Source of the DNA: Rhizobium sp. Pop5
GTDB taxonomy: Bacteria > Pseudomonadota > Alphaproteobacteria > Rhizobiales > Rhizobiaceae
Assembly (NCBI RefSeq): GCF_024721175.1
Contig: NZ_CP099399.1
Coordinates: 3,828,001 to 3,892,000 of the forward strand
DNA length: 64,000 nt
Direction: 5' to 3'
Under the pieces are notes generated by a model, which was not told the DNA's origin, made no database searches, and saw only the letters and a list, made by a program, of their open reading frames with translations. The translations under genes were made by a program, and so were the position numbers. Position 1 is the first letter of the stretch; each line of letters starts with the position of its first letter. This document shows, piece after piece, positions 1 through 64,000 of this stretch.

Positions 1-1304
1 ATATCGTTGGTGAAGATCGACGACGACAGTCCCTGCGGCACGGCATTGTGCAAGGCGAGCACCGCATTGAAATCGCTGTATTTCATCACATAAAGGATCG
101 GCGCGAAGGTCTCGTGCTCGACCGGACCGGTCTGATCAGGCATTTCGACGAGCGCGGGGCGAACGTAGAAAGCATCCGTCAAACCATTGCCGACGCGCTC
201 GCCGCCTGTCACCGTGCCGCCGGCCGTTTTCGCCTCGCCGAGCGCCGCCTGCATCTTCTCGAAAGCCTGACCGTCGATCAGCGGTCCCACAAGCGTGCCG
301 GTTTCGAGCGGGTTGCCGATGGTGACGGAGCCGTAGGCCTTCTGCAGGCGCGGCACCAGCTGGTCATAGACGCTTTCATGCACGAAGAGACGGCGCAGCG
401 TCGTGCAGCGCTGGCCGGCCGTGCCCATGGCGGAGAAGGCGACGCCGCGCAGCGTCAGGTCGAGATCGGCGCTCGGGCAGACGATCGCGGCATTGTTGCC
501 GCCGAGTTCGAGAATGGCGCGGGCAAAACGCTGCGACAGGCGCGGGCCGACCGCGCGGCCCATGGCCGTCGAGCCCGTAGCGGAAACGAGCGGGATCTTA
601 GGATGGTCGACCAGCACTTCGCCGACATCGCGGCCGCCGATGATCAACGTCGACAGATTGGCCGGCGCCGTGCCGCCCTCGGCAACGAAACGCTTCAGCG
701 CCTTCTCGAACAGCGCCTGCACGGCAAGCGCCGTCAGCGGTGTCTTTTCCGAGGGCTTCCAGACGGTGGAATTGCCGCAGACGATCGCGAGCGCCGCATT
801 CCAGGACCAGACGGCGACCGGGAAGTTGAAGGCGGAAATGATGCCGACCACGCCGAGCGGATGCCAGCTTTCCATCATTCGGTGCTCCGAGCGCTCGGTG
901 GCGATCGTCAGGCCGTAGAGCTGGCGGGAAAGGCCGACGGCGAAATCGCAGATGTCGATCATCTCCTGCACCTCGCCGAGTCCCTCGGAGGTGATCTTGC
1001 CGACTTCGATCGAGACGAGGCGGCCGAGTGCTGCCTTTGCGGTGCGTAATTCCTCGCCGAGCAGACGGATCAGTTCGCCGCGCTTCGGGGCCGGAACGGA
1101 ACGCCATTCGAGGAAGGCCTTGTGCGCCTCTTCGATCGCCGCCTTCGTCTCGGAGACGGAATGTTCCCGGAGTTTGCCGATTTCCTTGCCGGTAACAGGC
1201 GAAGTGACGGAAAGTGTGCCGCCGTGATAGCGGCCGGCATCGACGCCGAGCTCGGCAAGCAGCTTGGCGGTTTCGGTGGCGAGATCGAGGACGGCGATGG
1301 TCAT
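1..1304 (-). CDS. amaB: Aldehyde dehydrogenase, ALDH7 family (aminoadipate semialdehyde / piperideine-6-carboxylate dehydrogenase), 3' end outside window
   Basis: This minus-strand reading frame starts at an ATG at 1304 (protein begins MTIAVLDLATETAKLL) and runs off the left edge, giving about 434 residues of an expected ~500. It shows the ALDH cofactor-binding stretch GIISAFNFPVAVWSWN, the glycine motif SATGSTAMG, the general-base segment LELGGNNA and the catalytic cysteine in GTAGQRCTTLRR. These fit the antiquitin (ALDH7) subfamily, which oxidises 2-aminoadipate semialdehyde to 2-aminoadipate in lysine breakdown. It lies 64 bp downstream of an amaA-like oxidase and close to hglS, which supports that role over a generic aldehyde dehydrogenase. 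The family call is firm and the substrate is inferred from context. Confidence 0.85.
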   Translation of the reverse strand, partial: MTIAVLDLATETAKLLAELGVDAGRYHGGTLSVTSPVTGKEIGKLREHSVSETKAAIEEAHKAFLEWRSVPAPKRGELIRLLGEELRTAKAALGRLVSIEVGKITSEGLGEVQEMIDICDFAVGLSRQLYGLTIATERSEHRMMESWHPLGVVGIISAFNFPVAVWSWNAALAIVCGNSTVWKPSEKTPLTALAVQALFEKALKRFVAEGGTAPANLSTLIIGGRDVGEVLVDHPKIPLVSATGSTAMGRAVGPRLSQRFARAILELGGNNAAIVCPSADLDLTLRGVAFSAMGTAGQRCTTLRRLFVHESVYDQLVPRLQKAYGSVTIGNPLETGTLVGPLIDGQAFEKMQAALGEAKTAGGTVTGGERVGNGLTDAFYVRPALVEMPDQTGPVEHETFAPILYVMKYSDFNAVLALHNAVPQGLSSSIFTND

Positions 1305-1368
1305 TGTCGTGTTTCCAATCTTATTATTCCAGAAGCGAGTTTCGCTTCCCAGAAGCGTTTACCGGTTC

Positions 1369-2652
1369 TCAGAAGCGGGCGTCGGCGAAGTGGGCGACTT
1401 GAGCGCCGGCTTCGTACCATATTTCCTTGAGCGCCCGGAAGCTCGGCTCAGTGGGCGCCGTCAACGGCAGCGGCAGATCGGCTTCCAAAAGCCGGCCGAG
1501 AATATGGTCCGCCAGCGTCCGGCCGAAGACCGTGCCGGGTGCAATGCCGCGGCCATTGTAACCGGAAAAGCCGATGACATTTTGCGCGAATTTATGGAAG
1601 CGCGGCAGCGCATTGTCGGTCATGCCGATCTGGCCATACCATTCGCATTCGAATTCGACATCGCCGATGACGGGGAAAAGCCGCTTCAGCGCGCGCTTGG
1701 CCCAGCCCTTGTGCACGGCAAGTCCGGTATTGCGCAGCGCCCCGACGCTGCCGAAAACGAGACGGCCGGCCTGGTCCATGCGGAAGGAGGAGAGGATGTC
1801 CTTCGTATCCCATACGCCCTCCCGCCCGGGCAGGATCGACTGCCGCAGATTGTGGCCGAGCGGCACGGTGGCGAAATTGAAATAGGGCAGATAGATCTGC
1901 TCGTTGCGCACCTGCTCGAAGGGGCCGGTGCTGTAGGCATCCGTCGCAACGATGATCCAGTCGGCGCTGACTTCACCGCTTTCGGTCTTCACTCTCCAGC
2001 GGCTGCCGTTGCGCTCCGTCGCGGTAACGGGGCTCGACGTATGAATGGCAGTGCCAGCCTTGACGGCGGCATGAGCAAGGCCGCGCACATAGGCAAGCGG
2101 CTGCAGTGTTCCGGCGCGCATGTCGAGCAGCGAGCCGGCATAGGCATCGCTGCCGATGCGCTTGGCGGTCTCCGCCGCGTCGAGCAGTCTCACGGGCGCG
2201 CCGCGCGCCGTCCATTGCGCCACACGCTGCTCGATCTCCTTCAGCCCGTCGGGACCGACGGCACAATGGAGCGTGCCGTTCCGCTCGAGTTCGCATGCAA
2301 TCGCATGCCTATCGATCAGCTCCATGACGAGCTTCGGGGCATTGCCGAGCAAATCGAGCAGGCGCTCGCCATGCACTGAGCCGAGCACGCCGGGCAGGTC
2401 GTTTGGCATCACCCACATGCCGGCATTGATCAGGCCGACATTGCGCCCCGAGCCGCCGAAGCCGATCTCCTTTGCCTCCAGCAGCACCACCTTCGACCCG
2501 GCTTCGGCAAGATGCAGGCCGGCAGACAGGCCAGTGTAACCGCCGCCGACGATGACGACGTCGGCCGATACCGCGCCTTTGAGGGGCGAGGTTGCCGGCG
2601 GTTCGGCTGCGGTCTTTTCCCAGAGGCCGTGGGAGCGCGGATCATTCAGCAT
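1369..2652 (-). CDS. amaA: FAD-dependent DAO-family oxidoreductase, probable L-pipecolate oxidase
   Basis: The 427-residue protein has an N-terminal Rossmann dinucleotide-binding motif (VVIVGGGYTGLSAGLHLAEAG, residues ~32-52) followed by the GFGGSGRNVG segment typical of DAO/GlpO-type amine oxidases. The C-terminal GFSGYNGRGIAPGTVFG closes the FAD site. In Pseudomonas putida, AmaA of this family oxidises L-pipecolate to piperideine-6-carboxylate, the substrate of the AmaB dehydrogenase encoded next door. The gene sits between hglS and amaB on the same strand, consistent with a lysine/pipecolate operon. Related family members act on other secondary amines (for example gamma-glutamylputrescine), so substrate assignment rests on neighbours. 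Confidence 0.72.
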   Translation of the reverse strand: MLNDPRSHGLWEKTAAEPPATSPLKGAVSADVVIVGGGYTGLSAGLHLAEAGSKVVLLEAKEIGFGGSGRNVGLINAGMWVMPNDLPGVLGSVHGERLLDLLGNAPKLVMELIDRHAIACELERNGTLHCAVGPDGLKEIEQRVAQWTARGAPVRLLDAAETAKRIGSDAYAGSLLDMRAGTLQPLAYVRGLAHAAVKAGTAIHTSSPVTATERNGSRWRVKTESGEVSADWIIVATDAYSTGPFEQVRNEQIYLPYFNFATVPLGHNLRQSILPGREGVWDTKDILSSFRMDQAGRLVFGSVGALRNTGLAVHKGWAKRALKRLFPVIGDVEFECEWYGQIGMTDNALPRFHKFAQNVIGFSGYNGRGIAPGTVFGRTLADHILGRLLEADLPLPLTAPTEPSFRALKEIWYEAGAQVAHFADARF

Positions 2653-2717
2653 GGCTCAGTCCGATTGGAGTCGAAATCGCGGGTACTCTAATGCACCTCG
2701 TTTACGAAAGCATCATT

Positions 2718-4130
2718 TCAAGCAACGGTCTTCAGCTGCAGCCCCGCAAGACCGAGCGCTTCGATCGCCGCATCCAACGAGGCGGCCTGACGTTCGGCGT
2801 AGAGCGCCAGTTCGTCCTCAACGGCAGCGCCGAGTGCTGCCTCGAAGGCATCGCGGTTCGAGCGCGTCGCATAGTTCTGCTGCTGGTCGGTGCCGAGGTT
2901 CGACTGGAAGATGCCAGCCGCGCTGACCGGCAGGAAATCTTCGTAGACAAGAGGCGCGAAGGCAAGATAGCCCCTGGCAATCAGCGCCTCCGGATCGCGT
3001 GGCAGCACGCCGCCGACCGCGGCGGCAAGACCCGCAGGCGTCGCGCTGTAGCGGAAGAAGGCAAGCTCCTGCCTGCGCAGTTCTTCCCAGTTGTCCGGCA
3101 GCGCTTTGAAGCGCTCGGCGAGTTCCTGGTCGTAGGCGCCGGCCTTGGCGCCGCCGGCGCCGACCTGCACCTCGCCGCGAGCCGAAGCCAGCAGCCGGTC
3201 GTAGAGCGCCCGCCCCTTCGCCGTCAGCGCCACGCCGCGCTGCTCGATCTCGCCGAAGCGGGCGGTGTGCGTTCCTCTGGCCGCACCCTCTTCACCAGAG
3301 AAGGCGATCGCCTCTTCCAGCGCCTTGAAGCTCGTCTGCCGCAGCAGGATATCGCAGTTACGGCGCGGCGGCCCTTCGATGACCGCCTTCGGCGTGATGC
3401 CGCGTTCCGGCATGCGGGCCTGGACCGCGTCGATATCGAGCGTGCGCGGCGTCAGATGGTTGATATGGGGTCCCTTGAAGCTGACGACGTCGGCGATCAG
3501 GCGATGCGCGTCATGCAGGCGCTGGTAGGTTTCGGCGCTGACCGTCGCCTCGCCGTGCCAGCGGAAGGTTTCAAGCGCCTCGGCGACGAATTCTGCCGCT
3601 TCCGCCTCCGTCAGGCCGCCATTCTGCTCATGACGCTCGATCAGCGCGATGGCGCGCGGCGTATAGATGTGGCGCGCTGCCAGAATGGTTTGCGCCTCGG
3701 CACGCAGCCCTTCATCCTCGATCAGCTCCAGCCGCAGCAGCGAGGTGAAGACCCGGAACGGATTGACGTTGAGGGCCGCTTCATCGATCGGCCGGAAACA
3801 GGTGGAATGAACGGGCACGCCGGCGACTGACAGATCGTAATAGCCGACCGCCTGCATGCCCATCACGGCGAAGAGCCGCCGGATGGTGAAAAGTTCCTCT
3901 GCCGTGCCGAGCCGGATGGCGCCGTGGCGTTCGACGTCGATCCGTTCCAGCTCGCCGGCGCTGGCCAGGCGCTCGCGCAGCTCTGGGTCCTTTTCGAGGC
4001 AGCCGGCATTCACCTCCGCCACCAGCTCGATCAGCGTGCCGTATTGCGGCACCTCCGCCCGGTACATCTGCGACATTGCTTCAGTAAAGAGCCAGCGGAT
4101 GTGATCGGTGGAAACGAGGGCTTGCGGCAT
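2718..4130 (-). CDS. hglS: DUF1338 2-oxoadipate dioxygenase/decarboxylase (D-2-hydroxyglutarate synthase)
   Basis: The protein is 470 residues from the ATG at 4130 (MPQALVSTDHIRWLF). The open frame extends upstream to 4265, but that would run across the divergent regulatory region and into the LysR gene. It matches the DUF1338/YdcJ family, whose P. putida member HglS (about 464 aa) is an Fe(II) enzyme converting 2-oxoadipate to D-2-hydroxyglutarate. His69 in ERHGAIRLGT is the probable first metal ligand. Next to amaA and amaB it completes the route pipecolate to aminoadipate to oxoadipate to hydroxyglutarate. The aminotransferase that makes 2-oxoadipate is not in this window. Confidence 0.85.
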   Translation of the reverse strand: MPQALVSTDHIRWLFTEAMSQMYRAEVPQYGTLIELVAEVNAGCLEKDPELRERLASAGELERIDVERHGAIRLGTAEELFTIRRLFAVMGMQAVGYYDLSVAGVPVHSTCFRPIDEAALNVNPFRVFTSLLRLELIEDEGLRAEAQTILAARHIYTPRAIALIERHEQNGGLTEAEAAEFVAEALETFRWHGEATVSAETYQRLHDAHRLIADVVSFKGPHINHLTPRTLDIDAVQARMPERGITPKAVIEGPPRRNCDILLRQTSFKALEEAIAFSGEEGAARGTHTARFGEIEQRGVALTAKGRALYDRLLASARGEVQVGAGGAKAGAYDQELAERFKALPDNWEELRRQELAFFRYSATPAGLAAAVGGVLPRDPEALIARGYLAFAPLVYEDFLPVSAAGIFQSNLGTDQQQNYATRSNRDAFEAALGAAVEDELALYAERQAASLDAAIEALGLAGLQLKTVA

Positions 4131-4143
4131 CTGGAACTCCGGC

Positions 4144-4235
4144 TCATTCCGTTTTTGCAGGATGAAACTCTTTACAAGCACCACAAAGGTGGAAATATCG
4201 ACATTTTGGAAATAGCTCATTCTGAAACGGAATGA
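4144..4235. promoter_or_regulatory. Divergent hglS / lysR control region with two inverted-repeat operators
   Basis: The hglS-lysR gap holds the 11-mer TCATTCCGTTT twice in opposite orientations. One copy starts at 4144 on the plus strand and ends in a diverged half-site (GGATGA) at about 4160-4165. The other is read on the minus strand from 4235 and forms a perfect six-base inverted repeat, TCATTC (4217-4222) and GAATGA (4230-4235), with 7 bp between. This is the geometry of LysR sites. The second site overlaps the lysR start codon, which suggests autorepression. The function is inferred. Confidence 0.55.
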
Positions 4236-4237
4236 CC

Positions 4238-5140
4238 ATGAGCACGTCAAGGCGCTTCTTGCCATCGATTTCGCATCTCGCCGCCTTCGAGGCGGTTGCC
4301 CGCACCGGCAGCGTCACCGCGGCGGCGCGCGAACTCGACCTGACACAGAGCGCCGTCAGCCGGCAGGTAAGCGCGCTGGAAGAACAACTGGGCGTCGAAC
4401 TCTTCCTGCGCGAACGCCAGACCATGCGGCTGACGCTCGCCGGCGACAGCTATGCCCGCGAGATCCGCGAGGCGCTGCGGCGCATATCGAGCGCCTCCTT
4501 GAACCTGCGCGCCAATCCGCATGGCGGAACGCTCAATCTCGCCATCCTGCCGACCTTCGGCACCCGCTGGCTGGCACCGCGCCTCGGCCGCTTCCTCGCC
4601 GCCAATCCCGGTGTCACCATCAATCTCGTAACCCGGCTCTCGCCCTTCGATTTCCGCCTTGATTCGATCGACGCCGCCATCCATTTCGGCCATCCGCACT
4701 GGCCAGGCGCCGAACTCGCTTTTCTCATGTCGGAGCGCACGGTGCCGGCCTGCAGCCCCGATTTTCTCGAGCGATACGCGATCTCGGAACCGGAAGATCT
4801 GCTCACTGTTCCGCTTCTGCACCTGACGACGCGCCCTGATGCCTGGGAGCAATGGTTCGCCAGCAACGGCGTTGCCTTCGAAAGCGTGCACGGCATGCTC
4901 TTCGACCAGTTCGCCACGGCCGCCCAAGCCGCGATCGCCGGGCTCGGCGTCGCGCTGCTGCCGACATTCCTGATGCAGGAAGACCTCGGGCGCGGCGATC
5001 TCGTCGCCGCCATCGATCGGGAAATGGAAAGCCGCGAGCGTTATTACCTCGCCTTTCCGCCCGAACGCGCCGACTACGCGCCGCTCGCCGCCTTTCGCGA
5101 CTGGATCGTCGCGGAAGCGGCGGCCAACCCAACTGCGTGA
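4238..5140 (+). CDS. LysR-family transcriptional regulator of the lysine catabolic genes
   Basis: The ~300-residue protein has an N-terminal winged helix-turn-helix (HLAAFEAVARTGSVTAAARELDLTQSAVSRQVSALEEQLG) and a LysR effector domain resembling the GcvA subgroup. A second ATG lies at 4232, but the one at 4238 has the better-spaced GGA purine tract (4229-4231). It is divergent from hglS and shares a 100-bp control region containing paired inverted repeats. Activation of amaB/amaA/hglS by a lysine-pathway intermediate is the natural inference. No effector can be read from the sequence. Confidence 0.85.
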   Translation: MSTSRRFLPSISHLAAFEAVARTGSVTAAARELDLTQSAVSRQVSALEEQLGVELFLRERQTMRLTLAGDSYAREIREALRRISSASLNLRANPHGGTLNLAILPTFGTRWLAPRLGRFLAANPGVTINLVTRLSPFDFRLDSIDAAIHFGHPHWPGAELAFLMSERTVPACSPDFLERYAISEPEDLLTVPLLHLTTRPDAWEQWFASNGVAFESVHGMLFDQFATAAQAAIAGLGVALLPTFLMQEDLGRGDLVAAIDREMESRERYYLAFPPERADYAPLAAFRDWIVAEAAANPTA

Positions 5141-5210
5141 CGAACGGCTTGCATCGGCGTGGCGCTTTCGACCATTATATCAGCAAACCAAACGTTCGCA
5201 GGAAATTCCC

Positions 5211-5447
5211 ATGAAGCCGATCTTCGTCCAGCTCCAATGCGCACCCGGCAAGACCTATGAGGTCGCCGACGCCATCTACCAGACCGAACTGGTCTCGGAG
5301 CTCTATTCCACAAGCGGCGACTACGACCTGCTCATGAAGGTCTACATCGAGGAAGGCCAGGATATCGGCAAGTTCATCAACGACAACATCGCCAATATCC
5401 CGGGTATCGTCCGCTCGCTGACGACGCTGACTTTCAAGGCGTTCTAA
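5211..5447 (+). CDS. Stand-alone Lrp/AsnC ligand-binding (RAM) domain protein
   Basis: The 78-residue protein consists only of the alpha-beta ligand-binding domain of Lrp/AsnC regulators (MKPIFVQLQCAPGKTYEVAD; YSTSGDYDLLMKVYI) with no helix-turn-helix. A good AGGAA ribosome site lies before the ATG. Such single-domain proteins form decameric rings or co-assemble with full Lrp proteins and can bind amino acids. It follows the LysR gene on the same strand by 70 bp, next to amino acid catabolism, so an amino acid-sensing accessory role is plausible but unproven. Confidence 0.8.
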   Translation: MKPIFVQLQCAPGKTYEVADAIYQTELVSELYSTSGDYDLLMKVYIEEGQDIGKFINDNIANIPGIVRSLTTLTFKAF

Positions 5448-5448
5448 A

Positions 5449-5572
5449 GCAATTCCAGCAAAACTGTGCAGCGGTTTTGCCAGGCAAAGCGCGAAGCGCT
5501 TTTGCCGGGAATTGCGTGAAAACAAAAAGACAGAGCATTTTCCTGATTCGTAGAAAAACGGAGATGTTCTGA
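5449..5572. repeat. Rhizobial intergenic palindromic repeat
   Basis: The segment begins AGCAATTCCAG, contains nested inverted repeats (GCAAAACTG with GGTTTTGC; AAAGCGCG with CGCGAAGCGCTTTTG) and the closing CGGGAATTGCGTGAAAACAAA, then a GAGCATTTTC / AGATGTTCT pair. This is the layout of the dispersed non-coding repeats common between Rhizobium genes. No ORF is supported here. Confidence 0.6.
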
Positions 5573-5716
5573 GCCCGTCAGACACGATTAACCTTTTCGC
5601 GAAGATTAACCCTCGCTGGAAGTCGCTTAAAGCGCGCCTTAACGCCAGGGATATCTGGTCGCTGCTATAAGAGTCTCCGCATCAACAAGGGCGGCCTACG
5701 CAGCGATAGGTGGAAA

Positions 5717-6895
5717 ATGGTGATCGTCGAGGCAGACAGAGTGCGCGACAAGCCGCAGTCGGAAGCGGCGCCGCTGATCGTTCACGTCGTGCGCCAGTTC
5801 CTGCCCAATCGCGGCGGTTTGGAAGACGTGGTCGCCAATCTCGGCCGCCAGACCGTGCGCCGCGGCTATCGTGTGCGCGTCGTCACGCTCGATTCGCTTT
5901 TCACCGCGCCTGAGGACAAGCTGCCGCCTCGCGAAAATATCGACGGCATCGAGGTGGTACGGATTCCCTGGTCGGGCAGCAGCCGTTATCCCTTCGCCCC
6001 TCAGGTTTTCCGCCATCTCGGCGATGCCGATCTGCTGCATGTCCACGCCATCGACTTCTTCTTCGACGCGCTCGCCTGGGGCCGGCTGCTGCACGGCAAG
6101 CCGATGATCGTCACCACCCATGGCGGCTTCTTTCACACCAGGAAATTCGCCGCGATCAAGAAGATCTGGTTCCGCACGCTGACCCGCGCCTCGGCGATGG
6201 CCTACCGGCGCGTCGTCTGCTGCAGCGCCTCCGACCTCAAGCAGTTTTCCGAGATCGTGCCCGAAAGCGTCCTGATCGAAAACGGCGCCGATATCGGCAA
6301 GTTCGCCAATACCGCTTCGCGCCGCGCAAAACGCCGTGTCGTCACGATCGGCCGTTTCTCGGTGAACAAACGGCTCGACCACCTGCTCGATGCGATGGCC
6401 GTGTTGAAGACGCGCGACCCGGAATGGCATCTCGACATCGTCGGCGCCGAATCAGACCTCAACCGGACGGATGTCGAAAGCGAGATCGAAAACCGGAGCT
6501 TGACCGGCCGCGTTACCCTGCACGTGTCGCCTGACAACGATACCATCCGCCGCATCATCGCCGAGGCCTCGCTCTTCGCCTCCGCCTCGGAATATGAAGG
6601 TTTCGGGCTGGTGGCGCTGGAGGCTATGAGCGCCGGCCTCTTGCCGGTGCTGAACGCCAACGATGCATTTCAGACGCTTGCCGGCCGCCATCCCGTCATC
6701 GGGCTCGCCGACTTCAACAATCCCGAAGCCGCTGCCGCTGCAACGGAATCAGCATATGACGGCCTTGCACGTCAACCGGACGCCGTTCGTGCGGAGCTTC
6801 TCGACGCCGCCCGCGGCTATTCCTGGGATATCGTCGCAGGGCGCTATATCGATCTCTACAGATCGCTTGATATCGCCGCCGCCGAAAGTCTCTGA
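5717..6895 (+). CDS. Glycosyltransferase family 4
   Basis: The 392-residue protein has GT4 architecture. The N-terminal acceptor domain begins LIVHVVRQFLPNRGGLEDVVANL, the central HGGFFHT lies near residue 137, and the C-terminal nucleotide-sugar domain carries ASEYEGFGLVALEAMSAG, the E-x7-E region typical of retaining GT-B enzymes. A ribosome site (AGGTGG) precedes the ATG at 5717. It converges tail-to-tail with the flippase-hydrolase gene (24 bp apart) and probably acts on the same exported glycan as that cluster. Donor and acceptor are unknown. Confidence 0.85.
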   Translation: MVIVEADRVRDKPQSEAAPLIVHVVRQFLPNRGGLEDVVANLGRQTVRRGYRVRVVTLDSLFTAPEDKLPPRENIDGIEVVRIPWSGSSRYPFAPQVFRHLGDADLLHVHAIDFFFDALAWGRLLHGKPMIVTTHGGFFHTRKFAAIKKIWFRTLTRASAMAYRRVVCCSASDLKQFSEIVPESVLIENGADIGKFANTASRRAKRRVVTIGRFSVNKRLDHLLDAMAVLKTRDPEWHLDIVGAESDLNRTDVESEIENRSLTGRVTLHVSPDNDTIRRIIAEASLFASASEYEGFGLVALEAMSAGLLPVLNANDAFQTLAGRHPVIGLADFNNPEAAAAATESAYDGLARQPDAVRAELLDAARGYSWDIVAGRYIDLYRSLDIAAAESL

Positions 6896-6918
6896 TCCCA
6901 CCCGCCTGAAAAAGCTGC

Positions 6919-9900
6919 TCACGCTCTCGCGAGACGGATGATCTCGTCGAGCACGAATTTGCGCGATTGCGGCGGCGTCAGATTGTGGTCGGCATCCGGC
7001 AGCATCAGGAGGCGCACGTTCGGATAGCGGGAAAGCTTGGCGCCGCGCGGGCCGAAGTGGAAGTAGACATGATCGAGACCGACGTCGCCCTCGCTGTAGA
7101 TCAGCGTCAGCGGCACCTTGCGTTTGCCGAACAGCGCGAAGGAATGCCGGACCTCGCGGGCGATTTGACGGCGGTCCGGAAGCAGCTCGAGCAACGGCGC
7201 GATGAAGGGCGATAGTCGCCGGCCGCCGGCGATGACGATATTCTGCAGCGCCGACACCACATCCACCTGGCCGCTGATGAGCCTTTTCAGCGTATCGAGC
7301 CGCGCCAGGCGCTGCCCGTAATCGTCGAGGCTGCGGGGCACCGCGACGACATGCTCCTTGCGCACCGGTATCTTCGGATCCCAGTAGTAGACGAAGGGAT
7401 TGATCGAGACGACGGCCTTCAGCCGCTCGTCGGCGACGCCGGCGCGGAAGGCGAGATAACCGCCGCTGCATCGGCCGGCCACCATGACGGGACCCGCGAC
7501 GACGCTTTCGAGCAGATCGAGCGCGGCGACCGCATCCGCGGTCTGCGTGCTGGAATAAAGCACCTGTTCCGGCGCATCCGGCCGCGGCGGACTGTCCCCG
7601 ACATTGGCTGAATCGAAGCGCAGAGAAACGACGCCCCGGCGCGCAAGCTCGCGCGCCATATCAACCGTCGTCCGTCCCCACCCGGCATGGCGGTCGTAGG
7701 CCGTCGACAGGAAGAGCACGGCATTGCCCTTGACTTCCCCGAGCGGCCGGCTGACGACGCCGACCAAGTGGTCATGGCTTCCGAAGCGAACCGGCGTTTC
7801 CGCAAAACCATCGCCTGAAAGCGGCGAGCTCTCGATCGTCGCCGGCGAATGAGCGGCGGAAGTCTCCGTCGTCGCCGTCTCCAGCCATTTCGTCAAGAAT
7901 TCCACGACGGCCATCGGCGTCTTGGCAAAGAGCGGATTGGTAACGAGTTCGTCGTAACCTTCGAAGGCCTTCTGCTCGACCTCGGCGCCGAGCGCCTTCA
8001 GCGCATCGGAAAAGCCGGTTTCCTCGGCCCTGACAGGACGTTCGAGAATGAGGTAGCGGGACGCTGCAAGCCCCTGCGGCGAGGCGATGTTGAGCTTGCC
8101 GAGTTCGGCGGCGATCTCGTCGGGCATGACGAGGCCGGCGATCTGCACCTTTGCGGTCTGCACATGCTCCTTGCCGAGGCCGAGATCGGCATCGATGATC
8201 TTGGACCACATGTTGAGTTCACGCAGATAGGCCCGGCCGCTCAGCACCGGCGCCAGCATGACGAGGTTGTCGATGCCATCGATCGAGGAGCCGATGCGCT
8301 GGGCAAGGGTCGCGCCGAGGCCCTGGGCGACGAGGATGATACGGTCGCAGCCGGAGAGAGACTTCAGCTCGGCGGCAGCCGCACGGATCGAATTTTCCCA
8401 GGTTTCAAGCCTTGCCGGCAGCGCACCGAAATCGAGCGCATCGCCAGTGCCGCGATAGTCGAAGCGCAGGGTCGGCACGCCGATATCCGAGAAATGCTCG
8501 GCCGCGACGCGGAAAAACTTGCGGCTGCACATTTCTTCAAAACCCCAGGGGCTGACGAAAAGCACGGCGGCCGAACGCTTTTTCACCTGCGGCTTTTCAG
8601 GCATGAACAGCCCTATCGTGCCGTCGAAGACGACGGGCAGCGCAGCACGCCGGCCCGCACCTTCGGCCGGTTCCAGCGAGAGCTCGCCTGGCGCGACCTT
8701 GGCGCGATCGGGATCTCCGGGACGCCGTGGCGCGATGAAGCCGATAACATGATTGGCCGGTCGCTGCAGCGCCGACGGCATCTTTTCGACCATCGAGCGC
8801 ATGACCTCGACATCCTCGGCGGGGACTGCGCGCAGCACCCGGAGTGCGGCGAAATGGGCGAATGTGCCGGCGATGATCGCCGAAACGAGACCGATCGGCC
8901 CATGGACGAATTCCAGAGAGGAAATCGCCGCGCAGGCGCACAGCACGGAAGCGAGCGTCACCTTCGTCAGACTTGCGTAGAGACCTGAGAGCTGGGATCC
9001 GAATCCTGTCTGTCTGATCATCATCACCGACATTGCAACGAACACGAGAATGCGCACGAGTGCGGCTCCCTCGGCTGCAAGCCTAGGTACGATCAGTAAA
9101 CAACCCACTACCATGAGGAGGCCACCTATCACACTGATGTTCAGGCGGGAGCGAGCCTTGTCCATCGACAGGAGATAGAGGCTGAGGATCTGCATGAAAG
9201 TGTAGGCGGGCGCGACCAACGCAAGCAATGCGACCACCGTGCCGCTGCGGCGGAAGGCTTCACCGAACACCACGTACACCAGTTCGCTGGAGATCGCGGC
9301 TAGACCGAGGCTCATCGGCAGCACGATATAGGCCATGCTGCGGGTGACGGCGGCGAAGACCTCGACCGGCAACGTCGCATCATCGCTGCTGTGCCGGCGC
9401 TCGGAATAATAGGGCAACAGGCTGCCGGTCATCTGGATAGGCAGTTGAAGGGCGATATTGGCGATCGACAGGCCGACGGCATAGTAGCCGACCATTTCCA
9501 CCGACCAGAACTGTTGCAGGAAGAGCAACTCGAGGCGGTTGAGAAAGATCGAATCGATGATGAACTGGATAGACAGGATGACGGAGGAGGAGGCGAGATA
9601 TTTCAGCGAGACCCCGCACCAGTCGCGCCGGGCAAGAAGGATCGGCAGCGTGGCGACGAACAGCACGAGTTGCCCCAGCGCATAACCGACGAGAACGCCT
9701 TCGACGCCATAAAGGAGGGCGCCGCCGGCGACGCCGGCAAGCTGTATGACCGAGACGGCGAGCGTCAGCTTGAAGAAGGCGCCGAGCTTCTTTTCGCCGA
9801 TCAGGTAGAATTTGACGAAGGATCCGATCGCCTGGATGAAAAACAGAACGCCCGTGACCAGGGCGACGGAGGGCGCGGTTTCCGCCCAGTGCATCTCTTC

Positions 9901-10230
9901 CGAGCTCAGGAAAAACAGCGCGTAGAGCGCCAGCAGCACGACGGTCGAAAACATCATGAAGCTGACGAGGATCGCGGCAAAACCGCGCCGGCGGCGCGCG
10001 TCGTAGCCTTCCGCAGCAAGCTGCGGCAGGGTCTTCAATAGCGTGATGCTGGAGCCGAGTTCGGCAATCGACGCGCCCGTGACCACCAGCCACAGCGAAA
10101 AGGCGACGATGCCGTTGGCTTCCGGCCCGAGGAGACGCGCAGTTACAATCGACGAGACGAAACCCGTCAGCAAGAGCAGCATTCCCGCTGCCGCGTTCAT
10201 CACCGAATTTGCGATAATACCCTTCGACAT
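6919..10230 (-). CDS. Fusion protein: Wzx-type flippase followed by two alpha/beta-hydrolase domains
   Basis: This 1103-residue protein joins three modules. Residues ~1-470 are a polytopic MATE/MVF-type polysaccharide flippase (MNAAAGMLLLLTGFVSSIV at the start, many membrane segments). Residues ~550-785 form an alpha/beta-hydrolase fold (VSPWGFEEMCSRKFFR, RFDYRGTGDA) whose nucleophile elbow reads AQGLG, with Gly637 where Ser or Cys is expected, so it is probably inactive. Residues ~815-1103 form a second hydrolase with GRCSG (Cys921), Asp1049 (EGDVG) and His1082 (DADHN), an apparently complete Cys-Asp-His set. Both resemble the hydrolases associated with exosortase-type polysaccharide loci. 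It is the last gene of the aminoacyl-carrier cluster, 88 bp after the GT4 gene. A frame error joining separate genes is unlikely, because the linkers are long and open. Confidence 0.85.
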   Translation of the reverse strand: MSKGIIANSVMNAAAGMLLLLTGFVSSIVTARLLGPEANGIVAFSLWLVVTGASIAELGSSITLLKTLPQLAAEGYDARRRRGFAAILVSFMMFSTVVLLALYALFFLSSEEMHWAETAPSVALVTGVLFFIQAIGSFVKFYLIGEKKLGAFFKLTLAVSVIQLAGVAGGALLYGVEGVLVGYALGQLVLFVATLPILLARRDWCGVSLKYLASSSVILSIQFIIDSIFLNRLELLFLQQFWSVEMVGYYAVGLSIANIALQLPIQMTGSLLPYYSERRHSSDDATLPVEVFAAVTRSMAYIVLPMSLGLAAISSELVYVVFGEAFRRSGTVVALLALVAPAYTFMQILSLYLLSMDKARSRLNISVIGGLLMVVGCLLIVPRLAAEGAALVRILVFVAMSVMMIRQTGFGSQLSGLYASLTKVTLASVLCACAAISSLEFVHGPIGLVSAIIAGTFAHFAALRVLRAVPAEDVEVMRSMVEKMPSALQRPANHVIGFIAPRRPGDPDRAKVAPGELSLEPAEGAGRRAALPVVFDGTIGLFMPEKPQVKKRSAAVLFVSPWGFEEMCSRKFFRVAAEHFSDIGVPTLRFDYRGTGDALDFGALPARLETWENSIRAAAAELKSLSGCDRIILVAQGLGATLAQRIGSSIDGIDNLVMLAPVLSGRAYLRELNMWSKIIDADLGLGKEHVQTAKVQIAGLVMPDEIAAELGKLNIASPQGLAASRYLILERPVRAEETGFSDALKALGAEVEQKAFEGYDELVTNPLFAKTPMAVVEFLTKWLETATTETSAAHSPATIESSPLSGDGFAETPVRFGSHDHLVGVVSRPLGEVKGNAVLFLSTAYDRHAGWGRTTVDMARELARRGVVSLRFDSANVGDSPPRPDAPEQVLYSSTQTADAVAALDLLESVVAGPVMVAGRCSGGYLAFRAGVADERLKAVVSINPFVYYWDPKIPVRKEHVVAVPRSLDDYGQRLARLDTLKRLISGQVDVVSALQNIVIAGGRRLSPFIAPLLELLPDRRQIAREVRHSFALFGKRKVPLTLIYSEGDVGLDHVYFHFGPRGAKLSRYPNVRLLMLPDADHNLTPPQSRKFVLDEIIRLARA

Positions 10231-10318
10231 CTGTCCATCCGCCAGGATCGGCTTACAGCCGGCTACCCGCCATCTCTAATGTGAAAATGTTAAAATAAAG
10301 CGGAGTGGCGACCTCATC

Positions 10319-11497
10319 TTAGCTCGCCTGCATCGCCGCCAACGTCTGAAACGCCTTTTCGTAATTGTGCTCGGCGAGGTAGCGCAGCAGGAACTCCCGC
10401 GCCCTCCCGGCCTTCTCTCGCGCACGCTCGGGTGCACGGAAGATATCGCTGAGGTGCGCGGCGGCGACCTCTGGAGACGGGTTCGCCCAGACCGCACCCG
10501 GCAGCCCGGCAAATTCGGGATGGGTATCGACGACGGGAATGAGAGGAGAAGCAACGAGCCAGCTATTCTCGGGGTCGCAGAAATCCACTGTGCCCGACCA
10601 GCCCGTGGAAATGACGGGTGTGCGCTGCATGATCGCCTCGGCAACCGTCAGTCCGAAACCTTCCGAGCGATGCAGCGAAAGATAGGCATCGGAAGAGCGG
10701 ATGAGGCCGTTGACCTCGGCACTCGACAGATAGTCGGTGACGATCCTGATCCGGCTATCGCCCGCGACCGAAGCGACCAGTTTGCGCAGGCCTCCATCCT
10801 TGCTCACATTGCCGTTGGCTTTCATCAACAGGAAGGCGCTCGGACATTCGGCGCTGAATATTCTGAAGGCCTCGATGACGGCCTGTGGATTCTTCCGGTT
10901 GATCGAGGAGCCGGCGCTGAAGATGAAGCTGACGAGAAAGGCGTCCTTCTCGATGCCGAACTTCTTGCGCATGCCTTCGCTCGCCGGCTTTTCGGTGACA
11001 GGATGCGGAACCACGATGACAGGCGCGTTGGTCAGCGGCGCAATCGCCCGCCGGGTGAATTCCGACGGAACGAGGATCGCATTCATGTAACGCAACCCAT
11101 TGCGCCATTCCGCCGGGACGAGTTCCAGTTCCCAGGCGAAATAGCCGATGTTGAAGGCGCGGGTGAAATTCGCGACACCCTTTTTCGAAATGGCGCGCGG
11201 CAGCATCGGCGGATTGAGATGCCAGATCCGGCTCCCCGCCGGCTTGGTGGAAAGACGCGGCGGCGCCCAGCCGGCAACGGATTTCTCATCCGGATGCGTG
11301 CTGACGTCGGAGAGCGAAATCGCCCGCCCCGCCTCGGAGAGCGCGTCGGCGCAGAGCCTGGCCGATTCGCCGACGCCGGCGGCCATCGAGAGATAACCGA
11401 CGATCTCCACCGGCTTGCGCGGATTGAAGGCAATTCGCGACCGCGGAATCAGCCGCTGCAGGACATGGGCACGCAAAAAGCGGTATGTCGTTCTCAA
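10319..11497 (-). CDS. Glycosyltransferase family 4 (TTG or upstream rare start)
   Basis: The 392-residue GT4 protein has an N-terminal VEIVGYLSMAAGVGESARL, which is glycosyltransferase-like, and a donor-site motif SLHRSEGFGLTVAEAIMQRTPVI. No ATG exists before the conserved N-terminus, so translation must start at the TTG at 11497 or at a rarer codon upstream. The frame stays open back to the stop codon of the GH2 gene (11546), in the same frame as that gene. It lies between the GH2 protein and the flippase fusion, pointing to glycan assembly. Specificity cannot be deduced. Confidence 0.8.
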   Translation of the reverse strand: MRTTYRFLRAHVLQRLIPRSRIAFNPRKPVEIVGYLSMAAGVGESARLCADALSEAGRAISLSDVSTHPDEKSVAGWAPPRLSTKPAGSRIWHLNPPMLPRAISKKGVANFTRAFNIGYFAWELELVPAEWRNGLRYMNAILVPSEFTRRAIAPLTNAPVIVVPHPVTEKPASEGMRKKFGIEKDAFLVSFIFSAGSSINRKNPQAVIEAFRIFSAECPSAFLLMKANGNVSKDGGLRKLVASVAGDSRIRIVTDYLSSAEVNGLIRSSDAYLSLHRSEGFGLTVAEAIMQRTPVISTGWSGTVDFCDPENSWLVASPLIPVVDTHPEFAGLPGAVWANPSPEVAAAHLSDIFRAPERAREKAGRAREFLLRYLAEHNYEKAFQTLAAMQAS

Positions 11498-11545
11498 ATC
11501 ACGATCTTTCTCAATGGATCGGTAGTATTCCTGGCGCGCCAGACG

Positions 11546-14026
11546 TCAGCCCTGGAGCGCGACGCGACGCGAACTGCCTAGACTTCTAATTTCGCCCGTA
11601 GGCAGAACATCGCTTTGCGTGCCGGACCGCGCCGAGAGCTTCACGCGCCGCAATGCGCCGGGGGCAAGATGGAACCAGTCGTCGTCGGCCCGGTAACCTT
11701 CAACGTCGAGATGCACCGATTGCGCCAGGCGGTCAGTCCTGAGATCGACGACCCAATCGTCGCCGTCCTTGCCGAGCGATGCTTCGATGCTTGCGTCATG
11801 GAGCGCTTTGCCTCGCCCGCAGGGAAAGTGGAAACTTTCGGCGAGAACGGCGCCGTCGGTGAGCGAGCGCAAGCGCGCAACACTTGCATCATGCGACGGC
11901 GGGCCGAAACGGAAGGCATAGGTCGTATCGAAGAAGGCGCCGAACAGCGCGGTGGAGGCGAAACGCTCCGCGCTCCTTGCCTCCAGCTTGAAGGCCGTGC
12001 TGCCACTGACGACCTGCTGCTTTCCGTCACGCAGGCAGGCTACTTCGAGTTCGACGTCGAGCGCGGTATCCGTCTCGTTGACGACATGCACGTCGAGGCC
12101 GTTGGTTCCCTCGTCGGTGAGGACCATCTGCACCGGCCGGAATGCACGGCGCATCGCATACCAGACGGGCTTCGGCTCGCCGGTGGAATCGATCACACCC
12201 CAGCCTGGACCGGGCAGCAGGTCCTGCAGCGTCCAGACGAGGGCGCCGTTACAGGCGGAACCCTTGCGCCGCCATTCCGCAAAAGTTTCCTCGATCACCT
12301 CGCCGGTGACGGCGCGTGAAAGATCGAGATAGCGGTCTGGATCTTCGCGGCGCAACCGGGCCGGATCGAAACCGTAGAGAAGCTCCAGGTAGAAATCGCG
12401 AACGTCCTCGAAATCCCAGGACGCGCCGCGGTCGCGAGGCACGCGCACCTTCCAGAGCGGACTGTGGACGGCGGGCACGTCGAGATGGCGGTGCAGCGTC
12501 CTTTGCTGCGGCACATGCGCGAAGGCGAGGCTTTCGGAGGCGAAACGCACATCGGCGCGGCGCGCATCGGCAATCGGTCGCATATAGGCGCCCACCCCGT
12601 AGTAATGGGCAACGCCTGCATTCGGCGAAAAGGGGATCGTCCCGCCATAGGGCGAGTTTGGGACGTAAGGCACGTCGGGACGCATGCGCGCTGCGATGGC
12701 CGGGATGATTTCGTCGGTGACCGGTCCGCTCCAGAATTCCGTGGGCAGGCCGAGCATTGCCGCCTGCTGATGGATCTCGCTGCCGCCGCAGAGCACGGCA
12801 AGAGAAGGGGATCCCTGGACGCCGTGCAGAAATTCCTCGACCTCGGCATGAACGTGGCCGAGAAAAGCCTTGTCGCTGCGCGGATAGTCGAAATTGGCGA
12901 ACATGAAATCCTGCCACACCATCAGCCCGAGTTCGTCGCAGAGCGCGAAGAAATCCGGAGTCTCATAGGCCATGGTGCCGCCGATACGGATCATGTTCAT
13001 GCCGGCCTGGGCGGCAAGCAGCAGGAACGGCTCGTAATCCGCACGCGCGCCGGGAAGCCGCGCGATATCGGCCGTCGTCCACACCGCCCCACGGCAGAAA
13101 ATGCGCTCACCGTTGATGAGCAGCGCGAAATCATCGCCATCGGCGCCGCGCTCCACTTCGATGCGCCGAAAGCCGGTCCTGCCGAGCGGATATTCCACCC
13201 CGTCGGAAACCAGCGTCAGATCGTAAAGACGAGGAGCCCCATGCGTATGCGGCCACCAGGGTTCGATGTCGGAAAGCTTGAGGATAGCCGAGTAATGGCC
13301 GTCGCCAATCTTCTCGAAGGGCTGTTCCATGCCGCCGCAGCGCAGCAGCATTGCCGGGTCGGCGGCATTGTTGTGCAGGGAGACGCTGAGACGGCCGACC
13401 CCGCTCTCCTCCAGCACGGAGCGAACGGAGACATTGTCGATCGAGACGAGATCGCGCCGCACCAGCGAAATCGGCCGCCATGGCCCGACGGCATGGATCT
13501 CGGGGCACCAGCCCGGCATATGGCCGAGCAGCGTTGCGCGGAAATTCTTCAGGCCCGCCGGCGTGATCATCTGCGGCCGCCAGCGCGCCCGCGGACCAGG
13601 TTCCGACAGGCGGGGACCGAGCGCCCGGAAGCAGAGCGCCAGTTCGTCGCCGCCTGAAAGCGTGACCGGGATTTCATGCGCCGTGAACATGCTTTCGGAA
13701 AAGAGGATTTCATGGCCGTTGAGGAAGACATGGCAAATCGTGGCCAGCCCTCCGAAACGCAGGATCGCGTCGCCGGGTTCCGCATCGAAAAGCCGGCAGA
13801 GATACCAGGCGTCCTTTGTATTCAGCGGTTCGGGATTTTCCCGGTCGAAGAGCCCGGCCTTTTCGAGCGCGGCGGCCACGGTACCGGGAACGGGCGCGGG
13901 TATGAACTGCGCGGAAAGGTGAATGTCGTGCGGCACGGCGCAAGCACCCGGCTCCGTCAGGATCAAGTTCCAACCTTCGGAAAGCACGCTTTCCCAGGCT
14001 CCGATGCTTGCCAAACGCCCCCGCAT
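11546..14026 (-). CDS. Glycoside hydrolase family 2-like protein (beta-mannosidase-like)
   Basis: The 826-residue protein has the GH2 layout: an N-terminal jelly-roll sugar-binding domain (WYLCRLFDAEPGDAILRFGGLATICHVFLNG), an immunoglobulin-like domain, a TIM barrel (GMNMIRIGGTMAYETPDFFALCDELGLMVWQDFMFAN) and C-terminal beta domains. The acid/base Glu is probably Glu417 in CGGSEIHQ, where most relatives have NE. The nucleophile is probably Glu498 in FASESLAF. I chose the ATG at 14026 because GGAG lies 8 bp upstream; the frame's longer start at 14059 is a TTG. No signal peptide is visible, so it is likely cytoplasmic, odd for a scavenging hydrolase but reasonable for glycan trimming or transglycosylation within this cluster. 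Confidence 0.8.
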   Translation of the reverse strand: MRGRLASIGAWESVLSEGWNLILTEPGACAVPHDIHLSAQFIPAPVPGTVAAALEKAGLFDRENPEPLNTKDAWYLCRLFDAEPGDAILRFGGLATICHVFLNGHEILFSESMFTAHEIPVTLSGGDELALCFRALGPRLSEPGPRARWRPQMITPAGLKNFRATLLGHMPGWCPEIHAVGPWRPISLVRRDLVSIDNVSVRSVLEESGVGRLSVSLHNNAADPAMLLRCGGMEQPFEKIGDGHYSAILKLSDIEPWWPHTHGAPRLYDLTLVSDGVEYPLGRTGFRRIEVERGADGDDFALLINGERIFCRGAVWTTADIARLPGARADYEPFLLLAAQAGMNMIRIGGTMAYETPDFFALCDELGLMVWQDFMFANFDYPRSDKAFLGHVHAEVEEFLHGVQGSPSLAVLCGGSEIHQQAAMLGLPTEFWSGPVTDEIIPAIAARMRPDVPYVPNSPYGGTIPFSPNAGVAHYYGVGAYMRPIADARRADVRFASESLAFAHVPQQRTLHRHLDVPAVHSPLWKVRVPRDRGASWDFEDVRDFYLELLYGFDPARLRREDPDRYLDLSRAVTGEVIEETFAEWRRKGSACNGALVWTLQDLLPGPGWGVIDSTGEPKPVWYAMRRAFRPVQMVLTDEGTNGLDVHVVNETDTALDVELEVACLRDGKQQVVSGSTAFKLEARSAERFASTALFGAFFDTTYAFRFGPPSHDASVARLRSLTDGAVLAESFHFPCGRGKALHDASIEASLGKDGDDWVVDLRTDRLAQSVHLDVEGYRADDDWFHLAPGALRRVKLSARSGTQSDVLPTGEIRSLGSSRRVALQG

Positions 14027-14042
14027 GGTCAGATCTCCGGCC

Positions 14043-15020
14043 TCAGATTCGCTCCGCAAGCGATGCCATCATGGAATCCCATGCATCGGCGGCCGGATCA
14101 AGTGCCGCCTGCAACGGCTCGAACTTCCTGCGGGCAACTGCGCGGGCAAGCTGGAACTGCACGGACTTTGCCGCATCGGAAATGCGCCGGGCATGCTCGG
14201 CGGCCGCCGCGAAGTCTGGCGAGAGCCAGACCAGGTGATCGGCCGCCAGCTCGAAATTGGCGCCGACCTGCCGAAGCGTGTTGAAGGCATATTTGTGGAA
14301 GAAACCGAACGGCCGATCGGCCACGGCTTCCACCTGCCGCGGAAAGACGCCGGCAAAGGCACGGATCGGGTTTTCGCGGGGACGCCTGGTGAAGTGAAAA
14401 CCCGCAAGCCGCCGTGCGGTTGCACGCAGATGCGCTTCGGCGGCGGGTTTTTCCGGAAATCGTGCGAATTCCGCATAGGGCAGGAACGGCGGGTCGTTCT
14501 CCGTCAGCTGCTGCTGGAACAGCCCGTCGAAATCCTCCCCTTCGAGGTGGAAATAGCCGGCATTGTGAAAATATTCGACGCGCTTTGCCACAACGTCAAG
14601 CCGGTTGATCGCAACCGTCGTCTTGCCGTGCTCCTGCCGATAGGCGGTGCCACGCGTATCCGGCATGTAGAAGGAATCCATCTCGACCAGGCAGAGACGC
14701 CCGCGCGCAATCTGCACTTCGACATGCCGTTCGACGCGGTCATAGATCGCAAGTTCGGTCGCGCGGATGCCGTAGAGCGCTTCGAGATCTTCGAGCGGTA
14801 CCTTGAAGAAGGTGAATTGATCACCCTCAAAATCCTGCGCCAGGGTAAAACCCAGCATCGCCTCGGGTGCGACGCCCCATGTGTTCAACACCTCGATCCA
14901 AAGATCGACATAACAGTTGGTCTCAGGCCAAGCGCGCTCGCCGGCATGCAGCGCGTGCTGCCGGTAAGTTTCCGGGCTGATCGCCGGGAAGACCGACGCC
15001 ATCGAGCTCATCAGCCCCAT
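14043..15020 (-). CDS. DUF1839 family protein
   Basis: The 325-residue protein matches the DUF1839 family ([61 protein letters not shown] segment). DUF1839 genes are commonly found beside amino acid:carrier protein ligases, and no function is established. I chose the ATG at 15020, preceded by GGAAAA. It overlaps the ligase gene's TGA by 10 bp, implying translational coupling. A role in receiving or transferring the aminoacyl group from the carrier protein is inference from position only. Confidence 0.75.
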
Positions 15021-15919
15021 AGCGTTTTCCGGACGCTGGCCGGCCATTGCTTTACGTCGAGGCCGTGATGATGGAAGAGGGCGAGCGCGATGCGCTCCAG
15101 GCCGAAGCCGACGCAGGCGGTGTGCGCGACGCTGCCGTCTTCGAGATTGAGACCCCACTTCAGGCCGAAAGAATCCTGATGGTAATTGAAGCTCATGCAG
15201 GCCGTCGGATTGGCGGTCGACGTGATCGGGATCAGCAATTCGAACTTCAGGTTCTGGTCACGCTGATTGTTGACCATCATCTTCCCCGCACGGCCGAAGA
15301 ACGGGTCGTTGGCAACATCGATGGTCACATCGAGGCCGACCTGCTTCATCATCTCGACGCCGCGGTCCATCCATTTCTGGCGAAAATCGGTGACGTGCTG
15401 CTCCGTTCCCATGCAGACGTATTCGCGCATGCGAAATAGCTGCTGACGGGCAGGGTCCTTCGAAGGCTCATGGCGGAAGCAATAGGACTGCAGATCGAAG
15501 AGGCCGCCCGTTTTCGGCAGGTTGCCGCGCTTGGCGACCGTCGGATAGAGCGGATAGCAGGCAGCCGGCGTCAGCACGATGTCGGTGGCCTTCTGGTCCT
15601 TGGTCCAGTCGTCGCCGACTTCCATGCATTGCAACAGGCTCATATGGTCGAGATCGCTGCCGCAGAAACTGTGCACCGTGCCGGCAAGCTGCGGGAAGCT
15701 CTTCATGTAGCCGCTCTTTTCGAAGAGTGCGCGGTTCATGCCGGGCGGGAAACGCATCGCCTCGGCGCCGTCGGCGCCGCCGAATGTATCGATCAGGCGT
15801 TCGAAGGCGGTGATGACATCTTCAAACTGGCCGCTGCGGCCATAGAGACCATCAACGCCGGTATCGATCAGCAGGCCGGACTCGAAGAGCCGGTCCAGAA
15901 ACGAGGTCTGCATATCCAT
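15011..15919 (-). CDS. Amino acid:[carrier protein] ligase (seryl-tRNA synthetase-like, no tRNA-binding domain)
   Basis: This ~302-residue class II aminoacyl-tRNA synthetase catalytic domain lacks the N-terminal coiled coil of SerRS. It has motif 2 ([11 protein letters not shown]) and motif 3 ([15 protein letters not shown]). Cys121, Glu166 and Cys269 (numbered from ATG 15919) have spacings of 45 and 103, as I recall for the zinc ligands of the characterised Bradyrhizobium enzyme Bll0957. That family (Bradyrhizobium and Agrobacterium members) activates glycine or alanine and loads it on the phosphopantetheine of a small carrier protein instead of tRNA. The carrier gene is two genes upstream. 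A GTG at 15928 is an alternative start; GGGG is better spaced for the ATG. Confidence 0.9.
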
Positions 15920-15924
15920 GACTG

Positions 15925-17106
15925 TCACCCCAGTAGGCTAGTGTCCTGCTTGTGGACGAGAAGCATGCTCGACGTGTTGCCGAGGATGCGGTCATTCGAG
16001 ATCATGAGCTGTGCGGAATGGGCGTCGCGCAGATGGCGTCCGAGGCTGAAGGGCGTGCCGTTCTTGTAGCCCATGATGCCGCAGATCAGCATCGCGTGAT
16101 TGACGATCTCCAGGATCGTCTCGGAAGAGGCGATCTTGACGTTGTTCATCGCCACCGCAAAGCCCATAGAGGACAATCTGTCCTGATCTGATTTGGCGTG
16201 CTCATAGGCCTTGAGGCCAGCAACGACATTGGATTTCACCATCTGCAGCAGGTTCGAGACCTCGGCGAGGCGCAACGCGCCAGGCGGCTGGGCATCCGGC
16301 GCCTTGCGGGCAGCGGCGCGCACGAAGGCCTGGGCGCGTGCAACGGCGTCGACCGCGATACCGTACCAGACGCCGCTCCAGAGCAGATGCGAGGAAGCGA
16401 GCATGGATTGCGCGGCGATCTCAGCGAACGGTTTCGGCAGGATCTGCTGCGCCGGCGCTTCGCCCTTGAAGAGGAAGCCGTCGGAACAGGTCCCGCGCAT
16501 ACCGAGCGTGTTCCAGGCATGCGTCTTCTCGAGCGTGTACTGGTCCTTGAGGAAGGCCGTCAGCACCTGATCGGACGAGGCTGCCTGCGTGTGGCTGCGC
16601 GAAGTGATGAGGATGGCGTCGGCATGCGAGCCGTAGGAAATGACGGTCGCATCTTTTTCGAGGCGGCAGCTATCGCCGACGACCTCGATCGCACAAATGC
16701 TGTTGCGCAGGTTGCCACCGATGCCGCCTTCGGTGGTGGCAGAGGCGATCAACAGCTGGTCGGCGGCAATGGCATGCATGAAGCTGCAGTGCCATTCGCT
16801 GTCGGCGCCGTGTTCGACGAGGCTCGACAGCTTGATATGGTGCATGGCGAAGACCATGGCGCTGGCCGCACAGGCCTGGCCGAGCATCGAGCACAGTTCG
16901 GCGATTTCGGTGATCGAGGCCGATTCACCGCCGAGATGGCGCGGCACCTGGATGCCGAGCAGCCTTTCGGCCTTCATCGCATCCACGGCTTCCCTGGGAA
17001 AGCGGCCTTCGATATCGACGGCATCGGCGTGTTTAGCCGCGACTTCGGCAACGCGGGCGACCCTTGCGACAAGACCGTCCTCTATGATCTTGACGGGGAA
17101 GTTCAT
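15925..17106 (-). CDS. Acyl-CoA dehydrogenase-like flavoprotein lacking the usual catalytic glutamate
   Basis: The 393-residue protein has the acyl-CoA dehydrogenase fold: an N-terminal helical domain ([30 protein letters not shown]), a beta domain ([27 protein letters not shown]) and a C-terminal four-helix domain. The position of the catalytic Glu (YEGT in classic enzymes) reads ILGNTSS, so the base is missing. It starts one base inside the carrier-protein stop codon (TGATG) and overlaps the ligase start, so the three genes are tightly coupled. It may oxidise or hydroxylate the aminoacyl group tethered to the carrier, as flavin dehydrogenases do for prolyl carriers in nonribosomal pathways. 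The actual reaction is unknown. Confidence 0.8.
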
Positions 17107-17357
17107 CAGGCGACCTTCCGGCTGTCCTGGATGATATCGACCGTCTTGGCGATGGCCGAGATGCTCGCGAAGGACTTGCGATTCAGCAGATTGTCGGGGA
17201 ATTCGATGTCGAAGGCCTCTTCGATGCCGAGCATCAGCTGCACCGAGGCAAAGGACGTCAGACCCGCCGCATAAAGATCGGCGTCGTCGGCGACCTGGTC
17301 GATTGCTACAGGAAGCTTGCCGAATTTGGCTACGAGGTCGCGGATTGTCGTATTCAT
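17106..17357 (-). CDS. Small acyl/aminoacyl carrier protein
   Basis: The 83-residue phosphopantetheine carrier has its attachment serine at Ser35 in GLTSFASVQLML, replacing the usual DSL by TSF as in aminoacyl-carrier proteins of this family. Acidic helix II/III residues (GIEEAFDIEFPDNLL) are present. It is the first gene of the cluster and the expected substrate of the ligase encoded downstream. It is distinct from the fatty-acid AcpP, which would carry DSLD. A 260-bp A+T-rich leader precedes it. Confidence 0.88.
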   Translation of the reverse strand: MNTTIRDLVAKFGKLPVAIDQVADDADLYAAGLTSFASVQLMLGIEEAFDIEFPDNLLNRKSFASISAIAKTVDIIQDSRKVA

Positions 17358-17620
17358 CCCATCACTCCAAGATACTCATGATCCCGAACCGGCGTTCATC
17401 GCCTTGTCATGAGCGTTCTTTTAGTGCGGAAAACAGAACATTCCGCTAATTTATTGGGTTAAAGATGATTGTTCCTCATAGTTAGGATTTTAGCGATCCT
17501 TCCGGCGAAGGAACGAATATTCATTTTACATCAATGAGCTAAGATCAATTCAGTGGAAATGCCCGACGCGGCTTGCGACATGGCGAGTACAGAAATGATA
17601 CGCAAAAGTGCCACTTCGGG
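17358..17620. other. Intergenic region upstream of the carrier-protein operon
   Basis: About 260 bp, more A+T-rich than the surroundings, between the carrier-protein start and the epmB stop. It must hold the promoter of the minus-strand aminoacyl-carrier operon. I see no convincing operator, hairpin terminator or ORF in it. Confidence 0.5.
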
Positions 17621-18673
17621 TCATTCAGCCGGCGGATAGGAATGCTCGCCGCCGCGGTAATCCGAGACGGAATAACAGCCGTCGCCCGTCGTCCGAACAG
17701 TGCTTCCGCTGACGACGGCCTTGCCGTGACCGCCCGGGATGTCGAGAATATAAGTCGGCTGGCAGAGGCCGGAAATCCGCCCGCGCAGCGCCGCGACGAT
17801 CCTCTGCCCCTCCTCGATCGTCAATCTGAAATGACTGGTGCCGGGCGCGAGATCGGGATGATGGAGGTAATATGGTTTGACGCGGATCTCGACAAAAGCT
17901 TTCATCAGCTCGGCAAGAACATCGGGATCGTCGTTGACGCCCTTGAGCAGCACCGACTGGCTGACCATGGCAATGCCGGCATCGATGAGGCGAGCACAGG
18001 CCGCCCGCGCTTCCGCCGTCAGTTCCCTGGCATGGTTGGCGTGTAGGGCGACATAGACAGTCTTGCCGCTCGCCTTCAGTGCCGCGATCAGCGCGTCATC
18101 GATCTTCTCGGGGTCGACGACGGGAACGCGCGTATGGAAACGCACGATCTTCACATGCGCAATCCCTGCGAGCGCTTCCATGATCTCGCGGAGCCGGCGC
18201 GGCGAAAGCACCAGCGGATCGCCGCCGGTCAGAATGACCTCCCAGATCTCCCGGTGGCTTCCGATATAATCGAAAGCTGCCTCCATCGCCGCCGCATCGA
18301 GCGTGCCGAGGCCCTGCGGCCCGACCATTTCGCGCCGGAAGCAGAAGCGGCAATAGACCGGGCAGACATGCACGGCTTTGAGCAGCACGCGGTCGGGATA
18401 ACGGTGCACGATGCCCTCGACAGGGCTATGCGCATGATCGCCAATCGGATCGGCACGCTCTTCGGGCGCGACGATGAGTTCGGCGGCGTCGGGCACGAAT
18501 TGCCGTGCAATCGGGTCGCTGGGATCGGCCCGATCGATCAGCCTGGTAACGGCAGGCGTCAACGCAATCGCGTAACGCGCCGCCACCCCTTCGAGCCCCG
18601 CGCGGTCGGCAGGCGCGGCAAGCCCCGCCTTCACGAGATCGTCGACGCTCTTGAGCGGTTTGACGACATTCAT
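17621..18673 (-). CDS. epmB: EF-P (R)-beta-lysine modification protein EpmB (lysine 2,3-aminomutase-like)
   Basis: This radical-SAM aminomutase of about 350 residues has the CxxxCxxC cluster motif in HVCPVYCRFCFRRE, GGDPL for SAM, and the PLP lysine in PGGHGKAVVS. It isomerises (S)-alpha-lysine to (R)-beta-lysine for attachment to EF-P Lys34. The ATG at 18673 overlaps the epmA TGA as ATGA, so translation is coupled. Together with epmA and the divergent efp it makes a complete modification module. The short length and pairing with epmA distinguish it from catabolic lysine 2,3-aminomutase (KamA). Confidence 0.92.
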   Translation of the reverse strand: MNVVKPLKSVDDLVKAGLAAPADRAGLEGVAARYAIALTPAVTRLIDRADPSDPIARQFVPDAAELIVAPEERADPIGDHAHSPVEGIVHRYPDRVLLKAVHVCPVYCRFCFRREMVGPQGLGTLDAAAMEAAFDYIGSHREIWEVILTGGDPLVLSPRRLREIMEALAGIAHVKIVRFHTRVPVVDPEKIDDALIAALKASGKTVYVALHANHARELTAEARAACARLIDAGIAMVSQSVLLKGVNDDPDVLAELMKAFVEIRVKPYYLHHPDLAPGTSHFRLTIEEGQRIVAALRGRISGLCQPTYILDIPGGHGKAVVSGSTVRTTGDGCYSVSDYRGGEHSYPPAE

Positions 18674-19731
18674 CTTCCGTACTCCGCAACCGGCGCCCAC
18701 AGCACCTGGTCGATCCGCGATGCCCCTGTCGCCAACATCACAAGCCGGTCGAAGCCGAGCGCGATGCCACTTGCCTCGGGCATCAGCGACAGCGCGGCGA
18801 GGAAATCCTCGTCGATCGGATAGGTTTCGCCATAGACACGCGCCTTCTCGGCCATCTCGATCTCGAAGCGGCGGCGCTGTTCAACGGCGTTGGTGAGCTC
18901 GCCGAAACCATTGGCAAGCTCGACGCCGCAGGCATAAAGCTCGAAACGCTCGGCAACCCTGGGGTCGCGCGCCGACGGACGCGCAAGGGCCGCCTCCGAA
19001 ACCGGATATTCGTCGAGAATGGTGATGCGGCCGAAGCCGAGATGCGGCTCGACCTTTTCGACCAGCACCCGGCTGAAGAGATCGGCCCAGCCATCGTCCT
19101 CGGCGACCCGCATTCCGACGCGCCGGAGTTCGGCCGCCAGCTGCTCGCGCTCGGTCGAACCGTCGGCGGCGACCGAAGCGAGAAGATCGATGCCGGCATG
19201 CCGCTCGAAGGCTTCGGCAACACTGATCCGCTCCGGCCCGGCAAAAGGATCACTTTCAGCGCCGCGATAGGTGAGCTTCGGCGTTTTCACCGTTTCGGCC
19301 GCCAGCGCCAGAATGCGCACGCAATCCATCATCAGGCTCTCATAGCTTTCGCCGGCCCGATACCATTCGAGCATGGTGAACTCGGGATGATGCAGCGGCC
19401 CGCGCTCCCGGTTGCGATAGACATGGGCAAAACAGGAAATGCGTTCCTCGCCCGCCGCCAGCAGCTTCTTGCAGGCGAATTCCGGCGAGGTGTGGAGGTA
19501 GAACGGCGCCGTCTGCCCGTCCGTCGTCACCGCTTCCGTTCCGAACGCATGCAGATGCGCCTCGTTGCCGGGGGAGATCTGCAGCACCGCCGTATCGACC
19601 TCGATGAAATCCTCGCGCGCGAAAAACCCGCGCAACGCCGCCTGAATCCTATTACGCCCGATCAGGAACGGGCGGCGATCGGCATGCACGGACTGGGTCC
19701 ACCAAGGGGACGCTTTGGCCGAAGAATTCAT
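18670..19731 (-). CDS. epmA: EF-P--(R)-beta-lysine ligase EpmA (PoxA/GenX)
   Basis: The 353-residue class II LysRS paralogue lacks the anticodon-binding domain. Motif 2 is visible in [24 protein letters not shown] and motif 3 in [19 protein letters not shown]. It activates beta-lysine with ATP and transfers it to EF-P Lys34. The start at 19731 faces efp, whose start lies 149 bp away on the other strand. Epm enzymes rescue translation of polyproline stretches through EF-P. The lack of a tRNA-binding domain and the neighbours make the call secure. Confidence 0.93.
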
Positions 19732-19879
19732 TCCAAGCTTTCTTCACCGGAGAAGCCGGTATGGGGGTGGCTATTTCCCGGATTTTAGGTTAGTTGCGCC
19801 CCCAAAGAAAAATATTTGCGTCTTCGGGGCGTCTCGACAGTCATCTACGACGCCGAAAGCCGAGTTACAAGGAAGTCTT

Positions 19880-20449
19880 ATGGTCAAGGTCATCGCCTCT
19901 TCGGTCCGCAAGGGCAACGTTCTCGACGTGGACGGCAAGCTCTACGTCGTTCTCACTGCCCAGAACTTTCATCCGGGCAAGGGCACGCCGGTCACCCAGG
20001 TCGACATGCGTCGCATCGTCGACGGCGTGAAGGTATCCGAGCGCTGGCGCACCACCGAACAGGTCGAGCGCGCCTTCGTCGAAGACGTCAACTTCCAATA
20101 CCTCTATGAAGACGGCGAAGGCTTCCACTTCATGAACCCTGCGAATTACGATCAGGTGGTCGTCAGCCAGGAAACCATGGGCGACCAGAAGGCCTACCTC
20201 CAGGAAGGCATGACCTGCATTCTGTCGATTCATGAAGGCATTCCGCTGGCACTCGAACTGCCGCGCCACGTTACCCTCGAGATCGTCGAGACCGAACCGG
20301 TCGTCAAGGGCCAGACGGCATCCTCTTCCTACAAGCCGGCCATGCTCTCCAACGGCATCCGCACCTCGGTTCCGCCGCATATCGATGCCGGCACCCGCGT
20401 CGTTATCGCGACCGAAGACAATTCCTACGTCGAGCGCGCCAAGGACTGA
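19880..20449 (+). CDS. efp: Translation elongation factor P
   Basis: The 189-residue EF-P has an N-terminal KOW-like domain, and the modified lysine is Lys34 in [11 protein letters not shown], exactly where EpmA attaches beta-lysine. OB domains II and III follow ([58 protein letters not shown]). I placed the start at the ATG at 19880 with AAGGAAG upstream, since the longer open frame from 19715 has no homology. It relieves ribosome stalling at polyproline. It is divergent from epmA-epmB. Confidence 0.97.
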
Positions 20450-20470
20450 TCCTGGTCTCGATCCATTCAT

Positions 20471-20492
20471 GAGGCCGGCTCGCGCCGGCCTC
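20471..20492 (+). terminator. Hairpin downstream of efp
   Basis: Perfect nine-base stem GAGGCCGGC / GCCGGCCTC around a TCGC tetraloop, 22 bp after the efp stop. It has no U-tract, so it may stabilise the 3' end or act with Rho. Confidence 0.6.
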
Positions 20493-20610
20493 CAACTGAA
20501 ATGCAGAATCCGGGTATTGATGCCGGATCTACTTGCAGCCCGATCGCAAAACTGTCGCTTGGTCCGGATTTCTTACGGCAGTTTGCCTGCCCCCATTCCT
20601 TGATCCGAAG

Positions 20611-21279
20611 TCAGATAACTTTTCGGACTTCGCTCTCGAAGCTCATGACGTGAGCCATCGCGATCTTTTCAGCCTCATCTCCGTCGCCTTTACATACCGC
20701 CTCAAGCATGAGGACCTGGTCATGCAAGACGTCCTCGAGGCGCGGCACCAAGGTCGGAAACCGTTTCATGGCGACGTACAGAATTCTCAGCGACAGATTG
20801 TGGTAGTGATCCAGCGTAGCAGACAGGAAAGGGTTTTTCGCCACCCTGTAAATGAAGCGGTGAACTCGGCGATCTAGAGCAAGGATATCATCCAGCGCCA
20901 TCGGACCGGTTGTTTGCTTGAGTTCATCGATCAGTTGCCGTGCTTCTTGCCGCTCGAACTCGCGCAGCCTTTCCGCAGCCAGTCGGGTTGCCCAAGACTC
21001 GATCCGTGCCCGTGCTTCGTAGACCGCCGTAAGATCATTGATATCGATCTTACTGACAAATGTGCCGCGCCGCGCGCTGACGACAACGAAACCATCATAC
21101 TGCAGACGCTGAATCGCCTCCCGGACCGGCGTACGCCCGACTTCCATGCGTTTCATGATCTCGGCTTCCCGCAAAAGCGTGCCCGGCGGAAGCAATGTCG
21201 TAATGATATCGTCGCGCAGCCGAATGTATGTCCGCTCCGCCAGCGTTGACTCCACCGCTTCGTAATCCACTTCGAACAT
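20611..21279 (-). CDS. GntR-family (FadR/FCD) transcriptional regulator
   Basis: The ~222-residue protein has an N-terminal winged helix (LAERTYIRLRDDIITTLLPPGTLLREAEIMKRMEVGRTPVREAIQRLQYDGFV) and a C-terminal all-helical FCD effector domain with histidines for metal or ligand binding (LDRRVHRFIYRVAKNPFL; LHDQVLMLEAV). I chose the ATG at 21279, which is followed by the conserved region and preceded by GAGAGAGGA. The frame opens further upstream without similarity. It is divergent from an amino acid ABC transporter operon and is presumably its repressor. Confidence 0.85.
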   Translation of the reverse strand: MFEVDYEAVESTLAERTYIRLRDDIITTLLPPGTLLREAEIMKRMEVGRTPVREAIQRLQYDGFVVVSARRGTFVSKIDINDLTAVYEARARIESWATRLAAERLREFERQEARQLIDELKQTTGPMALDDILALDRRVHRFIYRVAKNPFLSATLDHYHNLSLRILYVAMKRFPTLVPRLEDVLHDQVLMLEAVCKGDGDEAEKIAMAHVMSFESEVRKVI

Positions 21280-21360
21280 ATTCAGCGCGTTCCTCTCTCT
21301 GTCCGTTACCGCATGGCTAAACGCTATTCCGCCTAGAAAAAAGGCGCTCAACGAATCTGC

Positions 21361-21407
21361 TTGACTTCATATCATGTCTGCATATTCTCAATATATCAGC
21401 AATATAT
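21361..21407 (+). promoter_or_regulatory. Promoter and candidate GntR operator for the amino acid ABC operon
   Basis: TTGACT (21361-21366) and TATTCT (21383-21388) are spaced 16 bp, a plausible sigma-70 promoter. Immediately downstream is a symmetric ATATAT-CAGCA-ATATAT element (21391-21407), well placed for repression by the divergent FCD-type regulator. The assignment is by pattern only. Confidence 0.45.
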
Positions 21408-21427
21408 AACCACAAAGAGGGGTTCAA

Positions 21428-22354
21428 ATGAAACATGCTGAATTGACGAAAAAAGCGCAGGCAAATGGGTTCGTTGCCTTGGCAATCCTGAGTTTGGGGT
21501 TATTGGCGACGGCCGTGCCGTCCGCGGCCAATGCCGACGATCTGGAGCTGATGAAGCCGGGCACGCTCGTCGTTACGGTCGAGCCTTACATGCCCTATAC
21601 CGCGGTCAAGGACGGAAAGCTCGTCGGCCTCGACAGCGATATCCTCACAGCCGTCGCTGATAAGCTCGGCCTCAAGATGGAAATCAACGTCACCGACTTT
21701 CCAGGCATGCTGGCTTCCGTGCAGACGCAGCGGGCTGACATAACCATTGGCGGAATTGCATGGTCCGATGCACGCCAGAAGGTCGGCCTGTTTACGGATC
21801 CTCCGTATTATTCGCCGCCGGCCATGGCGGTGAGCGGCACGACGAGCTTTCCGGATGTTGCGAGCTTGGAAGGCAAGAATCTCGGCACTGTGACGGGGTA
21901 TGTCTGGGCGAAATCGATCGCACAGGTCCCTAACGCGTCACCCCATACCTTCCCGAGCGCCGAGGGTGTGTTCCAGGATATTTCTTCCGGGCGTCTGGAC
22001 GTCGGCTTCCTCGATCCGCTGCTGATCACCTATCAACAACAGCAGCGCCCCGACATGAAGGTACGCATCGAATATCTGAAGCCGCCGACAAACGAACAGG
22101 TGACCGCGCACCCCGATTACAAGTATTTTCAGGCCTACATGACCGGATTCTACCTTCCCAAGCAGTCGCCGAAGCTGGCCAAGGCTGTGTCCGATCAGAT
22201 CGACGCCATGTACAAGGACGGATCCCTTGCAGCGTTGATCACGAAATGGGGCGGTGATCCCAAGCAGTTCCTGGTTCCATCGCCCGAAATGGCGGCACAG
22301 CGACGCGGCGTTGACCGTCCCGCCGACTGGAACCCGCCCTCCATCGAGAAGTGA
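21428..22354 (+). CDS. Polar amino acid ABC transporter, periplasmic binding protein
   Basis: The 308-residue protein has a signal peptide (hydrophobic VALAILSLGLLATAVPSAANA, cleavage near residue 36) and the type II solute-binding fold of the SBP_bac_3 family (PYMPYTAVKDGKLVGLDSDILTAVADKLG; ADITIGGIAWSDARQKVGLFTDPPYY). A strong AAAGAGGGG ribosome site precedes the ATG. It delivers an amino acid or related compound to the permease and ATPase encoded next. Substrate is unknown, though the linked D-amino-acid dehydrogenase-like oxidase hints at a D-amino or N-substituted amino acid. Confidence 0.9.
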   Translation: MKHAELTKKAQANGFVALAILSLGLLATAVPSAANADDLELMKPGTLVVTVEPYMPYTAVKDGKLVGLDSDILTAVADKLGLKMEINVTDFPGMLASVQTQRADITIGGIAWSDARQKVGLFTDPPYYSPPAMAVSGTTSFPDVASLEGKNLGTVTGYVWAKSIAQVPNASPHTFPSAEGVFQDISSGRLDVGFLDPLLITYQQQQRPDMKVRIEYLKPPTNEQVTAHPDYKYFQAYMTGFYLPKQSPKLAKAVSDQIDAMYKDGSLAALITKWGGDPKQFLVPSPEMAAQRRGVDRPADWNPPSIEK

Positions 22355-22363
22355 GATCGAAGC

Positions 22364-23107
22364 ATGACGGCGTTGTCATCCTTCACCGATATTTTCCAGG
22401 TTCCCTGGAATGACTACGTCGGAAACATTGCCGTGGGTCTGCTCAGGACCCTCGGCTACACCGTGGCCAGCTTCATCGGCGCGACGATCCTTGGTCTTGC
22501 CCTTGCGCTGATGAGGCTCAACCGGCTGCGCCTGGTCCGTGTCCCTGCGGCCTTCTACACCGAACTCTTTAAAAACGTACCGCTTCTGGCGATCATTTTC
22601 CTCACCTACTTCGGCCTGCCTTCCGTAGGCATCAGGCTGGAGGTCTTCGAGGCCGGAGTGTTGAGCTTGGTGCTCTTCTACGCCGCTTATCTGTCCGAGA
22701 TCTTTCGGGCAGCGATCGCCGGCGTACACCAAGGCCAGCAAGAGGCGTCTCAAGCTCTCGGGCTAGGGCGCGGCAAGACGTTCAGCCATGTCGTCCTGCC
22801 GCAGGCGGTTCGGCTGGCGCTTCCCGGCACGAACACGATGTTCGTCGACTTGATCAAATCAACCTCGCTGCTTGTGACGATCTCCGCTGCCGAGCTGATG
22901 ACGCAAGCACAGTTGATAGCCTCGGAAACATTCCGGGCGCTTGAAGTGTATCTGGTGATCTCCGCGGTCTATTTCGCCATCTGCTATCCGGTGTCGCAAT
23001 GCCTGCTTCTGCTGGAGCGCAAGATCCATGCCGGCGTGCCATTGTCATTGGCCAGAAGGCGACGGCTCAAATTAGCCAGAACCTATCTCGCCGAGGGGAG
23101 AGTCTGA
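22364..23107 (+). CDS. Polar amino acid ABC transporter, permease
   Basis: This 247-residue HisMQ-type inner-membrane permease has the EAA loop in AAIAGVHQGQQEASQALGLGRGKTFSHVVLPQA, which contacts the ATPase. Several transmembrane segments precede it, beginning VGLLRTLGYTVASFIGATILG. It starts 9 bp after the binding-protein stop. Only one permease gene is present, so the channel is presumably a homodimer. Confidence 0.9.
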   Translation: MTALSSFTDIFQVPWNDYVGNIAVGLLRTLGYTVASFIGATILGLALALMRLNRLRLVRVPAAFYTELFKNVPLLAIIFLTYFGLPSVGIRLEVFEAGVLSLVLFYAAYLSEIFRAAIAGVHQGQQEASQALGLGRGKTFSHVVLPQAVRLALPGTNTMFVDLIKSTSLLVTISAAELMTQAQLIASETFRALEVYLVISAVYFAICYPVSQCLLLLERKIHAGVPLSLARRRRLKLARTYLAEGRV

Positions 23108-23110
23108 CCC

Positions 23111-23911
23111 ATGACGACCACTCCTGCCAAAACCGCCTTGGTGTCAAATCAGCCGATTGGTCGCCCCGCCGTCCAAATTAGCGGATTGCGCAAGTCTTTC
23201 GATGGGCGCCTGGTGCTCGACCGCGTCGATCTCGAGGTTCCCGCCGGCAAAATCGTAAGTATCATTGGCCAGAGCGGCGGAGGAAAGACCACCCTCATGC
23301 GCTGCGTCAATCTGCTTGAACGTCCCGATGAGGGAACGATCACTGTCGGCGATGAGACGATCTTCGCCAACGGCCAAGTGACCTGCCGCAACCTCGCAAA
23401 GCTTCGGCAGCGTGTCGGCATGGTGTTTCAGCGTTTCAATCTGTTCCCGCACCTGACGGCTGTCGAGAACGTCGTTCTTGCTCAGATGCACGCCGCCGGG
23501 ATCGGCGAGAAAGAGGCCGTGGAACGGGCCGTGAAACTCCTGACGAGAGTGGGCCTTGCCAAACGGGCGACGGCTTATCCGGAACAGATGTCGGGCGGCG
23601 AGCAGCAGCGTGTGGCGATCGCACGCGCCCTGGCGCTGGAACCAACGGTGTTGCTGTTCGACGAGCCGACATCGGCGCTCGATCCTGAATCGACCGGCGA
23701 GGTCCTCCGCGTCATGCGGGAGCTTGCCGCCGACGGCATGACGATGATCCTGGTCACCCATGAACTGCCCTTTGCGAAGGAAGTGTCGGACTGGGTCGTT
23801 TTCATCGACGGTGGAGTTATCATCGAGCAGGGAACTGCAGGAGATGTGCTTGACCGCCCAACGGAACCACGCACGGCTGCCTACGTCGCGCGCTACGCTT
23901 CGCCAGGCTAA
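23111..23911 (+). CDS. Polar amino acid ABC transporter, ATPase
   Basis: The 266-residue ABC ATPase has Walker [10 protein letters not shown], the Q-loop in [19 protein letters not shown], signature [16 protein letters not shown], Walker [15 protein letters not shown] and switch His in [12 protein letters not shown]. It is of the GlnQ/HisP class. It begins 3 bp after the permease stop in the same operon. All catalytic motifs are intact, so it should be active. Confidence 0.93.
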
Positions 23912-24026
23912 CCCCGACTAAACCGAACCGGCCGGTGGCGCGTGGCGCCGCCATGTTGGCCAGGACGCCGAGGTAGAGTCCGATCGGGCATCCAGGCCTC
24001 ATTTCTCTAAGGCAAATACATATTTG

Positions 24027-25223
24027 ATGGACAAGCTCACAACAGATATCGCCGTCATCGGCGGCGGCGTGATCGGCGTGGCAACCGCTCTGCGGCTGCG
24101 TGCCGACGGTCGCGACGTCTTACTGATCGAACCGAACAAACCCGGTTCGGGCGCATCTTACGGCAATGCCGGAACGATCGCCGATTATGCAATCATTCCC
24201 GTCGGCACGCCCGCTGTCCTTAAAAGCCTGGCCTCGCTGCTGCTCAATGCCGACAGCCCGCTATCCATCCGCAAGGCGGCATTGCCGACATTGTTTCCGT
24301 GGCTGATGCGTTTTGCTTACCAATCCCTTCCTCACAGATACAGAGACAATGCGAGCCGCATCGCCGACCTTCTGTCTGACGCGTCATCGGAATGGCTCGA
24401 ACTCGCTGCGGAAATCGGTGCGTCCGATCTTTTAAGCGCAAAAGGATGCCTCTACCTCTATAAGACGCCCGAGGCCTTCAAGGCAGCGGCTTCGGATGTC
24501 GAACTTCGCCGAAACTACGGGATCGCGCAGCAGCTTCTCACCCCCGACGAGGTGCAAAACCTGGAGCCTCGGCTGCCGCGGGTCGATGGCGGGGGGCTTT
24601 TCTTTCCGAAAGCGATAAACTTCACCGATCCCGGCCAGGTGATGAGCGTGATGGAAGCCGCCGCCAGACAGGCGGGCGTCGAGTTCGTCAAAGACTCCGT
24701 GACGGCTATTTCGCGGGAGCGCAATGGAGTGAGGATGATCGCTTCAGCCCACAGCATTGATGCTCGAGCGGTTGTCATCGCTGCCGGCGCCCATTCCCGA
24801 GCCCTGGCTCTACAGCTCGGAGAGCGGATCCCCCTAGATACCGAGCGGGGTTATCATCACGAGTTCGATATGGAGACATTGCCGGTGGAACGACCGGTAT
24901 GCCCGACCCATCATGGATTTTACTTTTGCCCGATGCGCGGCCGCTTGCGCGTGGCCGGTACTGTGGAACTCGGAGGCATCACCGCGCCGTCGAACCCGAG
25001 ACGCCTCGAAGTGCTGTTGGCAAACGCCCGCAAGGTTTTCCCGACGCTTGGCGAACCAAGCCGGAGCTGGATGGGCCTTCGCCCTTCCATGCCCGATTCC
25101 GTTCCTGTCATCCGGCCCTCAAGAGGAGGAAGGGATGTCGTGTTTGCTTTTGGACACGGGCATATCGGTTTGACGCTGGCACCACGGACGGCTCGCATGG
25201 TCAGCTCCATTCTTGCCGGTTGA
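24027..25223 (+). CDS. FAD-dependent D-amino acid dehydrogenase-like oxidoreductase (DadA family)
   Basis: The 398-residue DAO-family flavoprotein has an N-terminal GGGVIGVATALRLRADGRDVLLIEP and the FAD-binding GSGASYGNAGTIADYAIIPVG characteristic of DadA. The C-terminal VFAFGHGHIGLTLAPRTARMV completes the cofactor site. The ATG at 24027 is preferred over the in-frame TTG just before it. It follows the transporter ATPase by 115 bp on the same strand and probably oxidises the imported amino acid, under control of the divergent GntR regulator. The true substrate is unknown. Confidence 0.82.
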   Translation: MDKLTTDIAVIGGGVIGVATALRLRADGRDVLLIEPNKPGSGASYGNAGTIADYAIIPVGTPAVLKSLASLLLNADSPLSIRKAALPTLFPWLMRFAYQSLPHRYRDNASRIADLLSDASSEWLELAAEIGASDLLSAKGCLYLYKTPEAFKAAASDVELRRNYGIAQQLLTPDEVQNLEPRLPRVDGGGLFFPKAINFTDPGQVMSVMEAAARQAGVEFVKDSVTAISRERNGVRMIASAHSIDARAVVIAAGAHSRALALQLGERIPLDTERGYHHEFDMETLPVERPVCPTHHGFYFCPMRGRLRVAGTVELGGITAPSNPRRLEVLLANARKVFPTLGEPSRSWMGLRPSMPDSVPVIRPSRGGRDVVFAFGHGHIGLTLAPRTARMVSSILAG

Positions 25224-25280
25224 TCGCATCAGGAGCGTGCCATGACATTCGGAACTGCGCTTGCGACGCCGCTTCGACCA

Positions 25281-26009
25281 TCAGAGATGCGGGTTGCGCG
25301 GCCGGTATTTCCTGACGAGCTTCTGATTGATCTCGGCAGCCCCCGGCATGTTCGCGCTGAGATAAACAGGCGCATCGCCGGATTTCGAAAGCTCCGAAGC
25401 GACCTCGGCGAAGATCGCGTTGATGACCGTCACCCCGACCGCTGTCGAGACCGGCCCGACCCGAAGCCCCGTGCCTTCGAGATCGACGACCGCATCTCCC
25501 GGCGGCAGCCCGTTGTCGAGCACCACATCGGCCACGTCGGCGAGGCGCCGTCGGCCATTGGCGATCGCCGAGGAATAGGCGATCGACGTGATGGCGATCA
25601 CCTTTGCGCCGATTTCGCGGGCATAGTCGGCGGCCTCGATCGGCGCGGCGTTCACGCCTGAATTGGAGGCGATGATGATGACGTCGCCCGGCTGCATGCC
25701 GTAACGCTCCAGCATCGGCCGCACCAGGCCCTGCGTGCGCTCATAGACCGAGCTGATCACGGCGCCCTCGTGCAGCATGGCGGAGCCGACGAGCACCGGC
25801 ACGGTGAAGGCGAGCCCGCCAGCGCGGTAGTGCACCTCTTCCGCCAGCATGTGCGAATGGCCGGTGCCGAACACATAGACGCGCTTGTCGTCGCGGGCGG
25901 CATCGAGGATGACATCAGCCGCTTTTGCCATCGGCTCGGCAAGCGCCTGCTTCAGTGTTTCCAGCCGTCCGATCAGGTTGGAGAAATAGGCATCGGTAAT
26001 GTCGGTCAT
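25281..26009 (-). CDS. SIS-domain sugar isomerase family protein (UPF0309-like)
   Basis: The 242-residue single-SIS-domain protein has phosphosugar-binding motifs in [21 protein letters not shown] and [32 protein letters not shown]. It belongs to the UPF0309 group related to N-acetylmuramic acid-6-phosphate etherase (MurQ) and phosphoheptose isomerase. It is the last gene of a nagR-nagB2-nagA operon (17-bp gap to nagA) with a strong GGAGAAG ribosome site. A role in amino-sugar phosphate recycling is likely, but the reaction is not known. Confidence 0.8.
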
Positions 26010-26026
26010 CCCGCTTCTCCTTGCGT

Positions 26027-27178
26027 TCAGGCTGCCTCGCCGGCAAGCCAGGTGGCGGTGACGGTAAGCGCATCGGTCAGATGTACGAGATCGGCGCGCG
26101 CGCCCGGCGAGAGATGGCCGCGATCGGCAAGCCTCAGGAAACGCGCGGGATAAAGGGTCGCCATGCGCAAAGCCTCTGCGAGCGTCAGGTCGAGATAGGT
26201 GACGCCGTAACGGATCGTCGAGATCATGTCGACGTCGGAGCCGGCGAGCGTCCCGTCGGAAAGCACGAGCTTCGAGCAGAAGCCGCCCCGTTCACGCCGG
26301 ACCGTGCGTCCGTTCAGCGTGAACGAATCCTTCTCAGAGCCGACCAGCGACATCGCATCCGTGACGAAGAACAACTTGCCTTCGCCGCGCTTTGCCCGCA
26401 GCGCCGTGCGCAAGGCCTTCGGATCGACGTGATGGCCGTCGGCTATGATGCCGCACCAGGTGGCGGGATGATCGATCGCCGCTCCGACCAGGCCGGGCGC
26501 GCGATGCCCCATCTGGCTCATGGCGTTGAAGAGATGTGTGACGCCACGCGCGCCGGCATCGAAACGTTCTTCGGCCGCCTCGCTCGAACAATCGGAATGG
26601 CCGATGCTGACAGTGACGCCGGCTTCCGCAAGCTCGCGCACTTGGGCGACCGTCACCTGCTCGGCAGCCATGGTGACAAGCAGCGTTCCGATCGCCTCGC
26701 GCGCCCGGATGAAGGCCTTGACGTCACGGTCCTCCACCGGCCGCATTAGCTCGGCCAGATGCGCGCCCTTGCGAGCAGGCGCCAGATGCGGGCCTTCGAG
26801 ATGCAGGCCGGCGACGCCGCGGTTCCCTTTGACAGCCTCCTTCGCCGCTTCGATGGCGGCGGCAGATGCCTCAGCGGTATCGGTAATCAGCGTCGGCAGC
26901 AGCGACGTCGTGCCATAGGGGCGATGCCCCCCGGCGATCATGTCCATCGACGCAACGGAAGGCTCGTCGTTCAGCATCCGGCCGCCGCCGCCATTGACCT
27001 GCGCATCGATGAAGCCGGCCGACAAGACCCCGCCTGCAAGCGTTATCGTCTCGCCGTCCGGCAGGCCGTTCCTCGCGACAATCGCTTCGACACGGCCGTC
27101 GGCAACGACGAGTGCCTTGTCGTCATGGAAGCGCTCGCCGTCAAAGATGCGGGCGCCGACGAAGATCTTGCGCCCCAT
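26027..27178 (-). CDS. nagA: N-acetylglucosamine-6-phosphate deacetylase
   Basis: The 383-residue amidohydrolase-superfamily enzyme converts GlcNAc-6-P to GlcN-6-P. Metal and substrate motifs are present: [51 protein letters not shown] and the catalytic Asp in [10 protein letters not shown]. It starts inside the stop codon of the upstream SIS deaminase (TGATG) and is therefore co-translated. The product feeds NagB2. Confidence 0.93.
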
Positions 27179-28209
27179 CAGACCGTCTCCGTCACCTTGA
27201 GCAGGTTCGCAGGCCGATCGGGGTCGAAGCCCTTGCGGCGCGTCACCGATTCGATCAGCCGGTAGTAGACAAGCAGCGACACCAGCGGATCGATTAGGCC
27301 GTTGCCCGTTGTCGGCACGCGCAGATTGATGCCCGAGAGCGGCTGTGTCGAGAAGCCGACGGTCGTGGCGCCGAGCTTCTGCAGACGCTCCAGCGCCTGG
27401 CCGTTATTGGCGAAAGCCGCATCGTCAGGCGCGAAGGCGACGATCGGAAAGCCCGGCTGCACCAGGCGCATCGGGCCATGCATCAGTTCCGCCAGCGAGA
27501 AGGCTTCCGCATGTAGGCCAGAGGTTTCCTTGGCCTTCAGCGCCGCTTCGAGCGCGATCGCAAAGGCCGGGCCGCGACCGGCCGTATAGAGCGAGGTCGC
27601 ATGGAAGAGCACTTCTCCGGCCGCCGCCGTATCGATCCCGGCGGTCGCCGAAAGCGCCCCCGGTAGTTTTTCGAGCGCTGCCTGCAGGTCAGACGCGCCG
27701 CCGACCGCGGCCGTCACGCCTGAAAGGGCGGCGACGGAGGCGATGAAGGATTTCGTCGCAGCGACGCTCTTTTCCGCGCCGGCATTGAGGCCGAGAACGA
27801 TGTCGGCCTGTTTTGCTAGCGGGCTGTCGGTCACGTTGACGACGGCGATGGTCGTTGCCCCGCCCTTCTTCGCCGCCTCCTGCAGCGCCACGATATCAGG
27901 GCTCGCACCCGACTGCGAAACGGTGAAATGCACGCCGCCCTTGAGGTGTAGGGCAGCGCCGTAAACGGAAGCGATCGACGGACCGACCGATGCGACCGGA
28001 ACGCCGCAGGTGATCTCGAAGAGATATTTGAAGAAGGTTGCGGCGTGGTCCGAGGAGCCGCGCGCCGCCGTCGTCACCACGCTCGGGCGGGCGGACGAAA
28101 ACAGCCGGGCGATCTCTGCAAAGACCGGTTTTTCCTTTTCAAGAAGCGTGGCCACCACCTCCGGCGACTGGCCTGCTTCCTGCAGCATCAGCGACTGGTT
28201 CTCACTCAT
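27178..28209 (-). CDS. nagB2: SIS-type glucosamine-6-phosphate deaminase (GlmS isomerase-like, NagB-II)
   Basis: The 343-residue protein has two SIS domains (TTAARGSSDHAATFFKYLFE; VSQSGASPDIVALQEAAKKGG; GRGPAFAIALEAALKAKETSGLHAEAFSLAELMHGPM) and no glutaminase domain. This is the NagB-II / AgaS type that deaminates glucosamine-6-P to fructose-6-P in alphaproteobacteria. It overlaps nagR by ATGA and nagA by one base. The call rests on domain content and the nagA/nagR context. Confidence 0.85.
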   Translation of the reverse strand: MSENQSLMLQEAGQSPEVVATLLEKEKPVFAEIARLFSSARPSVVTTAARGSSDHAATFFKYLFEITCGVPVASVGPSIASVYGAALHLKGGVHFTVSQSGASPDIVALQEAAKKGGATTIAVVNVTDSPLAKQADIVLGLNAGAEKSVAATKSFIASVAALSGVTAAVGGASDLQAALEKLPGALSATAGIDTAAAGEVLFHATSLYTAGRGPAFAIALEAALKAKETSGLHAEAFSLAELMHGPMRLVQPGFPIVAFAPDDAAFANNGQALERLQKLGATTVGFSTQPLSGINLRVPTTGNGLIDPLVSLLVYYRLIESVTRRKGFDPDRPANLLKVTETV

Positions 28210-28979
28210 AGGTCATCTCCGATTCTCAATTCGGCAACGAAATCATAGGCATCGCCGCGATAGTGCGAGCGGGTGTATTCGACGACGCGCTGGTCTTCCA
28301 GGCGCGAGACACGTTCGATCAAAAGCGCCGGCGCGCCCGATTTGACGTTCAGCATCGCGGCATAGGATGCATCGAGCGTCACCGCCGTCAGCCGCTGCAA
28401 TGCGCGCACGGGCCTGTGGCCGCTGGCCGTCAGCGCATCGTAGAGCGATCCCTCGCCGCCGGCATCGTCGCCCAGGAACTTGACCGGCACCACGGCCCGC
28501 TCGATCGCCAGCGGCAAGCCGTCGGCAAGACGCAGCCGGTCGAGCCTCAGCACGGGCTCGTCACTGCCGAGGCCGAGCAGAAAGGACTCCTCCGGCGACG
28601 GAGTGTTGACCTCCCGCGACAATATCCGCGCGGCCGGTAGACGCCCGCGCGAACGCATGTCGGCAGAGAAGGAGGAAAGCCGCCAGAGCGGTTGTTCCAT
28701 GCGCTCCACCTTGCTCGATACGAAAGTACCGCTTCCGTGGCGAGATTCCAGCGCGCCGGATGTCATTAAGTCGCGATAGGCGGTGCGCACGGTCACGCGA
28801 CCGAGCTGCAGAGCCTCGGCAAGATCACGCTCGCCCGGCAAGGCCGTGCCGGGCTTCAACAGACCTTCCTGGATGAGGCTCGTCAGCGCCTGCGCCAGCC
28901 GCTTGTAGAGCGGTCCGGCCAGCGCCTCGCCGCGCAGGCCGCGCCTGTTCAACTCCGCTATCAGACTGGTTCTATCCAT
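28206..28979 (-). CDS. nagR: GntR/HutC-family (UTRA) regulator of amino-sugar genes
   Basis: The ~257-residue protein has a GntR winged helix (PLYKRLAQALTSLIQEGLLKPGTALPGERDLAEALQLGRVTVRTAYRDLM) and a C-terminal UTRA effector domain (GAPALLIERVSRLEDQRVVEYTRSHYRGDAYDF), the architecture of NagR/YvoA/DasR, which sense GlcNAc-6-P or GlcN-6-P. It heads the operon and its promoter holds AGAACC repeats that may be its own operator. An ATG at 28985 is an equally possible start. Confidence 0.85.
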   Translation of the reverse strand: MDRTSLIAELNRRGLRGEALAGPLYKRLAQALTSLIQEGLLKPGTALPGERDLAEALQLGRVTVRTAYRDLMTSGALESRHGSGTFVSSKVERMEQPLWRLSSFSADMRSRGRLPAARILSREVNTPSPEESFLLGLGSDEPVLRLDRLRLADGLPLAIERAVVPVKFLGDDAGGEGSLYDALTASGHRPVRALQRLTAVTLDASYAAMLNVKSGAPALLIERVSRLEDQRVVEYTRSHYRGDAYDFVAELRIGDDL

Positions 28980-29007
28980 GGGCATACAATAGAACCTATT
29001 TAGAACC
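28968..29007. promoter_or_regulatory. Candidate NagR operator cluster (AGAACC repeats)
   Basis: The nagR start region contains GGTTCTAT (28968-28975), ATAGAACC (28989-28996) and TAGAACC (29001-29007). Two copies are direct repeats 11 bp apart, about one helical turn, and one is inverted inside the first codons. Such spacing around the promoter suggests autoregulation by the GntR/UTRA regulator. Confidence 0.45.
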
Positions 29008-29032
29008 AATCGACAAGCCAGAATCGACAAGA

Positions 29033-29070
29033 GACAAGAAAAAACCTCCCGGGTCGCAACCAGGGAGGTT
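29033..29070 (-). terminator. Intrinsic terminator after galM
   Basis: On the minus strand an eight-base stem AACCTCCC / GGGAGGTT (29043-29050 with 29063-29070) is followed by a run of six T. It separates galM from the nagR operon promoter. Confidence 0.75.
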
Positions 29071-29100
29071 CATAGCGAACCAATTTGACAGCCGTGCGTC

Positions 29101-29206
29101 CTAGAGCAGGTCGCGCAAAAGTGTGCGGTGGTTTTGCGATCACGAGATGCGTAAAGACCTAAAGCGCGAGGAGCGAATCTGAAAGATCGCGACGCGCTTT
29201 AGAAGC
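29101..29206. repeat. Rhizobial intergenic palindromic repeat
   Basis: The stretch begins CTAGAGCAGGTCGCGC and carries GCAAAAGTGTGCGG / GGTTTTGC, CTAAAGCGCGAGGAGCG and GCGACGCGCTTTAG. It is the type of dispersed non-coding palindrome found between many Rhizobium genes, with the same flavour as that at 5449-5572. It lies just 3' of galM. Confidence 0.6.
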
Positions 29207-30229
29207 TCAGCTCTTGGTGAAGATATAATCCGTCTCCTGGCGCAGCACCTCGCCGGGGCGCAGGACCGCATTCGGAAAGCCTTCATGATTGATGGCATCC
29301 GGCCAGACCTGAGTCTCCAGGCAGAAGCCGGCGAACGGGCCGTATTTGCGCCCGCCGAGACCGGGAGCTCCTGTATTGAGCTTGAAGCCGGCATAAAACT
29401 GCACGCCCGGTTCCGTGCTGCGCACTTCGAGCGATACGCCGGAATGCAGGCTGCGGGCGAGCGCGACGCTGCGCTTGGCGGCGCGTTCACGGGACAGGCA
29501 GAAATTATGGTCGTAGAACACCTGTTCGCTGCCGGCAAAACGCTTCATCGGCGCCATCTCGCGGAAATCGAATTCCGTCCCGTCGACGGGACGGATCTCG
29601 CCGGTCGGCACCTGCCTCTCGTCGGTCGGCAGATAGTGATCCGCGGCAATCATGATGTCGTGGCCAAGCGCGTCTTCGCGGCCATCGAGATTGAAATAGG
29701 CGTGCTGGCAGACATTGGCGAGCGTCGGCTGGTCGCTGGTCGATTCATAGGTGATCGACAGTTCGCCGTTGCCGTGCACCCAGAACGTCGCCTGGATGGT
29801 GCAATTGCCGGGATAGCCGGCGCGGCCGTCGGGATCGACGATTTTCATCACCAGGCGGTCGACGTCGTGTTCGACGATCGTCCAGTTGCGCTTGGCGATA
29901 TTGTCGCTGCCGCCATGCAGGTGCGTGACGCCGTTTTCGTTCGGCTCGAGCTGATAATCCTTGCCGTCGAGCGTAAACCTGCCGCCGCCGACGCGGTTGG
30001 CGCAGCGGCCGGGCGTCGCGCCGAAATAGGCCGAATAAAGGGGGTAGCTGTCGAAATCCTCGAAGCCGAGCTGCAGCGGCGCATCATGTCCCTCGAGGCG
30101 CAGGTCCTGGATCACCGCGCCCCAGCTGATGATCTTGGCCGTCAGCCCACCACCCTTGATGACGGCGCGATAGACGGTCTCGCCTGCCTTCGTCTGCCCG
30201 AAAACTTCCCGCTCCAACTTATCCGACAT
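29207..30229 (-). CDS. galM: Aldose 1-epimerase (mutarotase)
   Basis: The 340-residue GalM-family enzyme interconverts alpha and beta anomers of aldohexoses. Family motifs include WGAVIQDLRLEG, YFGATPGRCANRVGGG (substrate Arg), THLHGGSDNIAKRNW (His), NVCQHAYFNLDG (catalytic His) and the catalytic Glu in FAGFCLETQVWPDAIN. I used the ATG at 30229 (MSDKLEREVFGQT); the frame upstream has no similarity and runs into metA. A terminator and repeat follow. Confidence 0.92.
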   Translation of the reverse strand: MSDKLEREVFGQTKAGETVYRAVIKGGGLTAKIISWGAVIQDLRLEGHDAPLQLGFEDFDSYPLYSAYFGATPGRCANRVGGGRFTLDGKDYQLEPNENGVTHLHGGSDNIAKRNWTIVEHDVDRLVMKIVDPDGRAGYPGNCTIQATFWVHGNGELSITYESTSDQPTLANVCQHAYFNLDGREDALGHDIMIAADHYLPTDERQVPTGEIRPVDGTEFDFREMAPMKRFAGSEQVFYDHNFCLSRERAAKRSVALARSLHSGVSLEVRSTEPGVQFYAGFKLNTGAPGLGGRKYGPFAGFCLETQVWPDAINHEGFPNAVLRPGEVLRQETDYIFTKS

Positions 30230-30347
30230 GATCGACCGTCCATTCTTTGCGCGTTCGATAAAGACGCGCGGCGCTATAGGGTTCCGGACCGGAACCTGCC
30301 CGCATTTGCTCCAAACCGCAACCGGTCGAAGCAGAAAGAAACGCGGC

Positions 30348-31271
30348 TCAGAGGTCCATACCGATCTCTTCGACGTCATAGGGCGTCGTCTGGTAGATTT
30401 CGTTGATCCAGTTGCCGAACAGCAGATGCGCGTGGCTGCGCCAGCGGTTCTGCGGCGCAATCGCCGGATCGTTATGCGGGAAATAATTGTGTGGCATCTT
30501 GATCGGCACGCCGGCATCGACGTCGCGGAAATACTCGTCGGAAAGCGAGGTAGAGTCATATTCCACATGGTTGAACATGTAGAGCCGCCGACCCCTCTTC
30601 TCGTGTACCAGGCAGACGCCCATCTCGCTTGATTCCATCAGGATCTCAAGGCTTTCCGACTTCTCGATATCGGCGCGGCGCACCTCGGTCCAGCGCGACA
30701 CCGGCACCTCGAAATTGTCGGAAAAGCCGTTGAGATAGATCGAGGAAGGCTTCAGGTTCCGGTGGCGATAAACGCCGAAAGCCTTCTCCTTCAACTCGTA
30801 TTTCGGAACGCCATGGAAGTGGTAGATCGCCGCCATCGCACCCCAGCAGACGTTCATCGTCGAATGGACGTTCGTCTCCGTCCAGTCGAGAATCTCCCGC
30901 ATCTCCGCCCAATAGGTGACATCCTCATAGGGCAGAAGTTCGATGGGCGCCCCTGTGATGATGAATCCATCGAATTTGCGTTGCTTGACCTCTTCCCAGG
31001 TCTGGTAGAAGGCAAGCAGATGATCTTCGGAGGTGTTCTTCGCCTTGTGGCCGCCGATGCGGATGAGCGACAGTTCCACCTGCAGCGGTGAGGCGCCGAC
31101 AAGGCGGGCCATCTGCACTTCGGTCTTGATCTTGTTCGGCATCAGGTTGAGCAGCCCGATCTGCAACGGTCTTATATCCTGACGGATCGCCATCGTCTCG
31201 GTCATCACCCGCACGCCTTCCTGAACCAGGGTCTCGAAGGCGGGCAGCGTATCGGGGATCTTGATGGGCAT
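30348..31271 (-). CDS. metA: Homoserine O-acetyltransferase (MetA fold, Glu111 type)
   Basis: The 307-residue MetA/HTS family protein starts at the canonical [11 protein letters not shown] (ATG 31271; an upstream GTG at 31280 is less likely). The catalytic Cys142 lies in NVCWGAMA, with the His/Glu partners in FNHVEYDS and HNYFPHND. Residue 111 is Glu (TGAPIELL), which in this family specifies acetyl-CoA rather than succinyl-CoA, where Gly is found. It makes O-acetylhomoserine for methionine synthesis. A SAM-II riboswitch and a terminator hairpin lie in the 5' leader. Confidence 0.92.
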
Positions 31272-31284
31272 TGCGGTCACTCGA

Positions 31285-31326
31285 TCAAAAACAAAAAACC
31301 GGCGGCGACAAAAAATCGCTACCGGT
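31285..31326 (-). terminator. Attenuator-like intrinsic terminator between SAM-II aptamer and metA
   Basis: On the minus strand an 11-base stem (31316-31326 with 31298-31308; one G-U pair and one mismatch) encloses a T-rich loop and is followed by six T, a G and five T. It sits between the riboswitch aptamer and the metA start, so it could end transcription when SAM is bound. It could instead be a plain upstream terminator. Confidence 0.65.
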
Positions 31327-31336
31327 CCGCACGCGG

Positions 31337-31390
31337 CCCTTTAGCGACTTCTTTAACGTGGCTGCAAGCCGGCCGGCCAAATCACCACGG
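31337..31390 (-). promoter_or_regulatory. SAM-II riboswitch in metA leader
   Basis: Read on the minus strand, the element has the H-type pseudoknot core of SAM-II. A P1 strand CGTGG is followed by TGATTTG and pairs with CCACG after the TTGCAGCC loop. Then comes GTTAAAGAAGTCGCTAAAGGG, whose GCTAAA segment closes the second helix. SAM-II elements of alphaproteobacteria precede metA, metX or metZ and repress them when S-adenosylmethionine binds. Location 66 bp upstream of metA fits. Confidence 0.93.
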
Positions 31391-31549
31391 AGTGCATTAA
31401 TTAGCCCCAGTCCGAACACGAATCAACTGCGAAAGCATGCAGGAGCCGCCCATGCAAGGCTCATCACAGTTTAATGACTGATAGAATCTGTTGATAGACC
31501 GGTAACGCCACCATGTTAATAATGACAGTATGGGCGATGTTGGAAAAGC

Positions 31550-33406
31550 ATGATGGCAAATAAGATCGAGGGGAGGCCCGGAATCCGGAGGCAAGATAGG
31601 GTAGGGTATGATTTCAGCCTGACATATCGCCTCGGGGTGATGTTCTCGGCATTCTGGAATTCAGCAGTGCGTGGCAAGGTGCTGTTCCTGGCGACCGTGC
31701 TGATCCTCGTCATCCTGGCGACGGCCTATGGTCAGGTCATCCTCAACGAATGGAACGCCCCCTTCTACGATTCGCTGGAGCGTCGCGACCTCGGTGAATT
31801 CTTCCACCAGCTCGAAATCTTCGCGATGATTGCCGGCACGCTGCTGCTGCTCAACGTGATGCAGGCCTGGCTGAACCAAATGACCGCGCTCTATATGCGC
31901 GAAGGCCTGTCGCGCGATCTGGTCGACCAATGGCTGAAGCGTAAGCGTGCGCTGCGCCTTGCCTCCAGCGGCCTGATCGGTGTCAATCCTGACCAGCGCC
32001 TGCATGAGGATTCCCGCAACCTTGCCGAAAGCACGACGGGGCTCGTCCTCGGTCTCCTACAGTCGACCATCCTTCTGGTGAGCTTCATCGGCGTGCTATG
32101 GGAACTGTCGAGCGGCTTCGTCTTCCGCATCAGCGGCCATAGCTTCTCCATTCCGGGCTATATGGTCTGGGCGGCGATTTTCTATGCCGCTTCAGCCTCG
32201 GTGCTAAGCCAGGTCGTCGGCCGGAAGCTGGTCAAGCTCAATGCCGACCGCTTCTCGAAAGAGGCCGAGCTTCGCTTCACGCTGATGCACGCCAACGAGA
32301 ACATGCCGGCGATCACCGTTGCCCGCGGTGAGGAGAACGAGCGCCGACGCATCAATACCGACATCAGCTCGGTGCTGAGGGTCGTCAAGCGCCTCGCCAT
32401 GGCCAATACCAATCTCACCTGGGTTTCGGCCGGCTACGGCTGGCTGGTGATCGTCATCCCGATCATCGTCGCCGCACCCGCCTATTTCTCCGGCGGCCTT
32501 ACCCTCGGCCAGCTGATGATGTCGGTCGGCGCCTTCAACCAGGTCAACACGGCGCTGCGCTGGTACGTCGCCAATTTCGGCCCGATCGCCGAATGGCGCG
32601 CCACGCTGATGCGCGTCACCGATTTCCGCCAGGCGCTGCTCGACATGGACGAGGACTACGACCTGAAGGATAGCATCGCCTATGAAAACACCGCACCCGA
32701 TACGCTGACGCTGAAGGATGTGGTGATCAACGCCAAGATCGGTGAAGAAATCGATGAATGCGGCGGGTTCCGCCTGCGCGAAACCGATGTCGTGATCAAG
32801 GCCGGCGAGAAAATCATGATCAACGGCGATCACAGCGTCAACCGCAAGCTGCTGTTCCAGGCGATGGCTGGCCTCTGGCCGTGCGGCAGCGGTACGATGG
32901 GCCTGCCGCCGATCGACGACATGCTCTTCGTTCCCCAGATCGCCTATGTTCCCGGCGGCACGCTGCGCGAGGCGCTGGCCTTCCCCGAAAGTGCTGATAC
33001 CTATGAGAAGGCGGCCGTTGAGGCAGCGCTCGAAAAGGCCGGCCTGCATTCGCTGATTGCAAGGCTCGATACCCGCGCCCGCTGGGACAAGCTGCTCGAC
33101 GGCGACCAACAGAAGGCGATCGGCTTCGCCCGCCTGCTTCTGGCGCGCCCGCGTTGGATCGTCTTCGACGAAGTGCTTGAAGGCATGGAACCGGAATGGC
33201 AGGAAACGCTTGCCAAACTGCTGACCTCAATGCCTGAAGCCGGCATGATCTATATCGGCCGTTCCGAAGCCTATCTCGAAGTGCTGCACCCGCGCGTCCT
33301 GCACCTGCAGGCGCTTCCGTCAAAACCCGAGGAACAACCGCCAGTCGTCCAAACCGGCGCCAGCGCCAGTGCGGGCGCAGCTACCGTGCCCGCGCCGGCG
33401 CTCTAA
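31550..33406 (+). CDS. SbmA/BacA- and YddA-like ABC exporter with degenerate ATPase domain
   Basis: The 618-residue protein has an N-terminal ABC_membrane_2 (SbmA/BacA-like) membrane domain (VILNEWNAPFYDSLERRDLGEFF; QMTALYMREGLSRDLVDQWL) and a C-terminal ABC ATPase domain. The ATPase is altered. The Walker A position reads GDHSVNRK (residues ~426-433), losing the invariant GK[ST]; the signature is LDGDQQ instead of LSGGQ; Walker B FDEVLEGME keeps its DE. The tail is Ala/Pro-rich. Relatives import or export peptides or related molecules. It is divergent from metA and followed by a convergent small secreted-protein gene. Confidence 0.82.
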   Translation: MMANKIEGRPGIRRQDRVGYDFSLTYRLGVMFSAFWNSAVRGKVLFLATVLILVILATAYGQVILNEWNAPFYDSLERRDLGEFFHQLEIFAMIAGTLLLLNVMQAWLNQMTALYMREGLSRDLVDQWLKRKRALRLASSGLIGVNPDQRLHEDSRNLAESTTGLVLGLLQSTILLVSFIGVLWELSSGFVFRISGHSFSIPGYMVWAAIFYAASASVLSQVVGRKLVKLNADRFSKEAELRFTLMHANENMPAITVARGEENERRRINTDISSVLRVVKRLAMANTNLTWVSAGYGWLVIVIPIIVAAPAYFSGGLTLGQLMMSVGAFNQVNTALRWYVANFGPIAEWRATLMRVTDFRQALLDMDEDYDLKDSIAYENTAPDTLTLKDVVINAKIGEEIDECGGFRLRETDVVIKAGEKIMINGDHSVNRKLLFQAMAGLWPCGSGTMGLPPIDDMLFVPQIAYVPGGTLREALAFPESADTYEKAAVEAALEKAGLHSLIARLDTRARWDKLLDGDQQKAIGFARLLLARPRWIVFDEVLEGMEPEWQETLAKLLTSMPEAGMIYIGRSEAYLEVLHPRVLHLQALPSKPEEQPPVVQTGASASAGAATVPAPAL

Positions 33407-33413
33407 GCCTGCA

Positions 33414-34043
33414 TCACATCGGCGGCGTGATGCCATTGAGGCCGACTGCCACCTGGCTCGCCGAGATGGTGCCGTCCGCCGCCTCCTCGCCGGTGACGAT
33501 GACGCCGGCACCGGTCTTCAGGTCGTCCTTGGTCGCAGGCGCCAGGGTCACGATCGGCGTGCCGTCGGCAATCGTAATGGTCTTTTCCTTGCCCTGATAG
33601 GTCAGCGTGATCGTGTGGCCGTCGACCGATTTGACAGCATTGCTGACGGTCGCGTTGGTCATCTGACTGTTCGGCTGCGCATCCCAGGGACGATTGCCCT
33701 CGCCCGTCCCTTTCATCGACGCCGGGAAGATCAGCACCTCGATCGCCCCGTCCGGGCCGCTGCCTTTCGGGAGCGAGGCGACTCCGACGAAATCGCCGGG
33801 CTTGATATCTTCGACCGAGGCCTTGGTGATGCCGCCGACTTTCCAGCCGGCTTTCAGCGTGATCGCCGCGTCGCCGCCTTCACGCATCTTGACCACTAGC
33901 TTGTCGCCACTCAGGCTTTCGACAGTGCCGCGAACACGAACGCGTTGGGCATCCTGTGCCAGCGCCACCTGCGACAAGGCAAGTGCGACAAGGCCGCCGG
34001 CGGCAAGTGCTGCAAAAATTCCGGAACGAAGCTTGCTAGACAT
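33414..34043 (-). CDS. Secreted DUF5666-like protein
   Basis: The 209-residue protein has a clear signal peptide (IFAALAAGGLVALALSQVALAQ, cleavage near residue 29) followed by two small beta-rich repeats of the kind VRVRGTVESLSGDKLVVKM and ISASQVAVGLNGI, resembling DUF5666 domains. No catalytic motif is seen. It is probably periplasmic, and its role is unknown. It converges on the ABC gene with only 7 bp between stops. Confidence 0.7.
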   Translation of the reverse strand: MSSKLRSGIFAALAAGGLVALALSQVALAQDAQRVRVRGTVESLSGDKLVVKMREGGDAAITLKAGWKVGGITKASVEDIKPGDFVGVASLPKGSGPDGAIEVLIFPASMKGTGEGNRPWDAQPNSQMTNATVSNAVKSVDGHTITLTYQGKEKTITIADGTPIVTLAPATKDDLKTGAGVIVTGEEAADGTISASQVAVGLNGITPPM

Positions 34044-34158
34044 GTGAGTTTCCTTGTCGCCATTGCGATCGTCGATATCCCCCGGCCCCGGGACGGAACC
34101 TTATGCCGGGGCGACGACGGGCTGACGAATCAAGGAAAAGTGAGTCGCCAGGGAAAGC

Positions 34159-35979
34159 TTAGCCTTCCAGCTCCTCCCGTAGCATTTCGAGCTCCAGCCA
34201 CTCCTCTTCCATCTTTGTCAGGCCAGTGCGCAGCTTCTCCATCTCGGCGGCAAGCCGGTTGAAGGCCGCAGCGTCGCGCGTGAAAAGATTGGGGTCGGCC
34301 ATCACCTGCTCGCGCTTGGCGATCTCGGCTTCGGCCTTGGCCATCTCCTTCGGCAGATTATCAAGCGCGAATTTCTGCTTGAAGGAGAGCTTGCCCTTCG
34401 AGTTTGCGGATTGAGGCGCTGCCTCCTGCGCCTTCGGCTTCTCCGCCGCCTTCTCGGCCTTCCTGCGCTCTTCGAGCGCGCCTTTGCGCTGCGCCAACAT
34501 ATCCGTGTAGCCGCCGGCATATTCGATCCATCGGCCGTCGGGCGCATCCGGCACGGCGGGCGCGATCGTCGAGGTCACGGTGCGGTCGAGGAAATCGCGA
34601 TCATGGCTGACCAGGATGACCGTGCCGGGAAAGCCGGCGACGATTTCCTGCAGGAGGTCGAGCGTCTCGATATCGAGATCGTTGGTGGGTTCATCGAGGA
34701 TCAGGAGATTTGCCGGGCGCGAAAGGATGCGCGCCAGCATCAGCCGGGCGCGCTCGCCGCCCGAAAGGCTCCTGATCGGCGTGCGCGCCTGTTCCGGCTG
34801 GAACAGGAATTCCTTCATGTAGCCGGTGACATGGCGCTGCTCGCCGTTGACGAGCAGGTTTTCGCCGCGGCCGTCCGTGAGATAGTTGGCGAGCGTATCC
34901 TCGGGGTCGAGGTCCTCGCGCTTCTGGTCGAGCGTGGCGATCTCCAGATTGGTGCCGAGCTTCACTGTGCCGCTGTCGGGGGAAAGCTGGCCGGTCAGCA
35001 TCTTCAGAAGCGTCGTCTTGCCGGCGCCGTTCGGCCCGACGAGACCGATGCAATCGCCGCGATGCACCCGGATCGAGAAGGGCGTGACGATCGGCCGGTC
35101 GCCGAAACTCTTGGTGATCTTCTCAGCCTCGATCACCAGCTTGCCGGATTCCTGCGCATCCGAAACCGTCGCTTGCACCGTACCCTGCGGGCCTTTATGG
35201 CCGCGATATTGTGAGCGCATCGTCTGCAATTCGCCGAGGCGGCGCATGTTTCGCTTGCGCCGTGCGGTGACGCCGTAGCGCAGCCAATGTTCTTCGCGCT
35301 CGATCGCCTTGCCGAGCTTGTGCTGCTCCAGTTCCTCGGCCTCCAGCACCTGGTCACGCCAGGCTTCGAAATGCCCAAAGCCCCTGTCGAGCCGGCGCGA
35401 GGCGCCGCGATCGAGCCAGACCGTTGCCGTCGAGACCTTTTCGAGAAAACGCCGGTCGTGCGAAATCAGCACCAGCGCGCTGCGCGTCTTCTGCAACTCG
35501 CCTTCCAGCCATTCGATTGTGGGAAGGTCGAGATGGTTGGTCGGTTCGTCGAGCAGGAGAATGTCGGGTTCCGGTGCCAGCACGCGCGCAAGAGCGGCCC
35601 GACGCGATTCACCGCCGGAAAGGGTCTTCGGATCTTCCTCGCCGGTCAGGCCGAGATGGGACAGAAGATAGGTAACCCGATAGGGGTCGTCACCAGGTCC
35701 AAGCCCGGCTTCGGCATAGGCCTGAACCGTGCTGAAACCGGCAAAATCCGGCGCCTGTTCGAGATAACGCACCGTCGAGGACGGATGGCGGAAGACCTCG
35801 CCGGACTGCGCCTCGACCAGGCCGGCGGCGATCTTCAAAAGCGTCGATTTTCCGGAGCCATTGCGCCCGACGAGACAGATCTTGTCGCCGGGTTCGACCT
35901 GAAGGGCCGCGCCGGCCAGAAGCGGCGCGCCGCCGAAGCTCAGGACAATATCATCGAGTTTCAGAATGGGAGGGGCCAA
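34159..35979 (-). CDS. uup: ABC-F family ATPase (Uup-like), TTG start
   Basis: The 606-residue protein has two ABC domains in one chain: Walker A GRNGSGKST and GPNGAGKTT, signatures LSGGESRRAALAR and LSGGERARLMLAR, Walker B LLLDEPTNHLD and LILDEPTNDLD. There is no membrane segment, and the C-terminal region is a charged coiled coil (LSFKQKFALDNLPKEMAKAEAEI). This is ABC-F / Uup architecture, linked to ribosome-associated functions and, for Uup, branched DNA binding. The N-terminal strand needs the TTG at 35979, which has GGAG 8 bp upstream. The gene begins 3 bp after the thiN stop, so the two are likely co-transcribed. Confidence 0.9.
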   Translation of the reverse strand: MAPPILKLDDIVLSFGGAPLLAGAALQVEPGDKICLVGRNGSGKSTLLKIAAGLVEAQSGEVFRHPSSTVRYLEQAPDFAGFSTVQAYAEAGLGPGDDPYRVTYLLSHLGLTGEEDPKTLSGGESRRAALARVLAPEPDILLLDEPTNHLDLPTIEWLEGELQKTRSALVLISHDRRFLEKVSTATVWLDRGASRRLDRGFGHFEAWRDQVLEAEELEQHKLGKAIEREEHWLRYGVTARRKRNMRRLGELQTMRSQYRGHKGPQGTVQATVSDAQESGKLVIEAEKITKSFGDRPIVTPFSIRVHRGDCIGLVGPNGAGKTTLLKMLTGQLSPDSGTVKLGTNLEIATLDQKREDLDPEDTLANYLTDGRGENLLVNGEQRHVTGYMKEFLFQPEQARTPIRSLSGGERARLMLARILSRPANLLILDEPTNDLDIETLDLLQEIVAGFPGTVILVSHDRDFLDRTVTSTIAPAVPDAPDGRWIEYAGGYTDMLAQRKGALEERRKAEKAAEKPKAQEAAPQSANSKGKLSFKQKFALDNLPKEMAKAEAEIAKREQVMADPNLFTRDAAAFNRLAAEMEKLRTGLTKMEEEWLELEMLREELEG

Positions 35980-35982
35980 AAA

Positions 35983-36633
35983 TCAGACTCCGGAAAGATC
36001 ATAGGGCCGGGCAAGCACGATCGCCCGGCCACTGCCAAGCGAAAAGCGAACCTTGCCTTCCGCGACGTTGGAAATGGTGCGCGACGAACCGAAAGGCAGA
36101 TGAAAATCCACCAAGGGATAGCGCGCATTCTCGATGGAAAGCCCCGTCAGTTCGCTGAATCCCGGTATGGAAAACAAACTGCCCTTGGGAAGGTCCAGTT
36201 CGATCGTGCCGGCAATCAGCGGCACGGCCTCTTCCTTGCCCGAGGTCAGGAGCACGTCGAAGCCATCTTCGGCCAGATTGACGGCCGACAGCAGATGCTG
36301 AAGCGCGTGGTCGGAGCGTTCGCCACCAAGCGCGCCGGCCAGGATCAGTCGCCGCGCCCCGCGGGCGATCGCTTCCGATACGGCGATTTCACCGTCCGTC
36401 GCTGCCTTCGCCGCGGGATAAGGCTGTTTCTGCACATGGGGAAATGCGCCTTCGAGATCGGCCGGCGTCGAATCGAAATCGCCAACCCAGAGCTCCGGCG
36501 TAACGCCGAGTGCCGCCGCATGCCGCATGCCGCCGTCGGCCGCAATGAAACGGCTGTCGCCGATGGCGCGGCGCAGCCGTTCCGTGAGGCTGAGTTCGCC
36601 GCCGAGCAGGATGGTGAAGGTGGATTGGCTCAT
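35983..36633 (-). CDS. thiN: Thiamine pyrophosphokinase
   Basis: The ~216-residue thiamin pyrophosphokinase converts thiamine to thiamine diphosphate using ATP. Family motifs include FIAADGGMRHAAALGVTPELWVGDFDST (nucleotide and Mg binding), KAATDGEIAVSEAIARG and LGGERSDHALQHLLSA. The C-terminal beta domain includes LSIENARYPL. ATG codons at 36639 and 36633 are possible; the latter has AAGG at better spacing. It is upstream of the ABC-F gene in one unit. Confidence 0.88.
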   Translation of the reverse strand: MSQSTFTILLGGELSLTERLRRAIGDSRFIAADGGMRHAAALGVTPELWVGDFDSTPADLEGAFPHVQKQPYPAAKAATDGEIAVSEAIARGARRLILAGALGGERSDHALQHLLSAVNLAEDGFDVLLTSGKEEAVPLIAGTIELDLPKGSLFSIPGFSELTGLSIENARYPLVDFHLPFGSSRTISNVAEGKVRFSLGSGRAIVLARPYDLSGV

Positions 36634-36697
36634 GGGCATTGCCCTTAGCGCAAACGGGGGGTCGAGGGGAAGGGGCCCAGGGATGGCCCGACTCCCC

Positions 36698-37225
36698 TCA
36701 GCCCGGCGTATCCTTGTCGCGCGACAGGAAGATCGCCTCGTAGCCGCCGATGAAACGCTCGAAAAGCGCTGCAAAACGCTCGACATCCTGCTCCGGCCAG
36801 TCGGAGACGATCTCCGAAATAATAGCCAGTTTCTGCGCGAGGATGTCGGCGAGCAGGGCCTGGCCGGCCTTGGTTATGACAACGACGATCCGCCGCGCAT
36901 CGGCCTGCGAGGCCTCGCGGCGCAGCACGTTGCGCCCGACCATCTCGGCCACCACCCGGCTTGCCCGCGACGGATCGATGCGCAGCATCTCCGCAATCAT
37001 GCCGACCGTAACCTCACCGGCCGGCTGGGCCCTGCGCACGGCATCAAGCACGTCGAGATGCGAAAGCTCGAGGCCCGGGGCAGCACTCTGGATCGCCAGC
37101 CGCCCAATCAGCCGCCGGCCGGTCATCAGCCGCATGCGCCCCATGCTTCGGCCAATGCGCGGCACGCTTTCGCCGTCCGGATCGACAGGGTTGTTCGACA
37201 GGGTTTTGGTCATCGCTTCATTCAT
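36698..37225 (-). CDS. MarR-family transcriptional regulator
   Basis: The 175-residue protein has a MarR winged helix-turn-helix (LELSHLDVLDAVRRAQPAGEVTVGMIAEMLRIDPSRASRVVAEMVGRNVLRREASQADARRIVVVITKAG), including the wing DxRR. It is divergent from a DHA2-type efflux pump, and the 114-bp gap contains a 21-bp inverted repeat between -35 and -10. It is therefore very likely a repressor of that pump, released by a toxic ligand. An internal ATG at 37213 is an alternative start. Confidence 0.88.
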   Translation of the reverse strand: MNEAMTKTLSNNPVDPDGESVPRIGRSMGRMRLMTGRRLIGRLAIQSAAPGLELSHLDVLDAVRRAQPAGEVTVGMIAEMLRIDPSRASRVVAEMVGRNVLRREASQADARRIVVVITKAGQALLADILAQKLAIISEIVSDWPEQDVERFAALFERFIGGYEAIFLSRDKDTPG

Positions 37226-37284
37226 GAAGGAACCATAACAGAGCAGGATCGGAAATTGAATATGCTGGTGTCATTCATGTGCCA

Positions 37285-37313
37285 TTGACAATTATATGCT
37301 GACAGCACATAAA
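37285..37313 (+). promoter_or_regulatory. MFS pump promoter with embedded MarR operator
   Basis: TTGACA (37285-37290) and CATAAA (37308-37313) are spaced 17 bp. Between and over them lies an inverted repeat, TTATATGCT (37292-37300), GAC, AGCACATAA (37304-37312), symmetric in 8 of 9 positions per arm. A dimer bound here would block RNA polymerase directly. Confidence 0.7.
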
Positions 37314-37339
37314 AGCCCATCCAACCGGAATGATGCTCC

Positions 37340-38878
37340 ATGGACATGCAACTTGCGCCTGCGCCGCTCGTGACGGATCCTCGTCGCCGGCTCATTCTCT
37401 TCTGCTTTCTGATGACCGCCATGTTCATGGCGACGCTGGACAATCAGATCGTTTCCACAGCGCTGCCGACCATCGTCGGCGAATTCGGCCATCTCGAGCG
37501 CTTCGGTTGGATCGGCTCGGCTTACCTCCTGTCTCTCAGCGCCGTCATGCCCGTTTACGGCAAGCTCGGTGACCTCTTCGGCCGCAAATATGTGATGATG
37601 ACGGCGATTGCGATCTTCACGGTCGGCTCGACGGTCTGCGGCCTTGCGATCTCGATGAACACGCTGATCGCCGCCCGCGTGCTCCAGGGCCTCGGCGGCG
37701 GCGGCATCATGGTATCGATCTTCGCGGTCAACGCCGATCTGTTCGAACCACGCGAGCGGGCGCGCTATCAAAGCTATTCCAGCCTCGTGCTGATGGCCTC
37801 GGGCGCGATCGGCCCCGTGCTCGGCGGCACGATGAGCGATCTCTTCGGTTGGCGTTCGATCTTCCTGGTCAACGTGCCGATCGGCTTCATCGTGCTCACT
37901 GGCCTTGCCTTCATGCTGCCTTACCGCAAGCCGCATCGCCGTCCCAAGATCGATTATGCCGGCGCGCTCCTGCTGGCGCTGACGACGACCAGCATCGTGC
38001 TTGCCACCGACAGCAGCGAATTGTTCGGCTCGTTGATCTCGCCTGAGAGTATCGGCATCGTCGCTTTCGGCGTCGTTTGCGCCATCGCCTGGGTATTCAC
38101 AGAGCGCCGGGCACCGGAGCCGATCGTTCCCCTGCAGCTCTTCCGCAATTCGACCTTCAGCCTGCTGCTTGTGATCTCGATCATGGGCGGCGCCATCGCC
38201 ATCGGCATGGTCAACTATCTCGCCCTCTTCCTGCAGACCACGACCGGCCTTTCGCCATCCGCCGCCGGCCTTCTTTTCATCCTGCTCACCGGCGGCCTCG
38301 TCTGCGGGTCGCTATCGGCAGGCCGCATCATCTCGAAGACAGGGCGCTACAAGCCCTTCGCCATCGCAAGCCTCAGCTGCAGCGCAGTTGCCTTTGCGCT
38401 GATGTCGCAGATCCACGCGGGAACGCCGATCGCCTTCATCGGCGCGATCATGATGCTGCACGGCATCGGCATCGGTCTTGCGCAGCAGGTTCCCGTCATC
38501 GGCGTGCAGAACGCCGCACCCGCCCGCGACGTCGGCGCGGCCACCGGCTCGGTGACCCTATCACGCATGGGAGGCGCGTCGATCGCCATATCCATCTATG
38601 GCGCCATCATCGCCTCCGGGCTCGGCAAGGTCGGCGTGTCCATTCCCGGCGTCGCCGATATCGAGCAGCTGACGCCCAAGATGATGGCCGCCCTTCCCGA
38701 AGCGAGCCGCCAAGCCGTCGCCGATATTTATACCGCCGCCTTCTCGCCGCTTTTCATGACCTCCTGCGCCATTGCGCTGATCGGACTGACGGCCGCCTTC
38801 ATGCTGAAGCCTGTGCAGCTGCCGCGTGCCGGCGAGACGAAGATGGTGCAAAAGCCGGCGGCGGAGGCTGCGGAATAA
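37340..38878 (+). CDS. MFS multidrug efflux transporter, DHA2 (EmrB/QacA) family
   Basis: The 512-residue protein has about 14 predicted membrane segments. The DHA2 motif is LDNQIVSTALPTIVGEFG, followed by motif A-like GKLGDLFGRKYVMM and motif C-like GAIGPVLGGTMSDLFGWRSIFLVNVPIG. It is a proton-driven drug exporter by family. A divergent MarR regulator and an operator overlapping the promoter suggest induction by its substrate. No membrane-fusion partner (EmrA-like) is nearby, so it probably works alone at the inner membrane. Confidence 0.92.
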   Translation: MDMQLAPAPLVTDPRRRLILFCFLMTAMFMATLDNQIVSTALPTIVGEFGHLERFGWIGSAYLLSLSAVMPVYGKLGDLFGRKYVMMTAIAIFTVGSTVCGLAISMNTLIAARVLQGLGGGGIMVSIFAVNADLFEPRERARYQSYSSLVLMASGAIGPVLGGTMSDLFGWRSIFLVNVPIGFIVLTGLAFMLPYRKPHRRPKIDYAGALLLALTTTSIVLATDSSELFGSLISPESIGIVAFGVVCAIAWVFTERRAPEPIVPLQLFRNSTFSLLLVISIMGGAIAIGMVNYLALFLQTTTGLSPSAAGLLFILLTGGLVCGSLSAGRIISKTGRYKPFAIASLSCSAVAFALMSQIHAGTPIAFIGAIMMLHGIGIGLAQQVPVIGVQNAAPARDVGAATGSVTLSRMGGASIAISIYGAIIASGLGKVGVSIPGVADIEQLTPKMMAALPEASRQAVADIYTAAFSPLFMTSCAIALIGLTAAFMLKPVQLPRAGETKMVQKPAAEAAE

Positions 38879-39263
38879 CGCGGATCGCCCGCAGATCGCT
38901 TCCAGTAAGCGTCCATTTTGTCGATTAACTATCAGCAGTTGCAATTTTCTCGCGACACTGCCGCCGCCGACCCGGTTGTCTCAATCGAACCGTTCTTTTT
39001 CCGCACTGCAGACGAATCTAGGCTTTGTGACGGAATTTTCGCCATAATTTCATCCGAGCGAAAGGAAGCTTCAATCCCTGAGGCTTGCCAAAATGCAACG
39101 GCGCCACATTTAAGCAGAGTCTCGCTATGCAACCGATGCGGAAATCAGCTACAGCAAAGACTTGTATCGGTCGTATGTGCAGTGCGAGATCAGGGGTGCG
39201 CACCTGTTGAATCCCCCTTGCCACGGCCGGTCCGAACCTGCAGCAAACCGGCAAAGCAGCGAC
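38879..39263. other. Intergenic region between MFS and M48 protease genes
   Basis: About 385 bp with no credible ORF by start, ribosome site or composition. I see no strong hairpin terminator after the MFS gene. The promoter of the protease gene is expected here, but no clear -35/-10 pair stands out. Confidence 0.4.
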
Positions 39264-40808
39264 ATGAAGCGGAGAACCAGACTGGATAGCTTGACGACGT
39301 GGAAATCGCCCGCGCTTTCCAGTGATGCCATCTCCGCGCCGCTCCGCTTCATGCGGCGCCTGATGCTGCTTTCGGCCATTGCCGTCGGGTTGAACGGCTG
39401 CCAGCCGCTGATCGAGCAATCCTATCAGCCGACAGTCTCGCCCTCCTCCAATCCGCAGATCGTCGACGAGGTACAAAAGAATGATCCCCGCGCGGCGATG
39501 GGCGCCCGCGAGCATCCGCGCATCGTCGCAAGCTATGGCGGCGAATACAAGGATGCCAAGACCGAGCGTCTCGTCGCCCGCATCGCCGGCGCGCTGACGG
39601 CGGTGTCGGAAAATCCGAGCCAGTCCTATCGCATCACCATTCTGAACTCGCCGGCGATCAACGCTTTCGCGTTGCCGGGCGGCTATCTGTACGTCACCCG
39701 CGGCCTGCTCGCCCTTGCCAACGACGCTTCGGAAGTTGCCGCCGTGCTGTCGCACGAGATGGGCCACGTCACCGCAAACCACGGCATCGAACGGCAGAAG
39801 CGCGAGGAGGCTGAGGTCATTGCCAGCCGCGTCGTCGCCGAGGTCCTCTCCAGCGACATCGCCGGCAAGCAGGCGCTTGCCCGCGGCAAACTCCGGCTCG
39901 CCGCCTTCTCCCGCCAGCAGGAGCTGCAAGCCGACGTGATCGGTGTGCGCATGCTCGGCGAAGCCGGCTACGACCCTTATGCCGCAGCCCGTTTCCTCGA
40001 CTCCATGGCTGCCTACAGCCGCTTCATGTCGGTCGACCCGGAAGCCGACCAGAGCCTCGACTTCCTGTCGAGCCATCCAAATTCCGCCCAGCGTATCGAC
40101 CTTGCCCGCGCCCATGCCCGCGCTTTCGGCCAGGAAGGGGCGGTCGGCGACAAGGGCCGCGATTACTATCTCGACGGCATAGACGGCCTGCTTTACGGCG
40201 ACAGCCCGGAGGAAGGCTATGTGCGCGGCCAAACCTTCCTGCATGGTGGCCTTGGCATCCGCTTCGACGTCCCGCCCGACTTCAAGATCGACAATAAGGT
40301 CGAAGCCGTGATGGCGACCGGCCCGAATGACATCGCCGTCCGCTTCGACGGTGTCGCCGATAATCAGAACCAGAGCCTCACCAATTACATCTCCAGCGGC
40401 TGGGTGACCGGCCTCGACCCATCGACCATCCAGCCGATCACCATCAACGGCATGGAAGCGGCCACAGCGCGCGCCAGCGCCGACCGCTGGGATTTCGACG
40501 TCACCGTCATCCGCAACAATTCGCAGATCTTCAGGTTCCTCACCGCCGTGCCGAAGGGCAGCGATGCGCTGGAGCCGACAGCCGAAGTCTTGCGCACGAG
40601 TTTCCGGCGCATGACGCCCGCGGAAGCGGCCTCCCTGAAGCCGCTACGCATTCGCGTCGTCACCGTCCGGCCGGGCGAGAACATCTCGACGCTCGCCGCC
40701 CGCATGATGGGCACCGACCGCAAGCTCGATCTCTTCAAGCTCATCAATGCCCTGCCGACGGGTGCGGCCGTTTCGCCAGGCGACCGCGTCAAGATCATCG
40801 CCGAATAA
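39264..40808 (+). CDS. M48-family zinc metalloprotease lipoprotein with LysM-like C-terminus
   Basis: The protein is ~514 residues from the ATG at 39264, or ~485 from 39351. The latter start puts a short signal peptide with lipobox LNGC directly at the N-terminus (MRRLMLLSAIAVGLNGC), so it is a strong alternative. The protease domain has HEMGH and the third zinc ligand in the ELQAD segment, as in BepA/YfgC and LoiP. The C-terminal ~50 residues (VTVRPGENISTLAARMMG; VSPGDRVKIIAE) resemble a peptidoglycan-binding LysM motif. It probably acts in periplasmic envelope quality control. It is followed by a hairpin and the convergent rpoH2. Confidence 0.87.
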   Translation: MKRRTRLDSLTTWKSPALSSDAISAPLRFMRRLMLLSAIAVGLNGCQPLIEQSYQPTVSPSSNPQIVDEVQKNDPRAAMGAREHPRIVASYGGEYKDAKTERLVARIAGALTAVSENPSQSYRITILNSPAINAFALPGGYLYVTRGLLALANDASEVAAVLSHEMGHVTANHGIERQKREEAEVIASRVVAEVLSSDIAGKQALARGKLRLAAFSRQQELQADVIGVRMLGEAGYDPYAAARFLDSMAAYSRFMSVDPEADQSLDFLSSHPNSAQRIDLARAHARAFGQEGAVGDKGRDYYLDGIDGLLYGDSPEEGYVRGQTFLHGGLGIRFDVPPDFKIDNKVEAVMATGPNDIAVRFDGVADNQNQSLTNYISSGWVTGLDPSTIQPITINGMEAATARASADRWDFDVTVIRNNSQIFRFLTAVPKGSDALEPTAEVLRTSFRRMTPAEAASLKPLRIRVVTVRPGENISTLAARMMGTDRKLDLFKLINALPTGAAVSPGDRVKIIAE

Positions 40809-40812
40809 AAAT

Positions 40813-40830
40813 GCCCGGCTCGCGCCGGGC
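40813..40830 (+). terminator. Hairpin between M48 protease and rpoH2
   Basis: Perfect stem GCCCGGC / GCCGGGC with TCGC loop between two convergent genes. It has no long T-run, so termination efficiency is uncertain. Confidence 0.6.
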
Positions 40831-40860
40831 CTAGTCTGTGCTGCTGGAGGGGAATGCGGT

Positions 40861-41724
40861 TCAGGCGTAGGCCGCCATGTGCGGATCGGCGCTGACGAGC
40901 GCGCTGCGAAGCTTCTCCATCGCCCGGCTTTCGATCTGGCGCACGCGCTCCTTGGAAATGCCAAGATCGGCGCCGAGCTCTTCGAGCGTAGCGCCATCTT
41001 CCGCCAGCCGCCGGGCGCTGATGATCTTCATTTCGCGCTCGTTGAGATGTTTCAGCGCCGAGGCTAGCCAGACCCGGCGGCGCTCGCCGTCAATCATATT
41101 GGAAACCTGCTCGTCCGGCAGAGGATCGTCGCTGACGAGAAAATCCATCTTCTCCGCACTCTCGGCGTCACCCGAGACAGAGGGCGCCTGCAGCGAGGCA
41201 TCGTTGCCGGAAAGCCGCGCATCCATGGTCTGGACATCGGCGAGGCTGACGCCCAAGGCGGCTGCGATCTCCTGATGGATGGATTGCAGCGTCAGCTGCG
41301 TATCGCCCTTGGCGAGCTTGGCGCGCAGGCGGCGCAGGTTGAAGAACAGCGCCTTCTGCGCCGAACTCGTCCCGCCGCGCACGATCGACCAGTTGCGCAG
41401 GATATAATCCTGGATCGAGGCCCTGATCCACCAGCTTGCATAGGTCGAAAAGCGCACGTCGCGTTCCGGCTCGAAACGGGCGGCAGCCTCCAGCAGGCCG
41501 ACATAGCCCTCCTGCACGAGATCGCTCATCGGCAGTCCGAAATTGCGGAACTTGCCGGCCATGGAGATGACGAGGCGCATATGGGCCATGGCGATCTGGT
41601 TGCGTGCGCCGCGGTCATCGTGATCCTTCCAGCGGGTGGCAAGATCGTGTTCTTCCTGACGGGCGAGATAGGGGGCGGCCATCGCGATTTTGATCATGCG
41701 CCGATCTGCAGACATGTTCTTCAT
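40861..41724 (-). CDS. rpoH2: RNA polymerase sigma-32 factor, RpoH2 type
   Basis: The 287-residue sigma-70 group 3 factor has region 2 (RNQIAMAHMRLVISMAGKFRNFGLPMSDLVQEGYVGLLEAAARFEPERDVRFSTYASWWIRASIQDYILRNWSIVR), including the RpoH-box-like segment after it, and region 4 with helix-turn-helix GATLEELGADLGISKERVRQIESRAMEKLR. The N-terminus MKNMSADRRMIKIAMAAPYLARQEE is of the RpoH2 type of rhizobia rather than RpoH1. RpoH2 serves heat, oxidative or osmotic stress responses. GGAG precedes the ATG, and a 380-bp leader region separates it from carD. Confidence 0.9.
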   Translation of the reverse strand: MKNMSADRRMIKIAMAAPYLARQEEHDLATRWKDHDDRGARNQIAMAHMRLVISMAGKFRNFGLPMSDLVQEGYVGLLEAAARFEPERDVRFSTYASWWIRASIQDYILRNWSIVRGGTSSAQKALFFNLRRLRAKLAKGDTQLTLQSIHQEIAAALGVSLADVQTMDARLSGNDASLQAPSVSGDAESAEKMDFLVSDDPLPDEQVSNMIDGERRRVWLASALKHLNEREMKIISARRLAEDGATLEELGADLGISKERVRQIESRAMEKLRSALVSADPHMAAYA

Positions 41725-41819
41725 TTCGATCTCCTGAAACAGGCCTCTCGCCCTAAATGGACAATAAAACGCGCATTCCGGAACATCGCTGTCCGGACCG
41801 AATGGGGTTCTGAATGCAT

Positions 41820-41906
41820 AAAGGCCCCCGCCCCTGGACTTTTCAGGGGGAGGCCCTATCTCTCATCACGTGCCGTTAAGACGGCTGAGCTGGATCTGTT
41901 TTTTCA
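41820..41906. ncRNA. Candidate structured RNA or leader element upstream of rpoH2
   Basis: Within the 378-bp rpoH2-carD gap, a hairpin forms from GGCC (outer) and CCCCTG / CAGGGG (inner) at about 41832-41865, followed by GCCGT-TAAG-ACGGC near 41873-41886 and a T6 run at ~41899. On the plus strand this resembles a short sRNA with a U-tail. On the minus strand it would be the rpoH2 5' leader. I cannot match it to a named family. Confidence 0.3.
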
Positions 41907-42050
41907 CGCTGCCGCACAGGCGAGACTGAAAAGGCATAATCCGCTCCTCATCGAACATTGAAGGAATGGCGGTTCGCCCGACGAGGTCATGGCCCGGCGC
42001 GCAGTCCGCAATTACGTGTGTTAACGCGGCAGCCGGGAAAAAGTTCCAAT

Positions 42051-42080
42051 AAAAAACCCGGCACAGTGGCCGGGTTTTTT
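42051..42080 (-). terminator. Intrinsic terminator of carD (bidirectional)
   Basis: Stem ACCCGGC (42056-42062) with GCCGGGT (42069-42075), preceded by A6 and followed by T6, so it works on either strand. It sits 28 bp past the carD stop. Confidence 0.85.
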
Positions 42081-42102
42081 GATCGGGAAAACAGGGGTCG
42101 CC

Positions 42103-42675
42103 TTATGCGGCTTCGTCCTGCGAATCGTCTTCTTCGATCGCCTTGCCGCGCTTCGGACCCTTGTTGAGATTGGTCTCGACGAGGCGGACAGCTTCGGTTT
42201 CCGACATCTTGTTGACGGCGGCGATTTCGCGCGCCATGCGATCGAGCGCGGCTTCATAAAGCTGACGCTCGGAATAGGACTGTTCGGGCTGGTTTTCGGC
42301 ACGATAGAGATCGCGCACGACCTCAGCGATGGAAATCAGATCGCCGGAATTGATCTTGGCATCATATTCCTGGGCGCGACGGGACCACATGGTGCGCTTG
42401 ACGCGTGCCTTGCCCTGCACGACCTTCAAAGCACGCTCGACGAAATCCGTTTCCGAAAGCTTGCGCATGCCGATGCTCATGGCCTTGGCGACCGGAACCT
42501 TCAGGCGCATCTTGTCCTTCTCGAAATCGATAACGAAAAGTTCGAGCTTCATGCCGGCGACTTCTTGCTCTTCGATAGCGGTGATGGTACCGACGCCGTG
42601 AGCGGGGTAGACGATCGATTCACCGGTCTTGAAGCCGTGGCGTGCTGTAGAAGGCTTTTTCTGCTGAGTCGTCAT
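42103..42675 (-). CDS. carD: CarD/CdnL-family transcriptional regulator
   Basis: The 190-residue protein has an N-terminal RNA polymerase-interacting (Tudor-like) domain (FKTGESIVYPAHGVGTITAIEEQEVAGMKLELFVIDFEKDKMRLKVPVAKA) and an all-helical DNA-binding C-terminal domain. CarD proteins bind the RNAP beta subunit and stabilise open complexes, notably at rRNA promoters. The C-terminus is acidic (EEDDSQDEAA). I chose the ATG at 42675, as the frame's first codon is a TTG three codons upstream. A good terminator follows. Confidence 0.92.
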   Translation of the reverse strand: MTTQQKKPSTARHGFKTGESIVYPAHGVGTITAIEEQEVAGMKLELFVIDFEKDKMRLKVPVAKAMSIGMRKLSETDFVERALKVVQGKARVKRTMWSRRAQEYDAKINSGDLISIAEVVRDLYRAENQPEQSYSERQLYEAALDRMAREIAAVNKMSETEAVRLVETNLNKGPKRGKAIEEDDSQDEAA

Positions 42676-43068
42676 TCTATTCAAAAACTCCCTGTTACGC
42701 TTCCGGCGGCGGCCGGAGCCGGGTCAGTCAGGCCCGGGTGAGACGGGTATATCCGTCGGGTGACTTCACTCTGGTCCCATCACGCAAAAGCAACTATGTC
42801 TTGCGCGCCATCTTGGGATGCGACGCTCAAGGCGTTGATATGTCACGGAAACCGTGGGGCGGATTGGTTTTGCTTTCGTGATGGTTTTGGGCATGCGTCA
42901 TGCCACAAATGGAACAGTGGACGAAACCTACCATAAAAATATGAGGAAATCAATAATTTGCTTCGCTTGAGTCATGCGGGCAACACAAGTCACCCATATG
43001 CCACGCGCAGATTTAAAACGTTTCATCGCATTGCAGCCCAAATTCTGGCGACGAATGCGGCGGCGGCC
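42676..43068. other. Intergenic region upstream of carD
   Basis: About 390 bp between the fdxA stop and the carD start, both on the minus strand. It should hold the carD promoter. Part of it is A+T-rich (about 42930-42960), but I see no clear operator, RNA or ORF. Confidence 0.4.
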
Positions 43069-43407
43069 TCAATCGCCGGAGCCGGGCTTTTCCGAGAAAT
43101 ATTTCTCGAATTTTCCGGTCTCGCCATCCATCTCCTTGGCCTCCGGCAACGGATCTTTCTTGACCGTGATATTGGGCCAGATGGCGGCATATTCGGTGTT
43201 GATCTTCAGCCATTTATCGAGGCCCGGCTCGGTATCGGGCTTGATGGCCTCGGCGGGACATTCAGGCTCGCACACACCGCAATCGATGCATTCGTCGGGA
43301 TGGATGACGAGGAAATTCTCGCCTTCATAGAAGCAGTCGACGGGGCAGACTTCCACGCAATCGGTGTATTTGCACTTAATGCAATTGTCGGTCACGACAT
43401 AGGTCAT
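43069..43407 (-). CDS. fdxA: Seven-iron ferredoxin FdxA
   Basis: The 112-residue ferredoxin has the [3Fe-4S]/[4Fe-4S] pattern in [18 protein letters not shown] and [16 protein letters not shown], the FdxA/FdIII type. It probably carries low-potential electrons in the cytoplasm. I used the ATG at 43407 ([17 protein letters not shown]), because the open frame upstream has no similarity. It lies in the conserved carD-fdxA-S4-helicase block on one strand. Confidence 0.93.
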
Positions 43408-43601
43408 GAAGAACTCCAGGATTCCATGCGGATGGGGCCGGGCAACCTGGAACGTCGCGCCTATCCCCGTGCCGGAGGAAAAGCGTGGACAGGCTTGAGG
43501 AGGCAAGCACGCTTCCGGCAGGTTGTCAGTGACGTATCGGCTTTGGCGCCGGATTTCAAGGATAAACGATCTGCAAAAGCCGCTGCCGCGGGCAGAGTTT
43601 T

Positions 43602-44006
43602 CTAATCCTCGTCCGACATCAGCTTGTCGATTGCGCGCCGTTCCTTTTTCGTCGGACGGCCCGAACCGGCCGCCCGGATCGCCTGCTCGTAGGGCGTGAG
43701 ACGTTTTGCCTCATCCGGCGGCGGGGACAGGTCCTCGTAGAGCAGACGCGCTTCCTCGTAGGGCCCGCGCCGCTCGCCGGTCAGACGCACGACGAGCACG
43801 ACGTCGCGCCGCTCCAGTGTCAGCTCGACGCGATCACCCGGCTTGACCATCTGGCTCGGCTGGCTGCAACGCTCGCCGTTGATGCGGACATGGCCGGACT
43901 GAACATGGCTCTGCGCCAGCGAGCGCGATTTCACCATGCGCGTGAAGAACAGCCATTTGTCGATACGCTGGCGCGAACCGCTGGTCGGCTGTGTCTCCCC
44001 GCTCAT
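43602..44006 (-). CDS. S4-domain RNA-binding protein (Hsp15-like)
   Basis: The 134-residue protein has an N-terminal S4 RNA-binding fold ([50 protein letters not shown]) and a basic C-terminus ([14 protein letters not shown]), as in Hsp15, which binds 50S subunits carrying blocked nascent chains. It starts 2 bp after the helicase stop, so the two RNA-related genes are co-transcribed. Confidence 0.85.
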
Positions 44007-44008
44007 GA

Positions 44009-47000
44009 TTACTTCTTCATCTGCTCCTTGAGAGCCGCGAGCTTGGCGAAAGGTGAATCCGGATCGATCGGCTTCTCCTTGCGCGGCGGCTTGGCCTCGA
44101 AGCGCAGCGGCTGCGAGCCGCGATTGTTGTTGCGGTCGTTACGATCGTTGCGCTCGCCGCGATCCTTGCGGTCGCCACGGTCCTGCCGGTCACCGCGCGG
44201 CTGGTCGCCACGCGATTGGTTGTTGCGATCGCCCCTCGCCTGCTGCGGCCTGCCGCCGTCGCGGCCGTCGCCGTCCTTGCGGTTATTGCGATTGTTATCA
44301 CGACCGTCACCGCCGCGATTGTTGTCGCCACCACCCGGGCGGCGATTCCGCTCGCCGCGTTCCTGCTGGTTCTGACCGCGCTCCTGGCCGCCACGGCGCT
44401 CGCCATGACCGCCACGCGCCTGGCGCTGGTTATCGTTGCGTCCACCGAGACGCCAGAGAAGAACGGGCTTCGGCTCAACCGGCTCGCCGGTTTCCCCAGG
44501 AGCCGATACCGCTTCTGCAGGAGCGGAAGCTTCCGCCGGAGCGGATGTCTCCGCCACCTCGGCCTGAGGTTCTGTCGGGGCCGTTTCGGCAACGGGCGCC
44601 TCGGCAGCGGTCTCTTCGGCTGCTGCGTCGGCATCGTCGTGATCGGCCGTGTCTGCCGTTTCTTCCACAGCCGTATCCGGGGAGGCGGCAGGAGCGGAGG
44701 CCGCATCCTGCGTCGCAAGATGGGCCGATGCCTCTTCCGCCTTCACGGCATCGGCGCGATAGCCGAGGCCTTTGAGGATTTCTTCCATGTCCTCGAGCGT
44801 CGCGCCAAGGATCGACAGCATTGCCGTCGTCGTCGTGAAGCGGCGGCCGTCATAGGCGCCCTCCGGACGGTTGTTCTGGCCGGGCTTCCACTGCAGCAGC
44901 GGACGGATGATGTCGGCAAGCCGTTCCAGAATGTCGATGCGCACGGCGCGCTTGCCGAGGAAGCGGAAGCCGGCAAGCTTGTAGAACATCCGCTCGAAGC
45001 TCGGATCGGTGACGACGGAGGTGCGACCGGCGGCAAGCACGGGAATGAGATCGCCGTAGCCGGGCTTGTCGAGGCCGTCATTCTTCAGCGCCCAGAGCAG
45101 CGTGATGAGCTCGGCGGGGGCCGGCTTCAGCAGCGCTGGAACGAAGATATGGTAGGCGCCGAACCGCACGCCGTAACGGCGCATGGAGGCGCGCGCCTCC
45201 TGATCCAGCGACTTCACTTCCTCGGTCACGTCGCGGCGGAAGAGCACGCCGAGATTTTCCACGAGCTGGAAGGCCAGCCCCTTGGCAAGACCCTGCAGAT
45301 CTTCGGCGCGCGACAGATCGTCGAGCGGCTTCAGCACCGTGCTGATATGGTGATTGACGAAGCGCTCGATGCGGGCGGCGACGTGATCGCGGGCGTTGCC
45401 CGTCAACTGTTCGTCGGCCAGAAGGATCACGCGCGGGCGCATGATGTGATCGCTGCCCGACAGCCGCGCCACCGGGTCTCCGAGCCAGCGGATCAGCCCG
45501 TCCGAACCGATCGCCAGATCGCTATTGCCGGCGGCATGCAGCCGGGCCGCCCGGGCTTCGAACTCGAGCGCGAGCGCCTTCTGCGACGCAGCCTGAACCG
45601 CCTTGGCATCCGGTCCGTCCGTTCCCGCCACCGGCGTGAAACGGAATCCGCTCAACTGCCCTACATGATGTCCTTCAACGAAGACATCGCCATTCACACT
45701 GATTTCAGCTTCCAGCATCGCATTCTCTCTCAGGCGCTTCATGAGCACAGATGTCCTGCGATCAACAAAGCGTTTCGTCAACCTCTCATGTAACGCATCG
45801 GACAATCGATCTTCGATTTCCCGCGTCTTTTCCTGCCAATGTGTCGGATCGGCCAGCCAGCCGGGTCGATTCGAAACGTAGGTCCAGGTCCTTATCTGCG
45901 CGATTCGCGCCGAAAGCGTGTCAATTTCCCCATCCGTTCGATCGGAGCGATGAACCTGCTCCGCGAGGAACTGTTCGTTCACCGTGCCATAGCGCACGAG
46001 ATCGGAAAAGAGGGCCGAAATAAGATCGGCATGTTGTGCCGGGGTAATACGCCGGTAGTCGGGAAGCGCACAAGCCTCCCAGAGTTTTTCGACGCGTTCG
46101 GGCCTGTCGGCAAGATCGATGATTTCGGGATAGCGAGAAAGCTGCTCCAGCGCCTGCTGGTCGACGGCCGGCAGCGCCCGCGTCAGACCCGGCACGCGCG
46201 GCCCGGCTTCGAGGCTGGCGCGCAGCGACTGGATCGAGGAAAAGTCCATCTCGGTCGTGCGCCACTGCAGAACCTTGACGTTGTCGAATTCGTGCCCCTC
46301 GATGCGCTGCACCAGTTCCTCGTCGAAAGGCGAGACCTGGCCGGTGACCCCGAACGTCCCGTCCCGCACGTGCCGACCGGCGCGCCCGGCGATCTGGCCG
46401 AGTTCGGCGGGATTGAGATTGCGGAACTGGTAGCCGTCGAATTTCCGGTCCTGGGCGAAGGCGACGTGATCGACATCGAGGTTGAGGCCCATGCCGATCG
46501 CATCGGTCGCCACCAGATATTCGACGTCGCCCGCCTGATAAAGCGCCACCTGCGAATTGCGGGTGCGAGGGCTGAGCGCGCCCAGCACGACCGCCGCGCC
46601 ACCGCGCTGACGGCGGATGAGTTCGGCGATGGCATAAACCTCGTCGGCCGAGAAGGCGACGATGGCCGAGCGCTGCGGCAGCCGGGTGATCTTCTTCTGT
46701 CCGCCGTAGAAAAGATGCGAAAGCCGCGGCCGCTCGACGACAGTGATGCCGGGCAGGAGCTGCTGTAGGATGGGCCGCATCGTCGCAGCACCGAGCAGCA
46801 GCGTTTCATCACGGCCGCGAAGATGCAGGATGCGGTCGGTGAAGATATGGCCTCGCTCGAGATCGCCGGCGAGCTGCACCTCATCAATCGCGACGAACGC
46901 CGCCTTGGTCTCACGCGGCATCGCTTCGACCGTGCAGACGGAAAAGCGCGCATTGGGCGGCGAGATTTTTTCCTCGCCGGTGACGAGGGCCACGTTCTGC

Positions 47001-47188
47001 GCACCGACCTTCTCGACCACCCGCGTATAGACCTCGCGCGCCAGGAGCCGGAGCGGCAGGCCGATCACGCCGGTCCCGTGCGCGACCATGCGCTCGATGG
47101 CATAATGGGTCTTGCCGGTATTGGTCGGTCCGAGCACCGCGGTCACACCACGCCCGCTCAGAATCATCGGCTGCGAAGTCAGAGTCAT
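44009..47188 (-). CDS. SUV3-like DEAD/DEAH RNA helicase with long disordered Arg/Gly/Asn-rich tail
   Basis: The protein is 1059 residues from the ATG at 47188. The helicase core at residues ~1-400 has Walker A GPTNTGKTHYAIERM, DEVQ in FVAIDEVQLAGD, and motif VI GQIAGRAGRH, matching mitochondrial-type SUV3 RNA helicases. A central region follows to ~830. Then comes an Ala/Glu/Pro-rich acidic stretch and a final ~170 residues rich in Arg, Gly, Asn, Asp and Gln (RGDRNNQSRGDQ type). Such tails often bind RNA and mediate condensates or degradosome contacts. It is coupled to the S4 protein gene. An extended frame to 47335 has no similarity. Confidence 0.88.
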   Translation of the reverse strand: MTLTSQPMILSGRGVTAVLGPTNTGKTHYAIERMVAHGTGVIGLPLRLLAREVYTRVVEKVGAQNVALVTGEEKISPPNARFSVCTVEAMPRETKAAFVAIDEVQLAGDLERGHIFTDRILHLRGRDETLLLGAATMRPILQQLLPGITVVERPRLSHLFYGGQKKITRLPQRSAIVAFSADEVYAIAELIRRQRGGAAVVLGALSPRTRNSQVALYQAGDVEYLVATDAIGMGLNLDVDHVAFAQDRKFDGYQFRNLNPAELGQIAGRAGRHVRDGTFGVTGQVSPFDEELVQRIEGHEFDNVKVLQWRTTEMDFSSIQSLRASLEAGPRVPGLTRALPAVDQQALEQLSRYPEIIDLADRPERVEKLWEACALPDYRRITPAQHADLISALFSDLVRYGTVNEQFLAEQVHRSDRTDGEIDTLSARIAQIRTWTYVSNRPGWLADPTHWQEKTREIEDRLSDALHERLTKRFVDRRTSVLMKRLRENAMLEAEISVNGDVFVEGHHVGQLSGFRFTPVAGTDGPDAKAVQAASQKALALEFEARAARLHAAGNSDLAIGSDGLIRWLGDPVARLSGSDHIMRPRVILLADEQLTGNARDHVAARIERFVNHHISTVLKPLDDLSRAEDLQGLAKGLAFQLVENLGVLFRRDVTEEVKSLDQEARASMRRYGVRFGAYHIFVPALLKPAPAELITLLWALKNDGLDKPGYGDLIPVLAAGRTSVVTDPSFERMFYKLAGFRFLGKRAVRIDILERLADIIRPLLQWKPGQNNRPEGAYDGRRFTTTTAMLSILGATLEDMEEILKGLGYRADAVKAEEASAHLATQDAASAPAASPDTAVEETADTADHDDADAAAEETAAEAPVAETAPTEPQAEVAETSAPAEASAPAEAVSAPGETGEPVEPKPVLLWRLGGRNDNQRQARGGHGERRGGQERGQNQQERGERNRRPGGGDNNRGGDGRDNNRNNRKDGDGRDGGRPQQARGDRNNQSRGDQPRGDRQDRGDRKDRGERNDRNDRNNNRGSQPLRFEAKPPRKEKPIDPDSPFAKLAALKEQMKK

Positions 47189-47351
47189 GGATCCATGCAA
47201 ACGGGCCGACGGCCCAGGAAAATCTCGCTCCCCCAGATTGAAGCACAGAACACATGGACAGCCGCCGCCGCAAACGCAAGGGAAGATTTCAAAAATGCGA
47301 CCGGGATTACGACCTTTGCGAGTCCTGAGGAACATCAGCTTGGGTGATTCG

Positions 47352-47366
47352 GAACAGCGTGAGAAC
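47352..47366. promoter_or_regulatory. Possible alphaproteobacterial LexA (SOS) box
   Basis: GAAC-AGCGTGA-GAAC is a perfect GAAC-N7-GAAC, the reverse complement of the GTTC-N7-GTTC SOS box of alphaproteobacteria. It lies 164 bp upstream of the helicase start. One such match per window is expected by chance, so the call is weak. Confidence 0.3.
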
Positions 47367-47826
47367 GAATCAGCGACGAATCGCTGACTCCAGCTGATTC
47401 AGCTTTTGTTCACGGCTAAGTATTGATTTTGAATCACTTTTTCCCACTAGATGCTGAATCGCTGGACTTTCGCTGCTTCACGATTTCGCCGTCGCGATCA
47501 ACGATCTCAGGCGGATCCCCGGCAATCGAGAATTGCGCCCGAAATTAACCTCTCGACCAAAGCCGGAACGAATCGGAGACGAATCGCTGACCGCGCCGTT
47601 TTCGCCTTTCGTTCACAACCACATCTGGTAGCGGAGCTGGTAGCAGGCGCTAGATGCGGATCGCCGGCGGATCTCCCGGTTCCTCATCCCCGCCTCTGCA
47701 TTAATCTTTGGAGAGCCGGATTCAGAAGGCGTTAAGTCGAAGTGGCAATAGCGAGCGCATCGATCAAAAGCGGAACGGATCGCTGACGAATCGGCGACAT
47801 CGTGACTTTCCCGCTTTGTTCACCGC
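47361..47826. repeat. Three-copy degenerate tandem repeat, ~205-bp unit with 56-bp cores
   Basis: Three 56-bp cores align without gaps at 47361-47416, 47564-47619 and 47771-47826; neighbouring copies are about 70% identical by hand count. Each contains GAAC at its fifth base or nearby, a GACGAATCG segment, and ends GTTCAC-N2-C. Start-to-start distances are 203 and 207 bp. Similarity continues outside the cores (CTAGATGC after copies one and two; TATTG and CTTTTT after copies one and three). No ORF spans it. It fills most of the 796-bp gap between the helicase and a DUF3309 gene. Confidence 0.7.
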
Positions 47827-47984
47827 AACATATTGTATTTAAACGTCTTTTTAACCATACGAACAATTTTAGGAAATGATCGAGCCAAAGTCGCGCCACA
47901 TTTCGAGCGCTGAACCGGGAACAAAAATCGCCAATGCGTGTTTCTTGTCCATCGAAAATGCGGATGAAATGAAGGGAACATACC

Positions 47985-48140
47985 ATGCTTGGCACGATAC
48001 TTCTGGTTATTCTCATTCTGCTCCTCATCGGAGCCTTGCCGAATTGGGGCTACAGCCGCGGCTGGGGCTATGGACCTTCCGGCGGTTTGGGGCTAGTTCT
48101 CGTCATTATCATTATCCTTGTACTTATGGGCCGCATTTAA
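47985..48140 (+). CDS. DUF3309 family small membrane protein
   Basis: The 51-residue protein (MLGTILLVILILLLIGALPNW at the start) has two hydrophobic segments around a Gly/Tyr/Trp-rich turn (GYSRGWGYGPSGGLG), matching DUF3309. GAAGGGA precedes the ATG. It is a probable inner-membrane miniprotein of unknown function. The glycine-zipper lipoprotein gene follows 27 bp later. Confidence 0.85.
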   Translation: MLGTILLVILILLLIGALPNWGYSRGWGYGPSGGLGLVLVIIIILVLMGRI

Positions 48141-48167
48141 AGGCCACCAAACCTGGGGAGTTACGAC

Positions 48168-48422
48168 ATGATGAAGAAGATTATACTGATTGGCGCACTC
48201 GTCGGCGCTCTGGCATCCTGCACGGCGACCGAGCAAGGCACGGCGATCGGCGCCGGCACCGGCGCGGTCATCGGCGGCGTTGTCACCAACAGCTGGGGTG
48301 GTGCCGCCGTCGGCGCCGTTGCAGGCGGCCTGACCGGCGCTCTCATCGGCCATTCGGTCGAGCGCCGCGGCTACTGCATCTATCGTGACCGCTACGGCCG
48401 CCGTTACGAAGCTCGCTGCTGA
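48168..48422 (+). CDS. Glycine-zipper lipoprotein
   Basis: The 84-residue protein has a lipoprotein signal (MMKKIILIGALVGALASC, Cys18) and a glycine-zipper repeat (GTAIGAGTGAVIGGVVTNSWGGAAVGAVAGGLTGALIG) like Rick_17kDa/YMGG domains. The C-terminus is basic with cysteines (GYCIYRDRYGRRYEARC). GGGGAG lies 7 bp upstream. It is likely an envelope protein, and a strong terminator follows. Confidence 0.85.
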   Translation: MMKKIILIGALVGALASCTATEQGTAIGAGTGAVIGGVVTNSWGGAAVGAVAGGLTGALIGHSVERRGYCIYRDRYGRRYEARC

Positions 48423-48448
48423 TCGGCAAGACACATATCGGACTCCCA

Positions 48449-48473
48449 ACGGGCGCTTCGGCGCCCGTTTTTC
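48449..48473 (+). terminator. Intrinsic terminator after glycine-zipper gene
   Basis: Stem ACGGGCGC / GCGCCCGT with a TTCG tetraloop, followed by five T. Confidence 0.9.
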
Positions 48474-48612
48474 TTTGCCGCCGCTGTCAACGTCGCGTTG
48501 ACGATTGGTCGTGAAAGTCAAATCTACCGCCGGCCATCCTGCGGGCACATATTCCTTCACGAGCGCAAAGGCAGCCATCTGCCACGCCCGCGCAACTGAA
48601 AGGAACGCTTCC

Positions 48613-48771
48613 ATGGTCCAGATTTTTCTGAATTCCGCCGTCGCCGTTCTCATCGCGTCGGCTTTCCTGACAACGGCAATCTCGGCTCTTCGCGGTAAAG
48701 ATCGTTCGCCGCAGAAAGTGCCGGTCAGGGTTCCCGCACGACAGCATCGCTCCGCCGCGCGCCGCAACTGA
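48613..48771 (+). CDS. Small hypothetical membrane protein
   Basis: The 52-residue ORF has one hydrophobic segment (NSAVAVLIASAFLTTAISAL) and a basic tail rich in Arg (VRVPARQHRSAARRN). AAAGGAA precedes the ATG by a good distance. I do not recognise a family. Coding is supported by the ribosome site and codon use only. Confidence 0.5.
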   Translation: MVQIFLNSAVAVLIASAFLTTAISALRGKDRSPQKVPVRVPARQHRSAARRN

Positions 48772-48904
48772 TTTGCCGGAGAACAGGCGTCACAATCCCA
48801 CTCAGGAGTCTCGCTGCTGACGAAACCCGATGCGCCTATAAACAGGCAATAGCGCCTCCGGCAGGAGACGCTAACGCTTTCAAGCTGATGGAATTTTCGT
48901 CGCG

Positions 48905-49630
48905 CTAGGCGAAGAATTGCCCGCCATTGGCTGACAGCGTCGAACCCGTGATGAAGCCCGCATCGTCGGAGACGAGGAAGGCGACGCAACGCGCGATCTC
49001 TTCCGGCTCGCCAAGACGGCCGACCGGGATTTGCGGGATGATGCGTTCGTTCAGCACTTTTTCCGGCACGGCAAGAACCATTTCCGTTCCGATATAGCCG
49101 GGGCAGATGGCGTTGACGGTGATATTTTTTGCCGCGCCTTCCTGGGCCAGCGCCTTGGTGAAACCGAGATCGCCAGCCTTGGCCGCGGAATAGTTCACCT
49201 GGCCCATCTGGCCCTTCTGGCCGTTGATGGACGAGATATTGACGATACGGCCGAAGCTGCGGTCGCGCATGCCGGTCCAGACCTGATGCGTCATGTTGAA
49301 CAGGCCGGTGAGGTTGGTGTTGATCACCTCGTGCCACTGCTGCGGCGACATCTTGTGGAACATCGCATCGCGGGTGATGCCGGCATTGTTGACGAGAATT
49401 TCGACAGGCCCGATCTCGCTTTCGATCCTGGCAATCCCTTCGCCGCAGGCGGCGTAGTCTGAAACATCCCATTTGAACACGGCAACACCGGTGGCGTCGT
49501 GGAAGGCTTTGGCCTTCTCGTCGTTGCCGGCATAGTTGGCCGCAACCTTGTATCCGGCGTTTTTCAGCGCCACGGATATGGCTGCGCCGATGCCGCGTGT
49601 ACCCCCGGTGACCAAAGCCACTCTGCTCAT
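48905..49630 (-). CDS. phaB: Acetoacetyl-CoA reductase
   Basis: This 241-residue short-chain dehydrogenase has cofactor motif VTGGTRGIGAAISVAL, catalytic Ser in IVNISSINGQKGQMGQVNYSAAKAG with Tyr-x3-Lys (YSAAK), and the structural NNAG. It reduces acetoacetyl-CoA to (R)-3-hydroxybutyryl-CoA for poly-hydroxybutyrate. The ATG at 49630 (MSRVALVTGG) is used. It lies downstream of phaA, 71 bp away. Confidence 0.95.
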   Translation of the reverse strand: MSRVALVTGGTRGIGAAISVALKNAGYKVAANYAGNDEKAKAFHDATGVAVFKWDVSDYAACGEGIARIESEIGPVEILVNNAGITRDAMFHKMSPQQWHEVINTNLTGLFNMTHQVWTGMRDRSFGRIVNISSINGQKGQMGQVNYSAAKAGDLGFTKALAQEGAAKNITVNAICPGYIGTEMVLAVPEKVLNERIIPQIPVGRLGEPEEIARCVAFLVSDDAGFITGSTLSANGGQFFA

Positions 49631-49701
49631 GTTCCGCTCCCCTTTTGTTTTTCGCCCCGCCACCTGGCAGGGCTTTTAATCAAACTCGGATCGTATGCTA
49701 T

Positions 49702-50910
<1,209 letters not shown>

Positions 50911-51121
50911 TTACATAAGTGGAAACTGGCAAAGCTTTCACCACAAGTCAAACGCGAAGACCGGCGGCCGTCATTTTTCGCCGGCGGCCGCCAAAGCCGA
51001 TTCATCTGCTCTGCTAAAGGTTTGCCGCATCGCACAAAGAGATTGTCACCGGCCTTCTTTTGCGTTTACAGTCTCAGGTGGAGGAACATCCATAAATCAG
51101 ACGGGGGTCCAGGAGACTGAT

Positions 51122-51694
51122 ATGGCGAAGAATGAGGGTCAGATAGTTATCAAGAAGTACGCCAATCGCCGCCTGTACAACACAGGCACCAGCACCTATG
51201 TGACGCTGGAAGATCTGGCGGAGATGGTGAAGAAGGGCGAAGATTTTATCGTCCAGGATGCAAAAAGCGGAGATGATATTACCCATTCGGTGCTGACCCA
51301 GATCATCTTCGAACAGGAATCGAAGACCGGCAACACGCTGCTTCCGATCTCCTTCCTGCGCCAGCTCATCACCTATTACGGCGACCAGATGCAGATGGTC
51401 GTGCCGAGCTTCCTCGAACATTCGATGCGCGCCTTCACTGAACAGCAGTCGCAGATGCGCGAACAGGTGAACCGTGCCTTCGGCGAAACGCCGCTCGGCA
51501 AGAACCTGCAATTGCCGATGCAGATGGTGGAAGATCAGGTTCGCCGAAACACCGAGCTGTTTCAGCAGGCAATGCAGATGTTTTCGCCCTTCATGACGCC
51601 GCCCGCCAAGGAAAGCCGCAAGGCCGAGGCCAAGGATATCGACGAGCTGAAGGAACAGCTGCGCGCGCTTCAGAACAAGCTCGACAACCTATAA
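51122..51694 (+). CDS. phaR: Polyhydroxyalkanoate synthesis repressor PhaR (AniA)
   Basis: The 190-residue protein has the PHB/PHA accumulation regulator domain (IVIKKYANRRLYNTGTSTYVTLEDLAEMVKKGEDFIVQDAKSGDDIT) and a C-terminal coiled coil (DIDELKEQLRALQNKLDNL). PhaR binds PHB granules and DNA, coupling polymer level to phasin and carbon-flow gene expression; AniA is the rhizobial name. AGGAG precedes the ATG at 51122. It is divergent from phaA-phaB and converges (6-bp overlap) on a membrane-protein gene. Confidence 0.94.
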   Translation: MAKNEGQIVIKKYANRRLYNTGTSTYVTLEDLAEMVKKGEDFIVQDAKSGDDITHSVLTQIIFEQESKTGNTLLPISFLRQLITYYGDQMQMVVPSFLEHSMRAFTEQQSQMREQVNRAFGETPLGKNLQLPMQMVEDQVRRNTELFQQAMQMFSPFMTPPAKESRKAEAKDIDELKEQLRALQNKLDNL

Positions 51695-52096
51695 TCCGAT
51701 CGAGACATCCCGCCCGGCGCTTCGGATCGAAACGGCAAACCCGCCAATCACATCGATTAGAGCGATCGTCAGCAAAATGAAGAATACCTGGGTCGCCGCA
51801 TCCTGGACGAGCAGAAACTCGACCAGGAAGGCAATGAACACCAGCATCGACAAGATGTGATTGATCAGATTGCCGGGACCGGTCCTGGTTGCCTTCAATA
51901 TTTCGAAGAACAGCACCACAAGCGCTATGACGATGAAGAGATCGCCGAGCGCCATGCTCCAGATCGCACCCGAGAGCATCGACAGTACGATGACATCATG
52001 ATGCAGCGCAGCAATGCCGCCGTCGCCCATCAGGCCAAACATCGCCAGGTTGTAAAGAATAAATGGAATAATCATCAGCGGCATGGCGGCTATCAT
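51689..52096 (-). CDS. Small integral membrane protein, about four transmembrane segments
   Basis: The 135-residue hydrophobic protein starts at the ATG at 52096 with AGGAG 8 bp upstream (the in-frame TTG at 52102 is less likely). Segments include MPLMIIPFILYNLAMFGLM, VIVLSMLSGAIWSMALGDLFIVIALVVLFFEIL, HILSMLVFIAFLVEFLLV and FFILLTIALIDVIGGFAVSI. No known family motif is evident. It overlaps the phaR 3' end on the opposite strand. Confidence 0.75.
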   Translation of the reverse strand: MIAAMPLMIIPFILYNLAMFGLMGDGGIAALHHDVIVLSMLSGAIWSMALGDLFIVIALVVLFFEILKATRTGPGNLINHILSMLVFIAFLVEFLLVQDAATQVFFILLTIALIDVIGGFAVSIRSAGRDVSIGL

Positions 52097-52183
52097 CGGC
52101 AAATCTCCTGGCGCGAAGAGAATACTGCCGCAAACCGTCGCCCTACATCAAGCCATTGCAAATACTATATTGCCGAAACGCAA

Positions 52184-52206
52184 AAGGCCGGCGTGACGCC
52201 GGCCTT
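52184..52206 (-). terminator. Terminator hairpin of rpmF
   Basis: Stem AAGGCCGGCG (52184-52193) with CGCCGGCCTT (52197-52206), followed on the minus strand by TTTG. It lies 34 bp past the rpmF stop. Confidence 0.7.
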
Positions 52207-52239
52207 GAAATTTTCGATCGGACGAGCCGGATCAGAAAA

Positions 52240-52425
52240 TTATGCGCTTTCCTTCGGCGTCAGAACCTGACGGCCGCGATACATGCCAGTCTTCAGATCG
52301 ATATGATGCGGGCGGCGCAGTTCGCCGGAGTTCTTGTCTTCGACATAGGTCGGAGCCTTCAGCGCATCAGCCGAACGGCGCATGCCGCGCTTGGACGGGC
52401 TCGTTTTTCTCTTCGGTACAGCCAT
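52240..52425 (-). CDS. rpmF: 50S ribosomal protein L32
   Basis: The 61-residue L32 ([21 protein letters not shown] at the start, [18 protein letters not shown] later) shows the typical alphaproteobacterial form without zinc cysteines. The frame opens further upstream, but MAVPKRKTS is the universal N-terminus. A hairpin terminator follows, and mtgA lies further upstream, as often seen in Rhizobiales. Confidence 0.97.
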
Positions 52426-52581
52426 TTTTCTTACTCCACTTGCGGGCAAAACATTCCCACGGCCAGACTGGCGGCCGAAACGGACATGTCGCGATTTCGG
52501 AAATTTTGCGCGCTTATACATGCAAGGCGCGGGCTTGACCAGTCCCCATGCGTATTTTTTGCGAAGCCGGCGATTCGAGCC

Positions 52582-53229
52582 TCAGACCTCGTAGTCATCC
52601 AATATCCAGGGCTCCGCGCGCGCTGCCTCTTCCCATTTCCGCCAGGCCGCATGCGCCTTCATCGTCGCCATATAGGCGAGCGTATCGCTGCCGCTGACGA
52701 GATCGTAGACATCGAACCGACTGACGACAGGCGCAAACATCGCATCCGCGCCACTGAAACCCCCAAAGAGAAACGGCCCGCCGGATTTCTGCAGAAGGTC
52801 GCGCCAGATGATTTCGATGCGGCTGATATCGGCTTCGACCCCATCCGGCAGCGCGATCTTGCCTTTCGGCCGGCGAATATTCATCGGGCAGGCGCCGCGC
52901 AAAGCCTGGAAGCTTGACAGCATTTCCATCGAAACGGACCGGGCGAGCGCCCGCGCGCCGCGATCGGCTGGCAGAAGGCCAGCCTCCGGATAAAGCTCGG
53001 CAACATATTCGATGATCGCCAGCGATTCCCAGATCTTCAACGCGCCGTGCTGCAGAACCGGCACACGGCCGGGCGGCGATATGGCCTTGATATGAGGATT
53101 GCCGCCCGGATAATCGAAGGGGATCACGACCTCCCCGAAATCGACGCTGGCGGCCGTCAGTGCCATCCAGGGCCGGAACGACCAGGAGGAATAGTTCTTG
53201 TTGCCGATGTAGAGCGTCGGTTTATCCAT
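52582..53229 (-). CDS. Glutathione S-transferase family protein
   Basis: The 215-residue protein has a thioredoxin-like N-terminal domain with Ser of the active site in NKNYSSWSFRPW and cis-Pro in GRVPVLQ, ESLAIIEYVAELYPEAGLLP, and an all-helical C-terminal domain (GGPFLFGGFSGADAMFAPVVSRF). It probably conjugates or reduces electrophiles with glutathione. The ATG at 53229 is chosen. It starts just inside the gap after the 2H phosphoesterase stop, so the pair is likely co-transcribed. Confidence 0.87.
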   Translation of the reverse strand: MDKPTLYIGNKNYSSWSFRPWMALTAASVDFGEVVIPFDYPGGNPHIKAISPPGRVPVLQHGALKIWESLAIIEYVAELYPEAGLLPADRGARALARSVSMEMLSSFQALRGACPMNIRRPKGKIALPDGVEADISRIEIIWRDLLQKSGGPFLFGGFSGADAMFAPVVSRFDVYDLVSGSDTLAYMATMKAHAAWRKWEEAARAEPWILDDYEV

Positions 53230-53242
53230 GGGCATCTCCCGT

Positions 53243-53965
53243 TCAGGCATCGAAATCGAAAATCAGCAGTTCGCGGAAATGATTCATGTCCTCGAACGCG
53301 CAGAATGCCGGCGGCGTAAGCTCGAAAACCGGAGCCTTGCGGCGAATATCCGCCGTCACCTCGTCGAGCATCGCCTGCCAGCGCGGCAAGGCTTCGTCCT
53401 CCAGCCGCTCGACCGGATATGCGAAGGTGACATGAAACTGGTAGTCCGCATGATTCGGCTGGCGATAGCCGAGAAGATCGGCAAATGCGTCGCGCCACGC
53501 GTGCATGATCTTGCGGTCCTTCTCCGTCGCTCCGTCGACGACCAGTCCTGACGGACGGGCTTCGACGACAGTGACCTTGAAGGACTCGGCCGTCGAGAAA
53601 CCTTCGAGCCGTGCCGCCAGGAGTTCGGTCATGTCGTCGATCGGCGCATCGAGGGGAATATCGTCCGGCCAGTAACCCCGCCGGCGCCGGGACTCGATAA
53701 TGCCTTCGAAAAGCGTCATGTGAAGGCTCGAGACCGGCGTGAAAAGGAACTGCGGGGCCTCGGCCATCGCCAGATATTTCTCCCGCGCCTCGATCAGCGC
53801 CATCTGCGTGGGCGACCCCTTCACAAGGTGACAGACGATGGTGTTGCCGGCTTCCGGCAGAAAGCCGCCGACCTCGCGATAGCGGCTGCCGAGATGCGTG
53901 GGCGGATTGGGATTATGGCTTTTTGAATAAAGGAGAAGTTCGGGGGAAAAAGTGATGATGGTCAT
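53243..53965 (-). CDS. 2H phosphoesterase (2'-5' RNA ligase / DUF1868 type)
   Basis: The 240-residue protein has the two H-x-T motifs of the 2H phosphoesterase superfamily, SSLHMTLFEG and YQFHVTFAYP, as in DUF1868 proteins. Members hydrolyse cyclic phosphodiesters of nucleotides or RNA ends, and the substrate here is unknown. It lies upstream of the GST gene with a 13-bp gap. Confidence 0.85.
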   Translation of the reverse strand: MTIITFSPELLLYSKSHNPNPPTHLGSRYREVGGFLPEAGNTIVCHLVKGSPTQMALIEAREKYLAMAEAPQFLFTPVSSLHMTLFEGIIESRRRRGYWPDDIPLDAPIDDMTELLAARLEGFSTAESFKVTVVEARPSGLVVDGATEKDRKIMHAWRDAFADLLGYRQPNHADYQFHVTFAYPVERLEDEALPRWQAMLDEVTADIRRKAPVFELTPPAFCAFEDMNHFRELLIFDFDA

Positions 53966-54060
53966 GGCGACTCAAAGGTTGTGGTGGGACTGCACAGGCC
54001 CATATTGCAAAACCAAGAATGTCAGATGACGGTCGATCCTTCCAACGAGAAGTTCTGATC

Positions 54061-54798
54061 TCACTTATAGATGCATTTGATGTATTCGCCCGAACCCTGC
54101 GCCCGACGTTCGATGACGGAGGCGAGCGTCCTGAGCCTGCGGCCGGGCTTGCCGGCATTTCGATCGAAGGGGTTCGGAAGCGAGACGGCAAGCAGCGACG
54201 CCTGGCGCCGCGTCAGTTTCGAGGCCGGCACCTTGAAATGATACTGGGCCGCCGCCTCGACGCCGTAGATCCCGGGCCCCCATTCGGCGATGTTGAGATA
54301 GATTTCCATCAGCCGTTGTTTTGACAGCACGAAATCCGTACTGACCGCGAGCGGCAGCTCCAGCGCCTTGCGCACGAAGGATCGGCTGTTCCAGAGGAAG
54401 AGGTTCTTCGCCGTCTGCATCGGGATCGTGCTGCCGCCACGCGTCGCCTTGCCCCTCAGCGTGTCCTCGACCAGCATGCGCATCTCGCCCCAGTCGACGC
54501 CGCCGTGGAAGCAATATTGCCCGTCCTCTGACATCATCACCGATTGCACCAGAACCGGCGCAATCTCGTCGAGCGACACCCATCGGCGGTCATAACCGCG
54601 CAGTAGCACGAGATCGCGCAGCATCAGCGTCGAGACAGGATGGATGAAGGGTAGCACGTAGAAAAAGATCAGCGCGTAGGGAAGGATCAATAGCGCCAGC
54701 ACGGCAAGAACGATGCGTTTCAATACACGGCGGTCTCCGAACCATTGCCGACGGGCCGGCGTCTCGACGCTCTCCTCTCTCTCCGGCGCTATATCCAA
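54061..54798 (-). CDS. mtgA: Monofunctional biosynthetic peptidoglycan transglycosylase (TTG start)
   Basis: The 245-residue protein has one N-terminal transmembrane helix ([24 protein letters not shown]) and a GT51 domain with the catalytic Glu in [17 protein letters not shown] and motifs [16 protein letters not shown] and [27 protein letters not shown]. It polymerises lipid II glycan chains at the inner membrane. No ATG fits the N-terminus, so the TTG at 54798 is used. It is divergent from the polyprenyl synthase gene. Confidence 0.93.
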
Positions 54799-54932
54799 TG
54801 TCCCCAGCCCGATTTCGCTCCTGTCGTTCTCATAACGCCTGCGCAGCGCTTATGCCAGAGCACATGGGAAATCTTGCGGCAGTCATCGACAATTCCGTTG
54901 CAAGCCCCCGTGCCTCATGCCAAACAGCGGCC

Positions 54933-55847
54933 ATGGACGCGAACCGGGATACTTTCGAAACGAGGCTGAAAAACAACGCCCGCGAGATCGAGGCGCTGCT
55001 CGAGGCATTGCTTTCACCGGACGCCCTTTCCGATGAAATCGCCAGACCTGAGACCCTGCGCAGCGCCATGCATTATGCCGTGCTGAACGGCGGCAAACGG
55101 CTGCGCCCGTTCCTGGTCGCCGAAAGTGCGGACCTTCTTGGCGGCAACCGGCAGGCGGCCCTTCGCGTCGGCGCCGCGCTCGAATGCGTCCACTGCTATT
55201 CCCTCGTGCACGACGATCTGCCGGCCATGGACGATGACGACCTGCGCCGCGGCAAACCGACGGTGCACGTCAAGTTCGACGAAGCTACAGCGATCCTCGC
55301 AGGCGACAGCCTGCTGACCTATGCCTTCGACATCATCGCCGCACCGGAAACGTCCCTTCCCGACACGGGCAAGGTCTCTCTGGTATTAGCGCTCGCCCGC
55401 GCCGCCGGCCTCGGCGGCATGGCCGGCGGCCAGGCGCTCGATCTGGCGGCCGAAAGAGAGGCCCCCGACGAGGCTGGCATCATCCGCCTGCAAGCGATGA
55501 AAACCGGCGCGCTGATCCGCTTCGCCTGTGAGGCCGGCGCCATCATCGCCGGAAGCCCGGCTGACGATCGCCGCCGCTTGCGCGCTTTCGGCGAAAAGAT
55601 CGGCCTTGCCTTCCAGCTCGCCGACGACATTCTCGACCTGACCTCGGATGCCGAGACCATGGGTAAGGCGACCGGCAAGGATGCGGGCCGCGGCAAGGGA
55701 ACGCTCGTAGCACTCCACGGCATGGAATGGGCGGAAAGCCAGCTTCGCCAGCATGTCCGTGATGCCGAAGCGCTGCTTGCCCCCTACGGCGCCCGCGCCT
55801 CGATCCTTACCGCTGCGGCGCATTTCATCGCCGACCGGAAGAGCTGA
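54933..55847 (+). CDS. ispA: Farnesyl/geranylgeranyl diphosphate synthase family protein
   Basis: This 304-residue trans-polyprenyl synthase has the first Asp-rich motif in LVHDDLPAMDDDDLRRG and the second in FQLADDILDLTSD, with GGKRLRPFLV. The short-chain (FPP-type) assignment follows from length and the IspA-like sequence. It condenses IPP with allylic diphosphates for quinone, undecaprenyl and hopanoid lipids. The ATG at 54933 (MDANRDTFETRL) is used over upstream frame without similarity. It converges on hisC. Confidence 0.9.
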   Translation: MDANRDTFETRLKNNAREIEALLEALLSPDALSDEIARPETLRSAMHYAVLNGGKRLRPFLVAESADLLGGNRQAALRVGAALECVHCYSLVHDDLPAMDDDDLRRGKPTVHVKFDEATAILAGDSLLTYAFDIIAAPETSLPDTGKVSLVLALARAAGLGGMAGGQALDLAAEREAPDEAGIIRLQAMKTGALIRFACEAGAIIAGSPADDRRRLRAFGEKIGLAFQLADDILDLTSDAETMGKATGKDAGRGKGTLVALHGMEWAESQLRQHVRDAEALLAPYGARASILTAAAHFIADRKS

Positions 55848-55856
55848 GCCGACCGG

Positions 55857-56918
55857 TCAGGCTGACAGTATTTCCTTGAGAGCGGAAATCAGGTGGGCGC
55901 ATTCCTCGTCCGTGCCGATGCTGATACGCAGGAAGTCCGAAATACGCGGCTTGGCGAAATGCCGGACGAGCACGCCACGCTCCCGCAGAGCGGCTTGAAG
56001 TGCAGCACCAGGCCGGCTTTCGTGCCTTGCGAAAACAAAATTCGCCTGGGACGGCAGCACCTCGAAACCCAGCGCCTGAAGCTCTCGAACGAGATTTTCC
56101 CGGGTGGCGATGATTTTCCCCCGGCACGCCTCGAACCACGCCTCGTCTTTGATCGCCGCCGTCGCGGCGACCTGCGCCAGGCGATCGAGCGGATAGGAAT
56201 TGAAGCTGTCCTTGACGCGCACCAACGCCTCGATCAGATCCCGATGCCCCATTGCAAAGCCGACGCGCAGACCGGCAAACGAGCGGGACTTCGACAAGGT
56301 CTGGATGACAAGCAGGTTGGGATACTTGGAAATGAGCCGCACGGCGCTTTCGCCGCCGAAATCGACATAGGCCTCGTCTACCACCACGACCGCATCCGGA
56401 TGAGCGGCAAGAAGCCCCTCGATCCCGGCGAGCGGCAGGCCGATACCCGTCGGCGCATTCGGATTGGGAATGATGATCGCGCCGCACGGTCTGTCGTAAT
56501 CCGAGAGCCGGATCTGGAAGCTGTCATCGACCGGTATCTCGACCGCTTCGACGCCATATAGTAGGCTATATGTCGGATAGAAGCTGTAGGTCACGTCGGG
56601 ATAGAGAAGCGGAAGATCGTGTTTCAATAGCGCCTGAAACGTATGCGCGAGAACCTCGTCGGAACCGTTGCCGACGAACACTTCTTCCGTCGTCAGGCTG
56701 AAACGGGCCGCGATCGCTTCGCGTAACTCCGTGCCGGCAGGATCGGGATAAAGTCGCAGACGGTCGTCCGTCGCTTGCCTGATCGCCTCAAGCGCCCTTG
56801 GGGACGGCCCGTAGGGATTCTCGTTGGTATTGAGCTTGACGAGGCCCGTGATACGCGGCTGCTCCCCCGCGACATAGGGCCGAAGCTTGCTGACGATATC
56901 AGACCAGTAGCGGCTCAT
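55857..56918 (-). CDS. hisC: Histidinol-phosphate aminotransferase
   Basis: The 353-residue class I/II aminotransferase has [13 protein letters not shown] at the N-terminus, the Asp/Tyr segment [12 protein letters not shown], the PLP lysine in [18 protein letters not shown] and the C-terminal Arg in [14 protein letters not shown]. It converts imidazole acetol phosphate to histidinol phosphate; relatives also act on aromatic amino acids. The ATG at 56918 lies 16 bp after the ispG stop, so they form one unit. Confidence 0.88.
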
Positions 56919-56934
56919 CCGAATTCGCGAACCT

Positions 56935-58185
56935 TCATTCCGCCGCCGTCTTCCGGCCGAAGCGCTTCTCGATATAATCGACCACAAGCGCTTCGAAATC
57001 GGAAGCGATATTGGGACCGCGCAGCGTCAGCGCCTTCTTGCCGTCGATGAAAACCGGCGCGGCCGGCGTCTCGCCGGTGCCGGGAAGCGAAATGCCGATA
57101 TCGGCATGTTTGCTCTCGCCCGGCCCGTTGACGATGCAGCCCATCACGGCGACGTTCAGCGCCTCGACGCCGGGATATTTCTCGCGCCAGACCGGCATGT
57201 TCTTGCGAATATCGTTCTGGATGTTCTGGGCCAGTTCCTGGAATACCGTCGAGGTCGTGCGCCCGCAGCCGGGACAGGCGGCAACAACAGGCACGAACTG
57301 ACGGAAACCCATGACCTGCAGGATTTCCTGCGCTACCTGGACTTCGCGCGTGCGGTCGCCATTCGGCTCGGGCGTCAGCGACACGCGGATCGTATCGCCG
57401 ATGCCGTGCTGCAGCACGAAGCCCATGGCAGCTGACGAAGCGACGATGCCCTTGGTGCCCATGCCGGCCTCGGTCAGGCCGAGATGCAGCGCATGGTTCG
57501 AACGCTCGGCGAGCATGGAGTTGACGGCGATCAGATCCTGCACCTGGCTGACCTTGGTGGACAGGATGATGCGGTTGCGCGGCAGGCCGATCTCCTCTGC
57601 AAGGGCCGCCGAAAGCAGCGCCGACTGCACGATCGCCTCGCGCGTCACCTGCCTTGCCGAAAGCGGCGAACCGGCTTCGGCATTCTGGTCCATCAGCGCC
57701 GTCAAGAGATCCTGGTCGAGCGAGCCCCAGTTGACGCCGATGCGCACCGGCTTGTCGTAGCGGATCGCCATTTCGATGATCTCGGCGAACTGCTTGTCCT
57801 TCTTGTCCTTGAAGCCGACATTACCGGGATTGATCCGGTATTTTGCCAGAGCCTCGGCGCAGGCCGGATGATCGGCCAGCAGCTTGTGGCCGATATAGTG
57901 GAAGTCGCCGATCAGCGGCACATCCATGCCGAGCCGCAGCAGCCGCTCGCGGATCTTCGGGACGGCGGCGGCACTCTCGTCGCGATCGACGGTGATACGC
58001 ACCAGCTCCGAGCCCGCCCGGTGGAGAGCCGCGACCTGCGCGACGGTCGAATCGATATCGGCGGTGTCCGTATTCGTCATGGATTGCACGACAATCGGCG
58101 CGCCCCCGCCGACGATGACGCCGCCGACATCGACGGCGACAGAAGCGCGGCGCGGTTTCGGATCAAAATCGGCGGCTGAAGACAT
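56935..58185 (-). CDS. ispG: 4-hydroxy-3-methylbut-2-enyl diphosphate synthase (flavodoxin/ferredoxin)
   Basis: The 416-residue IspG/GcpE has [25 protein letters not shown] at the TIM-barrel start, the [4Fe-4S] cysteines in [15 protein letters not shown] and [16 protein letters not shown], and the C-terminal domain. It makes HMBPP in the MEP isoprenoid pathway, feeding the polyprenyl synthase encoded 1 kb away. I used the ATG at 58185 (MSSAADFD); an upstream GTG at 58200 is possible. Confidence 0.96.
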
Positions 58186-58280
58186 GAACAGTTCTTGCAC
58201 CCCTAAAAATAGTGCCTTTCAGGTGGATCATGACCGCTTTCTTGTCAACCGCCCACCATATCACTTTTGTTTGGGGCGGC

Positions 58281-59471
58281 TCAGTGACCGCCTCCGGAGA
58301 CCCCATCGGCATAATGGGCCAGCCTGGAAAACGCCAGAACGACCAGCAGCAGCACCGGCAGCGCCATGAAGACGACCGCAAAGCCGACATGCTCGGCGAC
58401 GAAGCCGATCACCGACGGCGCGACCAGCATGCCAGAATAACCCATGGTCGTGACGACCGAGATACCGATGCCGGGCTTGAGGCCGGGAATATTGCCCGCC
58501 GCCGAAAAGGCGATCGGCACCATGTTGGAAATGCCGATGCCGCAAAAGGCAAAGCCCAGAATGGCGATCTCGGCATCGGGCGCCAAGCCTGCAAGCAGCA
58601 TGCCGACGATGGCAAACAAAGTGCAGATCCGCAGCGTTTTGACGCCGCCTAGACGGTCGCGCACCAGGTCGCCGGCAAAGCGCATGATTGCCATCGTCGC
58701 CGAAAAGGCTGCGAAGCCAAGACCGGAAAGGGCCACGGACGCATCCATTTCCTGGCGGAGATAGAGAGCGCCCCAGTCCAGAACCGCACCCTCAGGCACC
58801 ATGGAGAACAGGGCCATCAAACCGAGCAGCCAAGGCAGCGGCACCATCGGCAATCTTGTCTTTTCCTTCTTGGTGTCGGGATGCGGGGGATCGGCAAGGA
58901 TCATCGGCCATGCAACGGCCAGGAAGATCGCCGCCAGCATCGTCGCCAGTTCGGCATGGCCGAGAATGCCGAGCTTGGAAATCACGATGCCGCCGAGACC
59001 CGAACCTATCAGTCCGCCCAGGCTCCAGAAAGCGTGGCAGGACGACATGATTGCACGACGCATGGATTTCTCGACCGACACCGCATTGGCATTCATCGCC
59101 ACATCCATTGCGCCGATGAAGCCGCCAAACAGGAAGAGCGAGATTGCCCCGGTGATCACATTTGGCGCGAGCGTCAATGCCAGCAGCAGCGGCAGCACGC
59201 AAACAGCCAGGGCCTGAACGACGACGCGCGAGCCATGTTTGGCGATCTGCGCGCCGGCAATCGGCATCATGACCAGCGAGCCGACGCCGAAGACGAGGAT
59301 CATCAGCCCCAGTTCGAACTTGCTCAGTGCCAGACGCTCGGCAAAATCCGGGATCTTCGGGGCCCAGCAGCCAACGACAAAGCCGTTCATCAGAAAGAGC
59401 AGGGAAACCGCCGCCCTGCTCTTGGTAACGAAGCCGCTCCGGACCCCCGGCGCACTTACATGACTATCCAT
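58281..59471 (-). CDS. MFS transporter, YbjJ/FucP-like
   Basis: The ~396-residue 12-segment major facilitator protein has SLLFLMNGFVVGCWAPKIPDFAERLALSKFELGL, an acidic/sugar-porter-like MNANAVSVEKSMRRAIMSSCHAFWSLGG and GISVVTTMGYSGMLVAPSVIG. It resembles the YbjJ group with similarity to fucose permeases. ATG codons at 59489 and 59471 are possible, and the second has a nearer GGAAA. A DeoR-family regulator gene lies directly upstream on the same strand, suggesting import of a sugar or sugar derivative. Confidence 0.85.
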   Translation of the reverse strand: MDSHVSAPGVRSGFVTKSRAAVSLLFLMNGFVVGCWAPKIPDFAERLALSKFELGLMILVFGVGSLVMMPIAGAQIAKHGSRVVVQALAVCVLPLLLALTLAPNVITGAISLFLFGGFIGAMDVAMNANAVSVEKSMRRAIMSSCHAFWSLGGLIGSGLGGIVISKLGILGHAELATMLAAIFLAVAWPMILADPPHPDTKKEKTRLPMVPLPWLLGLMALFSMVPEGAVLDWGALYLRQEMDASVALSGLGFAAFSATMAIMRFAGDLVRDRLGGVKTLRICTLFAIVGMLLAGLAPDAEIAILGFAFCGIGISNMVPIAFSAAGNIPGLKPGIGISVVTTMGYSGMLVAPSVIGFVAEHVGFAVVFMALPVLLLVVLAFSRLAHYADGVSGGGH

Positions 59472-59536
59472 TTTCCGGTCTTTCCTCATTGCCGGGCTTG
59501 CTCGCGCCCGGTTTCCCTAAACTCTATGACGACGCC

Positions 59537-60313
59537 TCAGTTCATTTTCTCGGCGATAACGGTCCTGCATCCGCGCTCGCGGTAACGGTCGAGAATGGCC
59601 GGATCGGCATCGTGCTCGACGACCAGGCATTCGCAATGGGAAACCGGCAGGATGCTATGGGGGGCAGCCGTGCCGAATTTCTCCGAGGTTGCGGCGACCA
59701 ACACCTTCTTGCTCCTTGATGTGGCAAACCGCTTGAGTTCCGCATCCTCGAAGCCGAACACAGTGATGCCGGCCTCGAGATCGACGCCGCAGGCGCCGAG
59801 AATGCAGAGATCGGGCGAAATCTGCTCCATATCCCGCAAGGCCTTGGCGCCGAGCGAGCCGCCCGTCTGCCGGTCCACCATGCCGCCGATCAGGATGACG
59901 TTGACAGCAGGCTTGTCGATGAGTGCTGCGGCAATCACCGGCGCATTGGTCGCAGCCGTCAGTTCGAGTTCGGCCGGCAAGGCATTGGCGATCGCCAGAT
60001 TGGTGCTGCCGGCATCGAAGAACACGCACGAACCGGCAGCGATCTGCTTTGCCGCAGCGCGCGCCAGGGCCTGCTTGCGGTCGGCGGCAAACCCCACGCG
60101 CTGCGTCAGACTTCCATGCGCCGGAGAAACCGGCAGGGCGCCGCCATAGACCCGTTCGCACAGCCCCGCCGCCGCCATCTCGCGCAGATCGCGCCGCACC
60201 GTATCTTCAGAGACGCCGAATTCGAGCGCAAGTTCCGCAGCCAGCACGCGGCCGTTCAGCCGTAACCGCTCGGCAATGACGCCTTGACGCTCTCGCAACA
60301 GAAAATCCTGCAT
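59537..60313 (-). CDS. DeoR/GlpR-family transcriptional regulator
   Basis: The 258-residue protein has an N-terminal helix-turn-helix (RQGVIAERLRLNGRVLAAELALEFGVSEDTVRRDLREMAAAGLCERVYGGA) and a sugar-phosphate-sensing DeoRC domain (VFFDAGSTNLAIANAL; NAPVIAAALI; LIGGMVDRQTGGSLG; GACGVDLEAGITVFGFEDAELKR). It probably represses the MFS gene in response to a sugar phosphate. The upstream region holds three AAACG repeats and a long palindrome. Confidence 0.9.
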   Translation of the reverse strand: MQDFLLRERQGVIAERLRLNGRVLAAELALEFGVSEDTVRRDLREMAAAGLCERVYGGALPVSPAHGSLTQRVGFAADRKQALARAAAKQIAAGSCVFFDAGSTNLAIANALPAELELTAATNAPVIAAALIDKPAVNVILIGGMVDRQTGGSLGAKALRDMEQISPDLCILGACGVDLEAGITVFGFEDAELKRFATSRSKKVLVAATSEKFGTAAPHSILPVSHCECLVVEHDADPAILDRYRERGCRTVIAEKMN

Positions 60314-60335
60314 GTTCCTACCGGATCAATATGTG

Positions 60336-60390
60336 AAACGTTAGAAACGTGCATAAACGCTTATGACCGTGCAGGCAACATGCACGGTCA
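60336..60390. promoter_or_regulatory. DeoR-gene upstream control region: AAACG repeats and a 10-bp palindrome
   Basis: AAACG occurs at 60336, 60345 and 60355, about one helical turn apart, on the side of the deoR gene. Next is a perfect 10-base inverted repeat TGACCGTGCA (60364-60373) / TGCACGGTCA (60381-60390) with a 7-bp centre, in the gap before the DMT permease. Both are candidate operators; the palindrome could also be an RNA hairpin. Confidence 0.45.
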
Positions 60391-60406
60391 CACGTTTTCT
60401 GACGTA

Positions 60407-61390
60407 ATGAAACAAAGCTCCACTACTTGGCGAAACCGCCTATTGACCGTCCCGAAGGGCAGGAATATCGATTCAGCCATTCCCGATTCCCGCCAGCATA
60501 CCCGCCACCTGGTGCTTCCCGTGAAAAACTCCGTCAGCCTGGGCATCCTGCTCACGAGCCTCGCCTATATGGCGTTCACCTTTCATGACGCCATCATCAA
60601 GATCCTGGTGGTCAGCATCCCAGTCTGGCAGATCTTGTTTTTCCGTAGCCTGACAATCCTGCTCGGTTGTCTCGCCTATGGTCGCGCCAAGCTCGTCCGT
60701 CAGACGATGACGTCGCCGATCATTAAGCCGATGATTGCCCGTAGCGTCCTTCTACTCTCCGCCTGGCTTTCCTATTATTCCGCCGCGAGCCACCTGCAGC
60801 TTGCCGAGGTGACGACGCTTTATTACGCAGCACCCGTTGTCGGCACCCTGCTTGCGTGGTTCATCCTGAAGGAGGAGGTCACGCCGGCGCGCTGGCTGGC
60901 CGTTGGCGTCGGTTTTGTCGGCGTACTCATCGCCTGCAATCCGATCGGTCTCACCATTTCCTGGCCGGTCTATCTCGCGCTGCAGGCAGCCGTTCTCTGG
61001 GCCTCGGCCATGGTGCTGCTGCGCAAGACCTCGCTGCACGAGAAGACCATCGTCCAGCTGACCGTTTCCAACGTCTTTTTCCTTGTGATGACTGGCGTTG
61101 CCGTTCTTTACACCTGGCAAACGCCCGACATGACACAACTGGCGCTTCTCATTGCCACCGGCGTCGTTGCCGGCTCGGCCCAGTTCGCTCTCTTCGAGGG
61201 CATGCGCCGGGCGCCCGTCTCCGTGCTTGCGCCGTTCGAATATACCTCTTTGGGCTGGGCCTTCATCCTCGGCTATCTGATCTGGACGGATATCCCCGGC
61301 TCGAACGTCTTCGCCGGTGCGTGCTTGATCCTCGGCGCCGGATTGATCATCATCGTCAGCGAAAGGCTGCGCCGCCGCGCTGCGGCTTGA
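60407..61390 (+). CDS. EamA/RhaT drug-metabolite transporter family permease
   Basis: The ~327-residue protein has ten predicted membrane helices in two EamA repeats (YMAFTFHDAIIKILVVSIPVWQILFFRSL; AEVTTLYYAAPVVGTLLAWFILKEEVTPARWLAVGVGFVGVLIA; LAPFEYTSLGWAFILGYLIWTDIPG). The start is uncertain: ATG at 60407 has no clear ribosome site, ATG at 60380 falls inside a palindrome, and GTG at 60521 would still keep all helices. Substrate is unknown; the family exports amino acids and metabolites. It is divergent from the DeoR gene. Confidence 0.83.
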   Translation: MKQSSTTWRNRLLTVPKGRNIDSAIPDSRQHTRHLVLPVKNSVSLGILLTSLAYMAFTFHDAIIKILVVSIPVWQILFFRSLTILLGCLAYGRAKLVRQTMTSPIIKPMIARSVLLLSAWLSYYSAASHLQLAEVTTLYYAAPVVGTLLAWFILKEEVTPARWLAVGVGFVGVLIACNPIGLTISWPVYLALQAAVLWASAMVLLRKTSLHEKTIVQLTVSNVFFLVMTGVAVLYTWQTPDMTQLALLIATGVVAGSAQFALFEGMRRAPVSVLAPFEYTSLGWAFILGYLIWTDIPGSNVFAGACLILGAGLIIIVSERLRRRAAA

Positions 61391-61544
61391 CACCCGTTTT
61401 CCGTGGAATTGATGATTCAAGCGGACGCTTGAGAAAAATATTTGCAGTTGCTGCTTTTATTCGCAGTTTTCTACGCTTCCGGCGCCCTAGTTTTCTGCAA
61501 AGTATCGCTCATCCGATCACAACCTCCCAAGGATGGACAGAACA

Positions 61545-62318
61545 ATGAACTGGTTGAAAACCGTCGCCGCCGCCGCTCTCATTCAGGCTGCCGCCCTCCT
61601 GCCCGCCCATGCCGGCGAAAACCTCGCCGCCATCAAATCGGCCGGTGTCTTCAAGATCGGCACCGAAGGCACCTATGCGCCTTTCACCTATCATGACGAA
61701 AGCGGCAAGCTCGTCGGCTTCGACGTCGAGATCGGCGAAGCGATCGCCGCCAAGCTCGGCGTCAAGGCCGAATTCGTCGAAGGCAAGTGGGACGGCCTGA
61801 TCGCCGGTCTCGACGCCAAGCGCTACGACACGGTTATCAACCAGGTCGGCATCACCGAAGCGCGCAAGCAGAAATATGATTTCTCCGAACCCTATATCGC
61901 TTCCAAGGCCGTGCTGATCATTCGCGAGGGCGACGACAGCATCAAGACCTTCGCCGACCTCAAGGGCAAGAAGGCTGCCCAGTCGCTGACCAGCAACTTC
62001 GGTAAGATCGCAACCGAATCCGGTGCCGAACTCGTCGGCACTGACGGTTTCGACCAGTCGATCCAGCTCGTGCTCACCAAGCGCGCCGATGCGACGATCA
62101 ACGACAGCCTCTCCTTCCTCGATTTCAAGAAGCACAAGCCGGACGCACCGGTGAAGATCGCCGCCGAGCAGGAAAATGCCGATTACTCCGGCGTCATCAT
62201 CCGCAAGAGTGAGCCGGAGCTGCTTGAAGCAATCAACAAGGCGCTCGCCGACATCAAGGCCGACGGCACTTACAAGAAGATCGCCGATAAGTATTTCGGT
62301 CAGGACGTTTCGAAGTAA
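61545..62318 (+). CDS. Amino acid (cystine-type) ABC transporter, periplasmic binding protein
   Basis: The 257-residue SBP_bac_3 protein has signal peptide NWLKTVAAAALIQAAALLPAHA and body motifs IGTEGTYAPFTYHDESGKLVGFDVEIGEAIAAKLG and YDTVINQVGITEARKQKYDFSEPYIAS, closely resembling cystine-binding FliY/TcyJ. The ATG at 61545 is favoured by AAGGA upstream; one at 61533 overlaps that site. It delivers substrate to the permease and ATPase downstream, from which it is separated by a large inverted repeat. Confidence 0.88.
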   Translation: MNWLKTVAAAALIQAAALLPAHAGENLAAIKSAGVFKIGTEGTYAPFTYHDESGKLVGFDVEIGEAIAAKLGVKAEFVEGKWDGLIAGLDAKRYDTVINQVGITEARKQKYDFSEPYIASKAVLIIREGDDSIKTFADLKGKKAAQSLTSNFGKIATESGAELVGTDGFDQSIQLVLTKRADATINDSLSFLDFKKHKPDAPVKIAAEQENADYSGVIIRKSEPELLEAINKALADIKADGTYKKIADKYFGQDVSK

Positions 62319-62337
62319 GTCCCGCTAAGAGAAAAGG

Positions 62338-62493
62338 CCCCTCCCCAACCCTCCCCACAAGGGGGAGGGGCTTAGGCGGCGGACCGCCTCATTTCAAAAA
62401 AATCGCCGCGGCCTGCAGCTCGGTTGCTATTTCGTGCCAAGCGAGCGACTAGATTAAGTCCCTCCCCCTTGTGGGGAGGGGGTTGGGGAGGGG
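62338..62493. repeat. Large inverted repeat of C/G-rich 33-bp arms between transporter genes
   Basis: The arm at 62338-62370 (CCCCTCCCCAACCCTCCCCA then CAAGGGGGAGGGG) is nearly the reverse complement of 62461-62493, about 90 bp apart. Each arm also folds on itself (CCCCTCCCC with GGGGAGGGG). This is a dispersed rhizobial element. In the transcript it would form a stable structure between the binding-protein and permease messages. Confidence 0.75.
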
Positions 62494-62536
62494 TATTTCG
62501 AGATATCCCTGCTCAACCCCACGAGAGAGAATACCT

Positions 62537-63217
62537 GTGGCGCACTGGCTCCAACTGATGGCGGAATCACTTCCCTCGCTCCTCTGGGCGGGCCTGATCT
62601 TCACGATCCCCCTCACCCTGCTGTCCTTCATCTTCGGCCTGGCTCTCGGCCTGATCACCGCGATCGCCCGCCTTTTCGGTCCGGCTCCCGTTGCGGCCAT
62701 CGCCCGCTTCTATGTCTGGGTCATCCGCGGCACGCCGCTGCTCGTCCAGCTCTTCGTGATCTTCTACGGCCTGCCGAGCATCGGCATCCTGCTCGACGCT
62801 TTTCCGGCCGCTCTCATCGGCTTTACATTGAATATCGGCGCCTATAGCTCCGAGATCATCCGTGCCGTTATCTCCTCGGTGCCCAAGGGCCAATGGGAGG
62901 CCGCCTATTCGATCGGCATGAGCTGGCGCCAGGCGATGAGCCGGACGATCCTGCCGCAGGCCGGCCGCGTCGCGGTGCCACCTCTATCGAACACCTTCAT
63001 CTCGCTTGTGAAGGATACGTCGCTTGCAGCCGCCATCACCGTGCCGGAACTTTTCCAGGCCGCACAGCGCATCGTCGCCACCACCTATGAGCCGCTCATC
63101 CTTTATATCGAGGCAGCGCTGATCTATCTCGTCCTCAGCTCCGTCCTCTCGCAGTTGCAGGTGCGGCTGGAACGGCGTTTCGCGCGTTATGGCGGCATGC
63201 TGGAGGCAAATGCATGA
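62537..63217 (+). CDS. Amino acid (cystine-type) ABC transporter, permease (GTG start)
   Basis: This 226-residue HisMQ-type permease has membrane segments from LLWAGLIFTIPLTLLSFIFGLALGLI and the EAA loop AVISSVPKGQWEAAYSIGMSWRQAMSRTILPQAGR. The GTG at 62537 has GAGAGA upstream; ATG at 62558 is an alternative, and the open frame further upstream lies in the repeat. It overlaps the ATPase start by ATGA. Confidence 0.9.
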   Translation: MAHWLQLMAESLPSLLWAGLIFTIPLTLLSFIFGLALGLITAIARLFGPAPVAAIARFYVWVIRGTPLLVQLFVIFYGLPSIGILLDAFPAALIGFTLNIGAYSSEIIRAVISSVPKGQWEAAYSIGMSWRQAMSRTILPQAGRVAVPPLSNTFISLVKDTSLAAAITVPELFQAAQRIVATTYEPLILYIEAALIYLVLSSVLSQLQVRLERRFARYGGMLEANA

Positions 63218-63975
63218 TCGAGCTTTCCAACATCGAAAAGCGCTTCGGCGATGCCGTTATCCTGAAGGATATCAGCATCCGTATTCCGGAAGGCAGCGTC
63301 ACCGCCCTGGTTGGCCCGTCCGGCGGCGGCAAGAGCACGCTGCTGCGCTGCATCAACCTGCTTGAAATTCCGACATCAGGCACGATCCGTCTCGGAGAGG
63401 AGACGCTCTCCTTCGCGCCAGGCAAACGAACGGGTTGGCCAGCGATCCAGAAGATCCGCCGCCAGACCGGCATGGTCTTCCAGAACTTCCAGCTCTTCCC
63501 GCATCAGACGGCGATCGAGAACGTCATGGAAGGGTTGGTGACGGTCTTGAAGTGGCCGCAGGAAAGGGCACGCCAGCGCGCTACCGAGCTGCTGACCAAG
63601 GTCGGCATGGCGCACAAGACCGATGCCTGGCCGGCGACACTTTCGGGAGGCCAGCAGCAGCGCGTGGCGATCGCCCGGGCGCTTGCGCCTTCACCGCGCG
63701 TGCTGCTCTGCGACGAACCGACCTCGGCGCTCGATCCGGAACTTTCGGCGGAAGTGGTCGATGTGCTGGGCCAGCTTGCCCGCGAGGGCACGACGATGGT
63801 CATGGCGACCCACGATCTCCGCCTCGCCTCCAAGATCGCCAATGACGTCGTTTTTCTGGAAGCCGGCAGCGTGGTGGAAACAGGCAGCGCCAGAGCGATT
63901 TTCAGCGCGCCGGAGCGTGAACGCACCAAGCGTTTCATCTCGACGATCAACGCCGCCCATACTTACGATATCTGA
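63214..63975 (+). CDS. Amino acid (cystine-type) ABC transporter, ATPase
   Basis: The 253-residue ABC ATPase has Walker A GPSGGGKST, Q-loop GMVFQNFQLFPHQTAIENV, signature [16 protein letters not shown], Walker [15 protein letters not shown] and switch His in MATHDLRLA. All motifs are intact. It is translationally coupled to the permease (ATGA) and completes the transporter; the stop at 63973-63975 is inside the window. Confidence 0.93.
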   Translation: MIELSNIEKRFGDAVILKDISIRIPEGSVTALVGPSGGGKSTLLRCINLLEIPTSGTIRLGEETLSFAPGKRTGWPAIQKIRRQTGMVFQNFQLFPHQTAIENVMEGLVTVLKWPQERARQRATELLTKVGMAHKTDAWPATLSGGQQQRVAIARALAPSPRVLLCDEPTSALDPELSAEVVDVLGQLAREGTTMVMATHDLRLASKIANDVVFLEAGSVVETGSARAIFSAPERERTKRFISTINAAHTYDI

Positions 63976-64000
63976 ATTGTCTCACGTGAATCGCGATTCA

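Follow-up and report, generated by a model that had tools for sequence, protein, structure and literature searches.

What becomes of an amino acid once a SerRS-derived ligase has loaded it onto a carrier protein? The purpose of the aminoacyl carrier made by such ligases has been a standing question since 2010. For Bll0957 and the Atu2573-Atu2571 pair, the pertinent passages describe the loading reaction alone (PMC2922099, PMC9437257), and a passage of a 2022 review calls the role of the aminoacyl carrier unknown (PMC9437257). Our literature search for such carriers together with rhizobium or polysaccharide returned nothing relevant among the matches listed. We analysed a window of 64,000 nt from Rhizobium sp. 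Pop5 (NZ_CP099399.1 positions 3,828,001 to 3,892,000, forward strand), in which a preliminary description had placed seven minus-strand genes between 6919 and 17357 and read them as a functional operon attaching an amino acid to a glycan. We consider it somewhat probable that the cassette is a self-contained aminoacyl-transfer machine and that the transferred group ends up on an amino sugar, either in a surface glycan or in its lipid-linked precursor.

All seven genes are present at that place (Table 1), as is Ser35 within the GLTSF motif of the carrier. Start codons were taken after an annotated near relative and then checked. The gap upstream of the carrier gene, read from the sequence, is by inference the likely start of the transcript. 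A consensus scan for promoters and terminators found 3 promoter-like sites against 2.1 expected and 16 terminator-like sites against 9.4 expected.

Table 1. Features of the cassette in window coordinates
Feature	Coordinates	Strand	Evidence
Carrier protein, 83 aa, Ppant site Ser35	17106..17357	-	PF00550 PP-binding, 34.7 bits
ACAD-like flavoprotein, 393 aa	15925..17106	-	PF02771 and PF00441 over cut-off; 1-nt overlap with carrier gene
Amino acid:[carrier protein] ligase, SerRS-derived, 302 aa	15011..15919	-	NF005479, 525.2 bits
DUF1839, 325 aa, candidate CcbD-type condensing enzyme	14043..15020	-	PF08893, 450 bits
GH2, beta-mannosidase-like	11546..14026	-	PF22666; PDB 5n6u, E 7e-53
GT4 glycosyltransferase	10319..11497	-	PF00534, 37.0 bits
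Fusion gene: flippase and two alpha/beta-hydrolase domains	6919..10230	-	
Wzx-type flippase part of fusion, about residues 1-480	8791..10230	-	PF13440, 45.8 bits
Two alpha/beta-hydrolase domains of fusion	6919..8670	-	TIGR03101 and TIGR03100 matches, below cut-off
263-nt gap, kamA-like gene to carrier gene	17358..17620	.	Gap read from sequence

The closest relative of the carrier is Atu2571 (PDB 2jq4; 4h2w chain C), and Ser35 is kept in all 113 aligned carrier rows, 96 of them distinct. The ligase scores over the curated NF005479 cut-off of 357 bits and matches PDB 4h2w and 3mey (Bll0957). Three residues that we take to be its zinc ligands, C124, E154 and C272 (305-aa frame), are invariant (115/115 rows). 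As a first step, the ligase would form a small aminoacyl-AMP and load the phosphopantetheine on Ser35 of the carrier, a reaction reported for relatives of the ligase (PMC2922099).

The second gene product belongs by profile to the acyl-CoA dehydrogenase fold family. Its AF2 model was poor (pLDDT 46.7) and was set aside. By alignment only, its YEGT site corresponds to I369, which is Ile in 110 and Val in 4 of 114 rows, and none of the aligned rows has a Glu at 234-245. These are presumably the two known catalytic-base positions of acyl-CoA dehydrogenases, and the flavoprotein thus appears to lack the catalytic-base Glu at both positions checked. In a second step, it may oxidise the carrier-bound aminoacyl group, with oxygenation or C-N oxidation more probable than desaturation.

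Conservation of the gene order

Two sets of loci were compared. The 80 named loci are the best 80 of 245 from a ligase search, a choice that restricts them to Rhizobium and unspecified Rhizobiales/Rhizobiaceae. The second set comes from other genera of the family: a carrier was found in 34 of the 199 genomes of the family sample, and loci were fetched from 26 of these 34, with G908 and G930 left out and the remaining six (G000, G017, G029, G667, G679 and G718) already covered elsewhere in the analysis. The named, unnamed and plasmid sets of loci overlap (the contig of L153 and the record of L165, for instance, are equally long), and the aligned rows are partly redundant. The order carrier-ACAD-ligase-DUF1839 is held in 79 of the best 80 of 245 loci, the sole exception (L096) beginning inside the ACAD gene at a contig end, and in 26/26 loci of other genera. 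It is kept far beyond chance. GH2 comes next in 76 of the 80 and again in 26/26; at two loci (L144 and L152) it is missing although the first four genes are there.

The remaining genes behave differently. GT4 is found in 39 of the best 80 of 245 loci and in none of the 26 from other genera, and is a lineage-specific addition to the cassette. The flippase is on the same strand in 53 of the 80, on the opposite strand in 5 and absent in 22. The complete set of seven is specific to a lineage, and as a conserved unit the seven-gene operon was rejected, since GT4 and flippase may be missing, or the flippase inverted, while the five-gene core stays. The preliminary description had proposed to check co-occurrence and order across genomes, and had named ligase genes conserved without glycan genes as a finding against it. 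The order of the first four genes stood up to that check, and the full set did not: GT4 and flippase are often missing beside conserved ligase genes, which is mostly not so for DUF1839 and GH2. That all seven nevertheless form one operon aminoacylating an exported glycan of this species is quite unlikely; they share one strand with short gaps in the window, and all seven lie on one strand in 39 of the best 80 of 245 loci, but the loci with an inverted flippase, or with the core and neither GT4 nor flippase, are many. As a general description this reading already fails.

The EpmA and KamA genes upstream were also considered as members of the system and rejected. KamA is near the cassette in just 8 of the 26 loci of other genera, and EpmA is not counted because its family assignment makes it an EF-P enzyme.

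DUF1839 as a candidate condensing enzyme

A fold search with DUF1839 matched CcbD over the whole length, whereas the DUF1839 profile (alignment A1) gave no sequence match to PDB chains at E up to 10. For this reason we describe DUF1839 as working like CcbD and not as a member of its family. BtrH is not among the fold-search chains listed, which says nothing either way. Cys36 and His131 (numbering of the 325-aa protein; 24 and 119 in A1) are conserved in 115/118 and 118/118 rows, respectively, of which 116 are distinct. A published DUF1839 model, in the part pertinent here, has a swapped Cys-Thr/Ser-His triad (PMC10318531). The best reading, by likeness of fold alone, is that DUF1839 moves the carrier-bound amino acid onto a sugar amine. 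As a third step, judging from fold and conserved residues, its cysteine would accept the aminoacyl group and hand it to the amine, as in CcbD. With this reading, what gene order had hinted at becomes a single testable reaction; Cys36 is the residue to mutate, and the amino acid in purified surface glycan is the compound to look for.

Papain-like folds act on proteins and peptides too, according to the relevant part of the same source (PMC10318531), so the acceptor could instead be a protein or lipid, or else a nucleotide sugar that serves solely within the cytoplasm. We regard this as very unlikely, because the near-constant presence of GH2 next to the cassette points to a sugar acceptor. E428 and E509 of GH2 (837-aa frame), which we take to be its two catalytic Glu, are kept in 108/108 rows, and mannosidases of solved structure align over this region. 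A possible role of GH2 is the trimming of a mannoside-type part.

A further alternative makes the product an O-aminoacyl ester on the glycan, as in teichoic acid D-alanylation; the transferase proper would then be the cysteine alpha/beta-hydrolase, assisted by DUF1839. The first hydrolase domain of the fusion has no nucleophile, while the second has an invariant Cys in its elbow (79/79 rows), and distant ligases adjoin MBOAT genes at two loci, one of which also has a carrier-like ORF. Against this, the hydrolase was not found in the fetched stretch of 21 of the best 80 of 245 loci and 7 of the 26 from other genera, all of which have DUF1839, and CcbD, one of the fold relatives of DUF1839, forms an amide. 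We judge the ester highly improbable. With DUF1839 as the transferase, acyl groups that end up in the wrong place may be released or re-transferred by the cysteine hydrolase domain.

Neighbouring genes and the acceptor

Cassette loci are enriched beside polysaccharide export genes (Wzz or Wzx within 20 kb) in a set of 21 genomes, comprising 17 DUF1839 genomes outside the genus and four of the genus; the statistic assumes random placement and independent genomes. Wzz or Wzx was absent within this distance in 11 of the 21, and two of the ten positive genomes (G000 and G016) count via the fused flippase itself. Some DUF1839 genes in the set are near contig ends, where neighbours get missed. In several genera, the cassette is adjoined by genes for Wzc, Wza, ManC, a WcaJ-type enzyme or O-antigen ligase. 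Together with the fold match of DUF1839 to CcbD, this enrichment lends support to the earlier proposal of transfer to a glycan, stripped of its single seven-gene operon. In a fourth step, these neighbourhoods suggest, the amino sugar that accepts the group would belong to a surface glycan or its lipid-linked precursor, which a Wzx-type exporter would carry out; in part of the Rhizobiaceae this exporter is fused to the hydrolases or adjoins them.

Alternatively, the product could be a soluble aminoacyl-sugar or -amine (a signal, antibiotic or metallophore), with polysaccharide genes nearby by chance or shared regulation. Plasmid stretches of Azospirillum, Mycetohabitans and Caballeronia have no glycosyltransferase or flippase annotated in the 18-21 kb shown, in a PLSDB gene table that is incomplete. 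Bacillota relatives of the ligase sit in apparent small-molecule clusters, such as that of Priestia, where carrier, ACAD and ligase genes accompany an ATP-grasp protein, an alanine permease and a racemase. DUF1839 is absent from 5 of the 10 class-sample genomes with a ligase over cut-off, which weighs against the surface-glycan reading. CcbD itself belongs to a small-molecule pathway, as do CtaG and AziU3. The enrichment near Wzz/Wzx and the polysaccharide neighbours in several genera speak against a soluble product, which we judge unlikely.

On symbiotic plasmids, a copy of the cassette lies directly behind the nif operon. NifA-like sites occur before nifH and scattered further downstream; the interval from nifH to the carrier gene contains none in L165, L204, L205 and L206. 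The sigma-54 pattern had no match anywhere around these copies, including before nifH where one was expected, so that this pattern carries no information here.

With transfer to a surface glycan as the preferred reading, a wider proposal can be made tentatively: Proteobacteria may place amide-bound, oxidised amino acids on surface polysaccharide without tRNA, by means of the ligase, the flavoprotein and a CcbD-type enzyme, with the nif-linked copy acting in nodules. If true, this would be tRNA-free polysaccharide aminoacylation in Gram-negative bacteria, including plant symbionts.

Comparison with known systems

The idea that a ligase-carrier system ligates amino acids to surface sugars is not new. 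A note in proof of 2010 proposed that a cell-surface sugar receives an amino acid on its amino group, with Atu2574 as the ligating enzyme and a redox enzyme as modifier (PMC2922099). This StRS-based pathway prediction shares all three elements with the reading given here; its main text, as far as it bears on Atu2574, gives no fold or mechanism for this protein and no enrichment test (PMC2922099). Bll0957 and the Atu2573-Atu2571 pair represent the same ligase family (PDB 3mey, 4h2w), with Atu2571 as the closest carrier; to this loading pair the cassette adds a proposed downstream transferase.

CcbD and LmbD share their whole-length fold with DUF1839 at undetectable sequence similarity. They are fed by an adenylation domain and lie in antibiotic clusters, whereas DUF1839 is fed by a SerRS-derived ligase and is often beside polysaccharide genes. 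CcbD forms an amide from carrier-bound proline and an amino-octose. The Cys-His-Glu triad of CcbD/LmbD compares with a conserved Cys and His in DUF1839, a comparison made without residue-level superposition.

Both hydrolase domains match the XrtA/exosortase-associated hydrolases 1 and 2 (TIGR03100 and TIGR03101) at 70.9 of 168.45 and 72.7 of 202.75 bits, below both curated cut-offs. Four proteins were scanned; the order of the two matches is identical in each, and all scores stay under the cut-offs. Unlike those hydrolases, the two domains are joined in one chain, which in the window also carries the flippase. A literature search on exosortase hydrolases found no paper to the point.

In the Dlt system of Gram-positive bacteria, a ligase and a carrier likewise supply a surface polymer with amino acids. 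The carrier falls below the cut-offs of the DltC models (29.0 of 68 and 20.1 of 52.35 bits), and DltA, DltB and DltD had no match in the window's cassette at the Pfam/NCBIfam limits used. The bond differs too: an amide is expected for the cassette, whereas Dlt makes an ester.

Extent of the cassette

The run of seven minus-strand genes includes overlaps of 1 nt (carrier and ACAD-like flavoprotein genes) and 10 nt (DUF1839 and the ligase end) and gaps of 48 nt (GH2–GT4) and 88 nt (GT4–flippase). Among the best 80 of 245 matches to the window ligase, the closest with a species name was from R. vallis (99%). Immediately upstream lie genes including epmA, another synthetase paralog; they belong to a separate pathway, not to that of the cassette.

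Coordinates in the window and in fetched loci (L-numbers)
Sequence	Position	Strand	Feature
Window	6919-17357	minus	seven-gene run
Window	ATG at 15919	minus	ligase start
Window	ATG at 15020	minus	DUF1839 start
Window	ATG at 14026	minus	GH2 start
Window	17621-20449		kamA-like gene, epmA, third ORF (efp in a near relative's annotation)
L203, Rhizobium johnstonii pRL10	10572-12099		carrier and ACAD kept; ligase match to first 33 residues only
L158	8064-11111		distant SerRS-like ligase (NF005479, 158 bits, below cut-off) flanked by MBOAT acyltransferase and carrier-like ORF
L157	1-20000		distant SerRS-like ligase amid sugar genes identified by eye, among them a NeuB-like one
L157	8495-9493		neighbour with LpxD resemblance, below cut-off
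L168, Priestia plasmid	8166-16713		acpS, carrier, ACAD, ligase, transporter, ATP-grasp, hydrolase, alanine permease, racemase
L210, Agrobacterium vitis plasmid	7046-10602		diiron oxygenase, nitronate monooxygenase, SerRS-like protein, phosphopantetheinyl transferase in one run

Four overlapping sets of loci were scanned with profiles derived from the window plus seven annotated plasmid copies. The order carrier–ACAD–ligase–DUF1839 was retained in 79 of 80 named loci (the best 80 of 245), 21 of 22 further genome stretches, 13/13 plasmid stretches and 26/26 from the family's other genera; the sole exception among the further stretches, L184, holds an additional DUF1839 gene lying at the end of a contig. 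A complete GH2 gene came next in 76/80, 18/22, 12/13 and 26/26, respectively. It was truncated by contig ends in L096 and L121, fragmented in L100, L108, L153 and L165, and absent from L144 and L152 in the profile scan. The two-domain hydrolase lay on the cassette strand in 53/80, 6/22, 5/13 and 2/26, and on the opposite strand in 6/80, 5/22, 2/13 and 17/26; the scan did not find it in the remaining 21, 11, 6 and 7 stretches. For the flippase, the same-strand counts were 53/80, 1/22, 1/13 and 1/26, and the opposite-strand counts 5/80, 1/22, 0/13 and 10/26. GT4 was detected in none of the 26 stretches from other genera, and GT4, flippase and hydrolase shared the cassette strand in only 39/80, 1/22 and 1/13 of the first three sets. 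The single seven-gene operon of the preliminary description was thus drawn too wide. The cassette is real and conserved, and these counts define it as five genes, to which the hydrolase is often added; the flippase fusion on the cassette strand, like GT4, is a trait of part of Rhizobium.

Distribution and symbiotic plasmid copies

DUF1839 was found in 39 of 61 relatives (37/37 of the genus and 2/24 others), in 5/385 genomes of the class sample, in 16/398 of the phylum sample and in 0/14 control genomes. The ligase was present in 40/61 relatives and 17/385 class genomes (E up to 1e-10), ten of which exceeded the cut-off. Since DUF1839 was missing from five of these ten, the ligase has other uses too. 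On plasmids, the ligase occurred in 95 records; the 59 with DUF1839 came from nine genera.

A nif run (nifH to fdxB) precedes the cassette by 0.4–0.8 kb in R. acidisoli, Rhizobium sp. C104 and two strains of R. gallicum; for L205 and L206, the gene table lacks single members of this run. L100 and L108 resemble this arrangement by their ORFs, the nif genes being named by eye. These nif-adjacent second copies (L165, L204, L205, L206, and also L100 and L108) come mostly from bean rhizobia; fetched stretches of other plasmid copies contained no nif genes. GH2 is annotated whole in both R. gallicum copies and fragmented in L165, L100 and L108, and in C104 the ligase match is split in two pieces. 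For carrier, flavoprotein, ligase and DUF1839, dN/dS among three nif-linked copies was 0.04–0.23, which fits purifying selection. A small ORF between nif run and cassette in L165 matched SyrA below cut-off. The pRL10 set appears to be what is left of a plasmid copy of the cassette.

Cassette proteins and neighbouring sugar genes

Solved structures contain close relatives of both the carrier (PDB 2jq4/4h2w) and the ligase (3mey/4h2w). In the flavoprotein, the usual base site is I369 rather than glutamate, and none of 114 aligned rows had a glutamate at residues 234–245; judged from the alignment, its absence at both places speaks against a plain desaturase. Glycine, which we take to be the preferred cargo, would also lack a beta carbon for desaturation. 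GH2 keeps both catalytic glutamates (108/108 rows). The first hydrolase domain has mostly lost its nucleophile (Gly in 66, Arg in 11 and Ser in 2 of 79 rows); the second has an invariant cysteine (79/79). For DUF1839, the central enzyme, a credible candidate mechanism is now at hand.

Ten of 21 genomes had Wzz/Wzx genes no more than 20 kb from DUF1839 (1.07 expected, P 1.5e-8), and five had them within 10 kb (0.54 expected, P 1.5e-4), both P values assuming random placement and independent genomes. The sugar-gene companions vary with lineage: WcaJ-type transferase, ManC and Wzc in L185; ManC in L198; Wza, O-antigen ligase and GT4 in L189; flippase (28.9 bits against a cut-off of 28.2), polysaccharide deacetylase and sugar-transfer ATP-grasp in L192; a MatE-type protein scoring below cut-off in L184; and GumC and the O-antigen ligase family in Shinella. 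Such repeated linkage to differing sugar genes is better evidence than a single conserved operon. Counting against it, according to an incomplete gene table, the Mycetohabitans copy has no more than an acyltransferase and an LTA-synthase-family gene close by, that of A. lipoferum glycosidases and an ABC transporter, and that of Caballeronia neither kind of neighbour.

Comparison with known systems

That an amino acid is passed to a surface sugar was already proposed in 2010 (PMC2922099); the literature searched, which covers few subscription papers, yielded no later test, and a 2022 review describes the role as unknown (PMC9437257). In G979, an Agrobacterium-type genome, the 23 kb or so downstream of the cassette contain genes for four glycosyltransferases and a UDP-sugar dehydrogenase. 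By order and function, we assigned G979 genes to Atu numbers and DUF1839 to Atu2574. According to one A. tumefaciens study, a yejABEF mutant is fitter with mutations in Atu2577, 2582, 2583, 2590 and 2592, and phenazine resistance is said to require that cluster (PMC9790009).

Related ligases or SerRS-like proteins occur in other settings, including L157 and the A. vitis plasmid. The Priestia row looks like a small-molecule cluster sharing the first steps of the cassette. In L155, a distant SerRS-like ligase also adjoins an MBOAT gene. The L158 trio, whose carrier-like ORF scores 18.7 bits for PP-binding (below cut-off), is possibly a Dlt-like set with a synthetase-derived ligase.
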